From NCBI GenBank assembly GCA_024645085.1, contig JAHEGN010000001.1, positions 1 through 64,000 of the forward strand: a stretch of 64,000 nucleotides of DNA. Reading direction: 5' to 3'. How positions within the stretch are numbered: the stretch's first letter is position 1; each line of letters starts with the position of its first letter. Of the stretch, positions 1 to 64,000 are shown piece by piece. A program made the translations under genes and the position numbers. The notes beneath the pieces are model-generated. The model was not told the origin of the DNA. It did not search any database and worked only from the letters and a program-made list of their open reading frames with translations. This DNA comes from Rhodobiaceae bacterium. Lineage in GTDB: Bacteria; Pseudomonadota; Alphaproteobacteria; RS24.

Positions 1-126
1 GTAGGCTTATGCCAAAAAGAGACATGCTGTATTAGTCGAAATTAGTTGTGTTACTGAATCGAAACTGATGTTTTTCCGAAGTAAACAGCAAATCAAAGTG
101 GTTGCCAGCCCCCGCAACCAAAACAA

Positions 127-150
127 CCCCCGCCTCGGCGGGGGTTTTTT
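127..150 (+). terminator. Rho-independent terminator
   Basis: A CCCCCGC/GGCGGGG hairpin with a CTCG tetraloop is followed directly by six T residues. This is a textbook intrinsic terminator for plus-strand transcription entering from the left of the window. No complete gene lies in the first 126 bases, so the transcript it ends belongs to a gene outside the window. Bases 151-210 hold nothing I can identify. Confidence 0.85.
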
Positions 151-210
151 GCGTTTTGGAGCGATTGCCTCTCGTAAGTCGCCCCCTCCATCCCCCTATT
201 ACGGGAGTGT

Positions 211-420
211 TCAGTCTTTTTCCTTCAAAATGACAATCTGCGCATTGCTCGGTTTATCTAGGAAGAAGAACTCAATAATGACCCAGATTAAATAAATCGG
301 AAAAAGGAAGATTAAACATAAAATGGCGACGATGGCTTGCCGCTGAAAGGTTTGAATAACCCCTTTAAATAAGAGCAGTAGTATGAGTATCGCTACGCCC
401 AATGCCACTAAAATTTCCAT
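211..420 (-). CDS. Small two-helix membrane protein, unknown function
   Basis: This is a 69-aa protein with two hydrophobic segments, roughly residues 3-19 and 31-52, then a short polar tail ending in KEKD. A GGAG ribosome binding site sits eight bases before the ATG, which supports it as a real gene. It is divergent from the SPFH gene at 599, so both promoters lie in the 178-base gap at 421-598. The size and topology resemble small cardiolipin-synthase-N-like or phospholipase D nuclease-like membrane proteins, but no diagnostic motif is visible and I assign no function. Confidence 0.6.
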   Translation of the reverse strand: MEILVALGVAILILLLLFKGVIQTFQRQAIVAILCLIFLFPIYLIWVIIEFFFLDKPSNAQIVILKEKD

Positions 421-598
421 TGCTTGGCTCCGTTTCTAAGTGTTTTTGTTCTTTTGCTTAGGTTTGTAAGCTTAGCATCGCCATGCTCAAAGTCTAGCCC
501 ATTGATATCCCCAAAGCCGAGCCAAGGCGCCTTTTGCCTAAATCGCAGAAATAGTGCAAAGTAACTTTCCCAGTCTGAATAATAAAAAGGGGAAGACA

Positions 599-1504
599 AT
601 GGGTTGGATTGTTACATTATTTGTCGCCATTTTGATTGTCGCCGTCATTTATGCTGGCGTCAAGATTGTGCCGAAGTCGCGCGAATATGTCGTTGAACGG
701 TTTGGTCGCTATTACAAAACGCTCAACGCCGGACTCAATTTTATCATACCGTTTCTCGATCGCGTCGCCTTTAAGGTCATCATCCTTGAGCGCAATTTGC
801 CGGAGTTTGCCATTCGCGTCATTACTTCCGATAATGTCGAAGTGGTGCTCAACACCACTGTTTTTTTTCGGGTCGTCGATTCAGCCAAATCTAAATATCG
901 CATAGAAGATGTCGATGCGGCGCTCTCGACCTCGACCGAGTCGATTGTGCGCTCATCTTGCGGCCGCCTCGATTTGGATGCAATCCAGACCTCGCGGGAA
1001 AGCCTGAATTTGGAAATCGCAGCAAATTTGTCAAAAGCGGCGGAAATTTGGGGTGTGGAAGTGACGCGCACGGAAATAACCGACGTCGAACTTGACGAGC
1101 AAACCAGAACCGCCCAGCGCCTGCAACTCAATGCCGACCGCGAACGTCGCGCCGTTGTTGCCAAAGCCGAGGGCGATAAGCGCATGGTCGAACTGCAAGC
1201 CGAAGCCGAGCTGTTCAAAGCGCAAAAAGAAGCCGAAGCCATTCGCGTGACAGCCGAAGCAGAGGCCTTTGCGGTCGAGAAAAAAGCCGAAGCGGAAGCC
1301 AGGCAGACCGAACTTATTGCCGCCGCCATAGGCAAAGAGCACGGCCCCCTGGCGGTCGACTTTGAGGTTAAAAAAATACAGGCCGAGGCCATCAGCACGC
1401 TTGGCACATCGGACAATACCAAGACGCTTATTTTGCCCTCGGAGGTGACCGGTGCTCTGGGCGCGGCAGAAGTTATCGCTGAGACATTTAGGAATAAGGA
1501 GTAG
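599..1504 (+). CDS. SPFH/Band 7 (stomatin/QmcA-like) membrane protein
   Basis: This 301-aa protein has one N-terminal membrane anchor (about residues 3-19), an SPFH/Band 7 domain (about 20-190; PKSREYVVERFGRYYKTL is the typical entry), and an Ala/Glu-rich coiled coil (about 190-260). Stomatin/QmcA relatives form oligomeric cages in the inner membrane and act in membrane protein quality control and lipid microdomains. ATG 599 is chosen because AAAAGGGGAAG lies just upstream; an in-frame ATG at 554 would add 15 polar residues before the anchor. The NfeD-like gene starts six bases after the stop, the usual partner in this family. Confidence 0.9.
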   Translation: MGWIVTLFVAILIVAVIYAGVKIVPKSREYVVERFGRYYKTLNAGLNFIIPFLDRVAFKVIILERNLPEFAIRVITSDNVEVVLNTTVFFRVVDSAKSKYRIEDVDAALSTSTESIVRSSCGRLDLDAIQTSRESLNLEIAANLSKAAEIWGVEVTRTEITDVELDEQTRTAQRLQLNADRERRAVVAKAEGDKRMVELQAEAELFKAQKEAEAIRVTAEAEAFAVEKKAEAEARQTELIAAAIGKEHGPLAVDFEVKKIQAEAISTLGTSDNTKTLILPSEVTGALGAAEVIAETFRNKE

Positions 1505-1509
1505 GGACG

Positions 1510-1803
1510 GTGGAATTTGACCCGCAATTGAACACATTGCTGCTCGAAGCAGACTTTTGGTATTTGGTCGGCATTGGGCTGGTCATTATAGAAGTGATTA
1601 TTGGGCTGGAGTTTTTCGTCTTGGCCTTTGGTATTGGGGCGATATTGACGGGCGCGACAATCGACTTATCGCTGTTGCCATCATGGCTGGTCTATTGGGA
1701 GCGGACAATCCTTGTGTTCTCGGTGTTGAGCCTCGCCACCTTATTGGTTTTGAAGAAACTCATTCCCAAGGGGAGGGCAAAGAAAGACATTAATGATTAC
1801 TAG
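1510..1803 (+). CDS. NfeD-like short membrane protein
   Basis: A 97-aa protein with two or three hydrophobic segments (about residues 17-60 and 66-82). It starts at a GTG five bases after the SPFH stop. The position matches the classical stomatin-NfeD operon, where the NfeD partner is a membrane protein of the SPFH complex. Here only the membrane part is present: the soluble OB-fold C-terminus of full-length NfeD is largely missing, as in the short NfeD/YbbK-associated forms. The assignment rests mainly on context and hydropathy. Confidence 0.75.
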   Translation: MEFDPQLNTLLLEADFWYLVGIGLVIIEVIIGLEFFVLAFGIGAILTGATIDLSLLPSWLVYWERTILVFSVLSLATLLVLKKLIPKGRAKKDINDY

Positions 1804-2064
1804 CGCGCCTGATGAGACCGTCTTTGGCGCGTGCGGCTGACTAAAACCTCTTCAAAGCGCCTGCGACACATTGACCTGCATGTGATTCGTTTTTTATCTT
1901 TCGCGTAATTTAATTACTAAAAAACACAAAGAAACGACTATAAATTTCATAAAATCTACTGCTGCGCGGTAAAATGCCTTTTTTTAATGCAATAGGCGAA
2001 ATATTTTCTACTGTTTTATTACCGCTTTATTGGCGGAGTAACTTCTTGGAGGAGGAAAGACGTT
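1804..2064 (+). promoter_or_regulatory. AT-rich upstream region with candidate promoter
   Basis: A 261-base non-coding stretch, markedly AT-rich after about 1880. A candidate sigma-70 promoter is TTGACC (1871-1876), 17 bases, TTATCT (1894-1899); the -35 fits well and the -10 is weak. Just before the next gene is an imperfect TTACCGC...GCGGAGTAA hairpin (about 2018-2041) and then a strong TTGGAGGAGGAAAG ribosome binding site. No ORF with coding character was seen. Confidence 0.4.
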
Positions 2065-2283
2065 ATGGACCAAATTAAATCAATGATCAGTAGTCTTACT
2101 GATGTTTTCGTTTCACTCTTGGCTCTTGCTATCGTAGCTTCACTGCTGGTTGGCTCAGCCAATATGGCATTCTTGGGTGACGTTGCTGGCAACATCACTT
2201 CACTGGTTGCAACCTTGGGTGCCGCTGGTCTGCCAGGCTTAATCTCATTGGGCGTTATTCTGGTTCTTTTCCAGCGCAGCTAA
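2065..2283 (+). CDS. Tiny hydrophobic membrane protein A, unknown function
   Basis: 72 aa, almost entirely hydrophobic: two long apolar segments (about residues 12-35 and 44-68) with many Gly, Ala, Ser and Leu and a terminal QRS. It follows a strong GGAGGAGG ribosome binding site and an AT-rich leader, which suggests high expression. A second small membrane protein follows 47 bases later. I do not recognise the family. Plausible roles are a small structural or regulatory subunit of a membrane complex or a holin-like protein; nothing in the sequence decides between these. Confidence 0.7.
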   Translation: MDQIKSMISSLTDVFVSLLALAIVASLLVGSANMAFLGDVAGNITSLVATLGAAGLPGLISLGVILVLFQRS

Positions 2284-2330
2284 TTGCCTATAACCTCAAG
2301 AGCAGTAGATAAAACACGTAAGGATATATG

Positions 2331-2573
2331 ATGGAACAGTTCAAAGAATATGCTGCCCGTTTACAGGCTTTGCTTCTTCGGTTTTCCGAATTGGGCGCGG
2401 CCTTTATCTTTGCCGTGATTATTGTCTACCTGCTCTTGGGGAATGCGGCCGGACCCTATGTGGTGTCGGTCGTTGATAATGTTGCCAATTTTGTAAAAAT
2501 GGTGACACCCGCCGCCTTTGTCGCTGTGGCGGTTATCCTTGCGTTGATTTATTACATCCGCAAAACCCGCTAA
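2331..2573 (+). CDS. Tiny hydrophobic membrane protein B, unknown function
   Basis: 80 aa: a short amphipathic N-terminus (MEQFKEYAARLQALLLRFSE), two membrane segments (about residues 20-40 and 52-74) and a basic YYIRKTR end. AGGA at 2321-2324 gives best spacing to the ATG at 2331; the overlapping ATG at 2328 is an alternative. The topology echoes protein A immediately upstream, and the two probably share a transcript. No family recognised. The basic C-terminus would sit in the cytoplasm under the positive-inside rule. Confidence 0.65.
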   Translation: MEQFKEYAARLQALLLRFSELGAAFIFAVIIVYLLLGNAAGPYVVSVVDNVANFVKMVTPAAFVAVAVILALIYYIRKTR

Positions 2574-2664
2574 TTTTCCACCACTTAATCGACCGGCAAC
2601 GCCTTGTTTGAGGGCGCCCTTTTGGCTATGGTTTTGCCTAATCAAGAGTCTGAGGGAGTAAAAC

Positions 2665-4206
2665 ATGTCTGTAAAATATTATGATTGGCTCAACCAACAC
2701 GAAAATGTGCGGGCCGATAAACTCGCCATCCATGATTTAGATACGGGCGTTAAAAGCACCTATAAACAATTGAATCAACGCGCCCAGCGCCTGGCCGCCC
2801 ATTGGCAGGCCAATGGCATTAAAAAGGGCGACCGTATTGCCCTGCTTATTCGCAATTGCACGGCGTTTTTCGAAGTGCAATTTGCCTGTTCAAAAATTGG
2901 CGCCATTTGTCTGCCGTTGAACTGGCGACTGACGGCTAATGAACTGGCCTATATCCTGGGCGATAGCACGCCAGATGTGATGGTTTATGACCATGTTTTT
3001 GCCGATGTCGCCGAGCCGTTGCTTGAGCGCTGCAATGTGAGCCATGGGTTGAAAGTTTGCGAGCCGGGCGAGGCCAGCTCTTATGAGGCGGCCATGGAAA
3101 ATCAACACACGCTCAATGCGGTTGAAAGCACCCATGATGATGTGTGCATGATTATGTACACCTCGGGCACAACAGGCCACCCAAAGGGCGCGATGATTAC
3201 CCATCAAATGGTGTTTTATAATATGGTCAATATGGCCAGCCCCGCAGGGGTCAATAGTAAAACCGTGCAGCTGGTGGTGTTGCCCTTGTTCCATACTGGC
3301 GGCCTGAATTGTTATGCCAATCCTATTTTGCACGCCGGTGGCACGCTTTTGCTGATGCGTGAGTTCGACCCAGGTCGGGCGCTTGAGGTCATTGATAATG
3401 CCGATCTTGGGGTGACGCATTTATTCGCCGTGCCCGCACCTTATCAATTCATGATGCAGCACCCGAATTTCGCCAGCACTGATTTGAGCCGCGTACAAAT
3501 TGCCGGAGTTGGCGGCGCCCCTTGCGCTGAAGCAATTTTGAAAGGTTGGCTCGACCGCGGCGTGCCATTTACCCAAGGTTGGGGCATGACTGAGACCAGC
3601 CCCGGCGGCGTATCGCTGGAACCGGATGACGCTTTGCGTAAAATTGGTTCAGCCGGTAAAGCTTTAATGCACACGGAAATCCGCATTGTTGATGAAGATG
3701 AGAATGATGTGGCTGCCGGTGAAGTGGGTGAATTGCAAATTCGTGGGCCCAATATCACGCCCGGCTATTGGAATAATCCCGAGGCGACAGCCAAGACCTT
3801 CTCAGGCGATTGGCTGAAAACCGGCGATGCCGCCAAATTTGATGATGAGGGCTTTGTCTATATCGTCGACCGGTCGAAAGATATGTATATCTCTGGCGGT
3901 GAAAATGTTTATCCGGCTGAAGTTGAAAATGTTCTCTATCAATTGTCGGAAATCGCAGAAGCGGCGGTAATTGGTGTGCCGAGCGAGCGTTGGGGCGAAA
4001 CCGGCAAAGCCGTGCTGGTGCTGAAAGCAGGCCAAAGCTTGGACGAAGAAGCGGTGATTGGCCATTGCATTAAAAATCTGGCGAAATTCAAAGTGCCAAG
4101 CAGTGTCGAATTTATCGACGCCTTGCCGCGCAATGCGACGGGCAAAGTGCTGAAGCGCAATTTACGCGATATTTACGTCGAAGCCGGAACCGCTGCCATT
4201 ACTTGA
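2665..4206 (+). CDS. Acyl-CoA synthetase (AMP-forming, AMP-binding family)
   Basis: 513 aa, standard length for fatty or aryl acyl-CoA ligases, which activate a carboxylic acid with ATP and CoA through an acyl-AMP. Visible motifs are the P-loop MYTSGTTGHPKG (about residue 165), GWGMTETSPGG (about 305), the hinge region KTGDAAKFDDEGFVYIVDR (about 390) and the C-terminal catalytic lysine context PRNATGKVLKRNLR (about 495). AGGGAG precedes the ATG. The substrate cannot be read from sequence; the neighbours (PhyH, MmsA, BVMO) suggest a branched or unusual acid rather than bulk long-chain fatty acids. Confidence 0.92.
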   Translation: MSVKYYDWLNQHENVRADKLAIHDLDTGVKSTYKQLNQRAQRLAAHWQANGIKKGDRIALLIRNCTAFFEVQFACSKIGAICLPLNWRLTANELAYILGDSTPDVMVYDHVFADVAEPLLERCNVSHGLKVCEPGEASSYEAAMENQHTLNAVESTHDDVCMIMYTSGTTGHPKGAMITHQMVFYNMVNMASPAGVNSKTVQLVVLPLFHTGGLNCYANPILHAGGTLLLMREFDPGRALEVIDNADLGVTHLFAVPAPYQFMMQHPNFASTDLSRVQIAGVGGAPCAEAILKGWLDRGVPFTQGWGMTETSPGGVSLEPDDALRKIGSAGKALMHTEIRIVDEDENDVAAGEVGELQIRGPNITPGYWNNPEATAKTFSGDWLKTGDAAKFDDEGFVYIVDRSKDMYISGGENVYPAEVENVLYQLSEIAEAAVIGVPSERWGETGKAVLVLKAGQSLDEEAVIGHCIKNLAKFKVPSSVEFIDALPRNATGKVLKRNLRDIYVEAGTAAIT

Positions 4207-4287
4207 TGGCGGCGGCTTCACGCCAGATGCTGAGCGATGCAAGTTAAACACTGGCGAAGCAGGCCGCCAGAGGATAGATTAGCGCTC

Positions 4288-6126
4288 ATGTCGGCAGCGC
4301 CACCCATATTATATGTTCAAGGTATACACCTCACCCATGGGGTGGTGCCATTATTGGCAGGCGCTGATTTGTCGGTTGGCCGTTATGACCGCCTGTGTTT
4401 GGTCGGGCGCAATGGGTCGGGCAAGTCGACGCTTTTGAAAATTCTTGCAGGCCTTGCCGATAGCGATAGTGGCGAGCGCTTTGTGCAGCCTGGCATTGCC
4501 ATTGAATATTTGGCGCAAGACCCAGATTTCAGCGGTTTTAAGACGGTTTCCGACTATGTGTTGGGCGCCGTCGTCAATAATGAAGACCGCCAACGGGCCT
4601 TTCAAATCATGGCCGATCTCCACATTCAGCCGGAGGCCGAACTGGCACCTTTGTCGGGTGGCGAGCGGCGCCGTGTGGCTTTGGCCAAAGTTATGGCACC
4701 GCAACCGGAAGTTCTGCTGCTTGATGAGCCGACCAACCACCTTGATTTGCCAGCTATTGAATGGCTGGAAAATAGCCTGCGCCAGCTTAATTCGGCCTTA
4801 GTGGTGGTCAGCCATGACCGACGGTTTTTGACCAATATGGCGTCGAGTACAATTTGGCTCGATCGCGGGCAGACTAAAGTCATGCGCAAGGATTTCAGTC
4901 ATTTCGAAGATTGGCGCGACACCGAACTGGCCCGCGAGGCGCTGGAGCAGCATAAGCTCGATCGCAAAATTGCCCGCGAAGAGGATTGGGTGCGCTATGG
5001 GGTAACGGCGCGGCGCAAACGCAATGTCAAGCGGATGGCCGATTTGGCAGATTTGCGCAAACAAAAGCGCGACCATCGCGGCCCGGAAGGTGGCGTAGAA
5101 GCGGCGCTAGTGGCTGGTGATCGCTCCGGCAAGCTGGTTGTGAAGGCCGATCATCTGAGCAAAACTTTCGGCGACAAGGTGATTGTCGAAAATTTCTCAA
5201 CACAGATTAAACGCGGTGCACGCATTGGTCTGGTCGGCGCCAATGGCACTGGCAAAACAACATTGTTAAAAATGCTGCTTGGCGAATTGCCCCCTGATAA
5301 GGGACTGGTGCGGCTCGGCAAAAACCTGACGCCGCTGATACTCGACCAAAAGCGTTCCGGCATTAAAAAAGATTGGTCGATTAAAGATGCCTTGACTGAT
5401 GGCGCTGGCGATTTGGTGTCCTTGGGCGAAGAGACCATGCATGTCATTGCCTATATGAAGAATTTCTTGTTTCATCCATCGCAAATGCGCACACCGGCGC
5501 ATATTTTATCTGGCGGCGAACAGGCTCGTCTATTGCTGGCACGCGGCTTGCGCCAGCCGTCAAACCTTTTGGTGATGGATGAGCCAACCAATGATTTAGA
5601 CCTTGAAACCCTTGATTTACTTCAGGAAATGATTGCCGCCTATGAGGGCACAGTGATTTTGGTAAGCCATGACCGCGATTTTCTTGACCGAACCGTCACT
5701 GCGGTTTTTCACAGCGAGGGCGGTGGTGTGTGGCATGAATATGCTGGGGGTTACTCGGATATGAAAGCGCAGCAAAAACTGCAAATTCACGCCCAAGCAA
5801 ACGCCATTGCGGCCAGCGGCGAGGCATCGCGTAGCAAAAAACCGACAACTGGCAAAGCTGAGCCAGCAAAAACCAAGCCGATTGGCAAGATGAGCTTTAA
5901 GGACAAATTCCGCCTGGAAAAATTACCACTGGAAATGCAAGCGCTGGAGAGCACAATCAGCGATTGCGAGGCGGGTCTGGCGCAGGCCGATTTATTTGCT
6001 AAAGACCCAGAGAAATTCAACGCCATGGCCCAGTCTTTGCAGCAAGCGCGGCAGGATTTGGCGGCCGCCGAAGAAGAATGGTTGCGGCTGGAAGTTTTGC
6101 GCGAGGAAATTGACGGGTCAGGATGA
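4288..6126 (+). CDS. uup: ABC-F ATPase, Uup-like
   Basis: 612 aa with two ABC cassettes in one chain and no membrane segments. Cassette 1 has GRNGSGKST, LSGGERRRVALAK and VLLLDEPTNHLD. Cassette 2 has GANGTGKTT, LSGGEQARLLLARGL and LLVMDEPTNDLD. A Lys-rich linker (about 525-555) leads to a C-terminal coiled coil (about 555-605), the Uup-type nucleic-acid-binding domain. Uup-family proteins act on ribosomes or branched DNA rather than in transport. ATG 4288 is chosen, with AGAGGATAG upstream; an in-frame ATG at 4237 would add residues unlike the family. Confidence 0.9.
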   Translation: MSAAPPILYVQGIHLTHGVVPLLAGADLSVGRYDRLCLVGRNGSGKSTLLKILAGLADSDSGERFVQPGIAIEYLAQDPDFSGFKTVSDYVLGAVVNNEDRQRAFQIMADLHIQPEAELAPLSGGERRRVALAKVMAPQPEVLLLDEPTNHLDLPAIEWLENSLRQLNSALVVVSHDRRFLTNMASSTIWLDRGQTKVMRKDFSHFEDWRDTELAREALEQHKLDRKIAREEDWVRYGVTARRKRNVKRMADLADLRKQKRDHRGPEGGVEAALVAGDRSGKLVVKADHLSKTFGDKVIVENFSTQIKRGARIGLVGANGTGKTTLLKMLLGELPPDKGLVRLGKNLTPLILDQKRSGIKKDWSIKDALTDGAGDLVSLGEETMHVIAYMKNFLFHPSQMRTPAHILSGGEQARLLLARGLRQPSNLLVMDEPTNDLDLETLDLLQEMIAAYEGTVILVSHDRDFLDRTVTAVFHSEGGGVWHEYAGGYSDMKAQQKLQIHAQANAIAASGEASRSKKPTTGKAEPAKTKPIGKMSFKDKFRLEKLPLEMQALESTISDCEAGLAQADLFAKDPEKFNAMAQSLQQARQDLAAAEEEWLRLEVLREEIDGSG

Positions 6127-6207
6127 CTGACGATTTTTGGGCCGCAGTATTTGCATAAACTGCGTCATTGCGCTTAAGTTAATCTTCTCAGATAGGGAGA
6201 TTGGGCG

Positions 6208-6582
6208 ATGATTAAACTGGTCTATTGCGTTTGGCGCCGTGAAGACGTTAGCCAAGAAGAATTTCACAATTATTGGCTCAATACACATGGACCGAATGTC
6301 CGCAGTGTGGCTGAAAAAATTAATGCTTTGCGCTATGTGCAAAGCCACCGTGTCGACACACCAACCAATGACGCGATGCGCCAAAGTCGTAATATGACGG
6401 CGCCCTATGATGGCATTACTGAGGTTTGGTTCCGCGATGAAGCGCATATGAATGAAGCAACCGCCAGCCAACAGGGGCGCGAGGCCGGATTGTTTCTGAT
6501 TGAGGATGAGGCGCGGTTTATCAATTTAGAAAAATCCTGCCTATTTGTTACCGAAGAGCATGAAGTTTTCGACTTGCGTTAA
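6208..6582 (+). CDS. EthD-domain protein
   Basis: 124 aa. The N-terminus MIKLVYCVWRREDVSQEEFHN matches the EthD/dimeric alpha-beta barrel pattern, followed by the typical YWLNTHGP. EthD-like proteins are small ferredoxin-fold dimers often encoded beside degradation enzymes; most have no proven activity. A GGGAG motif precedes the start. It sits 15 bases before the PhyH gene, so the two are likely co-transcribed and may act on the same pathway intermediate. The family call is good; the function is open. Confidence 0.8.
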   Translation: MIKLVYCVWRREDVSQEEFHNYWLNTHGPNVRSVAEKINALRYVQSHRVDTPTNDAMRQSRNMTAPYDGITEVWFRDEAHMNEATASQQGREAGLFLIEDEARFINLEKSCLFVTEEHEVFDLR

Positions 6583-6597
6583 TTTGAGGGGTTAAAA

Positions 6598-7491
6598 ATG
6601 GTTCAATTACAACACTTTGCAGCTGATGCCGATAAAGCCATTATTTTAGATGCCATCCGAGCTGACGGCGCAGTGATCTTGGATGATGTGATGTCAGCCG
6701 AGCAATTGCGCAAATTATTGTCTGAAACCGAGGCCTATATGGAGAATACCGGCAATGGCAATGATGATTTTGTTGGTCATTTGACGACCCGCACGGGTGG
6801 CTTAGTGTCGCGTTCGCCGACCTGCCGTGAGCTGATTGCTAACCGCACGATTCTCGACTTATGCGATGGGTTTTTGCTGGATTATTGCGAACGTTATCAA
6901 TTGCATTTGACCCAAATCATTCGCTTGCGACCGGGCCAGACGGCACAAATTATTCATCGCGATAAATGGGCTTGGGGCACGCATTTGTCACATCTTGAGC
7001 CACAGCTCAACACGATTTGGGCGCTGTCTGATTTCACCGAAGAAAATGGCGCCACGCAAGTCGTGCCCGGCAGTTCCGATTGGCCGGATGACCGCGAAGC
7101 CAAGCCGGAAGAAATATGTCAGGCAACCATGCGGGCCGGTTCGGTGCTGGTCTATACGGGCTCAGTGTTTCATGGCGGCGGGGAAAATGCGTCGCAGGGC
7201 GATCGTATTGGTCTTAATTTGACTTATGCTTTGGGCTGGCTGCGGCAAGAAGAAAACCAATATTTGTCGACACCGCCTGAATTGGCGCAGCATTTATCGC
7301 CGCAATTTCAAGATTTGATTGGCTATGCCATGGGGCAATATGCGCTCGGCTATTACACGCCGCCGGGCGCGCCGGGCGAGCACCCGGAAGTGGTGCCACC
7401 AAGCTATGCGCTGGGGCGCTCAGATTTTGCTGATGCGCTGGGCTCGCCAGAAGATTTGGCAGCGTTAACCAAAGAAGCCACAGGCAAATAA
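6598..7491 (+). CDS. Phytanoyl-CoA dioxygenase (PhyH) family protein
   Basis: 297 aa, Fe(II)/2-oxoglutarate oxygenase fold. The metal triad is visible as HRD (in IIHRDKWAWGTH, about residue 120) and a distal His in VFHGGGENAS (about 190), with the 2-oxoglutarate-binding Arg in DRIGLNLTYALGW (about 203). Members hydroxylate phytanoyl-CoA or other small molecules. GAGGGG lies just before the ATG. The upstream EthD-like gene and the downstream MmsA and monooxygenase suggest catabolism of a branched or cyclic compound. The substrate is unknown. Confidence 0.88.
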   Translation: MVQLQHFAADADKAIILDAIRADGAVILDDVMSAEQLRKLLSETEAYMENTGNGNDDFVGHLTTRTGGLVSRSPTCRELIANRTILDLCDGFLLDYCERYQLHLTQIIRLRPGQTAQIIHRDKWAWGTHLSHLEPQLNTIWALSDFTEENGATQVVPGSSDWPDDREAKPEEICQATMRAGSVLVYTGSVFHGGGENASQGDRIGLNLTYALGWLRQEENQYLSTPPELAQHLSPQFQDLIGYAMGQYALGYYTPPGAPGEHPEVVPPSYALGRSDFADALGSPEDLAALTKEATGK

Positions 7492-7587
7492 CAGGCCGTC
7501 AAAATGGGTTGTTTTGCCGCGACATTTTAACCTGTCGCTGGCCGCGCTTTGTGGTAAAACCTTGCTCAGTAAGGATAGGGGATTTCA

Positions 7588-9084
7588 ATGCGTGAATTGA
7601 CACATTTAATCGCGGGCGTAGCCACCAAGGGCGATGCGCAACGCACGGCAGATATTTTCAACCCAAGCACAGGTGCTGTGCAGGGTAAAGTGTGGTTGGG
7701 CGAGGCCAGCGATGTTGATGCGGCGGTAAAAGCGGCACAAAAGGTTCAGCCTGAATGGGGCAATACCAACCCGCAAAGACGTGCCCGCGTGATGTTCAAA
7801 TTCAAAGAACTGCTGGAAGCCAATATGGATGATTTGGCGGCCATGCTGTCGGCCGAGCACGGTAAAGTGATTGCTGATAGTAAGGGCGACATTCAACGTG
7901 GTCTGGAAGTCATTGAATTTGCCTGCGGTATTCCGCATTTGCTGAAAGGTGAATATTCCGAAGGGGCTGGCCCGGGCATTGATATTTATTCCATGCGTCA
8001 ACCGCTTGGCGTGGTCGCTGGTATTACGCCATTTAATTTTCCGGCGATGATTCCCATGTGGATGTTTGGCGTGGCGATTGCGTGCGGCAATGCGTTTCTT
8101 CTCAAGCCATCCGAAAAAGACCCATCTGTGCCATTGCGCTTGGCAGAGCTGATGCTGGAAGCGGGCGCGCCTGAGGGGCTGCTCAATGTAGTGCAGGGCG
8201 ACAAAACCGTGGTCGATGCGATTTTGCACCATGATGATATTCGCGCTGTTAGTTTTGTCGGTTCATCCGATATTGCCCATTATGTATATTCGACCGGCAC
8301 CGCCAATGGTAAGCGCGTGCAGGCAATGGGCGGGGCGAAAAACCACGGCATTATTCTGCCAGACGCCGATATGGATCAAGTGATCGCCGATTTCTCTGGC
8401 GCTGCCTTTGGTTCGGCTGGCGAGCGCTGCATGGCTTTGCCGGTGGCTGTGCCGGTTGGCAAGCAAACTGCCGATGAATTTGTTGGTCGTATGAGCGAAG
8501 AAATGGGCAAGCTAAAAGTCGGCGTGTCGACCGATGACAGCGCCCATTATGGGCCCGTCGTCTCAGCCGCGCATCGCGCTAAAATTGAGAGCTATATTGA
8601 AATGGGCGTCAAAGAGGGCGCGGATTTGGTGGTCGATGGACGCGGTTTGAACCTGCAGGGCCATGAACAAGGATTTTTCATCGGCCCCTCACTATTTGAT
8701 AATGTAACCGCCAGCATGCAGAGCTATCAGGAAGAAATTTTTGGGCCGGTTTTGCAAGTGGTGCGGGCTGATACGCTGGAGCAGGCGGCGCGTCTGCCAA
8801 GCGAACATCAATATGGTAATGGCGTTGCGATTTTCACCCGCAGTGGTCTTGCAGCGCGTGAATTTGCCGCTAAGGTGAATGTCGGTATGGTTGGCGTCAA
8901 TGTGCCAATTCCAGTGCCTGTAGCCTATCATACATTTGGCGGCTGGAAGCGTTCGGCCTTTGGCGATGTAAATCAACACGGACCAGAGGGCATTCGGTTT
9001 TACACGAAAGTGAAAACTGTCACCCAGCGTTGGCCATCGGGTGATGTGACTGATCAGTCTTTCATCATCCCAACAATGAAATAA
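7588..9084 (+). CDS. mmsA: Methylmalonate-semialdehyde dehydrogenase (CoA-acylating)
   Basis: 498 aa, the usual MmsA length. It oxidises methylmalonate semialdehyde to propionyl-CoA and malonate semialdehyde to acetyl-CoA, using NAD and CoA (valine, beta-alanine and inositol catabolism). Seen: the cofactor region GITPFNFPAMIPMWMFGVAI, KPSEKDPSVP, and the catalytic Cys in GSAGERCMALPVAVPVG (about residue 280), a signature close to the MmsA subgroup. AAGGATAGGGG precedes the ATG. Its product propionyl-CoA ties it to the PrpE-like gene at 13926-15848. Confidence 0.92.
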   Translation: MRELTHLIAGVATKGDAQRTADIFNPSTGAVQGKVWLGEASDVDAAVKAAQKVQPEWGNTNPQRRARVMFKFKELLEANMDDLAAMLSAEHGKVIADSKGDIQRGLEVIEFACGIPHLLKGEYSEGAGPGIDIYSMRQPLGVVAGITPFNFPAMIPMWMFGVAIACGNAFLLKPSEKDPSVPLRLAELMLEAGAPEGLLNVVQGDKTVVDAILHHDDIRAVSFVGSSDIAHYVYSTGTANGKRVQAMGGAKNHGIILPDADMDQVIADFSGAAFGSAGERCMALPVAVPVGKQTADEFVGRMSEEMGKLKVGVSTDDSAHYGPVVSAAHRAKIESYIEMGVKEGADLVVDGRGLNLQGHEQGFFIGPSLFDNVTASMQSYQEEIFGPVLQVVRADTLEQAARLPSEHQYGNGVAIFTRSGLAAREFAAKVNVGMVGVNVPIPVPVAYHTFGGWKRSAFGDVNQHGPEGIRFYTKVKTVTQRWPSGDVTDQSFIIPTMK

Positions 9085-9116
9085 CAAGTGGCGCAATCGC
9101 CAGCTGAGGAGATATT

Positions 9117-10583
9117 ATGGTTCAGGCAAATCACACAGACGTACTTATTATTGGCGCTGGCATTTCAGGCATTTCATCGGCTCATTATCTGCAAGAAAAA
9201 TGTCCCGATAAAAGCTTCGAAATTTTAGAAGGGCGCAATGATATTGGCGGCACGTGGGATTTGTTCCGCTATCCGGGCATTCGTTCGGACAGCGACATGT
9301 ATACGCTGGGCTTTGCCTTTCGTCCGTGGAAAGACCCCAAGGCAATCGCTGATGCGCCGTCAATTATGAAATATTTGCGCGGCGCTGTGGCAGATGGCGG
9401 GTTTGGCGACAAAATTAAATTTGGCAAAAAAGTAACCAATGCGACTTGGTCATCAGCTAGTTCGACATGGACGCTGACGATTGCCGATCAAGCCAGTGGT
9501 GAGACCGAAACGCGGAGCTGTAATTTTCTGCATGTCTGCGCCGGATATTATAATTATGATCAGGGCTATCAGCCAAAATTCCCCAATGAAGAGGCCTTTA
9601 AGGGGCAGGTTGTGCATCCGCAGTTTTGGCCAGAAGACCTTGATTATGAAGGTAAAAAAGTCGTTGTCATCGGCTCTGGCGCGACCGCTGTCACACTCGT
9701 GCCAGCGATGGCAGAAAAAGCCGCCAGCGTGACCATGCTGCAGCGTTCGCCGACATATATTGTGTCGCGTCCGGCTGAAGATGGTTTTGCCAATTTCGTC
9801 CGCCGTTATCTGCCGTCAGGCTTGGCCTATGGTCTGACGCGCTGGCGCAATGTGATTATGGGACGTTTGTTCTTCTGGTATTGCCGCAGCTATCCGCAGC
9901 GCGCTAAAAAACTGCTACTGAGCGGTTTGGCCGAGCAAGTGCCAGCTGGTTTCGATATCGATAAACATTTGACCCCAAGCTATAACCCGTGGGATCAGCG
10001 CGTCTGTTTGGCACCGGATGGTGATTTCTTCGCCGCTCTGCGCTCAGGTAAATCTGATATTGTTACCGATCATATTGAGGCTTTTAGCGAAAACGGCATT
10101 ACGCTGAAATCAGGCGAAACCTTGGATGCTGATATTATTGTCTCGGCCACAGGTTTAGACCTGAATTTCTTTGGCAATATGCAGCTCAATGTTGACGGCC
10201 AAGCGATTATTCCCGGCGACATTATGAATTATAAAGGCATGATGTTTTCTGGCCTGCCAAATTTGGCGACGTCATTTGGCTATACCAATGCGTCTTGGAC
10301 CTTGCGCTGCGATTTAACCTCTGCCTACGTCTGCCGCCTGCTGAAATTCATGGACCGCAAGGGCTACACAAAGGCGCTGCCAACCATTGATCCGTCAAAG
10401 GTTGATGTTGAACCCTTGCTCGATTTCACTTCGGGCTATGTGGTGCGCAAGGCTAGCGAATTGCCAAAACAGGGCACAGTAGCACCGTGGAAAATGTATC
10501 AAAATTATATCAAAGACATTTTCAGTGTTAATTTCGGCGAAGTTGGCAAGGATATTGAGTTTTCTAAAGGCGACGCCAGCTAG
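9117..10583 (+). CDS. Flavin-containing monooxygenase, Baeyer-Villiger type
   Basis: 488 aa. An N-terminal FAD Rossmann motif VLIIGAGISGISSAHYL, then GGTWDLFRYPGIRSDSDMYT, the family fingerprint FKGQVVHPQFWP (FxGxxxHxxxWP) and a second, NADPH-binding motif VIGSGATAVTLVPAM. These enzymes insert oxygen into ketones (to esters or lactones) or oxygenate heteroatoms; the TWD and YPG context favours the BVMO-like class. It lies 32 bases after mmsA with AGGAG upstream. Its TAG stop overlaps the stop of the convergent aminotransferase by two bases. Confidence 0.9.
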   Translation: MVQANHTDVLIIGAGISGISSAHYLQEKCPDKSFEILEGRNDIGGTWDLFRYPGIRSDSDMYTLGFAFRPWKDPKAIADAPSIMKYLRGAVADGGFGDKIKFGKKVTNATWSSASSTWTLTIADQASGETETRSCNFLHVCAGYYNYDQGYQPKFPNEEAFKGQVVHPQFWPEDLDYEGKKVVVIGSGATAVTLVPAMAEKAASVTMLQRSPTYIVSRPAEDGFANFVRRYLPSGLAYGLTRWRNVIMGRLFFWYCRSYPQRAKKLLLSGLAEQVPAGFDIDKHLTPSYNPWDQRVCLAPDGDFFAALRSGKSDIVTDHIEAFSENGITLKSGETLDADIIVSATGLDLNFFGNMQLNVDGQAIIPGDIMNYKGMMFSGLPNLATSFGYTNASWTLRCDLTSAYVCRLLKFMDRKGYTKALPTIDPSKVDVEPLLDFTSGYVVRKASELPKQGTVAPWKMYQNYIKDIFSVNFGEVGKDIEFSKGDAS

Positions 10584-11896
10584 TCAATTTCGTGCAGCAC
10601 GTCGCGCAAGCATTGAAACAGCTGAGAAATCTCATCGGGTTCAATAATTAATGGTGGCGAGAGAGCGATAATGTCGCCGGTTGTGCGGATTAAAAAGCCC
10701 TTGTCATAGGCCCGCAAATAGGCGTCAAAAGCCCGCTTAACCGGCGCCTGATCTATCGGCTGTAATTCAACGGCCCCCATTAGGCCAATATTGCGCACAT
10801 CAATCACATGCGGGCAATCGGCGAGGCTGTGTAACCCATCTTCCCATTGCTGCGACAGGCTGGCGGCATGGGCAAACAGCGCCTCATTTTGGTAAATATC
10901 CAATGTCGCCAAAGCGGCCGCGCAGGCCACCGGATGGCCAGAATATGTATAGCCGTGGAAAAACTCAATAATATGCTCGGGGCCATGCATAAAGGCATCA
11001 TGAATTTCCCGCGTCACCATCACCGCGCCCAATGGATAAGTGGCGCTGGTGAGGCCTTTGGCCAGCGCCATGATATCTGGCGTGACCGAGAAATAATCGC
11101 TGGCAAAGCTAGTGCCCAGCCGCCCGAAGCCGGTGATTACCTCGTCGAAAATCAGCAATATGCCATGCGCGTCGCAAATCTCGCGTAAGCGCTGCAGATA
11201 GCCTTCTGGCGGCACTAACACGCCGGTCGACCCAGCCACTGGCTCAACCATTACGGCGGCAATGCGATGGCCGCCATAGATGTCAATCAGCCGCAATAAA
11301 TCATCGGCCATGGCCAGCCCGCCAGCTTTCGGTTGACCGCGCGAAAAACCGTTTAAGGCCAAATCATGCGTGTCGCATAAATGGTCGCTATCGCCGAGCA
11401 GCGGCCCAAAAGCGGCGCGATTATTGGCAATACCGCCAGCGCTAATACCGCCGAAATTGACCCCGTGATAGCCCCGCGCGCGCCCGATTAACACCGTGCG
11501 TTCGTGCTCGCCACGGGCTTGATGATAAGCGCGGGCAATTTTCAGCGCCGTATCGGCACTCTCAGAACCGGAATTGGTGAAAAACGCGTGTTGCAGGGGT
11601 TCCGGCGTCATGGCGACCAGGCGATTGGCCAGCTCAAAGGCCTTGGGGTGCGCCACTTGCAGGGCCGGGGCATAATCTAACTGGTTTAATTGCGCGGCGA
11701 TGGCTTGGGTGATGGTTTCGCGACCATGGCCAGCGTTGACGCACCATAGACCGGCTGTGCCGTCCATGATTTTGCGGCCATCATGCGCCGTGTAATACAT
11801 GCCCTTGGCATGGGTTAACAGCCGCGGATTGGCTTTGAACTGACGGCTTGCCGTAAACGGCATGAAAAACGCATCAAGGTCATTCGGCGCGCTCAT
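10580..11896 (-). CDS. Class III aminotransferase (omega-amino acid:pyruvate type)
   Basis: 438 aa PLP enzyme. Seen: the GGAGxA-like substrate and PLP region TNSGSESADTALKIARAYHQ, IFDEVITGFGRLG, and the PLP lysine in MALAKGLTSATYPLGAV. Such enzymes move the amino group of beta-alanine or omega-amino acids to pyruvate, giving malonate semialdehyde, a possible MmsA substrate. The start MSAPNDLDAFFMPFT (ATG at 11896) is chosen because it aligns with the family and leaves a one-base gap after the upstream hydrolase; an in-frame upstream start would lie inside that gene. Confidence 0.9.
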   Translation of the reverse strand: MSAPNDLDAFFMPFTASRQFKANPRLLTHAKGMYYTAHDGRKIMDGTAGLWCVNAGHGRETITQAIAAQLNQLDYAPALQVAHPKAFELANRLVAMTPEPLQHAFFTNSGSESADTALKIARAYHQARGEHERTVLIGRARGYHGVNFGGISAGGIANNRAAFGPLLGDSDHLCDTHDLALNGFSRGQPKAGGLAMADDLLRLIDIYGGHRIAAVMVEPVAGSTGVLVPPEGYLQRLREICDAHGILLIFDEVITGFGRLGTSFASDYFSVTPDIMALAKGLTSATYPLGAVMVTREIHDAFMHGPEHIIEFFHGYTYSGHPVACAAALATLDIYQNEALFAHAASLSQQWEDGLHSLADCPHVIDVRNIGLMGAVELQPIDQAPVKRAFDAYLRAYDKGFLIRTTGDIIALSPPLIIEPDEISQLFQCLRDVLHEID

Positions 11897-11897
11897 T

Positions 11898-13127
11898 TTA
11901 TAGGCTTGCCGCAAGGGCGCGTGTGCCAGCCAGCATTTGCTTAAAGCTCGGACGCAGCATATTGGCGGTTTGCTCAGGGCTGGCAAAATTGGCAATCACT
12001 AAATTCTTGGCTTTATTGATGTAAATCACTTGCCCATGCACGCCCATCGCCATGCGCTCGCCTTGGCTTTGGTCAAATTGCCACCAGAAACTGCGATATC
12101 CGGCAAAGCCGGGAATATAGCGCGGGTTTTCGGGGTCGGATTGGACAGCCGCTTGACCGGCCGCTAAATCCTTGTCGGTGAGTTTATAGGTATCTTGCAT
12201 CCAAGCGCTCGGGGCGATTTGCCGGTCGCCCAATTTGCCATCGCCCAAGGCCATTAAGCCAAATCGCGCAGCGTCGCGCAGGGTCGAGTTAAAGCCGCCA
12301 GTCGCAATGGGCGAAAAGGCAACATCAGTGCTGAAACTCGCATCATGGTCGGTGCCCAATGGGCCCCAGATTTTCGCCTGCACATAGTCGCGAATGCTTT
12401 GCTTGGTGACGCGTTCAATCAATAGGCCAATGACGTCAACATTGGGTGATTGATATTCAAATTTGCCGCCCGTGACCCCGCCTTCTGCCTGTTCGAATTG
12501 CGGCAACATGGCGTGGATGCCGCGCGGCGCGTCGGATTGCATGGGGTCGATAGCCATTAATTCGAAATCAGCAAAGAACCCAAGCCGGCGGAAATACTCA
12601 AAATGCACGCTACCCGGCGTCATTTCCTCATATTCTTCCGTATAATTGAGCGCCGTCACCATGTTTAAGACGTCGCGAATACTCACCTCAGCAAACACGC
12701 TATCGGCCAATTCCTCGACATAATCAGCCGGTGTTTTGGCCTCATCAATGCCAAATTCATCGACCGCAATACCATAGGCGGTAGAGATTAAGGACTTAGT
12801 CATCGAGGCCCACAAATGGTGGTCATGGTGGCGGAAATTATCGAAATATTTTTCAAAGATAATTTCATTATCCTTGATCACAATATAGCCATCCATGCTG
12901 TCAGCTTGCATGGCGTCACCGAGGCGAACTTGCTGGCCTTGAAAATCATAGGTGAAATTTTCGACATCAAATTGCCGCCCTTTTTCCAGCTGGTAACTGG
13001 TCTCGCCACGCGGCACCATCATGCTCGGTAAAATGGAGAAATTGCGCAAGGACCAGCGGATATTTTGCGGCGCCCGCCATCCCGTAAGAGACGATGATTT
13101 TGGGGTCAGGCGAGAGGTGTCGGACAT
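11898..13127 (-). CDS. Serine hydrolase, beta-lactamase/EstB-like fold
   Basis: 409 aa. The catalytic SxxK motif is Ser108-Met-Thr-Lys111, in HLWASMTKSLISTAYG, followed by the YxN-like region and the usual C-terminal beta sheet. This PF00144 family holds class C beta-lactamases, esterases and 6-aminohexanoate dimer hydrolases; no signal peptide is evident, so a cytoplasmic esterase or amide hydrolase is more likely than an antibiotic resistance enzyme. It is the third gene of the minus-strand operon that ends beside a BVMO, where an ester-cleaving enzyme would be a natural partner. The substrate is inferred only. Confidence 0.85.
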   Translation of the reverse strand: MSDTSRLTPKSSSLTGWRAPQNIRWSLRNFSILPSMMVPRGETSYQLEKGRQFDVENFTYDFQGQQVRLGDAMQADSMDGYIVIKDNEIIFEKYFDNFRHHDHHLWASMTKSLISTAYGIAVDEFGIDEAKTPADYVEELADSVFAEVSIRDVLNMVTALNYTEEYEEMTPGSVHFEYFRRLGFFADFELMAIDPMQSDAPRGIHAMLPQFEQAEGGVTGGKFEYQSPNVDVIGLLIERVTKQSIRDYVQAKIWGPLGTDHDASFSTDVAFSPIATGGFNSTLRDAARFGLMALGDGKLGDRQIAPSAWMQDTYKLTDKDLAAGQAAVQSDPENPRYIPGFAGYRSFWWQFDQSQGERMAMGVHGQVIYINKAKNLVIANFASPEQTANMLRPSFKQMLAGTRALAASL

Positions 13128-13138
13128 GGTCGTTTTCC

Positions 13139-13918
13139 TTAGCTAGATTTTTGTTTTTGACCGCGCTGGCGAATGGCCTCACGGCGCGCTTCAATGGCTT
13201 GACCATTGACCTGCTGATTGGCGGCGCGGCCGCGCTGTGCTTCCAATTTCAAGCCATCGCCAAAACTGGCGGCATAGCCATCATCAATCAGGGCCTTATA
13301 GGCGTCCAAGGTTTCGGGCACGCATGACAGCATATCATCTGCAAGCTTGAAAGCGGTCTCAAGCAATTGATCTTGTGGCACAATATGGTTAATCAAGCCC
13401 CATGCCAAAGCCTGCTCAGCAGAGATGAAATTGCCAGTTAGCGATACTTCTTTGGCCCGTGAGGGGCCGAGCAAGCGGGATAATTTTTGGCTCAAGCCCC
13501 AGCCAGGTAAAATGCCAACCCGCGCATGCGTGTCAGCAAAACGGGCATTGGGAGAGCCAATGAGCACATCGCAAGCCAAAGCCAATTCAAAACCGCCGGT
13601 GATTGCGACACCATTAATAGCGCCAATGATTGGGCCTGAAAAACGCTCCAATGATTTAACCGGATCGAAACTTTCAATGGTCACTGCCGGACCCCCGTCT
13701 TCGCTGCCCAATTCTTTCAAATCTAGGCCTGCGGTAAACGCTCGTTCTCCAGCGCCGGTCAAAATAATTACCCGCACATTGTTATCGGCTTCCATGGCGT
13801 CAATGGTCTCGGATAATTGCTGCCGCAAATCGCGCGATAGCGCATTCATCGCTTCCGGACGATTAAGGGTCAATAGGGCGATGCCCTCACGGTGCTCAAC
13901 GCTGATTAAATTACTCAT
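13139..13918 (-). CDS. Enoyl-CoA hydratase/isomerase (crotonase) family
   Basis: 259 aa. Crotonase features are AFTAGLDLKELG (oxyanion hole region, about residue 60) and GVAITGGFELALACDVLIGS (about 100). It probably hydrates a 2-enoyl-CoA. ATG 13918 (MSNLISVEHREG) is preferred: AGGAATACA lies directly upstream, whereas a start five codons earlier lies inside the upstream ligase stop region. It sits between a PrpE-like ligase and a serine hydrolase in one operon, which suggests a short- or branched-chain acyl-CoA pathway. Confidence 0.88.
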   Translation of the reverse strand: MSNLISVEHREGIALLTLNRPEAMNALSRDLRQQLSETIDAMEADNNVRVIILTGAGERAFTAGLDLKELGSEDGGPAVTIESFDPVKSLERFSGPIIGAINGVAITGGFELALACDVLIGSPNARFADTHARVGILPGWGLSQKLSRLLGPSRAKEVSLTGNFISAEQALAWGLINHIVPQDQLLETAFKLADDMLSCVPETLDAYKALIDDGYAASFGDGLKLEAQRGRAANQQVNGQAIEARREAIRQRGQKQKSS

Positions 13919-13925
13919 TGTATTC

Positions 13926-15848
13926 CTATTCATTTTCTATGGGTTGCGGATAGCCAATGGCACTTAGTGCCTGACTAATCTCGTCGAGAATCGCTGGGTC
14001 GTCAATCGTCGCTGGCATGGTCCATGTCTCGCCATTGGCAATTTTGCGAATGGTGGCGCGCAAAATTTTGCCCGAACGCGTCTTAGGCAAACGGGCGACG
14101 CGCAAAGCCAGTTTGAAAGCCGCCACCGGCCCAATTTGGTCGCGCACCAGCTGAATGGCCTCGGCTAGAATTTCTGCATCGGGGCGATTGACCCCATCAT
14201 TGAGCACCAAAAGCCCGAGTGGCACCTCGCCCTTGAGGGCGTCGCGGACACCTAAAACCGCACATTCGGCGATATCCTTATGACCGGCGAGCACTTCTTC
14301 CATGCTGCCCGTCGACAGCCGGTGACCGGCAACATTAATAATGTCATCGGTGCGCGACATCACATAAAGATAGCCATCCTCATCCAGAAAACCAGCGTCA
14401 CCGGTTTTGTAATAGCCGGGATAGTCAACCATATAGGCGGTTTGGAAACCTTCATTATTTTGCCATAAATCAGGCAGGCAACCGGGTGGCAAGGGCAGTT
14501 TAATAACAATTGCGCCGGTTTCATTGGGGCCGACGGGCTGATTATTTTCGTCCAAAACGGCAATCTCATAGCCCGGCATGGCGCGCGCTGGTGAGCCTTT
14601 TTTAATCGGCAGGGTTTCAATACCAACTGGATTGGCGCAAATCGGCCAGCCGGTTTCGGTTTGCCACCAATTATCAATCACCGGAATTTTCAAATGCGCC
14701 TCAGCCCAATTAATCGTGTCAGGGTCAACCCGTTCGCCAGCCAAATAAAGCGTGCGCAGCGATGACAGGTCGTAATTTTTAATCAGCTTACCGTCAGGAT
14801 CTTGTTTTTTGATTGCCCGAAACGCTGTTGGGGCTGTGAATAGAGCGCGCACCCCATGCGCTGACATGACCCGCCAAAAAGCCCCAGCATCGGGCGTGCC
14901 TACTGGTTTGCCCTCGTAAATCACGCTGGTCGCACCAATGGCCAGCGGGCCGTAAAGAATAAAGCTATGGCCAACCACCCAGCCAAAGTCTGAGGCTGAC
15001 CAAAACACCTCGCCGGGGGCGATGTTATAGATATTTTTCATTGACCAGCACAGCGCCACCAAATGGCCACCATTGTCGCGCACCACACCTTTGGGAATGC
15101 CAGTGGTGCCCGAGGTGTAGAGAATATACAGCGGGTCGGTGGCCTTTACGGCGACGCAAGCGGGCCGCAAATTGGCCGCCCGCGCGGCTTGTTCTTGGCT
15201 CTGCCATTCGACATCGCGCGGGGCGGAAAGCTCGGCCTGCTGGTGTGGGCGCTGCCACATCACGACATGGTCTGGCTTGTGCTCGGCCAGCTCAATGGCG
15301 GCGTCAATCAATGGCTTATAGGCAATCACCCGACCCGGTTCGAGACCGCAAGAGGCGGCCATAATCATTTTTGGTTGTGCATCATCTATTCGCGTTGCTA
15401 GTTCAGCTGCTGCAAAACCGCCAAAAACAATCGAGTGAACCGCTCCCAAGCGGGCGCAAGCGAGCGCCGCAATCGCTGTTTCGGCAATCATCGGCATATA
15501 GATAATCACCCGATCACCCTTGCCAATATTGTGATTTTGCAACATGCCAGCGACGCATTCGACGCGCTCTTGCAGCGCTGCATAAGTTATTTTCTCAATC
15601 TTGCCAGTCATCGGGCTGTCATAAATCAGCGCCTCGCGTTCACCATGTCCGGCCGCGACATGGCGGTCGACGCAATTATAGCAGCTGTTCATTTCGCCAT
15701 CGACATACCAGCGGTCGCCGGTTTCATTGGCTTGGAAAATTGTTTCCGGTGGTTTTGACCAGTCTATCAGCGCCGCCTGCGCTGCCCAAAAGGCCTCCGG
15801 TGCGTCGCGCCAGCTTTGATAAATATCAGCATATTTTTGTTGTTTCAT
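13926..15848 (-). CDS. Acyl-CoA synthetase, propionyl-CoA synthetase (PrpE)-like
   Basis: 640 aa, the length of Acs/PrpE ligases. An N-terminal ACAS_N domain (YQSWRDAPEAFWAAQAALIDW), P-loop YTSGTTGIPKGVVRDNGGH (about residue 245), DxxxxTGxxH-like core, and the C-terminal acetylatable lysine context LPKTRSGKILRATIRKIANGE. The RDNGGH and GKILR forms fit PrpE better than Acs. It activates propionate or a similar short acid to its CoA ester. It is the first gene of the minus-strand four-gene operon; its promoter lies in the 122-base divergent gap before the DUF3604 gene. Confidence 0.85.
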   Translation of the reverse strand: MKQQKYADIYQSWRDAPEAFWAAQAALIDWSKPPETIFQANETGDRWYVDGEMNSCYNCVDRHVAAGHGEREALIYDSPMTGKIEKITYAALQERVECVAGMLQNHNIGKGDRVIIYMPMIAETAIAALACARLGAVHSIVFGGFAAAELATRIDDAQPKMIMAASCGLEPGRVIAYKPLIDAAIELAEHKPDHVVMWQRPHQQAELSAPRDVEWQSQEQAARAANLRPACVAVKATDPLYILYTSGTTGIPKGVVRDNGGHLVALCWSMKNIYNIAPGEVFWSASDFGWVVGHSFILYGPLAIGATSVIYEGKPVGTPDAGAFWRVMSAHGVRALFTAPTAFRAIKKQDPDGKLIKNYDLSSLRTLYLAGERVDPDTINWAEAHLKIPVIDNWWQTETGWPICANPVGIETLPIKKGSPARAMPGYEIAVLDENNQPVGPNETGAIVIKLPLPPGCLPDLWQNNEGFQTAYMVDYPGYYKTGDAGFLDEDGYLYVMSRTDDIINVAGHRLSTGSMEEVLAGHKDIAECAVLGVRDALKGEVPLGLLVLNDGVNRPDAEILAEAIQLVRDQIGPVAAFKLALRVARLPKTRSGKILRATIRKIANGETWTMPATIDDPAILDEISQALSAIGYPQPIENE

Positions 15849-15970
15849 TGTGAACTCCCTTGACCCTGATTATAGGAAAGAAAGAAACCGACGCAATGCA
15901 CCTATTTGTGAGCTTTGGCCTTGTTCTTTTCGGGCTCATCTGGCAATAATTGGACTTCTGGGAGGAAATC

Positions 15971-17863
15971 ATGAATAAAATCAAAACTGGCCTTTTGGTT
16001 GCGCTGCTTTTGCCATCATTGGCGCAGGCCGCCCCGCAAAATCGTGAAGCGCTATTTGGCGAAACCCACGTACACACAAAACTGTCTTTCGATGCGTTTA
16101 TTTTTGGCAATCGCAATGGCCCGGACGAAGCATATCGCTATGCCAAGGGCGAGGCGATTAATCATCCGGCCGGTTTTGAGATGAAGCTTCCGGCGCCGCT
16201 TGACTTCCAAGCCACCACCGACCACGCCATGTATCTTGGCATGGTGCCAGCGATGTTTGACGCCGATAGTTCAGTTGGTTCGCACCGTGTGGCAAAGGCG
16301 CTGCGCGAGGCCAAAACAGCCAGTGAGCGCCGCCAAGCCTTTGGGCAAATGCTGCCTTATATTGGCCAGCAAGTTGAAGATGATTTGCTGGACATGAATA
16401 TTGTTCGCTCGGCTTGGGCCGAGACAATTGCCGCCGCAGAACGCCATAATGAGCCGGGCAAGTTCACCGCTTTTACCGCTTATGAATATACATCGAGCCA
16501 GGACACGTTTGAGAATTTGCACAGAAATGTGATTTTTGAAGGCGGTGCGCCAGATGAGCCGTTTTCGCGTTTGATCTCGAAAAACCCTGAAAACCTGTGG
16601 CGCTGGATGGATAGTCTGCGAGATAAGGGCATGGATAGTATTGCCATTCCGCATAATTCCAATGGCTCAGACGGCTATATGTTCTGGGACAAAACCTATG
16701 ATGGCAAAGAAATTGACGCCCGCTATAGCGCCATGCGCATGCGCAATGAGCCGCTGGTAGAGATTTCTCAGGTCAAAGGCACGTCAGAAACCCATCCGCT
16801 TTTGTCGCCGAATGATGAATTTGCTAATTTCGAAATCATGCCCTACCAAATCGCCACTTGGTATGAGAGCAAATTAGAAGGTTCATATGTCCGCGAAGCC
16901 TATCGCAAGGGTTTGGAACTGCAAAAAGCCGGGGCTGGCAATCCTTTCAAATTCGGCCTGATTTCAGCTTCTGACACGCATGTCGGGGCCGGCGCCTTTA
17001 CCGAGAGCAATTATTGGTCAAAAATCGGCATGGTCGATTTCAACGGTAGATTGCGCGGTTCTGTAGAGCTTAGCTGGGTTCAGCGCTTGGGCGCGCAGGT
17101 TTTCCGCCTCAGCAATATGTGGACGCAATTTAATATGCCGGAAGGCGCTAGCACAGGTTTGGCGCCGAAAAATCCAGCGCCGGGCTTTTTGCACATGCAA
17201 TGGTCAAGCTGGGGGGCATCAGGTTTAGCTGGTGTATGGGCAGAGGAAAATACGCGTAAATCTATTTTCGCCGCCATGCGTCGCAAAGAAACATTTGGCA
17301 CAAGCGGGCCGCGTATGCGGGTTCGTTTCTTCGCCGGTTATGACATGGGCCCGCAATTGCTTGAGGATGCGCAATTGGTGAAAAAAGCCTATGCTAAAGG
17401 CGTACCTATGGGGTCAGATTTGCTCATCCGCAAAAATGCGCAACCTGATTTCTTGGTCTGGGCGACACGCGATCCGCTGAGCGCGCCTTTGCAACGTATG
17501 CAAATCATTAAAGGCTGGGTTGATAGCCAAGGGGTTTCGCATGAAGCGGTTTATGACATTGCCTGTGCCGGTGGTGCACAAGTTGACGCGACGACCAATC
17601 GTTGCCCGGACAATAATGCACAGGTTGACCTGAGTGATTGTTCTTATAATGCAGATAGCGGCGCCGATGAGTTGAAAGCGCATTGGCGCGATCCGCAATT
17701 CAAGGCTGAGGAAAACGCCTTTTACTATGTGCGGGCGATTGAAAACCCGACGTGTCGCTGGTCGACATGGGACGCTTTGCGGGCTGGCTCGCGGCTGAAC
17801 CCGTCATTGGCGGCGACCATTCAAGAACGTGTTTGGTCATCACCAATTTGGCTGGAGCACTAG
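15971..17863 (+). CDS. DUF3604 protein with PHP-like metal-binding motifs, exported
   Basis: 630 aa. A signal peptide (MNKIKTGLLVALLLPSLAQAA) is visible when translation starts at ATG 15971, which follows GGGAGGAAATC. The mature part has PHP-like metal ligands: ETHVHTKLSFDA (about residue 31), ATTDHAMYLG, AIPHNSNGSDG and ASDTHVGAG. DUF3604 proteins are widespread in marine bacteria and lack a settled function; a periplasmic metallohydrolase (phosphoesterase-like) is plausible. Two downstream genes (PPIase, HupE-like) run in the same direction with minimal spacing. Confidence 0.88.
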   Translation: MNKIKTGLLVALLLPSLAQAAPQNREALFGETHVHTKLSFDAFIFGNRNGPDEAYRYAKGEAINHPAGFEMKLPAPLDFQATTDHAMYLGMVPAMFDADSSVGSHRVAKALREAKTASERRQAFGQMLPYIGQQVEDDLLDMNIVRSAWAETIAAAERHNEPGKFTAFTAYEYTSSQDTFENLHRNVIFEGGAPDEPFSRLISKNPENLWRWMDSLRDKGMDSIAIPHNSNGSDGYMFWDKTYDGKEIDARYSAMRMRNEPLVEISQVKGTSETHPLLSPNDEFANFEIMPYQIATWYESKLEGSYVREAYRKGLELQKAGAGNPFKFGLISASDTHVGAGAFTESNYWSKIGMVDFNGRLRGSVELSWVQRLGAQVFRLSNMWTQFNMPEGASTGLAPKNPAPGFLHMQWSSWGASGLAGVWAEENTRKSIFAAMRRKETFGTSGPRMRVRFFAGYDMGPQLLEDAQLVKKAYAKGVPMGSDLLIRKNAQPDFLVWATRDPLSAPLQRMQIIKGWVDSQGVSHEAVYDIACAGGAQVDATTNRCPDNNAQVDLSDCSYNADSGADELKAHWRDPQFKAEENAFYYVRAIENPTCRWSTWDALRAGSRLNPSLAATIQERVWSSPIWLEH

Positions 17864-17872
17864 ACTGGCATC

Positions 17873-18706
17873 ATGCAGGCTGTCATTTCTTTCATGCGGA
17901 CGCTATTGCGCGACCGCCTCATATGGTTTGTGCTGATTGGTGGTGCTTTATTCGCCGCCGAATGGGCTTGGCAACAGCGCCAGAATAAGGTGATTTTGAT
18001 TGACCTGCCTTTGGTCGAAAAATTGGCGGTGCAATGGCAGGCGCAGACCAAATCGCCACCAAATGCAAGCCAACTCGACGCTTTGATTGAAGGCTATGTG
18101 CGCGAAGAAATTCTGGTGCGTGAGGCGGCGCGGCTTGGTCTCGACCAGCAAGATGTGATTATTCGCCGTCGTTTAGCGCAAAAGGTTGAGTTTTTCCTCG
18201 GTGATGTCGAACCGCCCCAATCCCCCAATGAAGCGGGTCTGAAGGAATATTTTGACGAAAATATTGAGCGTTATAGCCAGCCTGAAAAGGTCAGCTTCCA
18301 GCACATATTTGCCAATAAACAAGTTGAGGCCGCGGCACTATTGACGCAATTGGGCGAGGGTGAGGCCAATTGGCGCCTGCTGGGCCAACCATTTATGCTC
18401 AATCGCGAATATGCCGGCCAGTCGCAAACCGATTTGCTGCAATTGATGGGCCGCCGTTTCACCGATGCGGTATTTGCGCAGGCACAGCTTGGCGCATGGT
18501 TCGGGCCGGTGCGCTCGGCTTATGGCTGGCATGTGGTGAAACTGACGGCGCGCAGCCAGAAGCAGGTGCCGGAATTCGCCAGCATGATTGAAAAAGTGGC
18601 CAATGATTGGCACGTTGAGCAGGCCCGCAATGCGCAGCAAGCGGCTTGGGAAAAATTGCGCCAAGACTATCAAGTTGAAATGGTGCCGCTTGAGGGCGAG
18701 CGATGA
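17873..18706 (+). CDS. Parvulin-type peptidyl-prolyl isomerase, membrane anchored
   Basis: 277 aa. One N-terminal membrane segment (LIWFVLIGGALFAAEWAW), a SurA_N-like helical part (about residues 40-110) and a degenerate parvulin/rotamase domain (about 125-245; VSFQHIFANK, and AWFGPVRSAYGWHVVKL, the typical C-terminal PPIase strand). Likely faces the periplasm and helps fold exported proteins. It begins ten bases after the DUF3604 stop, and its end overlaps the HupE-like start by four bases. A dedicated chaperone role for the DUF3604 protein is inference from the tight coupling. Confidence 0.85.
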   Translation: MQAVISFMRTLLRDRLIWFVLIGGALFAAEWAWQQRQNKVILIDLPLVEKLAVQWQAQTKSPPNASQLDALIEGYVREEILVREAARLGLDQQDVIIRRRLAQKVEFFLGDVEPPQSPNEAGLKEYFDENIERYSQPEKVSFQHIFANKQVEAAALLTQLGEGEANWRLLGQPFMLNREYAGQSQTDLLQLMGRRFTDAVFAQAQLGAWFGPVRSAYGWHVVKLTARSQKQVPEFASMIEKVANDWHVEQARNAQQAAWEKLRQDYQVEMVPLEGER

Positions 18707-19716
18707 AACATCTGCTTTTATTGGCTGTTTTTTGGGCCAATATGGCGGTGGCAACAGCCCATGAAGTGCGCCCGGGCTATATTGAAATTAATGAAAAGGC
18801 GGAAGATGTGTTCGCCATCAGCTGGAAACAGCCCGTGCGCGATGGCCGCCAGCAAGTCTCAGGGCTTGGTCTGAGGCCGGTGTTTCCGGTCAATTGCCAG
18901 CGCGACGGCGATAGCACCATGCGGCGGCGCCCCGGCGCATTGGTCGAGAGCTTCACTTTAATTTGCAAAGGCGGCCTCTTGGGGCAAGAAATTGGCGTGG
19001 AGGGTTTGCAAAAAACCATCACCGATGTGTTTGTGCAATTGAACCCTTTGACCGGCCAAGCAACAAATTTACGCCTGACATCAGACCGACCGATACAAAA
19101 ATTCTCGGGCGGTGGTGCCGGTCTGAGCGCCTATTTTGGCATGGGGGTTGAACATTTATTGTTTGGCTTTGACCATATTCTTTTTGTGCTCGGCCTTGTG
19201 ATGCTGGTGCAAGGCTGGAAGCGCTTAGCGCTGGTAGTCACCGGTTTTACTTTAGCGCACTCGCTCACCTTGGCTTTATCAGTGCTTGGTTCCGTGCAGC
19301 TTTCGCCGCCAGTGGTTGAATTAATTATCGCCTTGTCGATTTTATTTGTGGCGATTGAGCTGACGCGAGCGCCTGAAAAACGCTCAATATTGGCAACGCG
19401 CTATCCGCAATCAGTGGCGTTTTTATTCGGCCTTTTACATGGCTTTGGCTTTGCCGGTGTGTTGGCCAATATTGGCCTGCCGCGTGATGCTGCGATACCG
19501 GCTTTGGCGCTTTTCAATATTGGCATTGAGGTGGGGCAATTGATGATTGTCGCCGTGGCATTATTGATTGGTTCGCGGCTGGCTATTGTGTTGCAAGCCA
19601 ATAAGTTGGCGCAGCCGCGACTGGTGGCCGCCGCCTATCAAGCGCCGGTTATTGCGCTTGGTAGCCTGTCTGTTTATTGGCTGATTGGGCGCAGTGTGGC
19701 GCTTTTTGGCGGCTGA
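18703..19716 (+). CDS. HupE/UreJ-family membrane protein
   Basis: 337 aa. Signal peptide (to about residue 20, ...ATAHEV), a soluble extracytoplasmic domain (about 21-140), then a five- to six-helix membrane domain with the family motif MGVEHLLFGFDHILFVLGLVML and a His-rich helix (FLFGLLHGFGFAGVL). HupE/UreJ proteins are linked to nickel or cobalt supply, but this long form with an N-terminal domain is usually found without hydrogenase or urease genes, as here. It overlaps the PPIase gene by four bases (ATGA). Confidence 0.85.
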   Translation: MKHLLLLAVFWANMAVATAHEVRPGYIEINEKAEDVFAISWKQPVRDGRQQVSGLGLRPVFPVNCQRDGDSTMRRRPGALVESFTLICKGGLLGQEIGVEGLQKTITDVFVQLNPLTGQATNLRLTSDRPIQKFSGGGAGLSAYFGMGVEHLLFGFDHILFVLGLVMLVQGWKRLALVVTGFTLAHSLTLALSVLGSVQLSPPVVELIIALSILFVAIELTRAPEKRSILATRYPQSVAFLFGLLHGFGFAGVLANIGLPRDAAIPALALFNIGIEVGQLMIVAVALLIGSRLAIVLQANKLAQPRLVAAAYQAPVIALGSLSVYWLIGRSVALFGG

Positions 19717-19719
19717 GAC

Positions 19720-20559
19720 TTATTCGGCCGCTTTCGCCGTTTCATCTTCATCAGTGAAATGTGCCGGACGTTTTTCCAATTCTGCCGTTACCGCTTCAAT
19801 TTGGTTCGGATAGCCAATGATATCGTCCTGCAACACGCTTTCCAGCATTAGTGTGGCAGCAATGTCGCGATCGGCGGGCTCATTGAACAAGCGCTTAATG
19901 CCACGAATGGCTTGCGGATTGCGGGCCGCGATTTGACCGGCTGTATCCATAGCGCTGGCCAGCGGGTCATCACAAATACGGGTCAGGAAACCAAGCTCGC
20001 GGGCTTCTTCGGCGAGGAAAATGCGTCCGGTCATGGCCAGTTCTTTGACCACATCTTCACCGGCGACGCGGGTCATCACATGTGTGGTGCCCATATCTGG
20101 CACCAGGCCCCATTTGATTTCCATAATGGAGAATTTGGTTTCTGGCGCGGCATAACGCATATCGGCGCCCATGAATAATTGAAATCCGCCACCGAGGGCG
20201 AAACCTTGAGCGGCGGCGATGACGGGCACTGGGGCCTCGCGCCATGCATAAGCCACTTGTTGCGGCCGATTGGCAAGCCCGTGTGTGCGTTCAGCCAGTT
20301 TGGTGCGGGTGACATCAGATTTGCCACCGCTTGAGGCACTGGCCATTTGCGCAAAATTCGCCATATCAAGACCAGCGCAAAAGGCTTTGCCCTCGCCTGA
20401 TAAAACCGCGACGCGGATATTTTTGTCGGTTTTCAAACGCTCGCCAGCCTCGATAAGCGCCATCATCATATCATTGTCGAGGGCGTTCATTTTGTCGCCA
20501 CGCACCATATGAATATGGGCAATGTGGTTTTCGACTTTGAAATCAATACGGTTTTCCAT
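19720..20559 (-). CDS. Enoyl-CoA hydratase/isomerase (crotonase) family
   Basis: 279 aa. Crotonase features are GEGKAFCAGLDMANFAQM and AQGFALGGGFQLFMGADMRYA, with FSIMEIKWGLVPDMG after the second loop. ATG 20559 is chosen because GGAGACCACA precedes it; the ATG four codons earlier has no binding site. It follows the pentulose kinase by 21 bases, an odd functional pairing that implies shared transcription. Its stop is three bases from the convergent HupE-like stop. The substrate is unknown. Confidence 0.88.
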   Translation of the reverse strand: MENRIDFKVENHIAHIHMVRGDKMNALDNDMMMALIEAGERLKTDKNIRVAVLSGEGKAFCAGLDMANFAQMASASSGGKSDVTRTKLAERTHGLANRPQQVAYAWREAPVPVIAAAQGFALGGGFQLFMGADMRYAAPETKFSIMEIKWGLVPDMGTTHVMTRVAGEDVVKELAMTGRIFLAEEARELGFLTRICDDPLASAMDTAGQIAARNPQAIRGIKRLFNEPADRDIAATLMLESVLQDDIIGYPNQIEAVTAELEKRPAHFTDEDETAKAAE

Positions 20560-20580
20560 TGTGGTCTCCATTGAGCGCCG

Positions 20581-22023
20581 CTATTGGTCGCGCTGCGCGA
20601 TAAATAAATTGTGAAAATCAGCATAAACGCCGGTTTTGGATTTGTCAGGTGCAAAATATGCCGCAGGCTGATAGCCAGCCGCCGCTGCTTGGGCTAAATC
20701 GGCAAAGGCGCCATCTGCGGTCATTGCCAAAAGGGCGGTGGCGAAAGAACAATCCGTCTGCTGTCCGCGTGCAATTTCGACATCCATCATATCAGCCAGC
20801 ATTTGTCCCCAAAACGTATCTTGCGCGCCACCACCCAGCAAATGCAAGCGGCTGGGTTTGCTGCCAATTTTTGCTGTCATGTCGTGAAAAATCTCGGTCA
20901 ATGCGTGGCCAATGCCTTCATAGGCGGCGCGAGCAATATCGGCTCGTTTGGTGCCACGGCTGAGGCCGCATAGGCTGGCTGTGCGGCTGGCATCCCAAAG
21001 CGGTGCGCGTTCGCCGTTAAGATAGGGGTAAAACACCACCCCATTGCTGCCGATTGGGGCGCTTTGAGCCGCGGTTTGCATATCTTGCAAATTCATATCT
21101 GATAAATAAAGCTGACGCACCCAATGCAAGGCGCCCATGCAATTATTCATACCGGCCGCATGATAATGCGTATTTGGCAAAACATGCGGATAGAGCGAGA
21201 CCGGCGGGTGGGGCTTGGTCGCCGTGTCACCAAAGGCCAGCACCCCAGCAGATGCCAGTTTGAGGCTTGCTGTGCCAGCCGCTAGCGGGCCACAACACAG
21301 CCATTCGACACTGGTATCAATCGCCCCTTGATAAACCGGCGTGCCGGCTTTTAGGCCGGTTAGCTGGGCGGCGGTTTCACTGACCTGGCCAGCGACCGAC
21401 AGCATATCTGCCAGTGGCGGCATATGCTGGGCGCTGAGACCAGCATAGGCCAGCAAATCTTCGTGCCATGTGGTGCTGTGATAATCGGCCAGCAGGGCAC
21501 CGACTGCCTCGCTGGCGTCGGTTTGCCAATCGCCGGTCAATTGGCCGCGCAACCAGTCTTTGGCAAAGCTGATGCGGTGGCATTTTTGCATAATTTCCGG
21601 TTGGTGTTTTTGCAGCCAGATAAGTTGCGGCAAGCTCCATGTCGGATTGGGGCGGTTGCGCGTGATGGCTTCAATATTTTGGGCCTGCAAAAAAGCGGCT
21701 TCTGCATGGGCGCGCTGGTCGCTCCACATAATGGCTGGGCGCAAAACAGCGCCATCGGCCCCCTGTAGCACGGCAATATGTGCCCCACCGGAAAAGCCAA
21801 TGGCTTTGATTTGTAAAAAAATGTTTTGCTGGGTCTGCTTTAGGTTTTCCAGCACTTCGCATAAGGCGGAAAGCCAATCAGCCGGATTTTGCTCAACCTG
21901 ACCGGCTTGCGGATAGGCGCTGGCAATCGGTGCGCTGGCACTGGCTAATTGCCGTGCCTGCGCGTCAACCAGACTGGCTTTCAGGCTGCTGGCGCCAAGG
22001 TCAATGCCGAGAAAGTAACTCAT
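20581..22023 (-). CDS. xylB: FGGY-family carbohydrate kinase, xylulokinase-like
   Basis: 480 aa, right length for xylulokinase. N-terminal phosphate-1 motif FLGIDLGASSLKASLVD, GFSGGAHIAVL, the conserved MWSDQRAHAEA, and the C-terminal adenosine loop LHLLGGGAQDTFWGQMLADM. It would phosphorylate D-xylulose or a similar pentulose with ATP. No xylose isomerase or sugar transporter lies beside it, so the sugar is uncertain. The start is preceded by an inverted repeat (22034-22050) and, further up, by a short promoter-ORF-terminator unit that may act as its leader. Confidence 0.85.
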   Translation of the reverse strand: MSYFLGIDLGASSLKASLVDAQARQLASASAPIASAYPQAGQVEQNPADWLSALCEVLENLKQTQQNIFLQIKAIGFSGGAHIAVLQGADGAVLRPAIMWSDQRAHAEAAFLQAQNIEAITRNRPNPTWSLPQLIWLQKHQPEIMQKCHRISFAKDWLRGQLTGDWQTDASEAVGALLADYHSTTWHEDLLAYAGLSAQHMPPLADMLSVAGQVSETAAQLTGLKAGTPVYQGAIDTSVEWLCCGPLAAGTASLKLASAGVLAFGDTATKPHPPVSLYPHVLPNTHYHAAGMNNCMGALHWVRQLYLSDMNLQDMQTAAQSAPIGSNGVVFYPYLNGERAPLWDASRTASLCGLSRGTKRADIARAAYEGIGHALTEIFHDMTAKIGSKPSRLHLLGGGAQDTFWGQMLADMMDVEIARGQQTDCSFATALLAMTADGAFADLAQAAAAGYQPAAYFAPDKSKTGVYADFHNLFIAQRDQ

Positions 22024-22033
22024 CAGGGTTTAT

Positions 22034-22050
22034 ACCCCCGAATAGGGGGT
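22034..22050. repeat. Inverted repeat upstream of the pentulose kinase
   Basis: ACCCCC-gaata-GGGGGT, a perfect six-base-pair hairpin with a five-base loop ending ten bases before the kinase ATG on the minus strand. It could shape the 5' end of the mRNA or serve as an operator half-site pair. No T-tract follows, so it is not a terminator. Confidence 0.5.
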
Positions 22051-22079
22051 TGTCGGTAAAAAGTTTTCTGCATTTGGGC

Positions 22080-22110
22080 AAAAATAAGGGCGCTCGCAAT
22101 GCGAGCGCCC
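22080..22110 (-). terminator. Rho-independent terminator of the short leader gene
   Basis: On the minus strand GGGCGCTCGC-ATT-GCGAGCGCCC forms a ten-base-pair perfect stem, followed by TTATTTTT. It lies 24 bases after the stop codon of the 30-codon ORF and 57 bases before the kinase start, so it either ends a free-standing small transcript or attenuates transcription into the kinase. Confidence 0.85.
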
Positions 22111-22134
22111 CGTGATTGGATTCAAGGAATCCGT

Positions 22135-22227
22135 CTATTTTTGCACACCGACCGGACGTAGGGGTTGTTCCACGGCCATATTCAGTCGCAATATGGGATA
22201 CCTCAAATTAGACCTTTCACTAGACAA
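22135..22227 (-). CDS. Putative 30-aa protein or leader peptide, TTG start
   Basis: A 30-codon ORF beginning at TTG, seven bases after GGAGG in GAAAGGAGGTGATCC (22243-22229), which is complementary to essentially the whole 3' tail of 16S rRNA. The peptide starts MSSERSNLRYPILRL, is Arg- and Pro-containing, has no membrane segment, and ends PVGVQK. A promoter-like pair lies just upstream and a strong terminator just downstream, making a transcript of about 175 bases. I do not recognise the peptide. Alternatives are a translated attenuator for the kinase or a non-coding RNA carrying a strong ribosome-binding sequence. Confidence 0.55.
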   Translation of the reverse strand: MSSERSNLRYPILRLNMAVEQPLRPVGVQK

Positions 22228-22263
22228 TGGATCACCTCCTTTCGTTTGTTAAACACGAATCAG

Positions 22264-22292
22264 ATTCTAAGCTGTTTTGATTCAGCGGCCAA
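22264..22292 (-). promoter_or_regulatory. Sigma-70-like promoter of the short leader gene
   Basis: Read on the minus strand, TTGGCC (-35; 22292-22287), a 17-base spacer and TAGAAT (-10; 22269-22264). The spacing is ideal and the -10 has five of six consensus bases. Start of transcription would fall near 22257, about 14 bases before the extended Shine-Dalgarno sequence. Confidence 0.6.
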
Positions 22293-22349
22293 AAGGTTTA
22301 TGCTGGCGCCAGAGCATCGGCCAAATATGGGCCAGATTTGGGAGAGACT

Positions 22350-22997
22350 ATGTTACGTTATCAAATTATTCCTGTGACCCCGTTCCAGCAGAATTGCACC
22401 GTGTTTTGGAATGAAGAGACGATGAAAGGGGCGATTGTTGACCCCGGCGGCGATTTGGCTTTGCTGAATAAATTCATTGATGAAAACAATATTGAGATTG
22501 AAAAAATATTGGTCACTCATGGTCATCTCGACCATGCTGGCAGCGTTGCCGAAATGGCGACACAGCGCGGTGTGCCGATTATTGGCCCGCATAAAGAAGA
22601 TAAGTTTTGGATCGATGGCATGCCCGCCGCCGCCCAGCAATATGGCTTTCCCGAAGCGCTGGCTTTTGAGCCCGATCAATGGCTGGAAAATGGCGATAAG
22701 GTTGAGGCCGCTGGTGTCAGCTTTGACGTGGTGCATTGCCCGGGTCACACGCCGGGTCATGTGGTGTTTGTGCAGCCGGAAGATAAAGTCGCCATGGTCG
22801 GTGATGTTATTTTCAAAGGCTCCATCGGCCGCACGGATTTTCCCAAGGGCGATTATCAGCAGTTAATTTCATCAATTACCGACCGGCTGTTCAGCCTTGA
22901 TTTGGATATCACCTTTATTCCCGGCCATGGGCCAACTTCGACATTGGGGTTTGAAAAACAAACCAATCCATTCGTCTCTGATACAGCGCTGGGTTAA
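22350..22997 (+). CDS. Metallo-beta-lactamase-fold hydrolase, glyoxalase II-like
   Basis: 215 aa. The two-metal motif is H57-G-H59-L-D61-H62 in VTHGHLDHAGS, followed by HCPGHTPGHVVF and the metal-bridging Asp in MVGDVIFKGSIGRTDFP, ending with FIPGHGPTSTLG. The size and GRTDFP fit the YcbL/GloB-like thiolesterase group, which hydrolyses glutathione thioesters or related substrates. ATG 22350 follows GGGAG; an in-frame ATG four codons earlier has no binding site. The HIT gene follows after four bases. Confidence 0.88.
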   Translation: MLRYQIIPVTPFQQNCTVFWNEETMKGAIVDPGGDLALLNKFIDENNIEIEKILVTHGHLDHAGSVAEMATQRGVPIIGPHKEDKFWIDGMPAAAQQYGFPEALAFEPDQWLENGDKVEAAGVSFDVVHCPGHTPGHVVFVQPEDKVAMVGDVIFKGSIGRTDFPKGDYQQLISSITDRLFSLDLDITFIPGHGPTSTLGFEKQTNPFVSDTALG

Positions 22998-23001
22998 GCC
23001 A

Positions 23002-23412
23002 ATGAGCGGTTTTGTGCTGGATGCGCGACTGGCGGCTGATACCCAGTCGGTGATGATTGTCGATAATGTTGATGTGCGGCTGGCCAATGATAGTCGCTAT
23101 TGGTGGCTGGTGCTGGTGCCACAAATTGCTGGCGCCGAAGAATGGCAGGACTTAGCCGAGGCCGACCGCCAGCGCTTATTTGATCTATCAATGCGCTGCG
23201 CCGAAGGGCTGCGCACGGCGGCGCAAGCCGATAAAATGAATATTGCGGCGCTTGGTAATATGGTGCGCCAATTACATGTGCATGTGATTGCCCGACATAT
23301 GGATGATGCGGCCTGGCCAGCGCCTATTTGGGGTGTCGGCGAGGGGATCGACTATCAGCCAGAAGATGCGAGGCAGCGCATAATGGTAATTCAAGGTTTT
23401 TTGAACCAGTAG
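23002..23412 (+). CDS. HIT-family protein
   Basis: 136 aa, histidine triad fold of nucleotide hydrolases/transferases. The active-site strand reads QLHVHVIARH: two of the three triad histidines are clear and the first position is Gln, a variant common in bacterial HIT subgroups. The region WWLVLVPQIAGAEEWQDL is the usual preceding part. The start MSGFVLDAR is chosen because it lies four bases after the upstream stop and gives family length. The physiological substrate is unknown. Confidence 0.85.
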   Translation: MSGFVLDARLAADTQSVMIVDNVDVRLANDSRYWWLVLVPQIAGAEEWQDLAEADRQRLFDLSMRCAEGLRTAAQADKMNIAALGNMVRQLHVHVIARHMDDAAWPAPIWGVGEGIDYQPEDARQRIMVIQGFLNQ

Positions 23413-23554
23413 AGCCTTGCGCGCCTCGCCCGCTCTCCCCGCGATATCATCAACTTGAGAATTTATCTCAGCGATATAAATAATGATGAAACGTTGGCGC
23501 TTTTGTGTAAAGAAAAAAGTGACGCGCGTGTCATTATTGAGAAGGTCGAAAATC

Positions 23555-24283
23555 ATGCTTGAAAGCTTTTCATCACCTGCACATGTGCTGATTATTGGCG
23601 CCTCTGGTGGCTTGGGGGCGGGGTTTTGTGAGCTGCTTGAGGCGGCGCCAAATGTTCATCTGGTGCGCGTGGCGCGGCGGCAAAATGACCCAAAAGTGGC
23701 GCATATCTGCGATATTTGCGATGAGTCATCGGTCGCTGATCTGGCCGACGCGTTGAAAAATCAACCGCCTTTTCAGCTGATCATCAATGCGACGGGGGTG
23801 TTACACGACCGCGCATTAGAAATTGCACCGGAAAAATCACTCAACCAAATTAATGCAGCCAGCATGGCCCGCGTTTTGCAGGTCAATAGCATTGGCCCGG
23901 CGCTCATCTGCAAATATTTGCTGCCGCTGATGGCGACATCGGGCAAGGCGGTGATGGCGCATTTATCGGCCCGCGTCGGCTCGATTAGCGATAATCAATT
24001 GGGCGGTTGGTATAGTTATCGGGCGGCCAAGGCGGCGCAAAATATGATTGTGAAAACCGCCGCTTTAGAAGTGGCACGGCGGCACCCGAATAAGCTGGTA
24101 TTGGGACTGCATCCGGGCACTGTTGATACGGGGCTTTCGGCGCCGTTTCAGTCGGCCGTGGCGCAACAAAAATTATTCACCCCACTACAATCAGCCGGTT
24201 ATTTATTGAACGTCATCGACCAAGCGCAGGCCAGCGACTCGGGTCATGTTCTGGCTTTTGACGGACAAATTATTCCGGCTTAA
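23555..24283 (+). CDS. Short-chain dehydrogenase/reductase, CsgA-like
   Basis: 242 aa. NAD(P) motif LIIGASGGLGAGF (about residue 12), NATGVLHD replacing NNAG, and the catalytic YxxxK in WYSYRAAKAAQNM (about 155). The LHPGTVDTGLS segment resembles the C-factor (CsgA) group of SDRs. ATG 23555 (MLESFSSPAH) is preferred, with GAGAAGGTC upstream; an in-frame ATG at 23483 would add 24 basic residues and has no binding site. It converges on the photolyase operon, seven bases between stops. Confidence 0.82.
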   Translation: MLESFSSPAHVLIIGASGGLGAGFCELLEAAPNVHLVRVARRQNDPKVAHICDICDESSVADLADALKNQPPFQLIINATGVLHDRALEIAPEKSLNQINAASMARVLQVNSIGPALICKYLLPLMATSGKAVMAHLSARVGSISDNQLGGWYSYRAAKAAQNMIVKTAALEVARRHPNKLVLGLHPGTVDTGLSAPFQSAVAQQKLFTPLQSAGYLLNVIDQAQASDSGHVLAFDGQIIPA

Positions 24284-24289
24284 TGCTGC

Positions 24290-24616
24290 TCAGGCTTGGC
24301 CCGAGGGTGGGGCGCTGACTTGCGCTTCGAGCACGCCTTCAATTGCCGCCTCCAATAAATCGCGGGCCAGTCCGGTGGTGGTGTCGGGGTGGCTGGCAAT
24401 CATCCGCGCGCGCACGGCAAGAGCCATGGCCATAGCCTGCAAAACATCGCCATTGGCCATATTATCGCGGCGCACTTCGCGGCTCACGGTTTCTAAAATA
24501 TCGCCGATTAATTGATGCACCCGCATGGGGGCCTCGGTGGCGGGATGCATGGGAAAATTAATATCGAATTTTTCTGCTGTATCGGTGACGGCGGTAAAGG
24601 GCAATGGACGGGCCAT
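24290..24616 (-). CDS. Conserved hypothetical protein, 108 aa
   Basis: A soluble, mostly alpha-helical protein without Cys or transmembrane segments. The central part, VHQLIGDILETVSREVRRDN, then MANGDVLQAMAMALAVRARMI, looks like a helical bundle. GGAGAGAGATT precedes the ATG, a strong start. It is the last gene of the photolyase operon (19 bases after the preceding stop). No family recognised. Confidence 0.7.
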   Translation of the reverse strand: MARPLPFTAVTDTAEKFDINFPMHPATEAPMRVHQLIGDILETVSREVRRDNMANGDVLQAMAMALAVRARMIASHPDTTTGLARDLLEAAIEGVLEAQVSAPPSGQA

Positions 24617-24635
24617 AATCTCTCTCCTTTTCGTG

Positions 24636-24905
24636 TTAGCTCAGCTCTAAGCGGCGGAAATCTGCCGGTAAGCGCTGTTGTTGAAAATCAATATGCACAA
24701 TATTAAGCTGGTGGCGGCGGCACCAAATTTGCACCCCCCAATCGGTAAATCCGGCGTCAATCTGGCTATAGTCTTGCAGCGATTGTGGCGGGTCGAGGGT
24801 GGCAATCTCGGCGGCGCATTTGGTGCAGGCAAGATAATTGGTGATGCGCAAGGACAGCGCCTCAAGCGGTAAACCGTCATTGGATGGTTGATTTGGCTCA
24901 CTCAT
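24636..24905 (-). CDS. Conserved hypothetical protein with a CxxC motif, 89 aa
   Basis: 89 aa. One CxxC pair (ACTKCAAEI, about residue 26-31) and a later Cys/His pair (IWCRRHQLNIVHIDF, about 61-70) could together bind a metal ion. Its start codon overlaps the photolyase stop (ATGA-type), so the two are translationally coupled. No family recognised; the Cys/His arrangement suggests a small zinc-binding protein. Confidence 0.72.
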   Translation of the reverse strand: MSEPNQPSNDGLPLEALSLRITNYLACTKCAAEIATLDPPQSLQDYSQIDAGFTDWGVQIWCRRHQLNIVHIDFQQQRLPADFRRLELS

Positions 24906-26413
24906 TTGAGCTGCTCCAAGAATTTTGCCGCACTGGCGCGCACCTCAGATTTGCGCCCATCGTCCATTTTTTGCAAATTGCGATAGACCATGCCCATGCG
25001 CGGATTGTCGCCGAGCTTATCTTGGTGGCGCATCATAAAGTCCCAATAAAGATAGTTAAACGGGCACGCGTCCTCGCCCTCGCGCTGTTTCACATCATAA
25101 CGGCAGCCACTGCAATGATCGGACATGCGGTTAATATAGGCGCCTGATGCCGCATAGGGTTTGGAGCCAACAATGCCACCATCGGCGAAAAGCGCCATGC
25201 CGTGGGTGTTGGGCAATTGCACCCATTGATAGGCATCGGCGTAAACTTCGAGATACCACTGATTGACCTGAGCTGGCGCTAGACCGGCCAAAAGTGCGAA
25301 ATTACCGGTGATCATAAGCCGTTGAATATGATGCGCATAAGCGTGGTTCTGGGTGGCGACAATGGCGTCTTTCATACACGCCATATCGGTGTCGCCGGAA
25401 TAATAAAAATCTGGCAATTTACGGCTGTGCTGAAAATAATTACTGGTTTCATATTGCGGCATTTTCAGCCAATAAATGCCACGAATAAACTCGCGCCAGC
25501 CAATGATTTGGCGAATAAATCCTTCTACCGCATTCAAAGGGGCAAGGCCCTGCTGCCAACGCTGCTCCGCCGCCTGACAAATTTTCAGCGGGTCGAGCAG
25601 ACCCAAATTGAGACTGCTGGCAATCAGCGAGTGATAAAGAAACACTTCGCCCTGTTTCATGGCGTCTTGATAATCGCCAAATTGCGGCAGGCAGACATCG
25701 AGAAAATGCACCAGATGGGCTTCCGCCTGCTGCGCCGTCACCGGCCAAGCGAAGCGGTCAAGATTGCCTATATGGCTGGCGAAGTGTTCGTCGACCAAAG
25801 TCATGACCTCGGTGGTAATGGCGTCGGCTTCGGCGTGTAAGCGCGGTGGCAGGGTGTGCCCGCGCGGCAGTTTTTTGCGATTGTCGCTGTCGTAATTCCA
25901 CTGTCCGCCAACCGGCTGATCGGCTTCCATCAGCAGGCCGGTTTGACGGCGCATATCACGATAGAAAAACTCCATGCGCAATTGCTTGCGGCCATCGGCC
26001 CATGTTTGAAATTGCTGGTGGGTGGCTAAAAACCGGTCATCGGGGAGAATATCCAACGCTGGTGTGCCGGCCCAGGCGGTGAATTCTTCCTGCAGGCGAT
26101 ATTCACCCGGCTCCGTCACAATCAGGCGCTGGTAATTTTTCAACCCCTGCATATGGTTCAGCGTATCAGTAAAGCTGCTGAGCTGCGGGGTGTCGTCATA
26201 AGCAAAATAATGCACGGTGCGGCCCGATTGGCGCAATTGCTCAGCGAAATGCCGCATGGCTGAAAAAACCAGCACGATTTTTTGCTTATGATGGGCGACA
26301 TAATGCGCCTCATTGACCAATTCAGCCATCACCACCTCGGCCTCGGGGGCGGCTTGCAGGCTCGACAAGCTGGATGACAGCTGGTCGCCCAAAATCAGAA
26401 TAAGCTCAGCCAT
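24902..26413 (-). CDS. phrB: Iron-sulfur bacterial cryptochrome/(6-4) photolyase
   Basis: 503 aa, matching the FeS-BCP class of which Agrobacterium PhrB is the type. It repairs UV (6-4) photoproducts with blue light, using FAD and a ribolumazine-type antenna. The N-terminal part [10 protein letters not shown] and the FAD domain are present. The Fe-S cysteines show as MACMKDAI and the CSGC...CPF set, with 12 residues between the second and third Cys of that set, the same spacing as in Phr[18 protein letters not shown] is another signature. It overlaps the DUF2256 gene by eight bases. Confidence 0.92.
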
Positions 26414-26561
26414 GATTGGTCTTTTGCCTTTCGCCCTTGCATCGGTTGGAGCAATATTTTACCTGGTCCCAGTCACGGGCCCATTTTTTCCGCCATGTGA
26501 ACGGGCGTCCACATGCTTGACACATCTTGCTGGGCAAGTCAGATTTTTTACGCATCGCCAT
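26406..26561 (-). CDS. DUF2256 small zinc-ribbon-like protein
   Basis: 51 aa. Four cysteines in two CxxC/CxxxC pairs: [20 protein letters not shown] and YCSNRCKG, the complete DUF2256 fingerprint including WRKKWxRxWDxVKYCSxRC. The family is short and often encoded next to photolyases or cryptochromes, as here, where it overlaps the photolyase start. ATG 26561 is taken; ATG 26555 is possible. The role is unknown; a metal-binding helper for Fe-S or flavin photolyase maturation is a guess from context. Confidence 0.88.
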
Positions 26562-26654
26562 TTTAGATAAATGGGTTGTTCGTGCGAATCGTCAAGCGAG
26601 TGAGTACACTGATTTGCGAAGTTTTTTCGTGCTCAAAATACAGGACTTATCATT

Positions 26655-27950
26655 ATGGTTGCTAAAAAAATACGCCCCCTTGTCACTTCAGCCCTTACCA
26701 GCCAATGGCTCAAAGGCTTGCGGCGCGGGCTGTCTGAAATCAAACGCAGCGCCAAGGGTGCCGACCATGAAGTGTTATATTTTCACCAGCCGGACGACCC
26801 ATATAGTGATTTATTGGGGCAATGGCTGCCTGAGTTAAAGGCGCGCTATAATGTTGATTTGAAGGTCATTTTAGTTGGCGAGCCAGATGATGATGCCGCC
26901 CCTGAGCGGCAAGCGCTGGAAGATTATGCGCGCCGTGATGCGGCCAAAATCGCTCCCTATCATAAACTGCACTTCACTGATCCGGGCCATCAACCGTCGG
27001 CTGAAAACCTAGTTTTGGCGCGCCGCGCATTGGCGGCCTCGAGCCATCTTATCAGCGTCGTGGCCGATATTGGTGCCGCTTTATGGCGTGATGACACAGC
27101 GGCGCTGAGCAGCCATGCTTTGGTGAGCCAGCAAGAAGCCGATGCGGTGTTTGAAGATGGCACGAAAATGCGCGAGCGCCTGGGGCATTATTTGGGCGGG
27201 GTGATTTATTATGCTGGCGAATGGTATTGGGGCGTTGACCGTTTGCCTTATTTGGAAGAACGGCTGGCCAAGGCAAATTTACGTCATCAAGGGTTCCAGC
27301 AATTGGCGCATTTTCAGGAACGTCCGTCGTTTATGGCCAAACCAGCTAGCGGACGTTTAACGGTTGAGTTTTATCCCTCGGCGCGCAGCCCGTATAGTTA
27401 TGTTGCAATGGAAGAAACCCTTGATTTGCCTAATCATTATCCGGTCAATCTGGTGGTGCGGCCGGTTCTGCCAATGGTCATGCGCGGGCTTCCCGTGCCG
27501 CGCCGCAAAGGGTTTTATATTCTCGGCGACACCAAGCGCGAGGCCGATCGTATTGGTGTGTCATTTGGCAAAATTGCCGACCCTGTCGGGGCGCCTGTGC
27601 GGCGCTGTTATTCGCTTTTCCCGATGGCCAATGCGGCCGGCAAGGGGGGCGAATTTTTGCAGGCATTCTGTCAGCTGGCTTGGGCCGAAGGGGTTGATGT
27701 CGGCGAAGATGAGGGGCTGAAAAAAGCCGTTGAGCGGGCCGGATTGGATTGGAATGAGGCGGCGAAAGTGGTCGACAACACTGATTGGGAGGCGGAAATC
27801 GAGGAAAATCGCCTGCAAATGATGGCCTCGGGCCTGTGGGGCGTGCCGAGCTATCGGCTGTTGGACGCGCAAGGCAAGGAATTATTCTCATGCTGGGGGC
27901 GCGACCGGATCTGGCTTTTGGCCTGTGAGATTCAAAAAGCGCTGGCTTAG
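26655..27950 (+). CDS. Duplicated DsbA/HCCA-isomerase-fold protein
   Basis: 431 aa. Two thioredoxin/DsbA-like halves can be seen: the first starts near residue 40 (HEVLYFHQPDDPYSDLLGQW), the second near 235 (LTVEFYPSARSPYSYVAMEE). The second half resembles 2-hydroxychromene-2-carboxylate isomerase and kappa-class GST, with SPYSY at the active-site serine position and GVPSYRL as the cis-Pro loop. Neither half has a CxxC at the catalytic site, so redox activity is unlikely; a glutathione-dependent isomerase or transferase is plausible. It is transcribed away from the photolyase operon. Confidence 0.78.
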   Translation: MVAKKIRPLVTSALTSQWLKGLRRGLSEIKRSAKGADHEVLYFHQPDDPYSDLLGQWLPELKARYNVDLKVILVGEPDDDAAPERQALEDYARRDAAKIAPYHKLHFTDPGHQPSAENLVLARRALAASSHLISVVADIGAALWRDDTAALSSHALVSQQEADAVFEDGTKMRERLGHYLGGVIYYAGEWYWGVDRLPYLEERLAKANLRHQGFQQLAHFQERPSFMAKPASGRLTVEFYPSARSPYSYVAMEETLDLPNHYPVNLVVRPVLPMVMRGLPVPRRKGFYILGDTKREADRIGVSFGKIADPVGAPVRRCYSLFPMANAAGKGGEFLQAFCQLAWAEGVDVGEDEGLKKAVERAGLDWNEAAKVVDNTDWEAEIEENRLQMMASGLWGVPSYRLLDAQGKELFSCWGRDRIWLLACEIQKALA

Positions 27951-28036
27951 CGGGCGCATTTTGGCTTGTCAGATTTTTGTATTTTGATTTAGATATGCGG
28001 GTTACTTGAGTGTTGCTTCACGGGTAAGGACTTGAT

Positions 28037-28867
28037 GTGTTGATAGATGAATTCAGCTATGCGTCGCCGGATTATTCCTTGCCGCGCAATTTGTTGATCC
28101 GCTCGGTAGAATTATTGAGCGGCCAACCAAAGCTGAAGCGCGTCTATATGGAGTATCGAAAGGACAAGCTGCCGCATTCAGTGTTTTGGGGCGAGGTGGT
28201 GCGGCGGCTTAATGTGGATTTGCAGTTTTCCGGCAATCGACCCGAAAGCGTGCCGAAATCCGGCCCTCTGGTGATTGTCGCCAATCATCCCTATGGGGTG
28301 TTAGACGGGATTGCCATTTGCTGGCTAGTGGCGCAGCAAAGGTCTGACTTTAAGATTTTGATCAATAGTGTTTTGTGTCGCGCCGATGAAATGGCCGGGC
28401 ACGTGCTGCCAGTTGATTTTGAGCCGACCGACAAAGCGCTGGCGACGAATTTGGCGTCGCGGCGGGCGGCGCGCGAATGGTTGGAGCAGGGCGGCGCATT
28501 GATTATTTTTCCGGCCGGCGCGATATCGACGACGCCGCAATTTTTTAAAAAACAGGCGGTCGATGAGCCATGGGCACCGCTGGTGGGGCAATTGGTGCGG
28601 CGCGCCAAAGCGCCAGTGCTGCCGGTGTTTTTTGATGGCCAAAATTCGGCACTTTTTCAATGGGCCAGCCATTTGAGTTATGATTTACGCGCCGCGTTGA
28701 TTTTTCACGAAGTGCATCGGCGGATGAATTCGACTTTGCGTGTGGCGATTGGCGATGTTTTGCCATTTGCCGCGCTGGAGGGGCATTTGCCAGCCGCCAA
28801 TTTGGCGCATTATTTGCAAAATCATACACTTGAGCTGCAAAGCCAGCTTTCGGGCGGCACCGATTAA
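28037..28867 (+). CDS. PlsC-like phospholipid/glycerol acyltransferase
   Basis: 276 aa. The acyltransferase catalytic motif is VANHPYGVLDGIA (about residue 79; His and Asp separated by five residues, a variant seen in this subgroup), with FPAGAIST as motif III and APVLPVFFDG as motif IV. It likely acylates a lysophospholipid or related lipid at the inner membrane. The GTG start at 28037 follows TAAGGA; an overlapping ATG at 28035 is closed by a stop after one codon. Confidence 0.85.
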   Translation: MLIDEFSYASPDYSLPRNLLIRSVELLSGQPKLKRVYMEYRKDKLPHSVFWGEVVRRLNVDLQFSGNRPESVPKSGPLVIVANHPYGVLDGIAICWLVAQQRSDFKILINSVLCRADEMAGHVLPVDFEPTDKALATNLASRRAAREWLEQGGALIIFPAGAISTTPQFFKKQAVDEPWAPLVGQLVRRAKAPVLPVFFDGQNSALFQWASHLSYDLRAALIFHEVHRRMNSTLRVAIGDVLPFAALEGHLPAANLAHYLQNHTLELQSQLSGGTD

Positions 28868-28955
28868 ATGTGAAAACTGCGGCGTGCAGGCACGATTATT
28901 CTTGATTGAGGCGGTAAATCTGCTTTCATAGGCGTCATCTTAAAGGGAGTTGAAA

Positions 28956-30386
28956 ATGGAAAATTGTTTGAAATTTTATATCGATGGCGCATGGGTCGAA
29001 CCAACCGATCCGAAGCCATTCGATGTGATTAATCCGGCCAATGAGCAAGTCATTGGTCAAATCATGATGGGCAATGAAGCCGATGTTAATAAGGCCGTTG
29101 CGGCCGCGAGAAAGGCTTTTGAGAGCTTTTCACGCACCAGCGTGCAAGAGCGTCTTGAATTGCTTGATGCCATTATCGCCGCTTATCAAAACCGTATTGG
29201 TGAAGTGGCTGCGACCATCACCAGTGAAATGGGCGCCCCGACCTGGCTGTCACAAGCGGCGCAAGCGGCTATGGGTATTGCCCATTTAACAACCGCACGC
29301 TCAATTTTGGAAAATTTCCAATGGCAAAAAGCCCAAGGCAACACAATGATTGTGAAAGAGCCTGTCGGTGTTTGCGGTTTGATTACGCCATGGAATTGGC
29401 CGATCAATCAGATTGCTTGTAAAGTCGCCCCAGCCCTTGCTGCTGGTTGCACAATGGTGCTGAAACCATCTGAAGTGGCGCCATTAAATGCGGCGCTTTT
29501 TGCCGAAATTCTGCACGAAGCTGGCGTACCGGCTGGCGTGTTCAATTTGGTCAATGGCGACGGTATTAATGTTGGTGACGTGATGTCACGCCATCCTGAC
29601 ATTGATATGATGTCGTTCACTGGCTCAACCCGCGCCGGTATTATGGTTGCCAAATCATCAGCCGAAACTGTCAAGCGCGTGGCGCAAGAATTGGGTGGCA
29701 AATCTGCCAATATTATTCTTGATGATGCCGACTTTAACAAAGCCGTCGCCCAAGGCGTTCAGAGCTGCTTTATGAACTCTGGCCAGTCTTGCAATGCACC
29801 AACCCGCATGTTGGTGCCAGCGGCGCGCCATGATGAAGTGGTCGAAATCGCCAAAGCAGCTGCGGCGCAAGTCAAAGTTGGTGACCCAACGGAAGACGGC
29901 GTCACCATTGGCCCAGTTGTCAGTGAAATGCAGTTCAATAAAATTCAAGGGCTGATTGAAAAAGCCATTGATGAAGGTACGGAATTGGTCTGCGGTGGCC
30001 CTGGTAAGCCAGATGGCCTGAATGCTGGTTATTATGTGAAACCAACGATTTTTGCCAATGTGACCAATGACATGACAATTGCACGCGAAGAAGTGTTTGG
30101 CCCAGTTCTGTCGATTTTGAAATATGAAACCGAAGAACAAGCCATCGAAATTGCCAATGACACCGTCTATGGTCTGTCAGGCTATGTGCAGTCGGGCGAC
30201 ATTAACCACGCCCGTGACGTTGCCTCACGCTTGCGCACCGGTAATGTGCATTTGAACGGCGCTGGCGCTGATTTGAACGCTCCATTTGGTGGTTATAAGC
30301 AATCGGGTAATGGCCGTGAATGGGGTGAGCTGGGGTTTGAGGATTTCCTCGAAACCAAAGCCGTCCTCGGTTACGCTGCTGAGTAA
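28956..30386 (+). CDS. NAD(P)-dependent aldehyde dehydrogenase
   Basis: 476 aa, standard ALDH. Cofactor region LITPWNWPINQIACKVAPAL, KPSEVAPLNA, FTGSTRAG, the general base Glu in VAQELGGKSANIIL and the catalytic Cys in NSGQSCNAPTRML (about residue 280). It oxidises an aldehyde to the acid. ATG 28956 follows AAAGGGAG; the in-frame TTG two codons earlier is not needed. A clear terminator follows, so it is transcribed separately from the acyl-CoA dehydrogenase. Substrate not predictable. Confidence 0.92.
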   Translation: MENCLKFYIDGAWVEPTDPKPFDVINPANEQVIGQIMMGNEADVNKAVAAARKAFESFSRTSVQERLELLDAIIAAYQNRIGEVAATITSEMGAPTWLSQAAQAAMGIAHLTTARSILENFQWQKAQGNTMIVKEPVGVCGLITPWNWPINQIACKVAPALAAGCTMVLKPSEVAPLNAALFAEILHEAGVPAGVFNLVNGDGINVGDVMSRHPDIDMMSFTGSTRAGIMVAKSSAETVKRVAQELGGKSANIILDDADFNKAVAQGVQSCFMNSGQSCNAPTRMLVPAARHDEVVEIAKAAAAQVKVGDPTEDGVTIGPVVSEMQFNKIQGLIEKAIDEGTELVCGGPGKPDGLNAGYYVKPTIFANVTNDMTIAREEVFGPVLSILKYETEEQAIEIANDTVYGLSGYVQSGDINHARDVASRLRTGNVHLNGAGADLNAPFGGYKQSGNGREWGELGFEDFLETKAVLGYAAE

Positions 30387-30392
30387 TTAATT

Positions 30393-30436
30393 GGGCCGCC
30401 AGACTCCGTTACGGCGGGTTCTGGCGGCCCTTTTTT
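30393..30436 (+). terminator. Rho-independent terminator after the aldehyde dehydrogenase
   Basis: GGGCCGCCAG pairs with CTGGCGGCCC (ten base pairs), with a smaller internal CCG/CGG hairpin, followed by six T. It ends seven bases after the ALDH stop region starts and leaves about 20 bases before the next gene. Confidence 0.88.
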
Positions 30437-30457
30437 ATCCAAAATTAGGGATTTATT

Positions 30458-31630
30458 ATGTTGTCCAATCACTATCCGATGCTGCAATTCAATCTTGGTG
30501 AAGAAATTGATATGATGCGCGATAGCCTGCGCAGTTTTGTCGATGATAAAATCATGCCGCGGGCTGATGAGATTGACCGCACCGACACATTTCCGCGTGA
30601 TTTGTGGAAGCCAATTGGTGATTTGGGGCTGCATGGTTTGACGGTGTCTGAAGACTATGGCGGGGTGGCCATGGGCTATACGGCGCAGGCCATTGCGGTA
30701 GAAGAAATCAGCCGCGCCTCGGCCTCGGTTGGCTTGTCTTTTGGGGCGCATAGTAATTTGTGCATTAATCAAATTTTCCGCTGGGGCAATGATGAGCAAA
30801 AGCAGCGCTATCTGCCCAAATTAGTGTCGGGAGAGCATTTGGGGGCCTTGGCCATGTCGGAGACTGGAGCCGGCTCTGACGTTGTTTCCATGCGCTTAAA
30901 AGCCGAGAAAAAGGGCGACCGCTATATTCTCAATGGCGGCAAGTTTTGGATTACCAATGGGCCGTCAGCCGATGTTTTGGTGGTCTATGCCAAAACCGAC
31001 CCAGCCGCTAATTCGCGCGGTATTACGGCGTTTTTAATTGAAAAAGATTTCCCTGGATTTTCTTGTGCGCAAAAACTCGACAAGCTCGGTCATCGCGGAT
31101 CCGAAACCGGCGAATTAGTGTTTGAAGATTGCGAAGTGCCGGAGGAAAACATTATGGGGCCGCTCAATCGCGGCGTTGAAGTGTTGATGAGCGGGCTTGA
31201 CTATGAGCGCGCGGTTTTGGCCGCTTGGCCGGTCGGTATTATGCAGGCCTGTCTCGATACAGTGCTGCCCTATGTGCACCAGCGCCAGCAATTTGGCGAG
31301 TCGATTGGCACGTTTCAATTGGTGCAGGGCAAATTGGCCGATATGTACACGCGGCTGAGTGCGTCGCGGGCTTATGTTTATGCGGTCAATCAGGCCTGCG
31401 ACCGTGGAGAAACAACGCGTAAAGATGCCGCTGCGGCGATTTTATTTGCGGCGGAAAATGCCACCCAATGCGCGCTAGATGCCATTCAGCTGATGGGCGG
31501 CAATGGTTATGTTAATGACAATCCAGTCGGACGGTTTTTGCGCGATGCCAAATTGGCCGAGATTGGCGCCGGCACGTCAGAAATTCGCCGCATGTTGATT
31601 GGCCGAGAATTATTTGCTGAAACGGCGTGA
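30458..31630 (+). CDS. Acyl-CoA dehydrogenase, isovaleryl-CoA dehydrogenase type
   Basis: 390 aa FAD enzyme. Seen: [40 protein letters not shown], the catalytic-Glu region for the IVD class in [17 protein letters not shown], and the C-terminal [39 protein letters not shown] with Glu at this position is typical of isovaleryl-CoA dehydrogenases, which act in leucine degradation. No carboxylase or HMG-CoA lyase genes lie beside it. The 3' end overlaps the convergent permease gene by 21 bases. Confidence 0.88.
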
Positions 31631-33247
31631 GCGATCAATCAGCGTCAGGCTGATGGCGACTGGAATCAACCCAACAAGAATAATTGCCAGGGCCGGCAAA
31701 GCCGCTTCTTCGAGCTGGCCGACTGAGGCATAAGTGTAGACTTGGCTGGCCAGCGTGTCGAAATCAAATGGCCGCAAAATAAGCGTCGCCGGTAGTTCTT
31801 TCATGACGTCTACAAACACCAAAAGCGCGGCCGCCAGAAGCGGCGCCCGCATGAGCGGAATATGAATTTTGCCCAAAGTTGCCAAACGCGATGTGCCAAG
31901 ACTGCGGGCGGCCATATCCATGGCCGGTGAAATGCGCCCAAAGCCCGCTTCCAATGTGCCAAAGGCCAAGGATAAAAACCGCACACTATAGGCAAATAGC
32001 AGGGCAAAAATCGTGCCGCCTAAAACCACCGCCCCGCCGCTGGCCTCGCCAATAGCGCCCAGAACCAGCATCACACCAATGGCTAAAACCGTGCCCGGCA
32101 CGGCATAGCCCAAGGCTGATGCTTGCGCCAGCCGCCGCATGGTCGGGCCTTTATCTGTGCGGGCGCCATAAGCCAGTGCCATGCCAAGACAGCAGGTGAT
32201 GAAAGCGGCCGCCACGGCGAGGGAGAAAGAGTTGACCACGGCCGACCAAAAGCCGCGCGGCGACAGGCCACTCATGGCGTGGTCAATCAATAATCCGAGC
32301 GGCAAAATAAAGCCCAGAACAATCGGCAGAAAGCAAAACACCAGCGCCGCTATTTGCTGGCGGCGCGACAGGGCAAAGCGCGGCAGACTGCGCTGGCGCC
32401 CGCCAGCTGGGTGATAGGTGCCTGCGCGGCGTTGCGTGCGTTCGAGAACGATTAACAGGGCCATGAAACCGAGCAACATTAAAGCCATTTGCGCCGCTCC
32501 GGCCAAATTGCCGCGCACCACCCATGTGTCATAAACGCCAATGGTCAGGGTGGAGACACCAAGATATTCAACCGCTCCAATATCATTGAGACATTCCATC
32601 AGCACTAAGGCGACACCGACGGCAATGGCCGGGCGCGCCATCGGCAGGCCAATTGCCCAAAAACATTGCCACGGCGAACTGCCAAGCGTGCGACCGGCTT
32701 CAATCAGACTGGCCGATTGCTGCACAAAGGCGGCGCGGGCCGATAAATACACATAAGGATAGAGCACGAGGCTCAAAGTGACGACGGCACCGGGCAGGGA
32801 GTGCAGGCTCGGAAAAGCTTCAACCGGCAAAAACTGGCGCCAGACAGCAAAGGCCGGGCCGGCTGGGTCGAAAAAATCGCCGAGACTATAAGCCGCCAAA
32901 TAGGTTGGTATAGCGAGGGGCAAAAGCAGCATCCAGCCGGACAAACGCCGCGCCGGGAAATTGCAGAAGGTCACCAGCCAAGCGGTGCCAGTGCCAACCA
33001 CCGCCGTTACCAGCCCCACACCGGCCATCAGCAAAATCGTTGTGGTGATTTGGCGCGGCAAAATAGTTGCCCATAAATGGCCCCATATTGGATCGCTTGA
33101 TGAGGCGGCCAATAGCGCCAGCGCCGCCAGCGGCAAGACCAAAATCAAACAGGCCAACAGCCCCGCCAAACGCCAGCCATCCAATTTGGGCAGGCGCCAA
33201 GCAGGCGAAATGGTTTTGGCAGATGCGGCGGTCATTGGTTTGTGCAC
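31610..33247 (-). CDS. ABC transporter permease, iron(III) FbpB/SfuB-like
   Basis: 545 aa with about twelve membrane helices in two homologous halves. Both halves carry a binding-protein-dependent permease EAA-type loop: [26 protein letters not shown] and [29 protein letters not shown]. This two-domain form is typical of FbpB iron(III) permeases. No binding protein or ATPase gene is adjacent, so partners must be encoded elsewhere. The start is uncertain between GTG 33247 and ATG 33235; neither has ideally spaced Shine-Dalgarno bases (AGGAACT lies between the two distances). Confidence 0.88.
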
Positions 33248-33319
33248 AGTTCCTGCAATTGCGAATTATTATTAACTATAGATAGGCTGATAGGGCGCAA
33301 AGTGCAAGCGGTGAGGTGG

Positions 33320-33502
33320 CTAAGACTTGCGGCAGGCTGCCGCAGCGGCGGTTATTTCACGGGCGATTTCTTCGGCTTCTTCGGGCAAAAAATCCATTGG
33401 AATTTCTTGCTTATCGGTCACCACAAAAATCCGCACCATGCCTTGATCGGTCGGGCCAATGGTTAATTCTGCTGCAATTTCAGATGGCGTGTTGATACCC
33501 AT
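33320..33502 (-). CDS. Conserved 60-aa protein, alphaproteobacterial DUF6324-like
   Basis: 60 aa, acidic: MGINTPSEIAAELTIGPTDQ, then a strand-rich middle (VRIFVVTDKQEIPMDF) and an Ala/Glu helix (PEEAEEIAREITAAAAACRK). ATG 33502 follows GAGGAGCACGACT, a strong start; an upstream in-frame extension has no binding site. I recall similar small alphaproteobacterial proteins (DUF6324) but cannot verify this. It lies 72 bases before the iron-type permease and may or may not share its transcript. Confidence 0.72.
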   Translation of the reverse strand: MGINTPSEIAAELTIGPTDQGMVRIFVVTDKQEIPMDFLPEEAEEIAREITAAAAACRKS

Positions 33503-33633
33503 AGTCGTGCTCCTCATAAGCCAATAAAAACTTCTTACCCGCTCTCGGGGACAAAGGGAAGGGGCAAGGGCGCCCGGCCAGCACGCCATTGCGAAGTTTT
33601 TTCGCCTGCCAATCAGTTTCTCTGCAAAGAAGC

Positions 33634-33662
33634 TTGAATTTTCTTTGAAAGCCGCCTATTTT
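33634..33662 (+). promoter_or_regulatory. Promoter of tRNA-His
   Basis: TTGAAT (33634-33639), 17-base spacer, TATTTT (33657-33662), followed by a GC-rich CGCCCC discriminator that is typical of stringently controlled stable RNA promoters. Transcription would start near 33669, about 30 bases before the tRNA. Confidence 0.6.
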
Positions 33663-33699
33663 CGCCCCACTCAAGGCGGTCAACCGCTGCGAGCCCGGT

Positions 33700-33776
33700 G
33701 CAGCCTTAGCTCAGTTGGTTAGAGCGCTAGATTGTGGATCTAGAGGTCCCCTGTTCAATCCAGGGAGGCTGTACCA
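33700..33776 (+). tRNA. tRNA-His (GTG anticodon)
   Basis: 77 bases including encoded CCA. All arms fold: acceptor GCAGCCT/AGGCTGT, D stem GCTC/GAGC, anticodon stem CTAGA/TCTAG with loop TTGTGGA (anticodon GTG), T stem CCCTG/CAGGG. The acceptor has a G1-U72 wobble, discriminator A73, and the base before G1 is T, so the canonical extra G(-1) and C73 of bacterial tRNA-His are absent. This matches the unusual alphaproteobacterial tRNA-His class read by a divergent histidyl-tRNA synthetase. Confidence 0.97.
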
Positions 33777-33788
33777 TTTTCCTCAAAA

Positions 33789-35141
33789 TTAGATTTTTTC
33801 GCTGGCCTGCCGGTTGTCGATTTGCGTGCGCAAATCAGCGTGGGCTTTGGCGGTCAACGGAAAGCGCACGGCCATAATAATGGCTAAGATAAAAAATAGC
33901 GCCGGCACTAGTGCGTAAAACACTCGCAAATAAAACAAATCATCAAACGCATTTTCAGCCATAAGCTTGGCGTTAAAATCAGTCAGTGATAGGGCGCGAA
34001 TGGCTAAGAATGTGCCCAGTGCGGTTGAAATTTTTGCCGTCATACTGGCAAAAGCAATATAGGAGCCGGCTCTTGCCTTGCCGGTCTCGGCGGTTTCAAC
34101 GTCGATCACATCGGCCAAAATCGCCAGCGGCAAAAACTGCAAGCCGCCAAAACACGCGCCCTTGGCAATAAAGAAAATCACAAACACCGTATAGTCGCTT
34201 TGGTCAAAGGCCATATTAATGGCGGAAATAATTGCCACGGTGATGAGGGTGACAGAAAAAGCAATATGCTTGCCCAATTTACGCCCCAGCCATAGCCAGA
34301 AAGGCACGGCCAAAAGACCCGCCGTGAAATAGGCGAAATATAAGGTGCCGACGTCGCTGGCTTGAATAACAGCGCGCATGAAAAACAGCGACAGCGCATT
34401 GCGGAAAGCTTCAGCCATGGTGACGATTAAAATCAGCCCAATGACAATCCGCATGGGGTTATTGGCCCAAATGCGTTTGACCCCCTCAATAAATGGCATT
34501 TCATTTTTGCCACTGACGTTTTCTGGCGGTGTTTCGCGGACGAAAATGGCTAATAATATGGCGCTCACCGGGGCGGTAAAACCAATCGCAATGGCCATGC
34601 CGCGCATGATGCTCTCAATTGAGCCATCGCCATATTGTTCAACTAAAAACGGAATAAAGGCGGCGACCAAAAGTCCGATTAAGGTGAATTGTTCGCGCCA
34701 TGCGGTAATCCGCGCACGTTGATTATAGTCGGGCGAAATCTCTGCTCCCCAAGCGCCATAGGGCAGGCCGATCAGTGAGGTGCCAACATACATGCCGACG
34801 ATACAGGCCAGCAGATACCATTCGCCAACCCCGGCGGGCGGGACGAAGAGGAACCATATCGACACCACCAGCACGGGTGTGCCGAGAAGAATCAATGGCC
34901 GTCGACGCCCCCATGGTGTGCGCATGCGGTCGGATATCACGCCAATGATGGGGTCGGTGATGACATCTGACAATTTCGCCAATAAGAGCATGGTGGCGAC
35001 ACCGGCCAGAGAAACGCCGACATGGCTGGCGTAAAAGGCTGGTAGCCAAATTGCGATTGGGTAGCCGACAAGCGCTAATGGAGCGCCCATAAAGCCATAA
35101 ATTGCAAGAGTTTGACGCGGAATCAGAACAGGATTTTTCAT
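33789..35141 (-). CDS. GPH-family sugar/cation symporter (MFS superfamily)
   Basis: 450 aa with about twelve membrane helices. The glycoside-pentoside-hexuronide family signature is clear near the N-terminus: LAKLSDVITDPIIGVISDRMRTPWGRRRPLILLG. Such carriers take up sugars or glycosides with H+ or Na+. The gene ends 12 bases from the tRNA-His 3' end, convergent. The substrate is unknown; the nearby pentulose kinase is 12 kb away and may be unrelated. Confidence 0.88.
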   Translation of the reverse strand: MKNPVLIPRQTLAIYGFMGAPLALVGYPIAIWLPAFYASHVGVSLAGVATMLLLAKLSDVITDPIIGVISDRMRTPWGRRRPLILLGTPVLVVSIWFLFVPPAGVGEWYLLACIVGMYVGTSLIGLPYGAWGAEISPDYNQRARITAWREQFTLIGLLVAAFIPFLVEQYGDGSIESIMRGMAIAIGFTAPVSAILLAIFVRETPPENVSGKNEMPFIEGVKRIWANNPMRIVIGLILIVTMAEAFRNALSLFFMRAVIQASDVGTLYFAYFTAGLLAVPFWLWLGRKLGKHIAFSVTLITVAIISAINMAFDQSDYTVFVIFFIAKGACFGGLQFLPLAILADVIDVETAETGKARAGSYIAFASMTAKISTALGTFLAIRALSLTDFNAKLMAENAFDDLFYLRVFYALVPALFFILAIIMAVRFPLTAKAHADLRTQIDNRQASEKI

Positions 35142-35422
35142 ATGCTAAGAGTGACCTAAAAAACAAATTTGCGCATTAAAAATGTGAATGATTCGCCGCT
35201 GCGGCGCGAAAAATTTGCGGAAAATATGTCAAACAATTTCACAATCGTGACAGTTGTGTTAAGGGAAGGACGTTTTTGTTGCGTGTGTGCATCAGTTTTC
35301 GTTGGCGTTTGTTCTGGGCCCTCGGAAACACCGGAAATGCTTTTTCTTTCCCGCTGCATGCGCCTATATCTGCGGGTGTTCAGGGCGCGACCGCTCTGAT
35401 TTGTATAGAAATGAGGATTATG
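35142..35422. promoter_or_regulatory. Divergent promoter region of symporter and porin
   Basis: 281 non-coding bases between the divergent symporter and porin 1. It contains a short GC-rich inverted repeat (CGCCGCTGCGGCG, about 35192-35204) and an AT-rich half likely to hold the symporter promoter. Reading can be extended upstream of the porin in frame, but that part lacks a signal peptide or binding site and is treated as leader. No specific operator could be named. Confidence 0.4.
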
Positions 35423-36493
35423 ATGAATAAGTTACTAGTCGGAACGGCAGCGATTGCCCTATTTGCCTCGCCTGCGCTGGCCGCCCCAATTGGCGTCACC
35501 GTGGGTGGTTACTACAATTCAATGTTTTATAATGTCGATAGCGATAGTGCCGTAGACTACAAAAGCAGCAGCCTGCAAGAAGACGCAGAAATTATCTTTA
35601 AGGGTAAAGGCGTGTCTAATTCAGGGCTGGAATATGGTTTCCAAGTGCAGCTCGAAGCGGCCACCAAAGATGACCAAATCGACGAGCATTATATCTACAT
35701 CAAAGGTGACTTTGGTAAGGTTGAAATTGGCGCCGAAAATTCATCGGCTTTCAAATCCCAAGTGACAGCGCCAAAATTCTTGGGCTGGAAAACCTATGAC
35801 AATAATTTCGAAACTTGGAGCAAGGTGGCTAAATATGAAAAGCCATTGCATGATAATTATTCAGCCGATGCCAATAAGGTGAACTATTATTCACCACGGG
35901 TGAACGGCGTTCAATTTGTCTATTCGATCACACCGTCTAACCAAAACTCCGGCGGCACGGGCGTTGGCTCAGGGGCCAATAATCTGCTGGTCGAGAGCGG
36001 TGCCGACAAATCATATGATGATGTGATTGCCATGGGCTTGAATTATAATGGCACTCTTGGTGGCATGAAGGTCGCAGCTTCTTATACGACTGAAAAAGGC
36101 GATTACTCAGCTGTTGCCGGAACGGTCGATGGCGAGCATGAAGAAAAAGCTTATGGTCTGAGCCTTTCAAGCGGCGATTTCACCATTGGTGGTCACAAAT
36201 TTGAATCAGACGAAGCCACAGCCACAAACCCTGGCAATGACTGGGATATTACCGTGGTCGGCGTGTCGTATAAATTGTCTTCAGCCACCACCATCGGCTT
36301 TTCATTGCAACAGCAAGAAGATGACAAAACTGGCGCCACCGGCAATGACGATACAGATATTACGGTCATTGGCGGTTCAACCAAAATTGGTTCGGGTGCA
36401 ACCTTCACCTATTCCTATGAAATGGTTGAGAGCGATAACCCATCAAAAGGCGACACCAACTTTATCGGTGCCGGCCTTTTGCTGAAGTTCTAG
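35423..36493 (+). CDS. Gram-negative porin 1
   Basis: 356 aa. Signal peptide MNKLLVGTAAIALFASPALA/A, then a trimeric-porin type beta barrel starting PIGVTVGGYYNS, with alternating strands, Gly/Asn-rich loops, and the C-terminal FIGAGLLLKF ending in Phe as required for BAM insertion. Conserved DDQIDEHYIYIKGDFGKVEIG marks the same family as porin 2 downstream. ATG 35423 is chosen for spacing to AGGA (35414-35417). It is a major-porin candidate for passive entry of small solutes. A strong terminator follows. Confidence 0.9.
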   Translation: MNKLLVGTAAIALFASPALAAPIGVTVGGYYNSMFYNVDSDSAVDYKSSSLQEDAEIIFKGKGVSNSGLEYGFQVQLEAATKDDQIDEHYIYIKGDFGKVEIGAENSSAFKSQVTAPKFLGWKTYDNNFETWSKVAKYEKPLHDNYSADANKVNYYSPRVNGVQFVYSITPSNQNSGGTGVGSGANNLLVESGADKSYDDVIAMGLNYNGTLGGMKVAASYTTEKGDYSAVAGTVDGEHEEKAYGLSLSSGDFTIGGHKFESDEATATNPGNDWDITVVGVSYKLSSATTIGFSLQQQEDDKTGATGNDDTDITVIGGSTKIGSGATFTYSYEMVESDNPSKGDTNFIGAGLLLKF

Positions 36494-36530
36494 GCTTCAC
36501 ACATTTGCCTCAACCCGATTGAGGTTTCCT

Positions 36531-36566
36531 GAATGGCGGTGCTTCGGCGCCGCCATTCTCTTTTTG
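36531..36566 (+). terminator. Rho-independent terminator after porin 1
   Basis: GAATGGCGGTGC-TTCG-GCGCCGCCATTC: a near-perfect twelve-base-pair stem with a TTCG tetraloop, followed by TCTTTTTG. It separates porin 1 from porin 2 transcriptionally. Confidence 0.92.
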
Positions 36567-36849
36567 TGCGTGGGTTGGTGTCATCATGCAACTTATGCGT
36601 GCTGTTGCCGGCTTGCTACAGTTGATAGTGAAAACCAGATAGCGGCTTTTTGCCTGCCGATAATTGCTTGCCGAGGAGGCGAACTAGCGTATTTTGCCAT
36701 AGCCGAAGGGCGCATACGCCTGTGTGTAGAGGTTTTTAACCTTTTTGGCGTTTAATGCTAAAGCTAAAGTCGGTTGACGCGAAGGCTTCGTGAGAAACCG
36801 TAAAATAATAAAAGTTATAAAAGTAATAATAAGAACAAAGGAAAAGCCG
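36567..36849 (+). promoter_or_regulatory. Upstream region of porin 2
   Basis: 283 bases without a convincing ORF; the best candidate, 18 codons from an ATG at 36586, has no binding site. The last 60 bases are strongly A-rich and end in AAAGGAAAAGCCG, the porin 2 ribosome binding site. The length suggests a regulated leader, such as a small-RNA target as is common for porins, but no specific element was identified. Confidence 0.35.
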
Positions 36850-37980
36850 ATGAAATCGTTACCCAAAATGGGGCTGCATTTAAGTTTGTGCGCCATCCCT
36901 CTATGTTTTGCCAATCTGGCGCATGCTGCCAGTTCAACGACACTCTCCTTGGGGGGGTATTTTACCCAATCCGCTGCCATCATTGATGTTGATGAAACCG
37001 GCAATCTAAATCTTGAAGATGAATCGCTTGATCAAAATGGCGAGATACACTTTAAGGGCAAGTCAGTCCTTGAAAATGGCACAGAAATTGGCCTTCGCGT
37101 CGAGCTCGAAGCGTCTAGTCACGGCGATCAAATCGACGAGCATTATCTCTATCTCGTAGCCGATTGGGGTAAGCTGATCATTGGCGCTGAAAATGGTGTC
37201 GCCTATTTGGGCCATGTTGGCACACAACGATTTGTCCCCGGATTGTCGAGCCATGATAATGAGCTTACTGACAATGTATATTTCAACACATTCAATTCGG
37301 TTATTGGCGATGACACGGTGACTTATGCGCATATTTCGACGGCGCCGAAGCTCATTTCTGGCGACGCTAATAAAGTGTCTTACTTTACGCCACGCATTGT
37401 CGGCCTGCAATTTGGCGGTTCATTTGCCCCGAATAATGAAAATGCCAATGGCAGCGAATCCAATTCTGGCAGCATTAACAAGCAGGAAGATATTTTTGAA
37501 ATGAGCCTCAGCTATAAAGGCAAAACCGAGAAAAACTGGGCCTATGAGCTTAGTCTTTCGAGCGTTCGCGCCAGTAATTTGGCAGGTAGTGCGGACCCTG
37601 AAAGCGACACGGTCGCCGCCAATTTGTCTTATAAAAATTGGCATGTCGGTTATAGCCAAACCAATTCTGAGAACTTGAACAGCGTTAACAGCGTGAAATA
37701 TCCGACAGCGCATGAAGTCGTTGCGCGTAATGCGGTGCTGAGTTATCGCAATGATGATTATTCGTTCGGTGTGAGTTTTTTCGAGAGCGAAGAGGATAAT
37801 TCAGCTGGTGGTCGGGAAACTGATTTCACCAATATCACCTATGGTGGTGGCATTAAATTGGCCAATGGCGTTGGTCTTGGCTACTATGTCTCAACCGCAG
37901 AAGTTGAGAAGCCCTTATTGCAAGGCGCGCCATCCATGCGCATCACCCTCGTTGGGGCAACTATTGATCTGCGTTTCTAG
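36850..37980 (+). CDS. Gram-negative porin 2, paralogue of porin 1
   Basis: 376 aa. Signal peptide MKSLPKMGLHLSLCAIPLCF...AHA/A, then a barrel starting TTLSLGGYFTQS. It shares with porin 1 the region GEIHFKGKSVLENG...HGDQIDEHYLYLVADWGKLIIGAENG and ends GATIDLRF with the terminal Phe. The loops are diverged, so solute preference probably differs. ATG 36850 is preferred over an in-frame start 20 codons upstream because the signal peptide and AAAGGA site fit. It ends in a shared bidirectional terminator. Confidence 0.9.
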   Translation: MKSLPKMGLHLSLCAIPLCFANLAHAASSTTLSLGGYFTQSAAIIDVDETGNLNLEDESLDQNGEIHFKGKSVLENGTEIGLRVELEASSHGDQIDEHYLYLVADWGKLIIGAENGVAYLGHVGTQRFVPGLSSHDNELTDNVYFNTFNSVIGDDTVTYAHISTAPKLISGDANKVSYFTPRIVGLQFGGSFAPNNENANGSESNSGSINKQEDIFEMSLSYKGKTEKNWAYELSLSSVRASNLAGSADPESDTVAANLSYKNWHVGYSQTNSENLNSVNSVKYPTAHEVVARNAVLSYRNDDYSFGVSFFESEEDNSAGGRETDFTNITYGGGIKLANGVGLGYYVSTAEVEKPLLQGAPSMRITLVGATIDLRF

Positions 37981-37987
37981 GCTTTAG

Positions 37988-38020
37988 GTAAAACAAGCCA
38001 GTGGCGCTGGCTTGTTTTAC
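37988..38020. terminator. Bidirectional terminator between porin 2 and MFS carrier
   Basis: GTAAAACAAGCCAG-(5)-CTGGCTTGTTTTAC is a 14-base-pair perfect palindrome with A/T tracts on both outer arms, so it can terminate both strands. Its right arm contains the stop codon of the convergent MFS gene at 38017. Confidence 0.88.
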
Positions 38021-39303
38021 TTTACCGCTTCAAGGTCGGCACGCAGGCTGCGCCCGGCTAAGTAATAGTGATAGGACCCCCAAATATTGAGCAGGGTGAC
38101 AATGACCAGTGCATATCGCAGGCCATCGGCGCCGTGCTCGGCGCTGAAAAAATCGCTCAATATGCCGACGACAAATGGGCCAAGGCCTAGGCCGATGATG
38201 TTGATGCAAAACAGCAAAATCGCTGCCCCAAGAGCACGACTAGCCGGCGGTAACAGCGTTTGCGTCATGGCAAAGCTGACGGAGAGGTAAAAGCCACCGA
38301 AAAAAGCGATAAAGGCCAGCAGATAGGCGGCGATGCGCGTGTCGGTTTCAAAATAAAACCAAGCCACAAACGGGGCGATAAGAATTTTAACCGCAGCGGT
38401 CAACCAAACATAGGCGCGCTGGTCGCGCTGCGCCAAACGGTCGGCCAACCAGCCGCCAAAGAAAGTGCCAACGCCGCCAATAATGCCGCCAATCAGGGCC
38501 AGCAAAACCCCGGTTTCGCTCGGCGACAGACCGTGCAAGCGGCGGAAAAACACACCATTCCAATAGGTCGTGCCATAGCCGACAAACACCACCAGCGTGC
38601 AGCCAATCACAATATGGCGCAGGCTCGGTATCGACATCATCAAAACGAAAGTGTTCCAGACTTCTTTGAACAGATTTTTCGGCAATGGCTTGGGTGGCGA
38701 CGAACGCATGGGTTCGCGGACGGTGAGGAACATTAAAAGACCAAGGAAAATACCGGGCACGCCGACAATGAAAAACGCCATGCGCCAGCCATACCATTCG
38801 TCGATAAAGCCACCGACAAGAAAGCCAATGAGAACCCCAAGGTTGATGCCAGCGGCATATATACCCATGGCGGCGCCGCGTTTTTCCAGCGGGTATAAAT
38901 CGGCGATCATTGAGTGGCTTGGCGGGCTTGAGCCAGCCTCACCAATACCCACGCCAATTCGCGCCAAAGCCAATTGAAAGAAATTCGCCGCCAGCCCGCT
39001 GAGCGCCGTCATGCCCGACCAGACGATAACCGAAATGGCAATAATATTGCGCCGCGAATAGCGGTCGGCCAAAATCGCGATGGGAATCCCCAATGTCGCA
39101 TAGAATAGGGCGAAAGAAAGGCCAATGAGAAAGCCAAGCTGGCTGTCAGAGAGCAGTAAATCTTGCTTAATCGACTCGGCCAAAATCGACACAATTTGCC
39201 GATCGACATGGCTCGACGCATAAATCAGCACAATAACCGCTAAAGTATAATTGCGCACCGCATTGCTGGGGGTTGATGAAGAGGCTGAATCTGATGTCGA
39301 CAT
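38017..39303 (-). CDS. MFS transporter, Spinster-like
   Basis: 428 aa, twelve membrane helices. The N-terminal half has VDRQIVSILAESIKQDLLLSDSQLG and the loop-2 motif GIPIAILADRYSRRN; GEAGSSPPSHSMIADLYPLEKRG is typical of the Spinster/MFS_1 group. Such carriers move organic acids, sugars or lipids, and the substrate cannot be read from sequence. The 69 bases upstream (39304-39372) separate it from the envelope module, which points the same way; shared transcription is possible. Confidence 0.87.
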   Translation of the reverse strand: MSTSDSASSSTPSNAVRNYTLAVIVLIYASSHVDRQIVSILAESIKQDLLLSDSQLGFLIGLSFALFYATLGIPIAILADRYSRRNIIAISVIVWSGMTALSGLAANFFQLALARIGVGIGEAGSSPPSHSMIADLYPLEKRGAAMGIYAAGINLGVLIGFLVGGFIDEWYGWRMAFFIVGVPGIFLGLLMFLTVREPMRSSPPKPLPKNLFKEVWNTFVLMMSIPSLRHIVIGCTLVVFVGYGTTYWNGVFFRRLHGLSPSETGVLLALIGGIIGGVGTFFGGWLADRLAQRDQRAYVWLTAAVKILIAPFVAWFYFETDTRIAAYLLAFIAFFGGFYLSVSFAMTQTLLPPASRALGAAILLFCINIIGLGLGPFVVGILSDFFSAEHGADGLRYALVIVTLLNIWGSYHYYLAGRSLRADLEAVK

Positions 39304-39372
39304 TTGAATCTCCCTTGACGCAAGTCTAGGCAGAAAAATCGTGCTTGGCGAGGCTTATCGGCGCTTCAGGGC

Positions 39373-40581
39373 CTAAAAATACCAATTCAATCGCAGCCGC
39401 AAAAAGTCTTCATCGGCATTCAGATTGGCGGGTAAATCATTGTCGCCGACGTTGTCTTGCACGCGGGCTTCGACGATCAGTTTGAAGTTTTGACCCAGCC
39501 GCCGCTCGGCTTCAATCGAATAGGCGGTGCTATCGCTATCCAAGTCAATCAAGGCGCCGACCAGAATCGCCGTCGATTGCGTGTCATTGGCTGTCCACCG
39601 CAGACCGACGCCAATATCATTGCCAAATGGGTGTAAGGCGGCCAACTCATTTTCATCCCACATATATTCGCTGACCAAGCCAACATCTGTGCCGCTGTTG
39701 AACAGGTCATAGAATGTATATTCAAAGCCGCCAGTGGCACGCGAGGTGGTGACATGATTCACTTCGCTTTCAATGGCTTCCAATTTTAGCAACCATGGCC
39801 CAAGCGTTGCCTGCACGTCGAGGCTGGCTTGTTTGAGCAAAGGGTAATAGGCATTCAGCACATTCAAGCCATTATAGACAGTGCCAGTGGGCACAAAACT
39901 CGGGCTGCGCGAGGTGCCATCAAACCATGCCAATCCAAGGTCGACGGGGCCGAAACTATTGGTGTAGCGCACGGCGTAATCTGGGTTGGCGCGCTCGTCC
40001 TCGCTTTCAAATAGGCTTGTTGAATCATTGACGACAAAGCCCAAAGCGTGACGGCCAGTGTCGGCATCAGGATATTGGCGAATGCGGAAGGACGGCATGT
40101 AAAAGCCGGTCAATGTACCCCAATTTTTGGCGACCGATAAACGCACCATTGGCTGACCGAGTTTTTGCTCGCCATCGACGCTTTCAACATTATCGGTCTG
40201 ATTGATAATATCGACCAGATGGAGGAATTCAGTGACCCCCCAAAAAACCTTATCGGCGCCAATAGTCAACTCATAGGCGCCATTAACATAGCGATATTTA
40301 GCTTCACGCAGGTCAAAATGCGTGCGTTCATGATCGTGTTCATCGACCCGACCAAATGGCTTTATAATCACCGCATGGCGGCCACTGGGGGCGTAAAAAC
40401 CAAGCTCAAACTCACCGGCCACTGAGGTAAAATTATCCTCTTGCTGGGCTCGCCAGCCCGGTTCGAAATAGTGCCGTGCCTCAAATTCTAAACTGCCCTC
40501 GAACTCAATATCTAAGGCCAAGGCAGGGGCTGTGCCAAGGCTCAGCCAGACAGCAAATGGGGCAATGAGACGACGCACCAT
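39373..40581 (-). CDS. Outer-membrane beta-barrel protein of an RND module
   Basis: 402 aa. A signal peptide (to about residue 22, ...TAPALA) and a long run of alternating strands ending LRLRLNWYF, with the aromatic C-terminus of outer-membrane barrels. A Tyr/Trp-rich start (YFEPGWRAQQ) and GADKVFWGVTEFLHLVDIINQTDN fit the DUF1302-like or alginate-export-like group that accompanies MMPL exporters and LolA-like proteins. It lies six bases after the LolA-like stop. Probable outer-membrane end of the exporter route. Confidence 0.78.
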   Translation of the reverse strand: MVRRLIAPFAVWLSLGTAPALALDIEFEGSLEFEARHYFEPGWRAQQEDNFTSVAGEFELGFYAPSGRHAVIIKPFGRVDEHDHERTHFDLREAKYRYVNGAYELTIGADKVFWGVTEFLHLVDIINQTDNVESVDGEQKLGQPMVRLSVAKNWGTLTGFYMPSFRIRQYPDADTGRHALGFVVNDSTSLFESEDERANPDYAVRYTNSFGPVDLGLAWFDGTSRSPSFVPTGTVYNGLNVLNAYYPLLKQASLDVQATLGPWLLKLEAIESEVNHVTTSRATGGFEYTFYDLFNSGTDVGLVSEYMWDENELAALHPFGNDIGVGLRWTANDTQSTAILVGALIDLDSDSTAYSIEAERRLGQNFKLIVEARVQDNVGDNDLPANLNADEDFLRLRLNWYF

Positions 40582-40586
40582 GGTGA

Positions 40587-41411
40587 TTAACGTGTCCGCT
40601 TCAGGCTGTTTTGATCAAAATCCTTTTCACTCAGACCATTATCAAATTGATAATCATCCCAGCGTAAAATAGTGGATTTTTTATTGATATGATTTTCCAT
40701 GGAAAGCTCATGGGCGCGCCAGTATTTGCCCAAATATTGGCGATAATCGTCAAATGTCAGGGTTTTTAGCAGCGAGTCTTTGCGGTCGTAATAGACAATT
40801 TTACGGACCTGATAATCGGTCGTGTCAGTCCAAGAAACCATGCGCGTATAGCCAGAATATTCATATAAAGGGCGGCGCTCGACAACATGGCAGCTCCGCT
40901 CTCCACATGGCTCATCGCGCAACCATTTATAGCTATATTTGCCGACTTCTTGGCTGGAGAAATCTTCAAAGGCAAATTCAGAACCCATGAAGGGGCCAGA
41001 TTTATTAACCGAAGAAATCCGCTTCACGCGTTTCAAAGCTGGCAGAAACATCCACTGCTCATCGGCTTCCAGAATATGTGCATAGGTCAACATGGCGGTG
41101 CCGGCGACATCGCGCGGCTCGTCAAATATCATCATGCTCCAATCGCCATCATCCGGGTTTTTATTTTCCAATGTGTTGAACCGCAAACGACGCTCGCTGA
41201 CATCGCCATTGGCATTGGTCAAAATCATTTGCATTTCGGTGGTCGTGTCGCCGTAGCCAATATTGGTGGCATCAGAGGTTTTGGCAATCGCCAGTCCGCG
41301 CGCTTCCGGCTCGTTTGGCCCCGGCAAACCCGGTGCTTCAGCGGCTGCCGGCAGGGTAAATGAAAGCGCAATAAAGGCGGCGCCGATAAATCGTTTTGAA
41401 GAAAATGTCAT
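40587..41411 (-). CDS. Outer membrane lipoprotein-sorting (LolA-like) protein
   Basis: 274 aa. Signal peptide MTFSSKRFIGAAFIALSFTLPAAA, then the LolA-like fold (PF17131-type) with MILTNANGDVSERRLRF, DEQWMFLPALKRVKRISS and MGSEFAFEDFSSQEVG, a distinctive set for the family encoded with MMPL/RND exporters. It is expected to carry a lipid or lipoprotein through the periplasm. ATG 41411 follows AAAGGACTT and starts the signal peptide; a longer in-frame start would overlap the upstream gene. Confidence 0.88.
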   Translation of the reverse strand: MTFSSKRFIGAAFIALSFTLPAAAEAPGLPGPNEPEARGLAIAKTSDATNIGYGDTTTEMQMILTNANGDVSERRLRFNTLENKNPDDGDWSMMIFDEPRDVAGTAMLTYAHILEADEQWMFLPALKRVKRISSVNKSGPFMGSEFAFEDFSSQEVGKYSYKWLRDEPCGERSCHVVERRPLYEYSGYTRMVSWTDTTDYQVRKIVYYDRKDSLLKTLTFDDYRQYLGKYWRAHELSMENHINKKSTILRWDDYQFDNGLSEKDFDQNSLKRTR

Positions 41412-41424
41412 TGTATAAGTCCTT

Positions 41425-43755
41425 TTATTCAGCAGGCTGGGCCAGCGGTGTTTGATCTTCGCCGCGACTGTCGACGGCAATCAGCAAAGGCGGCAACAGA
41501 AGGAAGTCAAGTATCAGCGCCATGAGAATGGTCAGCGCCACCACCGCACCCAACATCGCATTGATGAGGAAAGGGGATTGCGTCAACACCATGAAGCCAG
41601 CGACCAAGATAAAGCTTGAGACCCAAAGGGCCGTGCCCACTGTGGCGAAACTATAACGCACCGCATCTGAGGCATGATAGCCCAGTTCAATACGCGCATG
41701 GCGATATTTGGTCAGCATATGCACAGTGGCATCGACAATCAAGCCAATGGCCGTAGCGGTGACAAAAGCCGTCCAAAAACCAACTTCGGTTTGGAAGATG
41801 GAAAATATCCCCATTGCCACCGCCGGAGGGGCAATATTCGGCAACAGGCTGATAATGCCGAGACGCAGACTGCGCAGGGCCAACATCAGGCAGGCGGAAA
41901 TCAAGATAAAGGCAATAATCGTGCCGCTGACCATTGACTGCAAATTACGCTCGCCAATGTAAGAAAACATCACCGATTGGCCCGAGGCATCAACCACCAT
42001 GCGTTCAGGGGCGTTTTCAGCAAGCCAGAGGCTGGCGCGTTTGCGAATCGCCTTGATTTGCTTAGTGCCCAAATCACTGGTGGTGACAATCAGGCGAGAG
42101 GCTGATTTGTCGACATTTAATTGGTCATTGAGATCTAGCCCATAAGGCAGAGACATTTCATAGAGCAGCAGATATTGCGCTGCCAAATCGCGGTTTTCGG
42201 GCACGGCATAAAATGTCTCGCGGTCGCCATTCATCGATCGATTTATGCGTTTAATGACGTCGGAGAAACTGGCCACATGTTTCACTTCCGGCTGGCTGCG
42301 CAACCAAGCGGCGAATTTATCAAGCGTCGCCAGATAGTCTGGGTCAGAGATTGAGCCAGTGCCATCGCCGGGCAGTGAATAATTCAGAATATAAATGCCG
42401 GTCAGATTATCGGCCGCCCAATCGGAGGCGACGCGGAAATCCATTGTTTCGTCAAAATATTCAACAAAGCGGTCGTTGAAAGTGAGGCGCGGAATCAGCA
42501 GTGTTGATCCAATGGTGACGGCAACCATGCTGATCAACAAAGGCTTGCGGAAATCAATCACCCAATTGGCAATTGACTTCATGGCGGCGCTTTGGCGGTC
42601 AACGGCATTGCTGGCATTCATCGGCAACAGCGACAGCAGCGCTGGGAATAAGCTCATCGACAAGCCCCAGGCAAAAAGTGAGCCCATGCCGGCAATTGTG
42701 CCGAGGTCGCGATAAGGCGGCGCATCGGATAGATTGAGACTGAACAAGCCAATGGCGGTAGTGACCGAGGTCAAAAACACCGGCTGGGCATTGATTTTCA
42801 GGCTCTCAATAATCGCCTGTTTTTTGTCCATGCCTTGGCCACGCGAGACCAAAGCGGAAATCAAAATATGCACGCAATCGGCAACTGCGACGGTTAAAAT
42901 AATTGTCGGCGCGCCCGAGGCCGGCGGCGATAGGGGCACGCCAAACCAGCCAGCCGCCCCCATGGCAGTGGCGGCCGATAGGGTGACCGCGACCATTGAG
43001 GCCAATGTGCCAAAAACACTGCGGGTGGCGACAATCAAAATCACCGCAATAATCACAAACATCATCGGTGTCAGCGTTGACAAATCGCGCTGCGCCGCTT
43101 CTGCAAATGACTGCGAGAGCATTTGCGAGCCGGTTAGTTCAATACGAATATTGGGATATTTTGCCCGCATATCAGCCAACAGGGCGCGGGCCGCGACAAT
43201 CAGCTCATTGGTCGCCGCAGCATTGTCACGCGGAGCTTTAAGGGAAACAAAAACCGCCGCTGTGCGCGCGTCATGCGCCAAAAGGCGGCCGGCCAGTAGC
43301 GGCTCGTTCAAAATTGTTTTTTCAACATAGGCCAAATCCGCATCGCTCAATGATGACGGGTCGCGCACCAAATCGCGCACTTCCAAATCATCCTCGCCAA
43401 TGGCGCGGGTGTTTTGGAAATTGGTCAGACTGTCGATACGAATAGAATAGGGCAATTGCCAACCATTGGTGGTCAGCTCATCGGCCAAGGACAAAGCCTC
43501 GCGGCTTACCGCCTTGCTGCCGTCTTTGGGTTGATAGACGAACAGCAAAGTGTCGGGGCTGGTATAGGTACGCTCAAGCTCTTCAAATGCCGTGAGATAC
43601 GGGTTTTCGCTGGTGAAGAAATAGCGATAATCATTGGTGAAGCGCAAATTTTGCACGCCCATGATCAGCACCGCACTTATCGCGATAGATAAGATGGCTA
43701 CGACAATTGGATGTTTGGTAACAAATTCGCCGTAGCGTTGCATTGGACTGGACAT
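41425..43755 (-). CDS. MMPL-family RND transporter
   Basis: 776 aa. Two repeats, each a membrane helix, a large periplasmic loop and five further helices: first loop about residues 40-215, second about 415-610. Motifs such as VIIAVILIVATRSVFGTLASM and ATAIGLIVDATVHMLTKYRHAR (with the charged helix-4/10 residues of RND proteins) and the sterol-sensing-like domain are present. MMPL proteins export lipids or hydrophobic compounds using the proton gradient. It is 13 bases upstream of the LolA-like gene, indicating one operon. Confidence 0.92.
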   Translation of the reverse strand: MSSPMQRYGEFVTKHPIVVAILSIAISAVLIMGVQNLRFTNDYRYFFTSENPYLTAFEELERTYTSPDTLLFVYQPKDGSKAVSREALSLADELTTNGWQLPYSIRIDSLTNFQNTRAIGEDDLEVRDLVRDPSSLSDADLAYVEKTILNEPLLAGRLLAHDARTAAVFVSLKAPRDNAAATNELIVAARALLADMRAKYPNIRIELTGSQMLSQSFAEAAQRDLSTLTPMMFVIIAVILIVATRSVFGTLASMVAVTLSAATAMGAAGWFGVPLSPPASGAPTIILTVAVADCVHILISALVSRGQGMDKKQAIIESLKINAQPVFLTSVTTAIGLFSLNLSDAPPYRDLGTIAGMGSLFAWGLSMSLFPALLSLLPMNASNAVDRQSAAMKSIANWVIDFRKPLLISMVAVTIGSTLLIPRLTFNDRFVEYFDETMDFRVASDWAADNLTGIYILNYSLPGDGTGSISDPDYLATLDKFAAWLRSQPEVKHVASFSDVIKRINRSMNGDRETFYAVPENRDLAAQYLLLYEMSLPYGLDLNDQLNVDKSASRLIVTTSDLGTKQIKAIRKRASLWLAENAPERMVVDASGQSVMFSYIGERNLQSMVSGTIIAFILISACLMLALRSLRLGIISLLPNIAPPAVAMGIFSIFQTEVGFWTAFVTATAIGLIVDATVHMLTKYRHARIELGYHASDAVRYSFATVGTALWVSSFILVAGFMVLTQSPFLINAMLGAVVALTILMALILDFLLLPPLLIAVDSRGEDQTPLAQPAE

Positions 43756-43808
43756 TCTACTCTCTCCGAAATTTTTTTAACGCTACACTATTTTACTGAA
43801 TGACGACA

Positions 43809-44321
43809 TTAGTCATTGTCGTCATCGTGATGGTCTTCGTAATGGTCATCGTCGTCATGGTGGTCGAGTGGATGGCGATCACGCAAATGTTGGCCTATTT
43901 TGGCTCGCGCTTCTGGTGACAGGCCTTGCGCCAAATCGCGCAATACGCCGTGCACTGATTTATTAACCATATCGGCGGCGTGCTGTGATTTATCAATGGC
44001 GGCGGTCAATTGCGCGGCGTCGGGTTGTTCGGCCCGCATGGCAATGCCAACATCATGGCGGGCGTCACGCAATTCAATAAAGGCGGCGCGCAGCGCTGGA
44101 CGGCGTTCGGCAAACACATTGCGGGCAAAACGCTGATCTTCCTCATCAAGGTGACGCAAAAAGCGCTTTTCAACGCGGTCGACTTGTTTGGAAATCCAGT
44201 GTCCATCTTTGGCCAAGCCACGCAATTCATAGCCATAATAGCCAATGGCGCCAAAAATAAATAAATTGGCGGCCAGCGAGAGGGCGAAAAGAACGGTGAG
44301 GAGTTTGCTGTTTTTGAACAT
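43809..44321 (-). CDS. Spy/CpxP-like periplasmic metal-sensing protein
   Basis: 170 aa. An N-terminal membrane anchor or uncleaved signal (LLTVLFALSLAANLFIFGAIGYYGY), then a helical domain (about residues 40-145) resembling PF13801 heavy-metal resistance/CpxP-like proteins (FLRHLDEEDQRFARNVFAERRPALR). The C-terminus is a run of His and Asp (about 149-170, HPLDHHDDDDHYEDHHDDD), a likely metal-binding tail. It sits between the anti-sigma-like gene and the RND exporter, consistent with an envelope stress or metal sensing role. Confidence 0.8.
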   Translation of the reverse strand: MFKNSKLLTVLFALSLAANLFIFGAIGYYGYELRGLAKDGHWISKQVDRVEKRFLRHLDEEDQRFARNVFAERRPALRAAFIELRDARHDVGIAMRAEQPDAAQLTAAIDKSQHAADMVNKSVHGVLRDLAQGLSPEARAKIGQHLRDRHPLDHHDDDDHYEDHHDDDND

Positions 44322-44345
44322 TTTAGTTTCTTTCTTTGGGGGGTG

Positions 44346-44801
44346 TTAGTTTGGGAGGAGCTCGTCAGCGAACAAATCTAGGGAAGCCAGAATATCTGGC
44401 CCGCCAAGGACTAAGTCCAACGCATCGGGTGCAAAAATAATTCCGGCGAGAAAACACGCCGCCAGAGGTAGGGCGGCCGATATATAATCGCGCCGCGTCA
44501 ATGAAGGTGCCGGCATTTGCTTAGGTGCGTCACTGGCTTCAATGGCTGATAATTGCTCGCGCATGTCGGCCATCAGCCGCGCCTGCAGCCCATCTGAAGC
44601 CGCTTCAAGGCGCCGGTCGAGCCATTCGTCGAGCTTGCCCTCACGACCCATGGTCGCTTGAGCTGATGGCTGACTTTGCAAGAAATCTTGCATGGCGGCG
44701 CGATGGTCGTCAGGCCAGCGGTGTGCTTCGGCGCCATAGCTGCCGACCAGCTGGTTGAAGCTCTCTAATGTCATGGTCTTGGGCATTTTATCGTCCGTCA
44801 T
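44346..44801 (-). CDS. Putative anti-sigma factor, membrane-anchored
   Basis: 151 aa. A soluble N-terminal part (LESFNQLVGSYGAEAHRWPD, then DDHRAAMQDFLQSQPSAQA) and a single membrane helix at about residues 100-122 (AALPLAACFLAGIIF), ending in a short acidic periplasmic tail. It has no HxxxCxxC zinc motif. The gene begins four bases after the ECF sigma stop, the standard sigma/anti-sigma arrangement, which is the main evidence. ATG 44801 is preferred over an in-frame start inside the sigma gene. Confidence 0.7.
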   Translation of the reverse strand: MTDDKMPKTMTLESFNQLVGSYGAEAHRWPDDHRAAMQDFLQSQPSAQATMGREGKLDEWLDRRLEAASDGLQARLMADMREQLSAIEASDAPKQMPAPSLTRRDYISAALPLAACFLAGIIFAPDALDLVLGGPDILASLDLFADELLPN

Positions 44802-44805
44802 CTGA

Positions 44806-45405
44806 TTATACCATTTGCAGCTGGACACGATATCCAGCCAATTCATTGTGTAATTTCTGCCGCGCGCGGCGCAGAACTGACTCCAGCGCTGGCAGGCTCA
44901 TGTTCATCATTTCAGCCGCTTCCCGCTGCGCCATTTCGCGGTAATAGACCAATTCAATGGCCTGCTGCTGATCTTGGCTCAATTGACCAAGCGCCTTTCG
45001 GATAAGCCGGTTTTGATCGGCCATTTGTTGCGCCATTTCAACATCGACTGTGTCATCGGCCGGATCACCGGCGTCATCAAGGGCAACGTCGGGTTTGCGG
45101 CGCCGTAAAATATCAATACAGCGATTGCTGGCTACGCGATAAAGCCAAGTGGTGACCTTGGCTTGACCGGCTTGCCAATGGCTGGCGTTTTTCCAGACCG
45201 AGGCAAAAACATCCTGCGCCGCTTCTTCCGCTTCCGCTTCGCGGCCTAGTTTTTTGCGGCATAAATGCAGCACATAGCTGAGGTGGCGCTCGATAAAAAC
45301 ATGACCGGCAAATTGACTGCCATTACCAATTTCAGCCATCAGCGCATCATCATCGAGCAGGCTCATGCGCTCAATTTCGCTCGTGGACTGGTAGGCTGTC
45401 ATCAT
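44806..45405 (-). CDS. ECF-type RNA polymerase sigma factor
   Basis: 199 aa. Region 2 is seen in LCRKKLGREAEAEEAAQDVFASVWKNA...TWLYRVASNRCIDILRRRK (about residues 50-100) and region 4 in LSQDQQQAIELVYYREMAQREAAEMMNMSLPALESVLRRARQKL (about 145-188). No ECF41/42-style extension. ATG 45405 follows GAGGGTGAA. It heads a minus-strand set with an anti-sigma-like protein, a Spy-like protein and an RND export system, and probably controls that set and itself. Confidence 0.9.
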   Translation of the reverse strand: MMTAYQSTSEIERMSLLDDDALMAEIGNGSQFAGHVFIERHLSYVLHLCRKKLGREAEAEEAAQDVFASVWKNASHWQAGQAKVTTWLYRVASNRCIDILRRRKPDVALDDAGDPADDTVDVEMAQQMADQNRLIRKALGQLSQDQQQAIELVYYREMAQREAAEMMNMSLPALESVLRRARQKLHNELAGYRVQLQMV

Positions 45406-45489
45406 TTCACCCTCATTAAGCGGTCGATGAATTGCATCTTCAGAAACTATAACGCAGATGCCGCCGATTTCTGTCACCTTATGGCGTAA

Positions 45490-46128
45490 TTATTCGCCAA
45501 TCAGATAATTAATGGCGCATTGGCGCGCCTCGACACTGGCGCCCTGCGAAATAGCCACGGTCAGCGCCTGATAATGGCTCATCGGCACCACAGTTGAGCG
45601 CTGGGCGATGGCCCAACAAGCCAAATGGCTGGCGAAGGGGGCGAATTGATTGCCAGAAATATCATATAGACAGCAGATGAAAACTTGCTCATGAGCCAGG
45701 TCAGGGGTGCCTTGCAAATCGCGCAAGGCATGCTGCAGCTGTTGTTTGGCGGCGTCGCTGGCACGACTACTGGCCAACGCCGCTAGCGATGGTTCGAGCG
45801 CTAAGCGCATATCCAAAGCATGATGGGCGATATCGGCGAGAGCCTCTTGGCTGAGGGCGGCGCCGGTCAGCCAGTGCAGAACTTGTGGGTCCCAGAGCGC
45901 CCAATGTTTGGCCTCGGCGACCAGCGTGCCGACGCGAGGTTTGGCGGTAATCAGACCCTTGGCGCCCAAAACCCGCAAGGCTTCGCGCAGCACTGTGCGC
46001 GAGACTTGGAATTTTTCACATAAATCCGTATCGGGCGGCAATTTGGCGCCAATTGGCATTTTTTGTGACAAAATTTCCCCAGCCAAGGCGGCGGATACAC
46101 GATAGGTCAGGCGATTCTTGTTTTCCAT
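45490..46128 (-). CDS. GntR-family transcriptional regulator, FadR/FCD subfamily
   Basis: 212 aa. An N-terminal winged helix-turn-helix (KLPPDTDLCEKFQVSRTVLREALRVLGAKGLI, residues about 28-60, then TAKPRVGTLV as the wing) and a C-terminal all-helical FCD ligand domain (about 85-210), somewhat short. FCD regulators respond to small organic acids, acyl-CoAs or sugar acids. It lies between the sigma gene and the dehalogenase on the same strand, so the dehalogenase (50 bases upstream of its start) may share its promoter or be its target. Confidence 0.87.
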   Translation of the reverse strand: MENKNRLTYRVSAALAGEILSQKMPIGAKLPPDTDLCEKFQVSRTVLREALRVLGAKGLITAKPRVGTLVAEAKHWALWDPQVLHWLTGAALSQEALADIAHHALDMRLALEPSLAALASSRASDAAKQQLQHALRDLQGTPDLAHEQVFICCLYDISGNQFAPFASHLACWAIAQRSTVVPMSHYQALTVAISQGASVEARQCAINYLIGE

Positions 46129-46178
46129 GCCTAAATAGTAGTATTTTTATACGATTGGGTCAACAATAGTGTGATTAA

Positions 46179-47078
46179 TTATATATTATTTTCTTCAATC
46201 CAGCTTTTAATCGCTTGGCCAATCTCATGCGGAGAGTCTTCTTGGATGAAATGCAAACCAGCGACGGTCACTTCTGTCTGATTTTTCCAGCTGCGGCAGA
46301 AATCACGCATTTTGCCGACCAAAATCGACCCTGGGTCGGCATTGATGAATAATTTCGGCATATCGCTGGTCGCCATGAAGGCGCCATAATCATTTATCAA
46401 GTCGACCATATGGGCCGGCTCTCCGGCGATCGGGATATCACGCGGCCAGCTCAAGGTCGGGCGGCGTTGTTCACCAGCTTCGGCAAAGGGGGCGCGATAG
46501 ACGGCCATTTCGGCCTCAGTGAGTCCGCGCAAAACCGAGGACGGCAGCACGCCCTCAACAAAGACATTTTTTTCCAACACGACGGTTTCGCCAGCCTCAG
46601 AGCGGAAGGCCTGAAAAATATTGCGCGCGCTTTCTGGCCAATCATCCCAAGACGGCACCGGCGCCACTAGGGCTTCCATATAACAAATACCAGCGACGCG
46701 AGCGCTGTGGCGGGCCGCGTAATGGAACCCCAGTGCCGAGCCCCAGTCATGCACCACCAATATGGCATTTTGCTTCACCCCAAGCGCCTCAAGCGCGGCT
46801 TCAAAATATTGGCTGTGTACAGCAAAACTATAGCTGTCTGCCTGCGGCGGTAATTTTTCGCTATCGCCCATGCCGATTAAGTCAATGGCGATGCAGCGCC
46901 CTTTGTCGGCCAAATGCGGCATGATGTTGCGCCATAAATAAGAGGAGGTCGGATTGCCGTGTTGAAAAATAATCGGCCGCTCATTGGGGTCGCCCAATTC
47001 GACATAGGCCATGCGTTTGCCGAGAACCTCAATATGGTTTTTTTCATGCGCTTTTGTGCTGATAGTTTGGTCTGACAT
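46179..47078 (-). CDS. dhaA: Haloalkane dehalogenase, HLD-II type
   Basis: 299 aa alpha/beta hydrolase. The full active-site set is visible: halide-binding Asn42 (HGNPTSS), nucleophile Asp111 with the halide-binding Trp112 (VVHDWGSALG), catalytic acid Glu135 (YMEALVAP) and His276 (LHFIQEDSPHEIG). The Asn-Trp pair and Glu after strand 6 identify subfamily II (DhaA/LinB). It hydrolyses halogenated alkanes to alcohol, halide and proton. A FadR-type regulator lies immediately downstream on the same strand. Confidence 0.93.
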   Translation of the reverse strand: MSDQTISTKAHEKNHIEVLGKRMAYVELGDPNERPIIFQHGNPTSSYLWRNIMPHLADKGRCIAIDLIGMGDSEKLPPQADSYSFAVHSQYFEAALEALGVKQNAILVVHDWGSALGFHYAARHSARVAGICYMEALVAPVPSWDDWPESARNIFQAFRSEAGETVVLEKNVFVEGVLPSSVLRGLTEAEMAVYRAPFAEAGEQRRPTLSWPRDIPIAGEPAHMVDLINDYGAFMATSDMPKLFINADPGSILVGKMRDFCRSWKNQTEVTVAGLHFIQEDSPHEIGQAIKSWIEENNI

Positions 47079-47140
47079 TTCTCTCTCCTAATGAGATATC
47101 AGCTTGGCACAATTAAAATCGCAAGACAAACCGTCGCCTT

Positions 47141-48007
47141 CTAATTTTTTGAGTTTGGCAATTTCGCGATGGCAGCCGCCAATGTGGCCACCGCCAGCGG
47201 TGTTGCGGCACCCGAGCAGGTCACCAGATTGCTCGGCAAATAAATCCGCTGCGACTCGGGAAACCGTTGAGCCAGCGCCGGATGGGCGAGAAACTCAATG
47301 CCACGGTCAGCCGGTAGGCCTATTGGCTCAGATAATAAAAGCCCGTCGGCCTTTGAGGCAATGGCCTGCTCCAGATTAAACGGACGAAAATCATCAACCG
47401 GTTGGTCGGCATTGCTTTGCTGGGCACCAGCTGGCATCGGGGCGGTGCCAGCCAGTCGCATGACTTGCGCCAGAATATGGTTGTCGCCAATGGTCAGGCC
47501 GCGCCTTTGCAGCGGCAATAAGGTTTTGCCTTGATCAGGGTGGCGGGCGGCGGCTAATTGCTGCTGCAAGTCACGCCAATAAGCAGCGGCCTCGGCGGGC
47601 CGTCCAATAGCCGCACCGAGGGCAAGAATTTCGTCGCCCGCTTCAGCGAAATCTGTGCTGGCGGCGAGACTGATAATGTCAATGCCATGGCTCTGCAAAA
47701 TCTGCTGTTTCATGGCCGAGGAATAGGGGCTTACAATTACCACTTGCGGCTTGAGTGCGAGAATTTCCTCTAAGCCGCCATGGGTTACGGGCATGGCGGC
47801 CGCCTGTTGGTGAAATGGCGATAGTGCCGCATCACGCGACAAATAGGATAGGGCGAGAATTTGTTCAGGCGCGGCAATCGCCATCAGATAGGCATCAGCG
47901 CACATATTTAAGCTGACGATTTTGGGCAAATCAGCGGCCGCCGCCTGCCATGGCAGCACAAGCAAGGTGAGGAATGTCAAAAACCGGCGCATGGTTCTGC
48001 TTGCCAT
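47141..48007 (-). CDS. btuF: Periplasmic vitamin B12-binding protein (BtuF-like)
   Basis: 288 aa. Signal peptide (residues 1-24, ...LVLPWQAAAA), then a class III binding protein fold: IVSLNMCADAYLMAIAAPEQILALS and EEILALKPQVVIVSPYSS are typical of BtuF/FecB-like proteins. It delivers a corrinoid (or siderophore) to the BtuCD importer. ATG 48007 follows AGGAG with nine-base spacing. It is divergent from the permease gene at 48091, and the B12 riboswitch downstream of that permease supports the corrinoid specificity. Confidence 0.85.
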   Translation of the reverse strand: MASRTMRRFLTFLTLLVLPWQAAAADLPKIVSLNMCADAYLMAIAAPEQILALSYLSRDAALSPFHQQAAAMPVTHGGLEEILALKPQVVIVSPYSSAMKQQILQSHGIDIISLAASTDFAEAGDEILALGAAIGRPAEAAAYWRDLQQQLAAARHPDQGKTLLPLQRRGLTIGDNHILAQVMRLAGTAPMPAGAQQSNADQPVDDFRPFNLEQAIASKADGLLLSEPIGLPADRGIEFLAHPALAQRFPESQRIYLPSNLVTCSGAATPLAVATLAAAIAKLPNSKN

Positions 48008-48090
48008 TGATCTGCGCTCCTGTCTAGAGGCATGTCTGGCGTCACGCAATGAGGCTTGGCAAATCGGCTGGCGAGGGTTAGCTTTGCGGC

Positions 48091-49086
48091 ATGTCCTATC
48101 CGCGACTTACCTTGATTTTATGCCTCAGCTTAGGGCTGGCGGCGCTGGTCTCATTTTTATGCGGGCCGGTGGTGTCGCGGCCGTCTGACCTGCTGGCCTG
48201 GCTCAGCGGCCATGGTGACGCACAATTGAGTATTATTTTTGCCGATATTCGTGCCCCGCGCATTGTATTGGCGGCCATCACCGGTTTTGTGCTGGGACTG
48301 GCCGGCGCGGCGACGCAGGGGCTGTTGCGCAATCCGCTGGCCGAACCATCTTTGCTCGGCGCATCAAATGCCGCCGCTTTGGGGGCGGTGATTGCAATTT
48401 ATTTAGGCCTGTCTGGCACATTGTCATATGCGGTGCCATTGAGCGCCGCTTTTGCCGCCTTGCTTTCAGTGCTGCTATTGTTGATTTTTGCCGGACGCGG
48501 TATCAGCTCCGTGCGGTTGATCTTGGCCGGTTTTGCGGTCAGCGCGCTGGCCGGTGCGGGCATTGCTCTGGCGCTCAATTTTTCGGCTAATATTTTCGCA
48601 GCGCTGGAGATTTCTTTCTGGCTTTTGGGGGCAGTGGAAAACCGCAGTTGGCAACATGTCGCTTTGGTTTTGCCGGGTAGTTTAATCGGTATAGGGCTTT
48701 TGCTATCTGGCGGTCGCGCGCTCAATGCGCTGGCGCTGGGTGATGATGTGGCGGCCAGTTTGGGCGTTCGTCTCAGCCGCCTGCGCTGGCGTTTTGCGCT
48801 GGGCATTGCCTTGGCCATGGGGGCGGTGGTTTCGGTGACGGGGGTGATTGGTTTTATTGGTCTTGTGGCCCCGCATTTGGTGCGGCCTTTGGTTGGCCAT
48901 AATCCGCACCAAAGCCTGATACCAAGTGCCCTGATGGGTGCGATTTTACTACTGGTGGCCGATAGTCTGGTGCGCTTATTGCCAAGCCAGCAAGAGCTGA
49001 AGCTTGGGGTGCTGACGGCATTTTTGGGCGTGCCCATGCTGCTTTATTTATTGCGCCGCAACACGGTTGCCGACGCTGCCGCTTGA
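48091..49086 (+). CDS. btuC: Vitamin B12 ABC transporter permease (BtuC, FecCD family)
   Basis: 331 aa, about nine to ten membrane helices. FecCD signatures: RAPRIVLAAITGFVLGLAGAATQGLLRNPLAEPSLLGAS near the N-terminus and GVIGFIGLVAPHLVRPLVGHNPHQSLIPSALMGA (coupling region) near the C-terminus. It imports the corrinoid with BtuD (51328-52143). It is transcribed from the short divergent gap shared with btuF and ends just before the cobalamin riboswitch, so the riboswitch does not control this gene unless promoters overlap. Confidence 0.87.
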   Translation: MSYPRLTLILCLSLGLAALVSFLCGPVVSRPSDLLAWLSGHGDAQLSIIFADIRAPRIVLAAITGFVLGLAGAATQGLLRNPLAEPSLLGASNAAALGAVIAIYLGLSGTLSYAVPLSAAFAALLSVLLLLIFAGRGISSVRLILAGFAVSALAGAGIALALNFSANIFAALEISFWLLGAVENRSWQHVALVLPGSLIGIGLLLSGGRALNALALGDDVAASLGVRLSRLRWRFALGIALAMGAVVSVTGVIGFIGLVAPHLVRPLVGHNPHQSLIPSALMGAILLLVADSLVRLLPSQQELKLGVLTAFLGVPMLLYLLRRNTVADAAA

Positions 49087-49109
49087 CACCAAAGCAGGGC
49101 ACGGCTACC

Positions 49110-49284
49110 ACTATTGAGCATTTCAGGTGCCCCGCGAGGGGGTAATAGGGAACGCAGTAGGGCTTCGGCCTAGTCTGCGGCTGCACCCGCAACTGTTAGC
49201 GGCGAGCAAACTGTCATAGTCCACTCCATTTTGGGGGAAGGCGACAGGGCGCATTGACCCGCAAGCCAGGAAACCTGCCTGATT
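49110..49284 (+). ncRNA. Cobalamin riboswitch
   Basis: All landmark blocks of the AdoCbl aptamer occur in order: AGGTGCCCCGCGAGGGGGTAA, GGGAACGCAGT, GCGGCTGCACCCGCAACTGT (the ACCCGCaACTGT core), GGGGAAGGCGACAGG, and the B12 box GCAAGCCAGGAAACCTGCC (49261-49279). It sits upstream of btuB with about 130 bases of expression platform before the ATG at 49416. With B12 bound it is expected to repress btuB and the genes behind it. Confidence 0.97.
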
Positions 49285-49415
49285 TGGTCGCTCTTTCGCG
49301 CAGGCGGGATGAACTGCACGAGGCGGATTGGCTCTTTCGAGTTCCGTTACAGACGACAATTTTGAACCTGCTCTGTTGGCTTGGCCAGCAGTGCATAATT
49401 TCGTTTGGAGCTAAA

Positions 49416-51323
49416 ATGACGAAGAATAAAAACAAATCCATCACCGGCGCTATCATGCGCGGGCTGATTATTACCCCTCTCTTCTTCCACCCCCTGCAGG
49501 CCAATGCCAATGATGCCGATGCGGTTGACCAAATTGTTGTCACCGCCACCGGTGTGCCGACACCGGCGTCGCAGATTGGTGCAACGCTGGATGTCATCAC
49601 CCGACAACAGTTAGAAGACCAACAAGTGGTGTATTTGCAAGAGGCACTGAGCCAACTCAAGGGCGTGTATTTCCGCCAAGAGGGCAATGTCGGCGGTCTC
49701 GGCTATTTGCAAATGCGCGGCCTTGAGCGGCAAAACACGCTGGTGCTTATCGATGGCAATAATATGTCCGATGCGGCTGACGCCAATGGCGGTGCAGAAA
49801 TCGCCCATATTCTGGTGGCCGATATTGAGCGCATTGAGGTCATTCGTGGCGGCAATAGCGTGCTATATGGCTCCAATGCCATTGCCGGTGTGGTTAATAT
49901 TATCACTCGCAAGGCGGGCGACGAGGCTGGCACGCAAATACGCTTGGCTAGTGGCTCGCATCAATTGCGAGAAGCCGTGGTGCACAGTAGCGGTAAATCA
50001 GCCAATGGACGCATTGGGTATCGGTTTTCTGTGCAAAGCGTGGATGTGCAACCGCCGTCTGAGTTGGATGAGGAAAACACCAGCTATTATAAAAATGAAG
50101 ACTATGAGAACCTGACTTTTTCCGGCGCCTTAGATGTGCAATTGAGCGATGCAACACATGCTTCTTTCTTGGCCCGTGCGGTGCGCGCATCGGTCAATAC
50201 AGATGGCTTCGACCCACAAAGCTATGCGCCGGTTGATGGCGATTTTGGCACGGACACAGATCAAAATATGTTCATCGCTCATGTTGAAACGCAAGCCATG
50301 GACGCGCTCACCATTTCGGCCAAATATAGTTTCTTCGCTAATCATCGCGATACATTTGCCGAAGTCGGCGACACTTATTGGTATGATGGCGAACGCCAAA
50401 GCTGGGAGGTGCGAGCGGCGTATTTTCTCAATGAAACGGATTACATCAATCTGGGGGTTGAGCAAAAAACCGAAAGCCTGTTGCAAAACGGTCTGTCAGC
50501 CGAAAAACAGGTCGATACACAGGCCGTGTTTGCGCTTTTGCACCAGCAATTTGGTCAGTTGAGCACCAGTCTTGGCCTGCGCCATGACGAGCATGATAAT
50601 TTTGGCAGCCAAGACAGTTGGCGTTTTGGCACGGTCTATCAAATCACGGACTATATGGCCGCCACGGCCAGCGCCGGCACCGCGTTTCGCGCCCCCAGCC
50701 TTTATGAATTATTCGGTGAGGATGCGACCTGTATTGACGGCATGTGCGGCAATCCTAATTTGTCGCCAGAAGAAAGCGATGTGATGGATATTGGTCTACG
50801 GTTCGGTGGCGAGGCTTTGCCGTTTCGTGCGGCTGTGACCTATTTTGACATTGAAACCGAAAATCGGATTTTCTATGAAAATATCGGCCCGCCCAGCTAT
50901 GCCGGTAATTATCAAAATGATAGCGGCCAGAGCAGCTCATCAGGCACCGAGTTGAGTGTTGAGGTGCCGCTTGCGGCGCAATGGGAGGTTGGTTTTTCAG
51001 CCACCAAACTCAACCCGCGCACCGCCAGTGGCGGCATTCAAAACAGCCAGCCACGGCAAGTCTATTCGGCGGATTTGAATTTTGCTGCAGCGGATAATCA
51101 AAGCCATTGGCGGTTGAGCGCCCAGCAAGTGCGTGACCGCTATATTTACAATAATTTGCAGGAAGACTATCTGGTGCTGGGTAGCAGCTATGATAGAGTT
51201 TTGAGCAATGGTTGGAAACTACAGGCGCAGATCAGTAATTTGCTGGATGAGCACTATCAAACCAGTGCCAATAAATCGACCCCTCGGCGTCGGGTGAAAA
51301 TTGCCCTGAGCACGGAGTTTTAA
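49416..51323 (+). CDS. btuB: TonB-dependent vitamin B12 receptor
   Basis: 635 aa. A signal peptide within residues 1-30 (ITGAIMRGLIITPLFFHPLQANA), a TonB-box/plug domain (DQIVVTATGVPTPASQIGATLDVI; LEDQQVVYLQEALSQLKGVYF; MRGLERQNTLVLIDGNNMSD) and a 22-strand barrel ending VKIALSTEF. The cobalamin riboswitch directly upstream identifies the substrate class. ATG 49416 follows TTGGAG and gives the signal peptide; the reading frame is open further upstream through the riboswitch but that part is not coding. Confidence 0.93.
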   Translation: MTKNKNKSITGAIMRGLIITPLFFHPLQANANDADAVDQIVVTATGVPTPASQIGATLDVITRQQLEDQQVVYLQEALSQLKGVYFRQEGNVGGLGYLQMRGLERQNTLVLIDGNNMSDAADANGGAEIAHILVADIERIEVIRGGNSVLYGSNAIAGVVNIITRKAGDEAGTQIRLASGSHQLREAVVHSSGKSANGRIGYRFSVQSVDVQPPSELDEENTSYYKNEDYENLTFSGALDVQLSDATHASFLARAVRASVNTDGFDPQSYAPVDGDFGTDTDQNMFIAHVETQAMDALTISAKYSFFANHRDTFAEVGDTYWYDGERQSWEVRAAYFLNETDYINLGVEQKTESLLQNGLSAEKQVDTQAVFALLHQQFGQLSTSLGLRHDEHDNFGSQDSWRFGTVYQITDYMAATASAGTAFRAPSLYELFGEDATCIDGMCGNPNLSPEESDVMDIGLRFGGEALPFRAAVTYFDIETENRIFYENIGPPSYAGNYQNDSGQSSSSGTELSVEVPLAAQWEVGFSATKLNPRTASGGIQNSQPRQVYSADLNFAAADNQSHWRLSAQQVRDRYIYNNLQEDYLVLGSSYDRVLSNGWKLQAQISNLLDEHYQTSANKSTPRRRVKIALSTEF

Positions 51324-51327
51324 CAAT

Positions 51328-52143
51328 ATGACCGGACTGCATCTTGCTAACATCAACCATAAGATAGGTGACATTCGCCTGACGGTTGAGGCGATGCATT
51401 TTGCCGCCGGTCAGTTAACTGGCATTGTCGGCCCCAATGGGGCCGGCAAAACCAGCCTGCTCAAAATCGCCGCCGGTCTCATGACGCCAGTGCAGGGGAT
51501 TATTGGCTTGGATGATATGACCGATGCTGGACAATCAGCGTTTGGTGATGTTCAGCAAAGAGCCCGCCGCTTGGCCTATCTGCCGCAATTTCAGCCCTTG
51601 GCTTGGCCGATGAGTTGTCGCGATGTGGTGGCCCTTGGGCGGTTGCCACACCATGGTGATTTCACCAATTTGCAGGCCGAGGATTGGCGCCATGTTGACG
51701 CGGCTCTGGCGCAATGCCAAGTCGAGGGTTTTGCCACCCGCGCCATTGACCATTTATCGGGCGGCGAGCGGGCGCGGGTGCTGATTGCGCGGCTGATGGC
51801 TTCCGATCCACAGGTCTATCTTCTGGATGAGCCAACGCAATCGCTGGATCCGGCGGCGCAATTGGCGGTGATGGGCCTGATGCAACAACAAGCACGGGCT
51901 GGCAAAACAGTTGTGATGGTGCTGCATGACCTCAATCTGGCGGCGCGGTTTTGCGATCAGGTGGTTATTATGCACAAGGGCAATCCGGCGCATATGGGTC
52001 TGCCGCAAGAGGTCTTTACGCCGGCACATTTGCGCCCTATTTTCAGTGTAGATATGGCAAGTATAGAAACGCCGCATGGGCGGATATTGCAAACACTGGG
52101 GGCTGAAGGGCAGGTAGATAATTATGACGCGGGTCAAGCTTGA
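51328..52143 (+). CDS. btuD: Vitamin B12 ABC transporter ATPase
   Basis: 271 aa. Walker A GIVGPNGAGKTSLLKI (residue about 34), Q-loop LPQFQPLAWPM, signature HLSGGERARVLIARLM, Walker B VYLLDEPTQSLDP and H-loop VVMVLHDLNLAARF, all intact. The insertions and length fit the BtuD/FhuC group that powers BtuC. It follows btuB by four bases and overlaps the next ABC gene by 20 bases, so all three are one transcript under the riboswitch. Confidence 0.9.
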   Translation: MTGLHLANINHKIGDIRLTVEAMHFAAGQLTGIVGPNGAGKTSLLKIAAGLMTPVQGIIGLDDMTDAGQSAFGDVQQRARRLAYLPQFQPLAWPMSCRDVVALGRLPHHGDFTNLQAEDWRHVDAALAQCQVEGFATRAIDHLSGGERARVLIARLMASDPQVYLLDEPTQSLDPAAQLAVMGLMQQQARAGKTVVMVLHDLNLAARFCDQVVIMHKGNPAHMGLPQEVFTPAHLRPIFSVDMASIETPHGRILQTLGAEGQVDNYDAGQA

Positions 52144-52885
52144 TGGCATTAGCAAGAAATTCGGCGCCGTCACCGCGCTCAATGAGGTCAGCCTATCGCT
52201 AGAGGCGGGCCGTTCATTGGCGCTGATTGGGCCAACGGCGGCCGGTAAATCGGTTTTGCTGAAATGTCTGGTCGGGCTTTATGCGCCCGATAGCGGCACG
52301 ATTTGCCTTGATGGCGCGTCGGTCGGCACCAGCCAGCAACGCTCCAATGCGCTCAACAAACGTATTGGCATGTTGTTTCAACAAAATGCCCTATTCGATA
52401 GTCTGCCGGTTTGGGAGAATATCGCTTTTCGTCTGATCGCCGATGGCATGGACCGCGACCAAGCGCGCCAGCACGCCGAAGCGCTTCTGCCTCGGGTTGG
52501 CCTGCCTGCCGCCAATGCTGATTTATTTCCGGCTGATTTGTCGGGCGGTATGCAAAAACGCGTCGGTTTTGCCCGCGCCATTGCCACGCAGCCAGATATT
52601 TTATTGCTTGATAATCCGACCGCCGGTCTCGACCCAATTTTGGCGGCGCGGGTTGATGGCATGATTTCAACCTTGGCCCGCGAAAGTGGCGCCTGCGTGA
52701 TTTCCGTGACCAGCAATATGGTGGGCCTTACCGAGGCTTATGATGAAATTGCGGTTTTGCATGATGGCGTCTTGCGCTGGCATGGTGTGGCAAGCGCGGC
52801 GCAAAGTGACGATAATCCGTGGTTGCGCCAATTGCTTGCCGGTTCGCGCGATGGGCCTATTTCAACAATGAATAATGCCGCATAG
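52124..52885 (+). CDS. MlaF-like ABC ATPase with degenerate catalytic residues
   Basis: 253 aa, close to the MlaF/Ttg2A ATPases of phospholipid trafficking (IGMLFQQNALFDSLPVWENIAFRL, DLSGGMQKRVGFARAIATQP). Walker A is intact (GPTAAGKS, residues 36-43). The Walker B segment reads LLLDNPTAGLDP, with Asn164 where the catalytic Glu is expected, and the H-loop reads SVTSNM, with Ser197 instead of His. Both changes normally abolish or slow ATP hydrolysis. No MlaE/MlaD genes are adjacent; it overlaps btuD by 20 bases. Confidence 0.85.
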   Translation: MTRVKLDGISKKFGAVTALNEVSLSLEAGRSLALIGPTAAGKSVLLKCLVGLYAPDSGTICLDGASVGTSQQRSNALNKRIGMLFQQNALFDSLPVWENIAFRLIADGMDRDQARQHAEALLPRVGLPAANADLFPADLSGGMQKRVGFARAIATQPDILLLDNPTAGLDPILAARVDGMISTLARESGACVISVTSNMVGLTEAYDEIAVLHDGVLRWHGVASAAQSDDNPWLRQLLAGSRDGPISTMNNAA

Positions 52886-52894
52886 GAGACGACA

Positions 52895-53542
52895 ATGTTT
52901 GGACTAAGAAAAAAAACTGAAATGCCAACAGCCGAAACGGCGCTGCCGGGTCGCGACATGCAAATGCCAGTGCCGGAAAGCCATTTTGTTCTCGGCACAA
53001 AGCTGAAAGGCCCTTGGCCGGCGCATTTGCAAATCGCCATGTTCGGATTGGGCTGTTTTTGGGGCGCTGAACGCAAATTTTGGGTCTGCGACGGCGTGCA
53101 TTCGACGCAAGTCGGCTATGCCGCTGGTATCACCGCCAATCCGACATATGAAGAAGTATGCTCTGGCGGCACTGGCCATAATGAAGTGGTGCAAGTGGTC
53201 TATGACCCGCAAATTATTTCCTATGAAGCGCTTTTGACAGTGTTTTGGGAAAGCCATAATCCGACCCAAGGCATGCGCCAAGGCAATGATGTGGGCACCC
53301 AATACCGGTCTGGCATTTACTGTTTTTCAGAAGCCCAAAAACAAGCAGCTGAGGCCTCGCGCATGACGTTTCAAGCGCGCCTCACGGAAGCCGGTTTTGA
53401 CGCCATCACGACCGAGATTATCGACGCGCCCGTATTTTATTATGCCGAGGATTATCACCAGCAATATTTGGGCAAAAACCCAAACGGCTATTGCGGGCTT
53501 GGCGGCACCGGCGTGTCATGCCCGATTGGCTTGACGCAATAG
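52895..53542 (+). CDS. msrA: Peptide methionine sulfoxide reductase MsrA
   Basis: 215 aa. Catalytic Cys54 in [12 protein letters not shown], followed by the family segments [16 protein letters not shown] and [12 protein letters not shown], and a C-terminal [14 protein letters not shown] segment that carries the likely resolving cysteines. It repairs methionine-S-sulfoxide with thioredoxin. A 50-residue N-terminal extension without a signal peptide precedes the domain. It follows the MlaF-like gene by nine bases and may be under the same riboswitch-controlled transcript; convergent with the next receptor gene. Confidence 0.94.
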
Positions 53543-53543
53543 C

Positions 53544-55664
53544 TTAATATTGTTTGGCAATACTGAGCATGAAGCGGCGACCTTCGCCGGGGAAATAGCG
53601 ATTATTGCCGAACCATTTATCAGCCCGTTTGGCATAATCTTCGTCGAGAAGGTTTTGCACTTCCAGCTGCACCACAGCATCGCTTGGCAATGTGTAATCA
53701 AGGGTTAGGTCGAATAAATCATGGCCGTCATATTTTTCAGAGTTTGACGCATCCATAAAATACGAACCAACATGGTGCCAAGTCAGAGCGCTTTGCAGGC
53801 GGGTGCTGGTTTGATGGGTCAAACGGGCATTGGCCAAGGTCTTGGGGGCGCTATCCATATCATCGCCATCGGTGATGCTTTCGAGAGCATTGGCGCCTGA
53901 GACATTGCGGTTAAAGGCATATTCATGCTCGGCCAAGGTGACATTGGCGTCGAGGGCGTAGCTGTCGTTAATGGCCCATTGCATTTCCAACTCAATGCCC
54001 TGATGGCGGGTTTCGCCGTCAGCTTCGTAATAATCGCTGCCGTCGCGGAAGTGATAATTTTTCTTCTGCATGACAAATGCCGCTGCCTCATAAGACAGGT
54101 TGGCATAGGCGGCGCGATAGCCAATTTCTAAACTATCGAGAGTTTCGGAATCGACGCTGCTAATATTGGCAATCACACCGGTTTTGCTCTGGTCGCGCAA
54201 ACGATAAAGATCGGTGACTTGCGGGGCCCGTGCGGCGCGCGCCAAATTAACAAACAGGCGGCGGTTGTCGGCCAATTTATGTATCAGCCCCAGCTTTGGC
54301 GAGACATCTGTGAAGTCGTCGGTTTTGTCAGCTGGGCGGAATAATTTGCCCTGTAAGCCGTCGGTGGTGTTGTTGGTGTAATCGTAGGAAGTAATCTCAA
54401 CCCGCAAACCAGTGGTGATATCGGTCTTGTCGCTCAGCGCCCAAACCGCATGGACATAGGGAGCAATGACCAGCGCATCGACATCAAAATCATAATGCAG
54501 GCCTTGCGCGTAATCTAAAGAAGCGCCGCCAAAAGCCAGTTTATCAGCGCCCGACTGGAACTCGGTCAGCGTGCCTTGCGTGTAATCAGTGTCGATACCG
54601 ACATCATAGGTCACACCTTGGCCCTCGCGGTGATAGTTCAGCAAAAGGCCGATACTATCGTGCTCGTTATTTTCAACCGTTGTGCCAGCTGTGCCAGGTA
54701 GAAAATGCATGCGGAATTCCATTTCATTGGAACGCGCATAGGGCGTCAGCGTCAACTTGGCACCGTCGCTTAAGGTGCGGGCGATACGCAATGAACTGCG
54801 GAAGGCACGCGCATCGCGATAAGCATCAGGAGCCGGATTGCTTTTCGACAAGCTCTTGTCTTCATAGGCTTCGCGCGTCGCGCCATCGGCGGTTTGAATA
54901 TAGGCGGCCGTCTCTTGGTTGAGATTCATGCCAGCCAGTGAAAAGCTGTAGTCCGTATTGTCGCGGCGCCACTGGGTTTGCAGGCGCAGTTTTTGCTGTT
55001 CAAAGCCCTGATTGGCCCGATAGCCCTCTTCATCGCCGGTTATCGAAACACCAAGACGCGCCGCATAGCCGTCCATTTGCCGATCCATTTCGCTGTTCAG
55101 CGCATAGCGGCCATAAGAACCAGCGGCAATACGGCTGCTTGTTTGGTGCTCGGCAATGGGGCCGGATACGAAGTTAATCATACCGTGCAAGGCGTTGGAG
55201 CCATAAAGCGCACTGCCGGGCCCGCGGGTGACTTCCACCCGGCCAGTCGGTGACGGCATGGCGTCCATCAGCGCATTAATATTGGCAAAGGCTGGTGCCC
55301 GCATGGAAATGCCATCTTCCAGATAAAGGAAAGAGCCAGCGCCACCGCCGCCTACCAAAATTGGTGAGCGAATGGATGATAGATGCTCTTGCCCACTGCC
55401 GCGATTAATGTGCACACCGGCGGCGCGATTGACTAAATCGACAGGAAAAATATTGGCCCGCTCACCGGCATCAATAGTGGTGATGCTGCCGACATTATCA
55501 AACCGGCTGGTTGCATCGCGGGTTGTGGTGACAATGATTTCATCGACCGCAGTCGTGTTCTCTTGCGCCATGGCCATTTGCGGTGCCATGAACGCGAGAA
55601 GAGAACTGGCGCCGATCAAATTACGAAATGAAGGACGCGAGACTGGTTTGGTTGAAAAAATCAT
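53544..55664 (-). CDS. TonB-dependent outer-membrane receptor
   Basis: 706 aa. Signal peptide ([19 protein letters not shown]), TonB-box region [18 protein letters not shown], a plug ([41 protein letters not shown]) and a beta barrel ending FMLSIAKQY. It resembles the FepA/CirA group; the ligand may be a siderophore, corrinoid or other large nutrient. No riboswitch or Fur-like box was found upstream. It starts 31 bases after kdsD ends on the other side but is not functionally linked to it by sequence. Confidence 0.9.
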
Positions 55665-55695
55665 TGAAAACTCCTGAGTTGGACTTTAGCCTGTG

Positions 55696-56664
55696 CTAAG
55701 CGGTGCCGATACGCAATAGGTCAAGAACGCGCACCAAGCCTATTGGTTTTTTGGCCGTTTGCTTATCGTCACAGACGAATAAGCACTGAATTTTATTCGC
55801 ATTCATAATGTTCAGCGCTTCGGCCGTCAGCTTGCTACTCAAAATAGTTTGCGGATTAGGCGTCATAATATCGCCCGTGGCTTTGTTTAACAACTCGGCA
55901 GACATATGACGGCGCAAATCGCCATCGGTGATGATGCCAATCAGTTGGTCTTGCGAGTCTATGATGCCCAAACAGCCAAAACCTTTTTCGGTCATCAGCA
56001 AGAGCGCTTGATCCATGCCCATATCGGCGGTCGCCAATGGCAGTTCGGCGCCTTTGTGCATGACGTCCTTGACTTGCGATAGGCTGGCGCCCAATTTTCC
56101 GCCGGGGTGGAAATTTTTGAAATCCGACGGGGTGAAATCGCGCCGTTCCAGCAAAGCCACGGCCAAAGCATCCCCCAAAGCCAATTGCATGGTGGTTGAT
56201 GTGGTCGGGGCGAGGCCAATCGGCCCGGCTTCTTCGGCTTGCGGCAAAGTCAGGCAAATATCGGCGCTGCTGCCCAATAGGCTGGTATCGTTTGAGGTGA
56301 TGGCAATCAGCGGAATGCTAAAGCGGCGGGCATAAGCCAGCAGGCCAGATAATTCGCTGGTGCCGCCCGACCAAGATAAAGCCAAAATAACATCGTCTTT
56401 GGTAATCATACCAAGGTCGCCATGGCTGGCTTCTGCTGGGTGGACAAATTGCGCTGGCGTGCCAGTCGAGGCCAAAGTGGCGGTGATTTTCTTGCCAATG
56501 TGCCCGCTCTTACCCATGCCAGAGACAATAACCCGGCCCCTGGCTTGGGCCAGCATATCGACGGCCTGATTGATATTGTCACCAATGGTGTCGGCCAGTT
56601 TTTGCAAGCCAGCTGCCTCAGTGATTAATGTTTGGCGGGCTGATGTCAGCGCGTCTTTTGTCAT
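55696..56664 (-). CDS. kdsD: Arabinose-5-phosphate isomerase
   Basis: 322 aa. An SIS domain (about residues 35-170; VSGMGKSGHIGKKITATLAS and PAEASHGDLGMI) and two CBS domains (about 200-320; MTPNPQTILSSKLTAEALNIM). It converts ribulose 5-phosphate to arabinose 5-phosphate, the first step to Kdo for lipopolysaccharide. The neighbour galU, also LPS/exopolysaccharide precursor supply, lies upstream on the same strand with a 43-base gap, consistent with one envelope transcript. Confidence 0.95.
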   Translation of the reverse strand: MTKDALTSARQTLITEAAGLQKLADTIGDNINQAVDMLAQARGRVIVSGMGKSGHIGKKITATLASTGTPAQFVHPAEASHGDLGMITKDDVILALSWSGGTSELSGLLAYARRFSIPLIAITSNDTSLLGSSADICLTLPQAEEAGPIGLAPTTSTTMQLALGDALAVALLERRDFTPSDFKNFHPGGKLGASLSQVKDVMHKGAELPLATADMGMDQALLLMTEKGFGCLGIIDSQDQLIGIITDGDLRRHMSAELLNKATGDIMTPNPQTILSSKLTAEALNIMNANKIQCLFVCDDKQTAKKPIGLVRVLDLLRIGTA

Positions 56665-56707
56665 ACTCTTTACCTCTGACGATTTAATTTGATGGCATGA
56701 TACAGAT

Positions 56708-57595
56708 TTACGAGAATTTTTCGACCACTTGTCGCATCATCTGCAATAAATCTTGCTTATCATCCGTATTTGATGTGTCGAGGGCATAGGCCATATTGGC
56801 GGCCAGAAAGCCAAGCGGTTGGCCGCAGTCATAGCGATCGCCGTCAAAGCGCAGGCCATGGGTTGGCACATGTCCAATCAAGTCGGCGATGGCATCGGTC
56901 AATTGTATTTCGCCGCCCGCACCGGTTTTGAAAGCTGCTAATTTGTCAAAAATTTCCGGCTGCAAAATATACCGCCCAATGACCGCCAAATTCGATGGCG
57001 CGTCTTGCGGTGCCGGTTTTTCGACCAAGGCAGTAATTTCAAGCAAATTGTCATTTTGTGTGCCCGGGGCAATCACGCCATAACGGTCGGTTTCATGCGC
57101 TGGCACAGGCTCAACCGCCACCAGATTGCCGCCCTGCGCCGCATAGGCCTGCATCATTTGTGCCAAACACGGGGTCGGCGCGCGCACTAAATCATCGGTC
57201 AGCACAACGGCAAAGGGCTCGTCGTCAATCGCGTCACGGGCGCACCAAATGGCATGGCCGAGCCCGCGCGGTTGATCTTGAATAACTTGCTTCACCTGCG
57301 CGCCGGGTGGCAAGCCAGCGCTCAAAAGATCGGCCAAATCGGTTTTACCACTGGCCGTCAAATGAGCGTGTAAATCTGGGGTCGGGCTGAAATGCGCAGC
57401 GATCGAGGTTTTGTGAGCGGCGGTGACGAAAATAAAATGCTCAAAGCCAGCCGCCGCAGCTTCTTCAACCGTCCATTGAATCAGCGGCCGGTCAACGACT
57501 GGCAACATTTCTTTTGGGGTGACTTTTGTTGCTGGTAAAAACCGCGTGCCGAGTCCGGCGACGGGAAATACAACTTTGCGGGGACGTTGGGTCAG
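56708..57595 (-). CDS. galU: UTP-glucose-1-phosphate uridylyltransferase, CTG start
   Basis: 295 aa from a CTG at 57595. The conserved N-terminus RKVVFPVAGLGTRFLPATK and TPKEMLPVVDRPL is encoded upstream of the first ATG (57508), so a start there would delete the nucleotide-binding loop. Between an in-frame TGA upstream and this loop there is no ATG, GTG or TTG; the only near-cognate starts are CTG and ATA, and GAGGAG sits six bases before the CTG. The enzyme makes UDP-glucose for LPS and polysaccharides. IQDQPRGLGHAI and the Lys in ALVEKPAP are other family signatures. Confidence 0.88.
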   Translation of the reverse strand: MTQRPRKVVFPVAGLGTRFLPATKVTPKEMLPVVDRPLIQWTVEEAAAAGFEHFIFVTAAHKTSIAAHFSPTPDLHAHLTASGKTDLADLLSAGLPPGAQVKQVIQDQPRGLGHAIWCARDAIDDEPFAVVLTDDLVRAPTPCLAQMMQAYAAQGGNLVAVEPVPAHETDRYGVIAPGTQNDNLLEITALVEKPAPQDAPSNLAVIGRYILQPEIFDKLAAFKTGAGGEIQLTDAIADLIGHVPTHGLRFDGDRYDCGQPLGFLAANMAYALDTSNTDDKQDLLQMMRQVVEKFS

Positions 57596-57690
57596 CGGAA
57601 ACTCCTCTATTTCGCCCCGATTGTAATGGAATCGGCTATAGTATCAACAGTTAGCTGGCCAAAAGGTCATCCCTTATTTTAGAGGTCAAA

Positions 57691-58920
57691 TTGATAAATA
57701 AAATGCGTGAATCAGCCAGTCAGTCGCGACTTGTTTTGTCTATATTTTTTACCTGCTTGTTGTTTGTCAGCGGGTTGGGCCTCAGCCAGGTTGAGGCCAA
57801 GGATGCGGCATTTGACGCCTTCCTTGATGAGATTCGCGTTGAAGCGGCGAACAAGGGCGTGCGCCCTGAATTTATTGCCGCCCTTGATGGCTTGCAACCG
57901 AACCCAGATGTGCAGCGTCTGGCCGCCCGTCAGCCGGAATATGTCAAACCCATTTGGTCGTATTTAACGCATTTGATTACCGATAAACGGCTGAGCTTGG
58001 GGCGCGAAAAACTGTTGGAAGAACAAGCGATTTTGGCGCAATTGGAAGAACAATATGGCGTGCCGCGCGGTATTTTGGTGGCGATATGGGGGGTTGAAAC
58101 CAATTATGGTAGCAATAAGGGCTATTTTCCTGTGCTGCAGGCATTGGCGACATTGGGCTATCAAGGCAAGCGCGCCAAATTTGGCCGTCAGCAATTGCTC
58201 GCCGCCTTGGAGATTTTGCAAACCGGCGACGTGAAACTGGAAGATTTTAAGGGCAGTTGGGCCGGTGCCATGGGGCATACGCAATTCATCCCGACGACCT
58301 ATCAGGGCTATGCCGCCGATGGCACTGGCGATGGTGTGCGCAATATTTGGACACAGCCGCATGACGCGCTGGCCTCGACCGCCAATTATCTGAAAGTGTC
58401 GGGCTGGAAACGCGGCCTGCCTTGGGGTTTTGAAGTGCGTGTGCCGGATGATTTTGATTTTGCTTTGGCCGATTTGAAGCGCCTCGAACCGGCCGCTTTT
58501 TGGCGCGCCCGCGGGGTGCAGGCATATCACGGGGAGCTTGGAGATGAGCTCGGTGATATGGCGATTTTCGCGCCCGGCGGTTTACGCGGCCCCGTGTTTT
58601 TGGTGACGGTAAATTTCAAGGCCTTGCTGCGTTATAATACGGCGCCCGCCTATGCCCTGGCGGTTGGCCATTTGAGCCAGCGGTTTACTGAGGCGGCAAG
58701 TTTTGACCGCCCTTGGCCGATGACCGACCGGCCGCTTTTGCCGGAAGAAATTAGTGTTTTACAAAATGCCCTCAATGCGGCCGGTTATCAGGCCGGTGAG
58801 GCGGATGGTATTTTGGGCACATCGACGCGCCGCGCCGTGCGAGATTATCAGCGCGACGCCAATTTAGTGGCCGATGGCTTTGCGACGCCGGGACTACTAT
58901 CGCATTTGGGCGTGCGTTAA
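57691..58920 (+). CDS. Lytic murein transglycosylase, MltB-like with PG-binding domain
   Basis: 409 aa. A signal peptide (residues about 12-36, ending VEA), an SLT_2/MltB catalytic domain with catalytic Glu136 in AIWGVETNYG and GSWAGAMGHTQFIPTTY, and a C-terminal peptidoglycan_binding_1 domain (about 345-405; LQNALNAAGYQAGEADGILG). It cleaves the glycan strand with anhydro-muramic product. No lipobox Cys, so it is soluble periplasmic. TTG 57691 follows AGAGGTCAAA; ATG 57703 is too far from it. It is divergent from galU. Confidence 0.9.
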   Translation: MINKMRESASQSRLVLSIFFTCLLFVSGLGLSQVEAKDAAFDAFLDEIRVEAANKGVRPEFIAALDGLQPNPDVQRLAARQPEYVKPIWSYLTHLITDKRLSLGREKLLEEQAILAQLEEQYGVPRGILVAIWGVETNYGSNKGYFPVLQALATLGYQGKRAKFGRQQLLAALEILQTGDVKLEDFKGSWAGAMGHTQFIPTTYQGYAADGTGDGVRNIWTQPHDALASTANYLKVSGWKRGLPWGFEVRVPDDFDFALADLKRLEPAAFWRARGVQAYHGELGDELGDMAIFAPGGLRGPVFLVTVNFKALLRYNTAPAYALAVGHLSQRFTEAASFDRPWPMTDRPLLPEEISVLQNALNAAGYQAGEADGILGTSTRRAVRDYQRDANLVADGFATPGLLSHLGVR

Positions 58921-58959
58921 CCCCTAGCCAGCCGGTAAGAATGTGCTATCTTCCGCCGC

Positions 58960-59910
58960 ATGAATGAGATCGGTAAATCGGCGCGTGACGCCATTGATGC
59001 AATCCAGAGCGGCTATGAGCAGCTTGGATATGTAAGTGATGAACAAATTGCGACAGCATTGTTTTTGGCTCAAACCCTGGAAAAACCACTCTTGGTCGAA
59101 GGCCCCCCAGGGGTTGGCAAGACAGAATTGGCCAAGGCAACGGCGAGTTTTCTCGGCCTCGATATGATTCGCTTGCAATGCTATGAGGGCCTCGACGAAG
59201 CCAAGGCATTGTATGAATGGCAATATGGCAAGCAATTGCTTTATACGCAGGTGCTGAAAGAAAAGCTCGGCGATTTGATGCAGGGCGCCAACACGCTCGA
59301 CGAGTCAATGGGCCGGTTAAATGATTTCGAAGATGTGTTTTTCTCCGAGCAATTTTTGCAAAGTCGGCCGCTCCTGCAAGCCTTGCGCGCCGATGAGGGC
59401 GTGGTGCTGCTGATTGATGAGATTGATAAATCAGACGATGAATTTGAAGCCTTTTTGCTGGAAATTTTGTCGGACTATCAAATTTCAATTCCGGAATTGG
59501 GCACGATTAAAGCCAAGAAGCCACCTTTGGTGTTTTTGACGTCAAATAATACTCGCGAAATTGGCGATGCATTGAAGCGACGGTGTTTGCATTTATATAT
59601 TGCGTTTCCTGATGCGCCACGCGAGAACGCGATTTTGCAGGCCCGTGTGCCGGAACTCGACAATAAGCTGCGCACACATATTGTTGATTTCGTGCAAGCG
59701 GTTCGCCAGATGGATTTGAAAAAACCACCGGCCGTCAGCGAAACCATTGATTGGGCGCGCGCCATTGTGCTGCTCAACATGCAGGTTCTGGACGCTGATT
59801 TTGTACGTAATACATTGAATGTCTTGCTTAAATTCAAATCTGACATTGATAATGTCGAGACCGAAGTGACGCGGCTTTTGCGTGAAACCGAAAGCGCAGC
59901 AGCGCGCTAG
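58960..59910 (+). CDS. MoxR-family AAA+ ATPase
   Basis: 316 aa. Walker A EGPPGVGKTELAKATAS (about residue 48), Walker B VVLLIDEIDKSDDEFE (about 150), sensor 1 FLTSNNTREIGDALKRRCL and lid helices after. MoxR ATPases help assemble or insert cofactors into metal enzymes together with a VWA protein, which is the next gene (14 bases later). The sequence is closest to the CoxD/CoxE pairing associated with CO-dehydrogenase-like molybdenum enzymes, but no such enzyme is in the window. Confidence 0.9.
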   Translation: MNEIGKSARDAIDAIQSGYEQLGYVSDEQIATALFLAQTLEKPLLVEGPPGVGKTELAKATASFLGLDMIRLQCYEGLDEAKALYEWQYGKQLLYTQVLKEKLGDLMQGANTLDESMGRLNDFEDVFFSEQFLQSRPLLQALRADEGVVLLIDEIDKSDDEFEAFLLEILSDYQISIPELGTIKAKKPPLVFLTSNNTREIGDALKRRCLHLYIAFPDAPRENAILQARVPELDNKLRTHIVDFVQAVRQMDLKKPPAVSETIDWARAIVLLNMQVLDADFVRNTLNVLLKFKSDIDNVETEVTRLLRETESAAAR

Positions 59911-59924
59911 ATGCGGAGCTGGCG

Positions 59925-61349
59925 GTGATTGCAGACTTTATTCGCATTTTACGCGCCGCCGATGTGCGCGTGTCGCCGGCTGAGGCGATTGATGCGGTGG
60001 CGGTGATTGAAGCAATTGGTTTGCAAGACCGCAGTCTTTTGAAACATGCGCTGTCGCATAGTCTGGCCAAAACCGAAGCCGAAAAATTTGCCTTTGACGA
60101 ATGTTTTGAGAGCTATTTTGTGCCGCCGCGCGAACAACCACCGCAAGCCGAACAGCCTTCTGACACAAATGATGAAGCGCCAGCTGACGAACAATCTGAG
60201 GCTGCGGCTGAAGATGATCAGGCGGGCGATGAAGAAAACCTTGACCAACAAGGCCTGCCAGCCGGTGGTGGTGAAGCTTCAGCTGCGGACGGCCCGCCGG
60301 CTAGCTTGACGCAAATGATTGAAACCAATGACCAGGCTGCTTTGCAAGCCGCCATGGCTGAAGCGGCCAGTGCGGCGGGTGTACAAGAGGCGCGGCTGTT
60401 TACTCAACAGGGCATGTTTAGCCGCCGCATTATTGAAGCCATGGGGCTAGATGATTTAGACGCCTCCATTCGTCAGGCGCGCGACGGTGGTGACGCTGAA
60501 CGCGCTGAAAAATTGCAACAGGGGCGGGCGCAATTATTTGAGGATATTCATGATTTCGTCGAACGCCAAATTGCCATGCGGACGAAAAACGCTGGCCGTT
60601 TATTGCGCGAGGGGGCGCTGAGCCGCATTCGGCTGAGCAATCTCGACCGCAGTGATATGAATATTATGCGCAATTTAATTCGCAAATTGGCCAAACGCTT
60701 GGCCTCGCGCCATTCACGGCGGCGGCGCAAAGCCCAACGTGGCATGTTGGATGTGCGCCAGACCTTGCGGCGCAATCTGTCTTTTGATGGTGCTTTGTTT
60801 AATTTGGCGTGGCGGCGCACCAAAGTGGAGCGGCCAAAATTAATCGTTCTATGTGACGTATCAGGTTCGGTGGCGGCCGTGTCGCGGTTCTTTTTAATGT
60901 TTCTATATAGTCTCGACGAAGTGATGCCGCGTACCCGTAGTTTTGTGTTCTCCAATCGTGCTGGAGAGATTTCCGATATGATGCGCGAGGGCGATGTCGA
61001 ACAGGTGATGGAGCAGGCTTTGCGCGCCTATGGCGGTGGCTCTACCGATTATGGGCAAGCCATGCAAGATTTGGCCGAAGCGGTGCTGGATAAGGTTGAC
61101 CACCGCACCACGCTGATGATTTTGGGCGATGCACGGTCTAATTTTGGCGATCCAGGACATAAGGTGCTGAAGGAATTTCACGAGCGCGCGCGGCGGGTGA
61201 TTTGGCTCAACCCAGAACCGGAAGCGACGTGGAATGGCGGCGATAGCGAAATGAAACGCTTGGGCGCCTATTGCACGCAAGTTCAAGTGTGTCATTCCAT
61301 TCGCCATGTGGAGCGCGTGTTGGACGATTTGCTGCGGCAAAGCGTTTAG
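59925..61349 (+). CDS. VWA-domain protein, CoxE-like
   Basis: 474 aa from a GTG start with GGAG six bases upstream. An N-terminal helical part (1-60), a low-complexity acidic linker rich in Gln, Glu, Asp and Ala (about 63-115), a basic Arg-rich helix region (about 230-285) and a C-terminal von Willebrand A domain with a full MIDAS set: DVSGSVAAVS (about 308) and YGGGSTDYGQA (about 370). It pairs with the MoxR ATPase upstream as in the CoxE family. Its stop codon lies in a short direct repeat. Confidence 0.88.
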   Translation: MIADFIRILRAADVRVSPAEAIDAVAVIEAIGLQDRSLLKHALSHSLAKTEAEKFAFDECFESYFVPPREQPPQAEQPSDTNDEAPADEQSEAAAEDDQAGDEENLDQQGLPAGGGEASAADGPPASLTQMIETNDQAALQAAMAEAASAAGVQEARLFTQQGMFSRRIIEAMGLDDLDASIRQARDGGDAERAEKLQQGRAQLFEDIHDFVERQIAMRTKNAGRLLREGALSRIRLSNLDRSDMNIMRNLIRKLAKRLASRHSRRRRKAQRGMLDVRQTLRRNLSFDGALFNLAWRRTKVERPKLIVLCDVSGSVAAVSRFFLMFLYSLDEVMPRTRSFVFSNRAGEISDMMREGDVEQVMEQALRAYGGGSTDYGQAMQDLAEAVLDKVDHRTTLMILGDARSNFGDPGHKVLKEFHERARRVIWLNPEPEATWNGGDSEMKRLGAYCTQVQVCHSIRHVERVLDDLLRQSV

Positions 61350-61392
61350 CGCGGTGCTTGGCGGTTAGCGCGGCCCTTGGCGGTTAGCGCGG
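61346..61392. repeat. 19-base direct repeat, 2.5 copies, at convergent gene ends
   Basis: Two copies of TTAGCGCGGnnCTTGGCGG (61346-61364 and 61365-61383; two bases differ) and a third partial copy TTAGCGCGG (61384-61392). The first copy contains the TAG stop of the VWA gene and the partial third copy supplies the TAA stop of gltD on the opposite strand. It looks like a slipped-strand duplication at a 34-base convergent gap. Confidence 0.9.
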
Positions 61393-62802
61393 TAAGACTG
61401 TCTCACCCATGAGGAATAAATCAACCTCGCGGGCGCATTGACGGCCCTCACGAATAGCCCAAACCACCAGAGACTGACCGCGGCGCATGTCGCCGCAAGC
61501 AAAAACCCCAGCCTGTGAACTTTCATAAGTCGCCGTATCGGCGGCGACATTACCGCGTGGGTCTTTTTGCAATTGCAATTGCTCGACCAAGCCGTCGTGC
61601 ACCGGATGGATAAAGCCCATGGCCAGCAGAACCAAATCGGCCTTAAGCTCAAATTCAGAACCAGCAACCGGCTGCATAGTGTCGTCGACTTTGGTGCAGC
61701 TAATGGCGGTCACTTTACCGTCTTCACCTTTGACGCCTGTGGTCATTACTGAGAAGTCGCGAATGGCGCCTTCTTCTTGGCTTGATGAAGTGCGCATTTT
61801 CAATGGCCAATCGGGCCAAGTCAGACCTTTGTTTTCTTTCTCAGGCGGCATTGGCATAATTTCCAATTGTGTCACTGACAAAGCCCCTTGGCGGAAGCTG
61901 GTGCCAATACAGTCGGAGCCAGTATCACCGCCGCCAATGACAATCACATGTTTGCCTTCGGCAAGAATTTGTTCACCATCGCCCAATGGCTCTTGGCCAA
62001 CACGGCGGTTTTGTTGCGGCAGAAAATCCATGGCGTAATGCACGCCGTCTAAGTCGCGGCCTTCGACCGGCAAATCGCGCGGCACTTCTGAGCCGCCTGA
62101 TAAAATCAGCGCATCATGTTTGGTCTGCAAATCTTCAACCGACACATTAACCCCAATATGGGCGTCATAATGAAAGCTCACACCTTCGGCTTGCATTTGC
62201 TCAACCCGACGATCAATGCCGTGTTTTTCCATTTTGAAATCTGGAATGCCATAGCGCAGAAGACCACCAGCTTTGGCGTTTTTCTCGTAAATATGCACAT
62301 CATGGCCGGCCCGCGCCAATTGCTGGGCTGCGGCCATGCCAGCCGGACCAGCGCCAACGACGCCGATTGACTTGCCCGTTTTATTTGGGTTGATATGCGG
62401 GACAATCCAGCCATTTTCCCAGCCGCGATCGACAATTGCGCATTCGATGGATTTAATGGTCACCGGATTGTCGTCAATATTCAGCGTGCATGAGGCTTCG
62501 CAAGGGGCTGGGCAGATACGGCCAGTAAATTCTGGAAAATTATTGGTCGAGTGCAAATTGCTCAGCGCGGCTTGCCAATCGGCCGTGTAGACCAAATCAT
62601 TCCAGTCTGGGATTTGGTTGTTGACCGGGCAGCCATTGTGGCAATAGGGCACGCCGCAATCCATGCAGCGTGAGGCTTGCGCACGCAGGTCTTTTTCACC
62701 CAATGGCACGGTAAATTCGCGAAAGTTTTGCACCCGTTCTTCAGGCGGCAGATAGCTGCGGTCTTTGCGATCGAGTTCCAAAAATCCAGTTGCTTTTCCC
62801 AT
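61384..62802 (-). CDS. gltD: Glutamate synthase (NADPH) small subunit
   Basis: 472 aa. An N-terminal Fe-S region with [22 protein letters not shown] and CPAPCEASC (about residues 40-110), an FAD motif [23 protein letters not shown] (about 148) and an NADPH motif [18 protein letters not shown] (about 290). It passes electrons from NADPH to the large subunit for glutamate formation from glutamine and 2-oxoglutarate. ATG 62802 follows AGGAGAGTAAA and is one base after the gltB stop, so the two are translationally coupled. Confidence 0.95.
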
Positions 62803-62803
62803 T

Positions 62804-64000
62804 TTACTCTCCTGCAGCAGGGCGCGCCTGCTCAGCTTCATTTGCAAGTTCATTCAAGGCACGACGATATTCGGTCGGCATGACTTTGAGGAATTTCGGC
62901 AAATAGTCTTGCCAATGAGCCAAAATATCTTTGGCGCGCTCAGAATTTGTGTAACGCGCATGATTTTCCAGCAATTTGTGCAGACGCTCAGCGTCGTGTT
63001 GCGTCATGTCTGTGTCCAAGCGGGTCAAGGCATTGCCAATCTCGCCGGTGACTGGTTCCAATTCAACCATGGCCATATTGCAACGGGCTTCGAAATCGCC
63101 GTTTTCGTCGAGCACATAGGCGATACCACCTGACATGCCAGCGGCGAAATTACGTCCTGTGGCGCCGAGTACGACGACACAGCCGCCGGTCATATATTCG
63201 CAGCAATGGTCGCCAGCACCTTCGACAACGGCCATGGCACCGGAGTTGCGCACGGCGAAACGTTCACCCGCAACGCCACGGAAATAGCATTCGCCTTCAA
63301 TGGCGCCGTATAGCACCGTATTGCCGACAATGATGCTTTTCTCTGGCACAATGGCGCTTTCGGCTGGCGGATAAATAGCAATACGCCCACCAGACAGGCC
63401 TTTGCCGACATAGTCATTGGCTTCGCCATTGAGTTCTAATGAAATGCCGCGGGCCAAAAATGCGCCGAAGCTTTGGCCGGCCGTGCCGTTTAGTTTCACT
63501 GAAATCGTGTCATCTGGCAGTCCAGCATGACCATGGCGCTTGGCCAATTCGCCGGACAACATAGTGCCGGCTGAGCGGTCAATATTGCTGATGGCTGTTT
63601 CAATTTGCACTGATTTTTTATCCTCCAAAGCCGGCATGGCTTGGGCAATCAGCTTGCGATCGAGAATATCGTCAATCGGATGCTGCTGCTTCATACTACG
63701 GTAAACCGTGCTTTGGCTTTCGATTTTGGTAAACAGACGGGTGAAGTCCAAGCCTTTGGCTTTCCATTGTTGAATCGCTTGGCGCGTATCCAGCAAATCG
63801 GTTTGACCAATAATCTCATTCAGCGTGCTAAAGCCCATTTCGGCCAGCATTTCGCGCACTTCCTCAGCAATGAAGAAGAAGTAGTTAATGACATGCTCAG
63901 GCTGACCGGTGAAGCGCTTGCGCAATTCTTCGTTTTGCGTAGCAATGCCGACCGGGCACGTGTTGAGATGGCATTTGCGCATCATAATACAGCCGGCGGC
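62804..64000 (-). CDS. gltB: Glutamate synthase large subunit, C-terminal part
   Basis: Only the last 398 codons are in the window; the gene continues past 64000. The partial sequence begins inside the FMN domain with the [3Fe-4S] cluster motif C-x5-C-x4-C (in [16 protein letters not shown]) and continues into the right-handed beta-helix GXGXG domain ([47 protein letters not shown]). It binds FMN, performs the amidotransfer and glutamate release, and is cotranscribed with gltD downstream. Confidence 0.95.

Follow-up and report, generated by a model that had tools for sequence, protein, structure and literature searches.

The locus described here lies on the minus strand of a 64,000-nt stretch of a Rhodobiaceae bacterium genome (assembly GCA_024645085.1, contig JAHEGN010000001.1, positions 1 to 64,000; hereafter the window), where a promoter, a maximal Shine-Dalgarno (SD) sequence, a 30-codon TTG-started ORF, and a terminator follow one another from 22292 to 22080, an order that is kept in relatives. 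An earlier, sequence-only reading had placed these four parts in order within 213 bases, and all four were located. The promoter (22264-22292) comprises a −35 box TTGGCC (22292-22287), a 17-nt spacer, and a −10 box TAGAAT (22269-22264), and setting the 5′ end from the −10 box gives a predicted RNA of ~175 nt (22080-22257), which for the window copy folds with a z of −3.1. The translation initiation region is a conserved 5′ block, AACAAACGAAAGGAGGTGATCCATTGTCT (22222-22250; 0 matches for a reversed-pattern control), within which GAAAGGAGGTGATCCA (22228-22243) is a 16-nt complement to the 16S rRNA 3′ tail, and the spacing from GGAGG to the start codon is 7 nt. The ORF, MSSERSNLRYPILRLNMAVEQPLRPVGVQK (22135-22227), runs from the TTG at 22227 to a TAG stop at 22137-22135, with start and openness conserved, and holds the 5′ strand of a helix that we call P1 (GUGAAAGG, codons 3-6, 22213-22220) as well as a mimic of the 16S tail (UGGAACAACCCCU, cf. 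UGGAUCACCUCCU in 16S; 22160-22172), which is weakened in the window genus by one A-C mismatch. Downstream of the stop codon come a hairpin (GGATTCCTTGAATCC, 22118-22132) that is conserved in the alignment of the PS1 family (i.e., the family of the window organism), the 3′ strand of P1 (UCAC, 22112-22115), and directly after it the intrinsic terminator (GGGCGCTCGC-ATT-GCGAGCGCCC-TTATTTTT, 22080-22110), whose 10-bp stem (22110-22101 with 22097-22088) is followed by the T-run TTATTTTT. Covariation in this terminator stem had been named earlier as a sign to look for, and compensatory stem changes are seen in the PS1-family alignment. By eye in the same alignment, the CCUU loop of the post-stop hairpin could pair with a UUUGAGG within the ORF of PS1-family copies.

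The unit is flanked downstream by an FGGY kinase, xylulokinase-like (20581-22023, minus strand, ATG at 22023), and on its other side by a divergent gene for a metallo-beta-lactamase-fold hydrolase, GloB-like (22338-22997, plus strand). Flanking-gene clustering, which covered 68 loci, placed the kinase downstream of the unit, on its strand, in every PS1-family copy with the downstream side present, as would suit kinase control by a translated leader or attenuator, one of the two roles first proposed for the unit. However, the kinase has a −10 box of its own (TATAAA, 22029-22034, minus strand, 11 nt 5′ of the ATG) that lies outside the unit, and in 18 of 18 PS1-family copies TATAA(A/G/C) or TATGAT stands at a fixed 11-12 nt before the ATG with no SD in between, so the kinase mRNA is probably leaderless with its own promoter. 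Outside the PS1 family, no kinase adjoins the unit and the next gene is convergent, ArfB-like or other; from its sequence, we take the convergent gene of other lineages to be a XerC-like recombinase. The ORF also has no regulatory codon run, on which we agree with the earlier reading. In view of the conserved −10 box of the kinase and the unrelated neighbours in other lineages, the unit is a small gene in its own right and not a kinase leader, a role that we now regard as very improbable; its description as self-contained stands, given the different neighbours and its own promoter pattern.

An ArfB-like gene (GGQ, ribosome rescue) lies downstream of the unit in L072, L080, and L087 and upstream, on the opposite strand, in L029, while L107 has a tmRNA about 1.2 kb from the unit; this ArfB/tmRNA proximity is possibly chance. 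A functional link to arfB, which is downstream in a few Rhodobacterales copies, was considered and rejected as inconsistent across lineages.

Taken alone, the promoter-like matches (5 observed vs 3.7 expected in the region) and the terminator-like matches (7 observed vs 5.6 expected) are near chance. The unit as a whole is beyond chance, since AGGAGGTGATC has a single occurrence in the entire 1.7-Mb assembly, the 181-nt unit matches relatives with E-values down to 1e-78, and the order of start, ORF, and terminator is repeated in dozens of divergent copies. The promoter, read earlier as sigma-70-like, is in turn supported by clusters at fixed distances from the SD in 53 divergent copies (TTG at −49 to −53, TANNNT at −26 to −30), and of the PS1-family copies, the 15 examined all have TANNNT in the same position.

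The entire single-stranded tail of 16S rRNA 3′ of helix 45 is GAUCACCUCCUUUC. The 16S gene of the host seems to be absent from the assembly, as the search for AGGAGGTGATC would otherwise have hit its 3′ end, and for this reason the 3′ end of Sinorhizobium (S. meliloti) 16S, GGCUGGAUCACCUCCUUUCU (PMC6943124), was used for complementarity. With that 3′ end, which is not the host's own, GAAAGGAGGTGATCCA forms a 16-bp duplex of −29.2 kcal/mol, bearing out the near-full complementarity to the 16S tail that had been read from the letters. That the 5′ box can pair with this single-stranded 3′ tail over its whole length is new here; a literature search on the SD box itself returned nothing relevant. 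A complement of this length and strength, unique in the genome, could belong to a trans-acting decoy that captures 30S subunits or rRNA precursors by their 16S 3′ tail, with the ORF secondary. Such a decoy would require a very high RNA copy number, and it leaves unexplained both the invariant NTG start with its conserved short ORF and the site-masking internal mimic, so that we consider it unlikely.

Conservation of the ORF was evaluated across divergent copies. All 73 of 73 distinct copies start with ATG, GTG, or TTG and none with CTG, and frame 0 runs on without a stop for at least 11 more codons in each of the 53 sequence-diverged representatives and for at least 14 codons in 52 of them, where shuffled sequences would lead one to expect about 28-32; the alternative frames reach 14 codons in 26 and 40 of the 53. 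Further copies, found by a covariance model and not by the pattern, have a start codon in 20 of 20 cases and the 7-nt spacing in 18 of 20, in keeping with the seven-base spacing noticed at the outset in the window copy. Lengths range from 14 to 35 codons across copies, apart from L039, at 56 codons apparently a different gene. The earlier reading had looked to relatives for conservation of the frame and of the order of parts, and both are kept. With start codon and open frame retained across divergent copies, as is expected of a translated ORF, this one is probably translated.

The encoded peptide, on the other hand, appears free to change. Within the PS1 family, pN/pS was 0.64 in frame and 0.82 and 0.53 out of frame, and this comparison of the three frames gave no frame-specific amino-acid constraint, contrary to the coding substitution bias that the sequence-only reading had suggested checking. 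Between families the peptides are unrelated and have little in common beyond an initial Met-Ser, while some families have similar peptides among their own members (SHC...TW..AS). Pfam and NCBIfam gave no match for the ORF peptide, and a peptide search reached convincingly into two genera only. An mRNA that simply encodes a functional microprotein (18-35 residues) would account for the conservation of start codon, open frame, and ideal SD spacing, and for the likeness of peptides within some families, but the lack of frame-specific constraint, the unrelated sequences between families, the absence of a domain match, and a common motif that falls in three frames all weigh against it, and we judge it improbable. 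Of the microprotein proposed earlier, conservation of the ORF as an ORF was upheld and constraint on its amino acids was not. Judged from these alignments, what is conserved is the presence of a short ORF and not its peptide, an observation that is likewise new here.

The common motif emerged from structure prediction. RNAalifold on 12 PS1-family copies paired the start region, GGAGGU..UCCAU, with an ORF-internal (G/A)UGGAGCAACCUUC, a motif that resembles the 16S tail itself (UGGAUCACCUCC). Relative to dinucleotide shuffles, the start region of 62 copies pairs preferentially with the ORF interior (mean z −1.4, t=−10.9), and in the same copies there was no preferred pairing with the 45 nt after the stop codon (mean z +0.1). 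Among the 52 copies with long enough ORFs, the SD/start region and the mimic covary (z −5.4, with 0 of 5000 permutations as good; partners CCAG/CUGG, CCAA/UUGG, CCUG/CAGG, CCCG/CGGG, and CCGA/UCGG), a significance that is overstated, as is that of P1 below, because the copies are related and permutation statistics overstate their independence. The mimic sits at codon 21-22, yet in three reading frames depending on lineage, which explains the freedom of the peptide. The ORF thus carries, as newly observed here, a 16S-tail mimic able to pair with the SD/start region. In Caulobacter-type copies this role is filled by CUGGAUC..GCCUC, and Rhodobacterales copies have no mimic in the ORF and a post-stop CACCUCC complementary to the SD. 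Copies L119, L120, L121, L066, L080, L088, L092, and L094 are of this Rhodobacterales type, with an 18-codon ORF and a post-stop CACCUCC or CGCCUCC anti-SD. When the 5′ part and ORF were folded alone, the SD lay in the mimic helix for the window copy and L078 and outside it for the Caulobacter-type L048, and in the full-length minimum-energy fold of the window RNA the SD was mostly free. Both internal helices are weaker than average in the window copy, and in its genus the mimic has its A-C mismatch and P1 is short.

A second internal pairing, also new here, joins early codons to the segment just before the terminator. This helix P1 (codons 3-6 with the pre-terminator segment) reached z 8.4 with 0 of 2000 permutations as good, and 17 copies taken as a set of their own repeated the result (z 4.6, 0 of 5000), values to be read with the same relatedness of copies in mind. 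Its partners covary as CAUUGUC/GACAAUG, CAUUGCC/GGCAAUG, AUGAGAUU/AAUCUCAU, CGAGAUC/GAUCUCG, and CAUGAAU/AUUCAUG; the window copy pairs only GUGA/UCAC plus GG/CC, the helix being strong across the wider set of copies. The SD-mimic helix crosses P1, so the two would either make up a pseudoknot or be mutually exclusive. A GUGAU/AUCAC pairing between the SD and the pre-terminator segment was rejected as too short and inconsistent, and P1 and the mimic took its place.

At the Rfam gathering cut-off, neither the window nor 12 relatives gave a match at the place of the unit. In E-value mode on a short stretch, RF01867 (the Caulobacter crescentus sRNA CC2171) matched at 22087-22251 with 36.2 bits (E 2e-6), aligning over its full length (model positions 1-159 of 159), conserved 5′ block included, a score below the RF01867 gathering cut-off of 75 bits. 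Found in this mode only, the kinship could not have been known to the author of the sequence-only reading. Seven divergent relatives (L064, L107, L048, L058, L112, L105, and L113) score 77-91 bits, above the cut-off, and bear the same 5′ block and an ORF, and Caulobacter vibrioides, in the control set, was positive for RF01867. CC2171 reportedly goes back to Landt et al. 2008, and no paper found in our literature search gave it a function. The window unit resembles CC2171 in its 5′ block CAACAAUCGAAAGGAGGUGAUCCAGUGUCU, similar length, and strong terminator, and may share, in the short form given above, the pairing of early codons with the pre-terminator segment, but differs from it in the ORF interior, while RF01867 is treated by Rfam as non-coding, with a structure that lacks the SD-mimic helix. 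One covarying pair was added to RF01867 in Rfam 15 (PMC11701678). Given 36.2 bits against a cut-off of 75, the window unit is, by sequence homology, a divergent homologue of CC2171 and is not filed as an RF01867 member. Elsewhere in the window, a cobalamin riboswitch (RF00174, 105.7 bits) lies at 49108-49296 on the plus strand.

The whole unit was found in the three genomes of the genus and most genomes of the family, and only its 5′ part in other families. The 5′ pattern gave about one match per genome in 33 of 263 genera, and the reversed pattern gave none. Matches to the RF01867 model (E≤0.001) occurred in 26 of 115 sampled alphaproteobacterial genomes (about a quarter), and the 19 matches in a sample of 120 spanning the phylum were all alphaproteobacterial. 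Two genomes (G039 and G272) hold two RF01867-like copies each.

Kinship with a catalogued RNA raises the possibility of an ordinary trans-acting base-pairing sRNA in which the ORF is incidental, consistent with the Rfam class (sRNA) and with the terminator hairpin and U-tail. A Mesorhizobium homologue, MH_s33, was likewise predicted as an sRNA and was among the candidates compared with RNA-seq in a study that detected products for 34 of 35 non-riboswitch candidates (PMC5596092). In Caulobacter, ncRNA regions were generally untranslated, and two earlier-predicted ncRNAs, whose names are absent from the text, were translated (Schrader et al. 2014, PMC4117421). The most conserved stretch of the unit, however, is a translation start and not a free seed, and start codon and openness are under selection, which makes this reading unlikely. 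Other short RNAs offer partial parallels. The peTrpL/rnTrpL of S. meliloti (PMC10117765) and Pos19 of Rhodobacter (PMC5036791) are likewise short, terminated alphaproteobacterial RNAs with a short ORF, but those are marked by attenuation, a stress regulon, or a defined peptide, whereas neither context nor peptide is conserved for the window unit. Extended SD motifs of Staphylococcus aureus (PMC13009471) also pair beyond the core and go with short ORFs and non-ATG starts, but they are genome-wide and add a few pairs, whereas the window unit is a single locus that matches the whole tail and carries a tail mimic. The SmelA075 and SmelA099 sRNA families (PMC3927594) are alphaproteobacterial RNAs that also use SD/anti-SD pairing; these show anti-SD CCUCCUCCC loops, in contrast to the conserved 5′ end of the window unit, which is the SD itself.

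Taking together what the computation established, i.e., the homology, the stand-alone unit, the conserved ORF without peptide constraint, and both internal pairings, we think that the best explanation, in which we have about even confidence, is a stand-alone CC2171-like sRNA gene acting as a ribosome-occupancy switch: the internal mimic would vie with the 16S tail for a single start site. We infer that the RNA would be transcribed and translated in its host, with the act of translating the ORF mattering and the peptide not. Against this reading stand the mimic mismatch and short P1 of the window genus, the crossing of the two helices, the mostly free SD of the full-length fold, the Rhodobacterales copies without an ORF mimic, and the general lack of translation reported for Caulobacter ncRNA regions. 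A ribosome that loads early, during transcription, or is already translating would hold the mimic helix and P1 open, and an RNA missing its ribosome would close, the mimic masking the SD and start codon. The RNA might then report ribosome availability or initiation efficiency through an exposed or hidden 3′ segment and SD, and its output would perhaps be the pre-terminator strand or simply the stability of the RNA.

More tentatively, and with somewhat less than even confidence, we propose a class-wide alphaproteobacterial riboregulator that would sense ribosome availability by means of a perfect complement to the 16S tail and an in-built version of the tail, with translation as the signal and the peptide irrelevant. 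If true, this would be a natural RNA sensor for ribosome supply that about a quarter of the alphaproteobacterial genomes sampled (26/115) possess. CC2171 has been catalogued as non-coding, and what its relatives have in common is an ORF, conserved and probably translated, with a freely changing peptide, and an internal 16S-tail mimic, a warning that conservation of an ORF need not imply conservation of a peptide.
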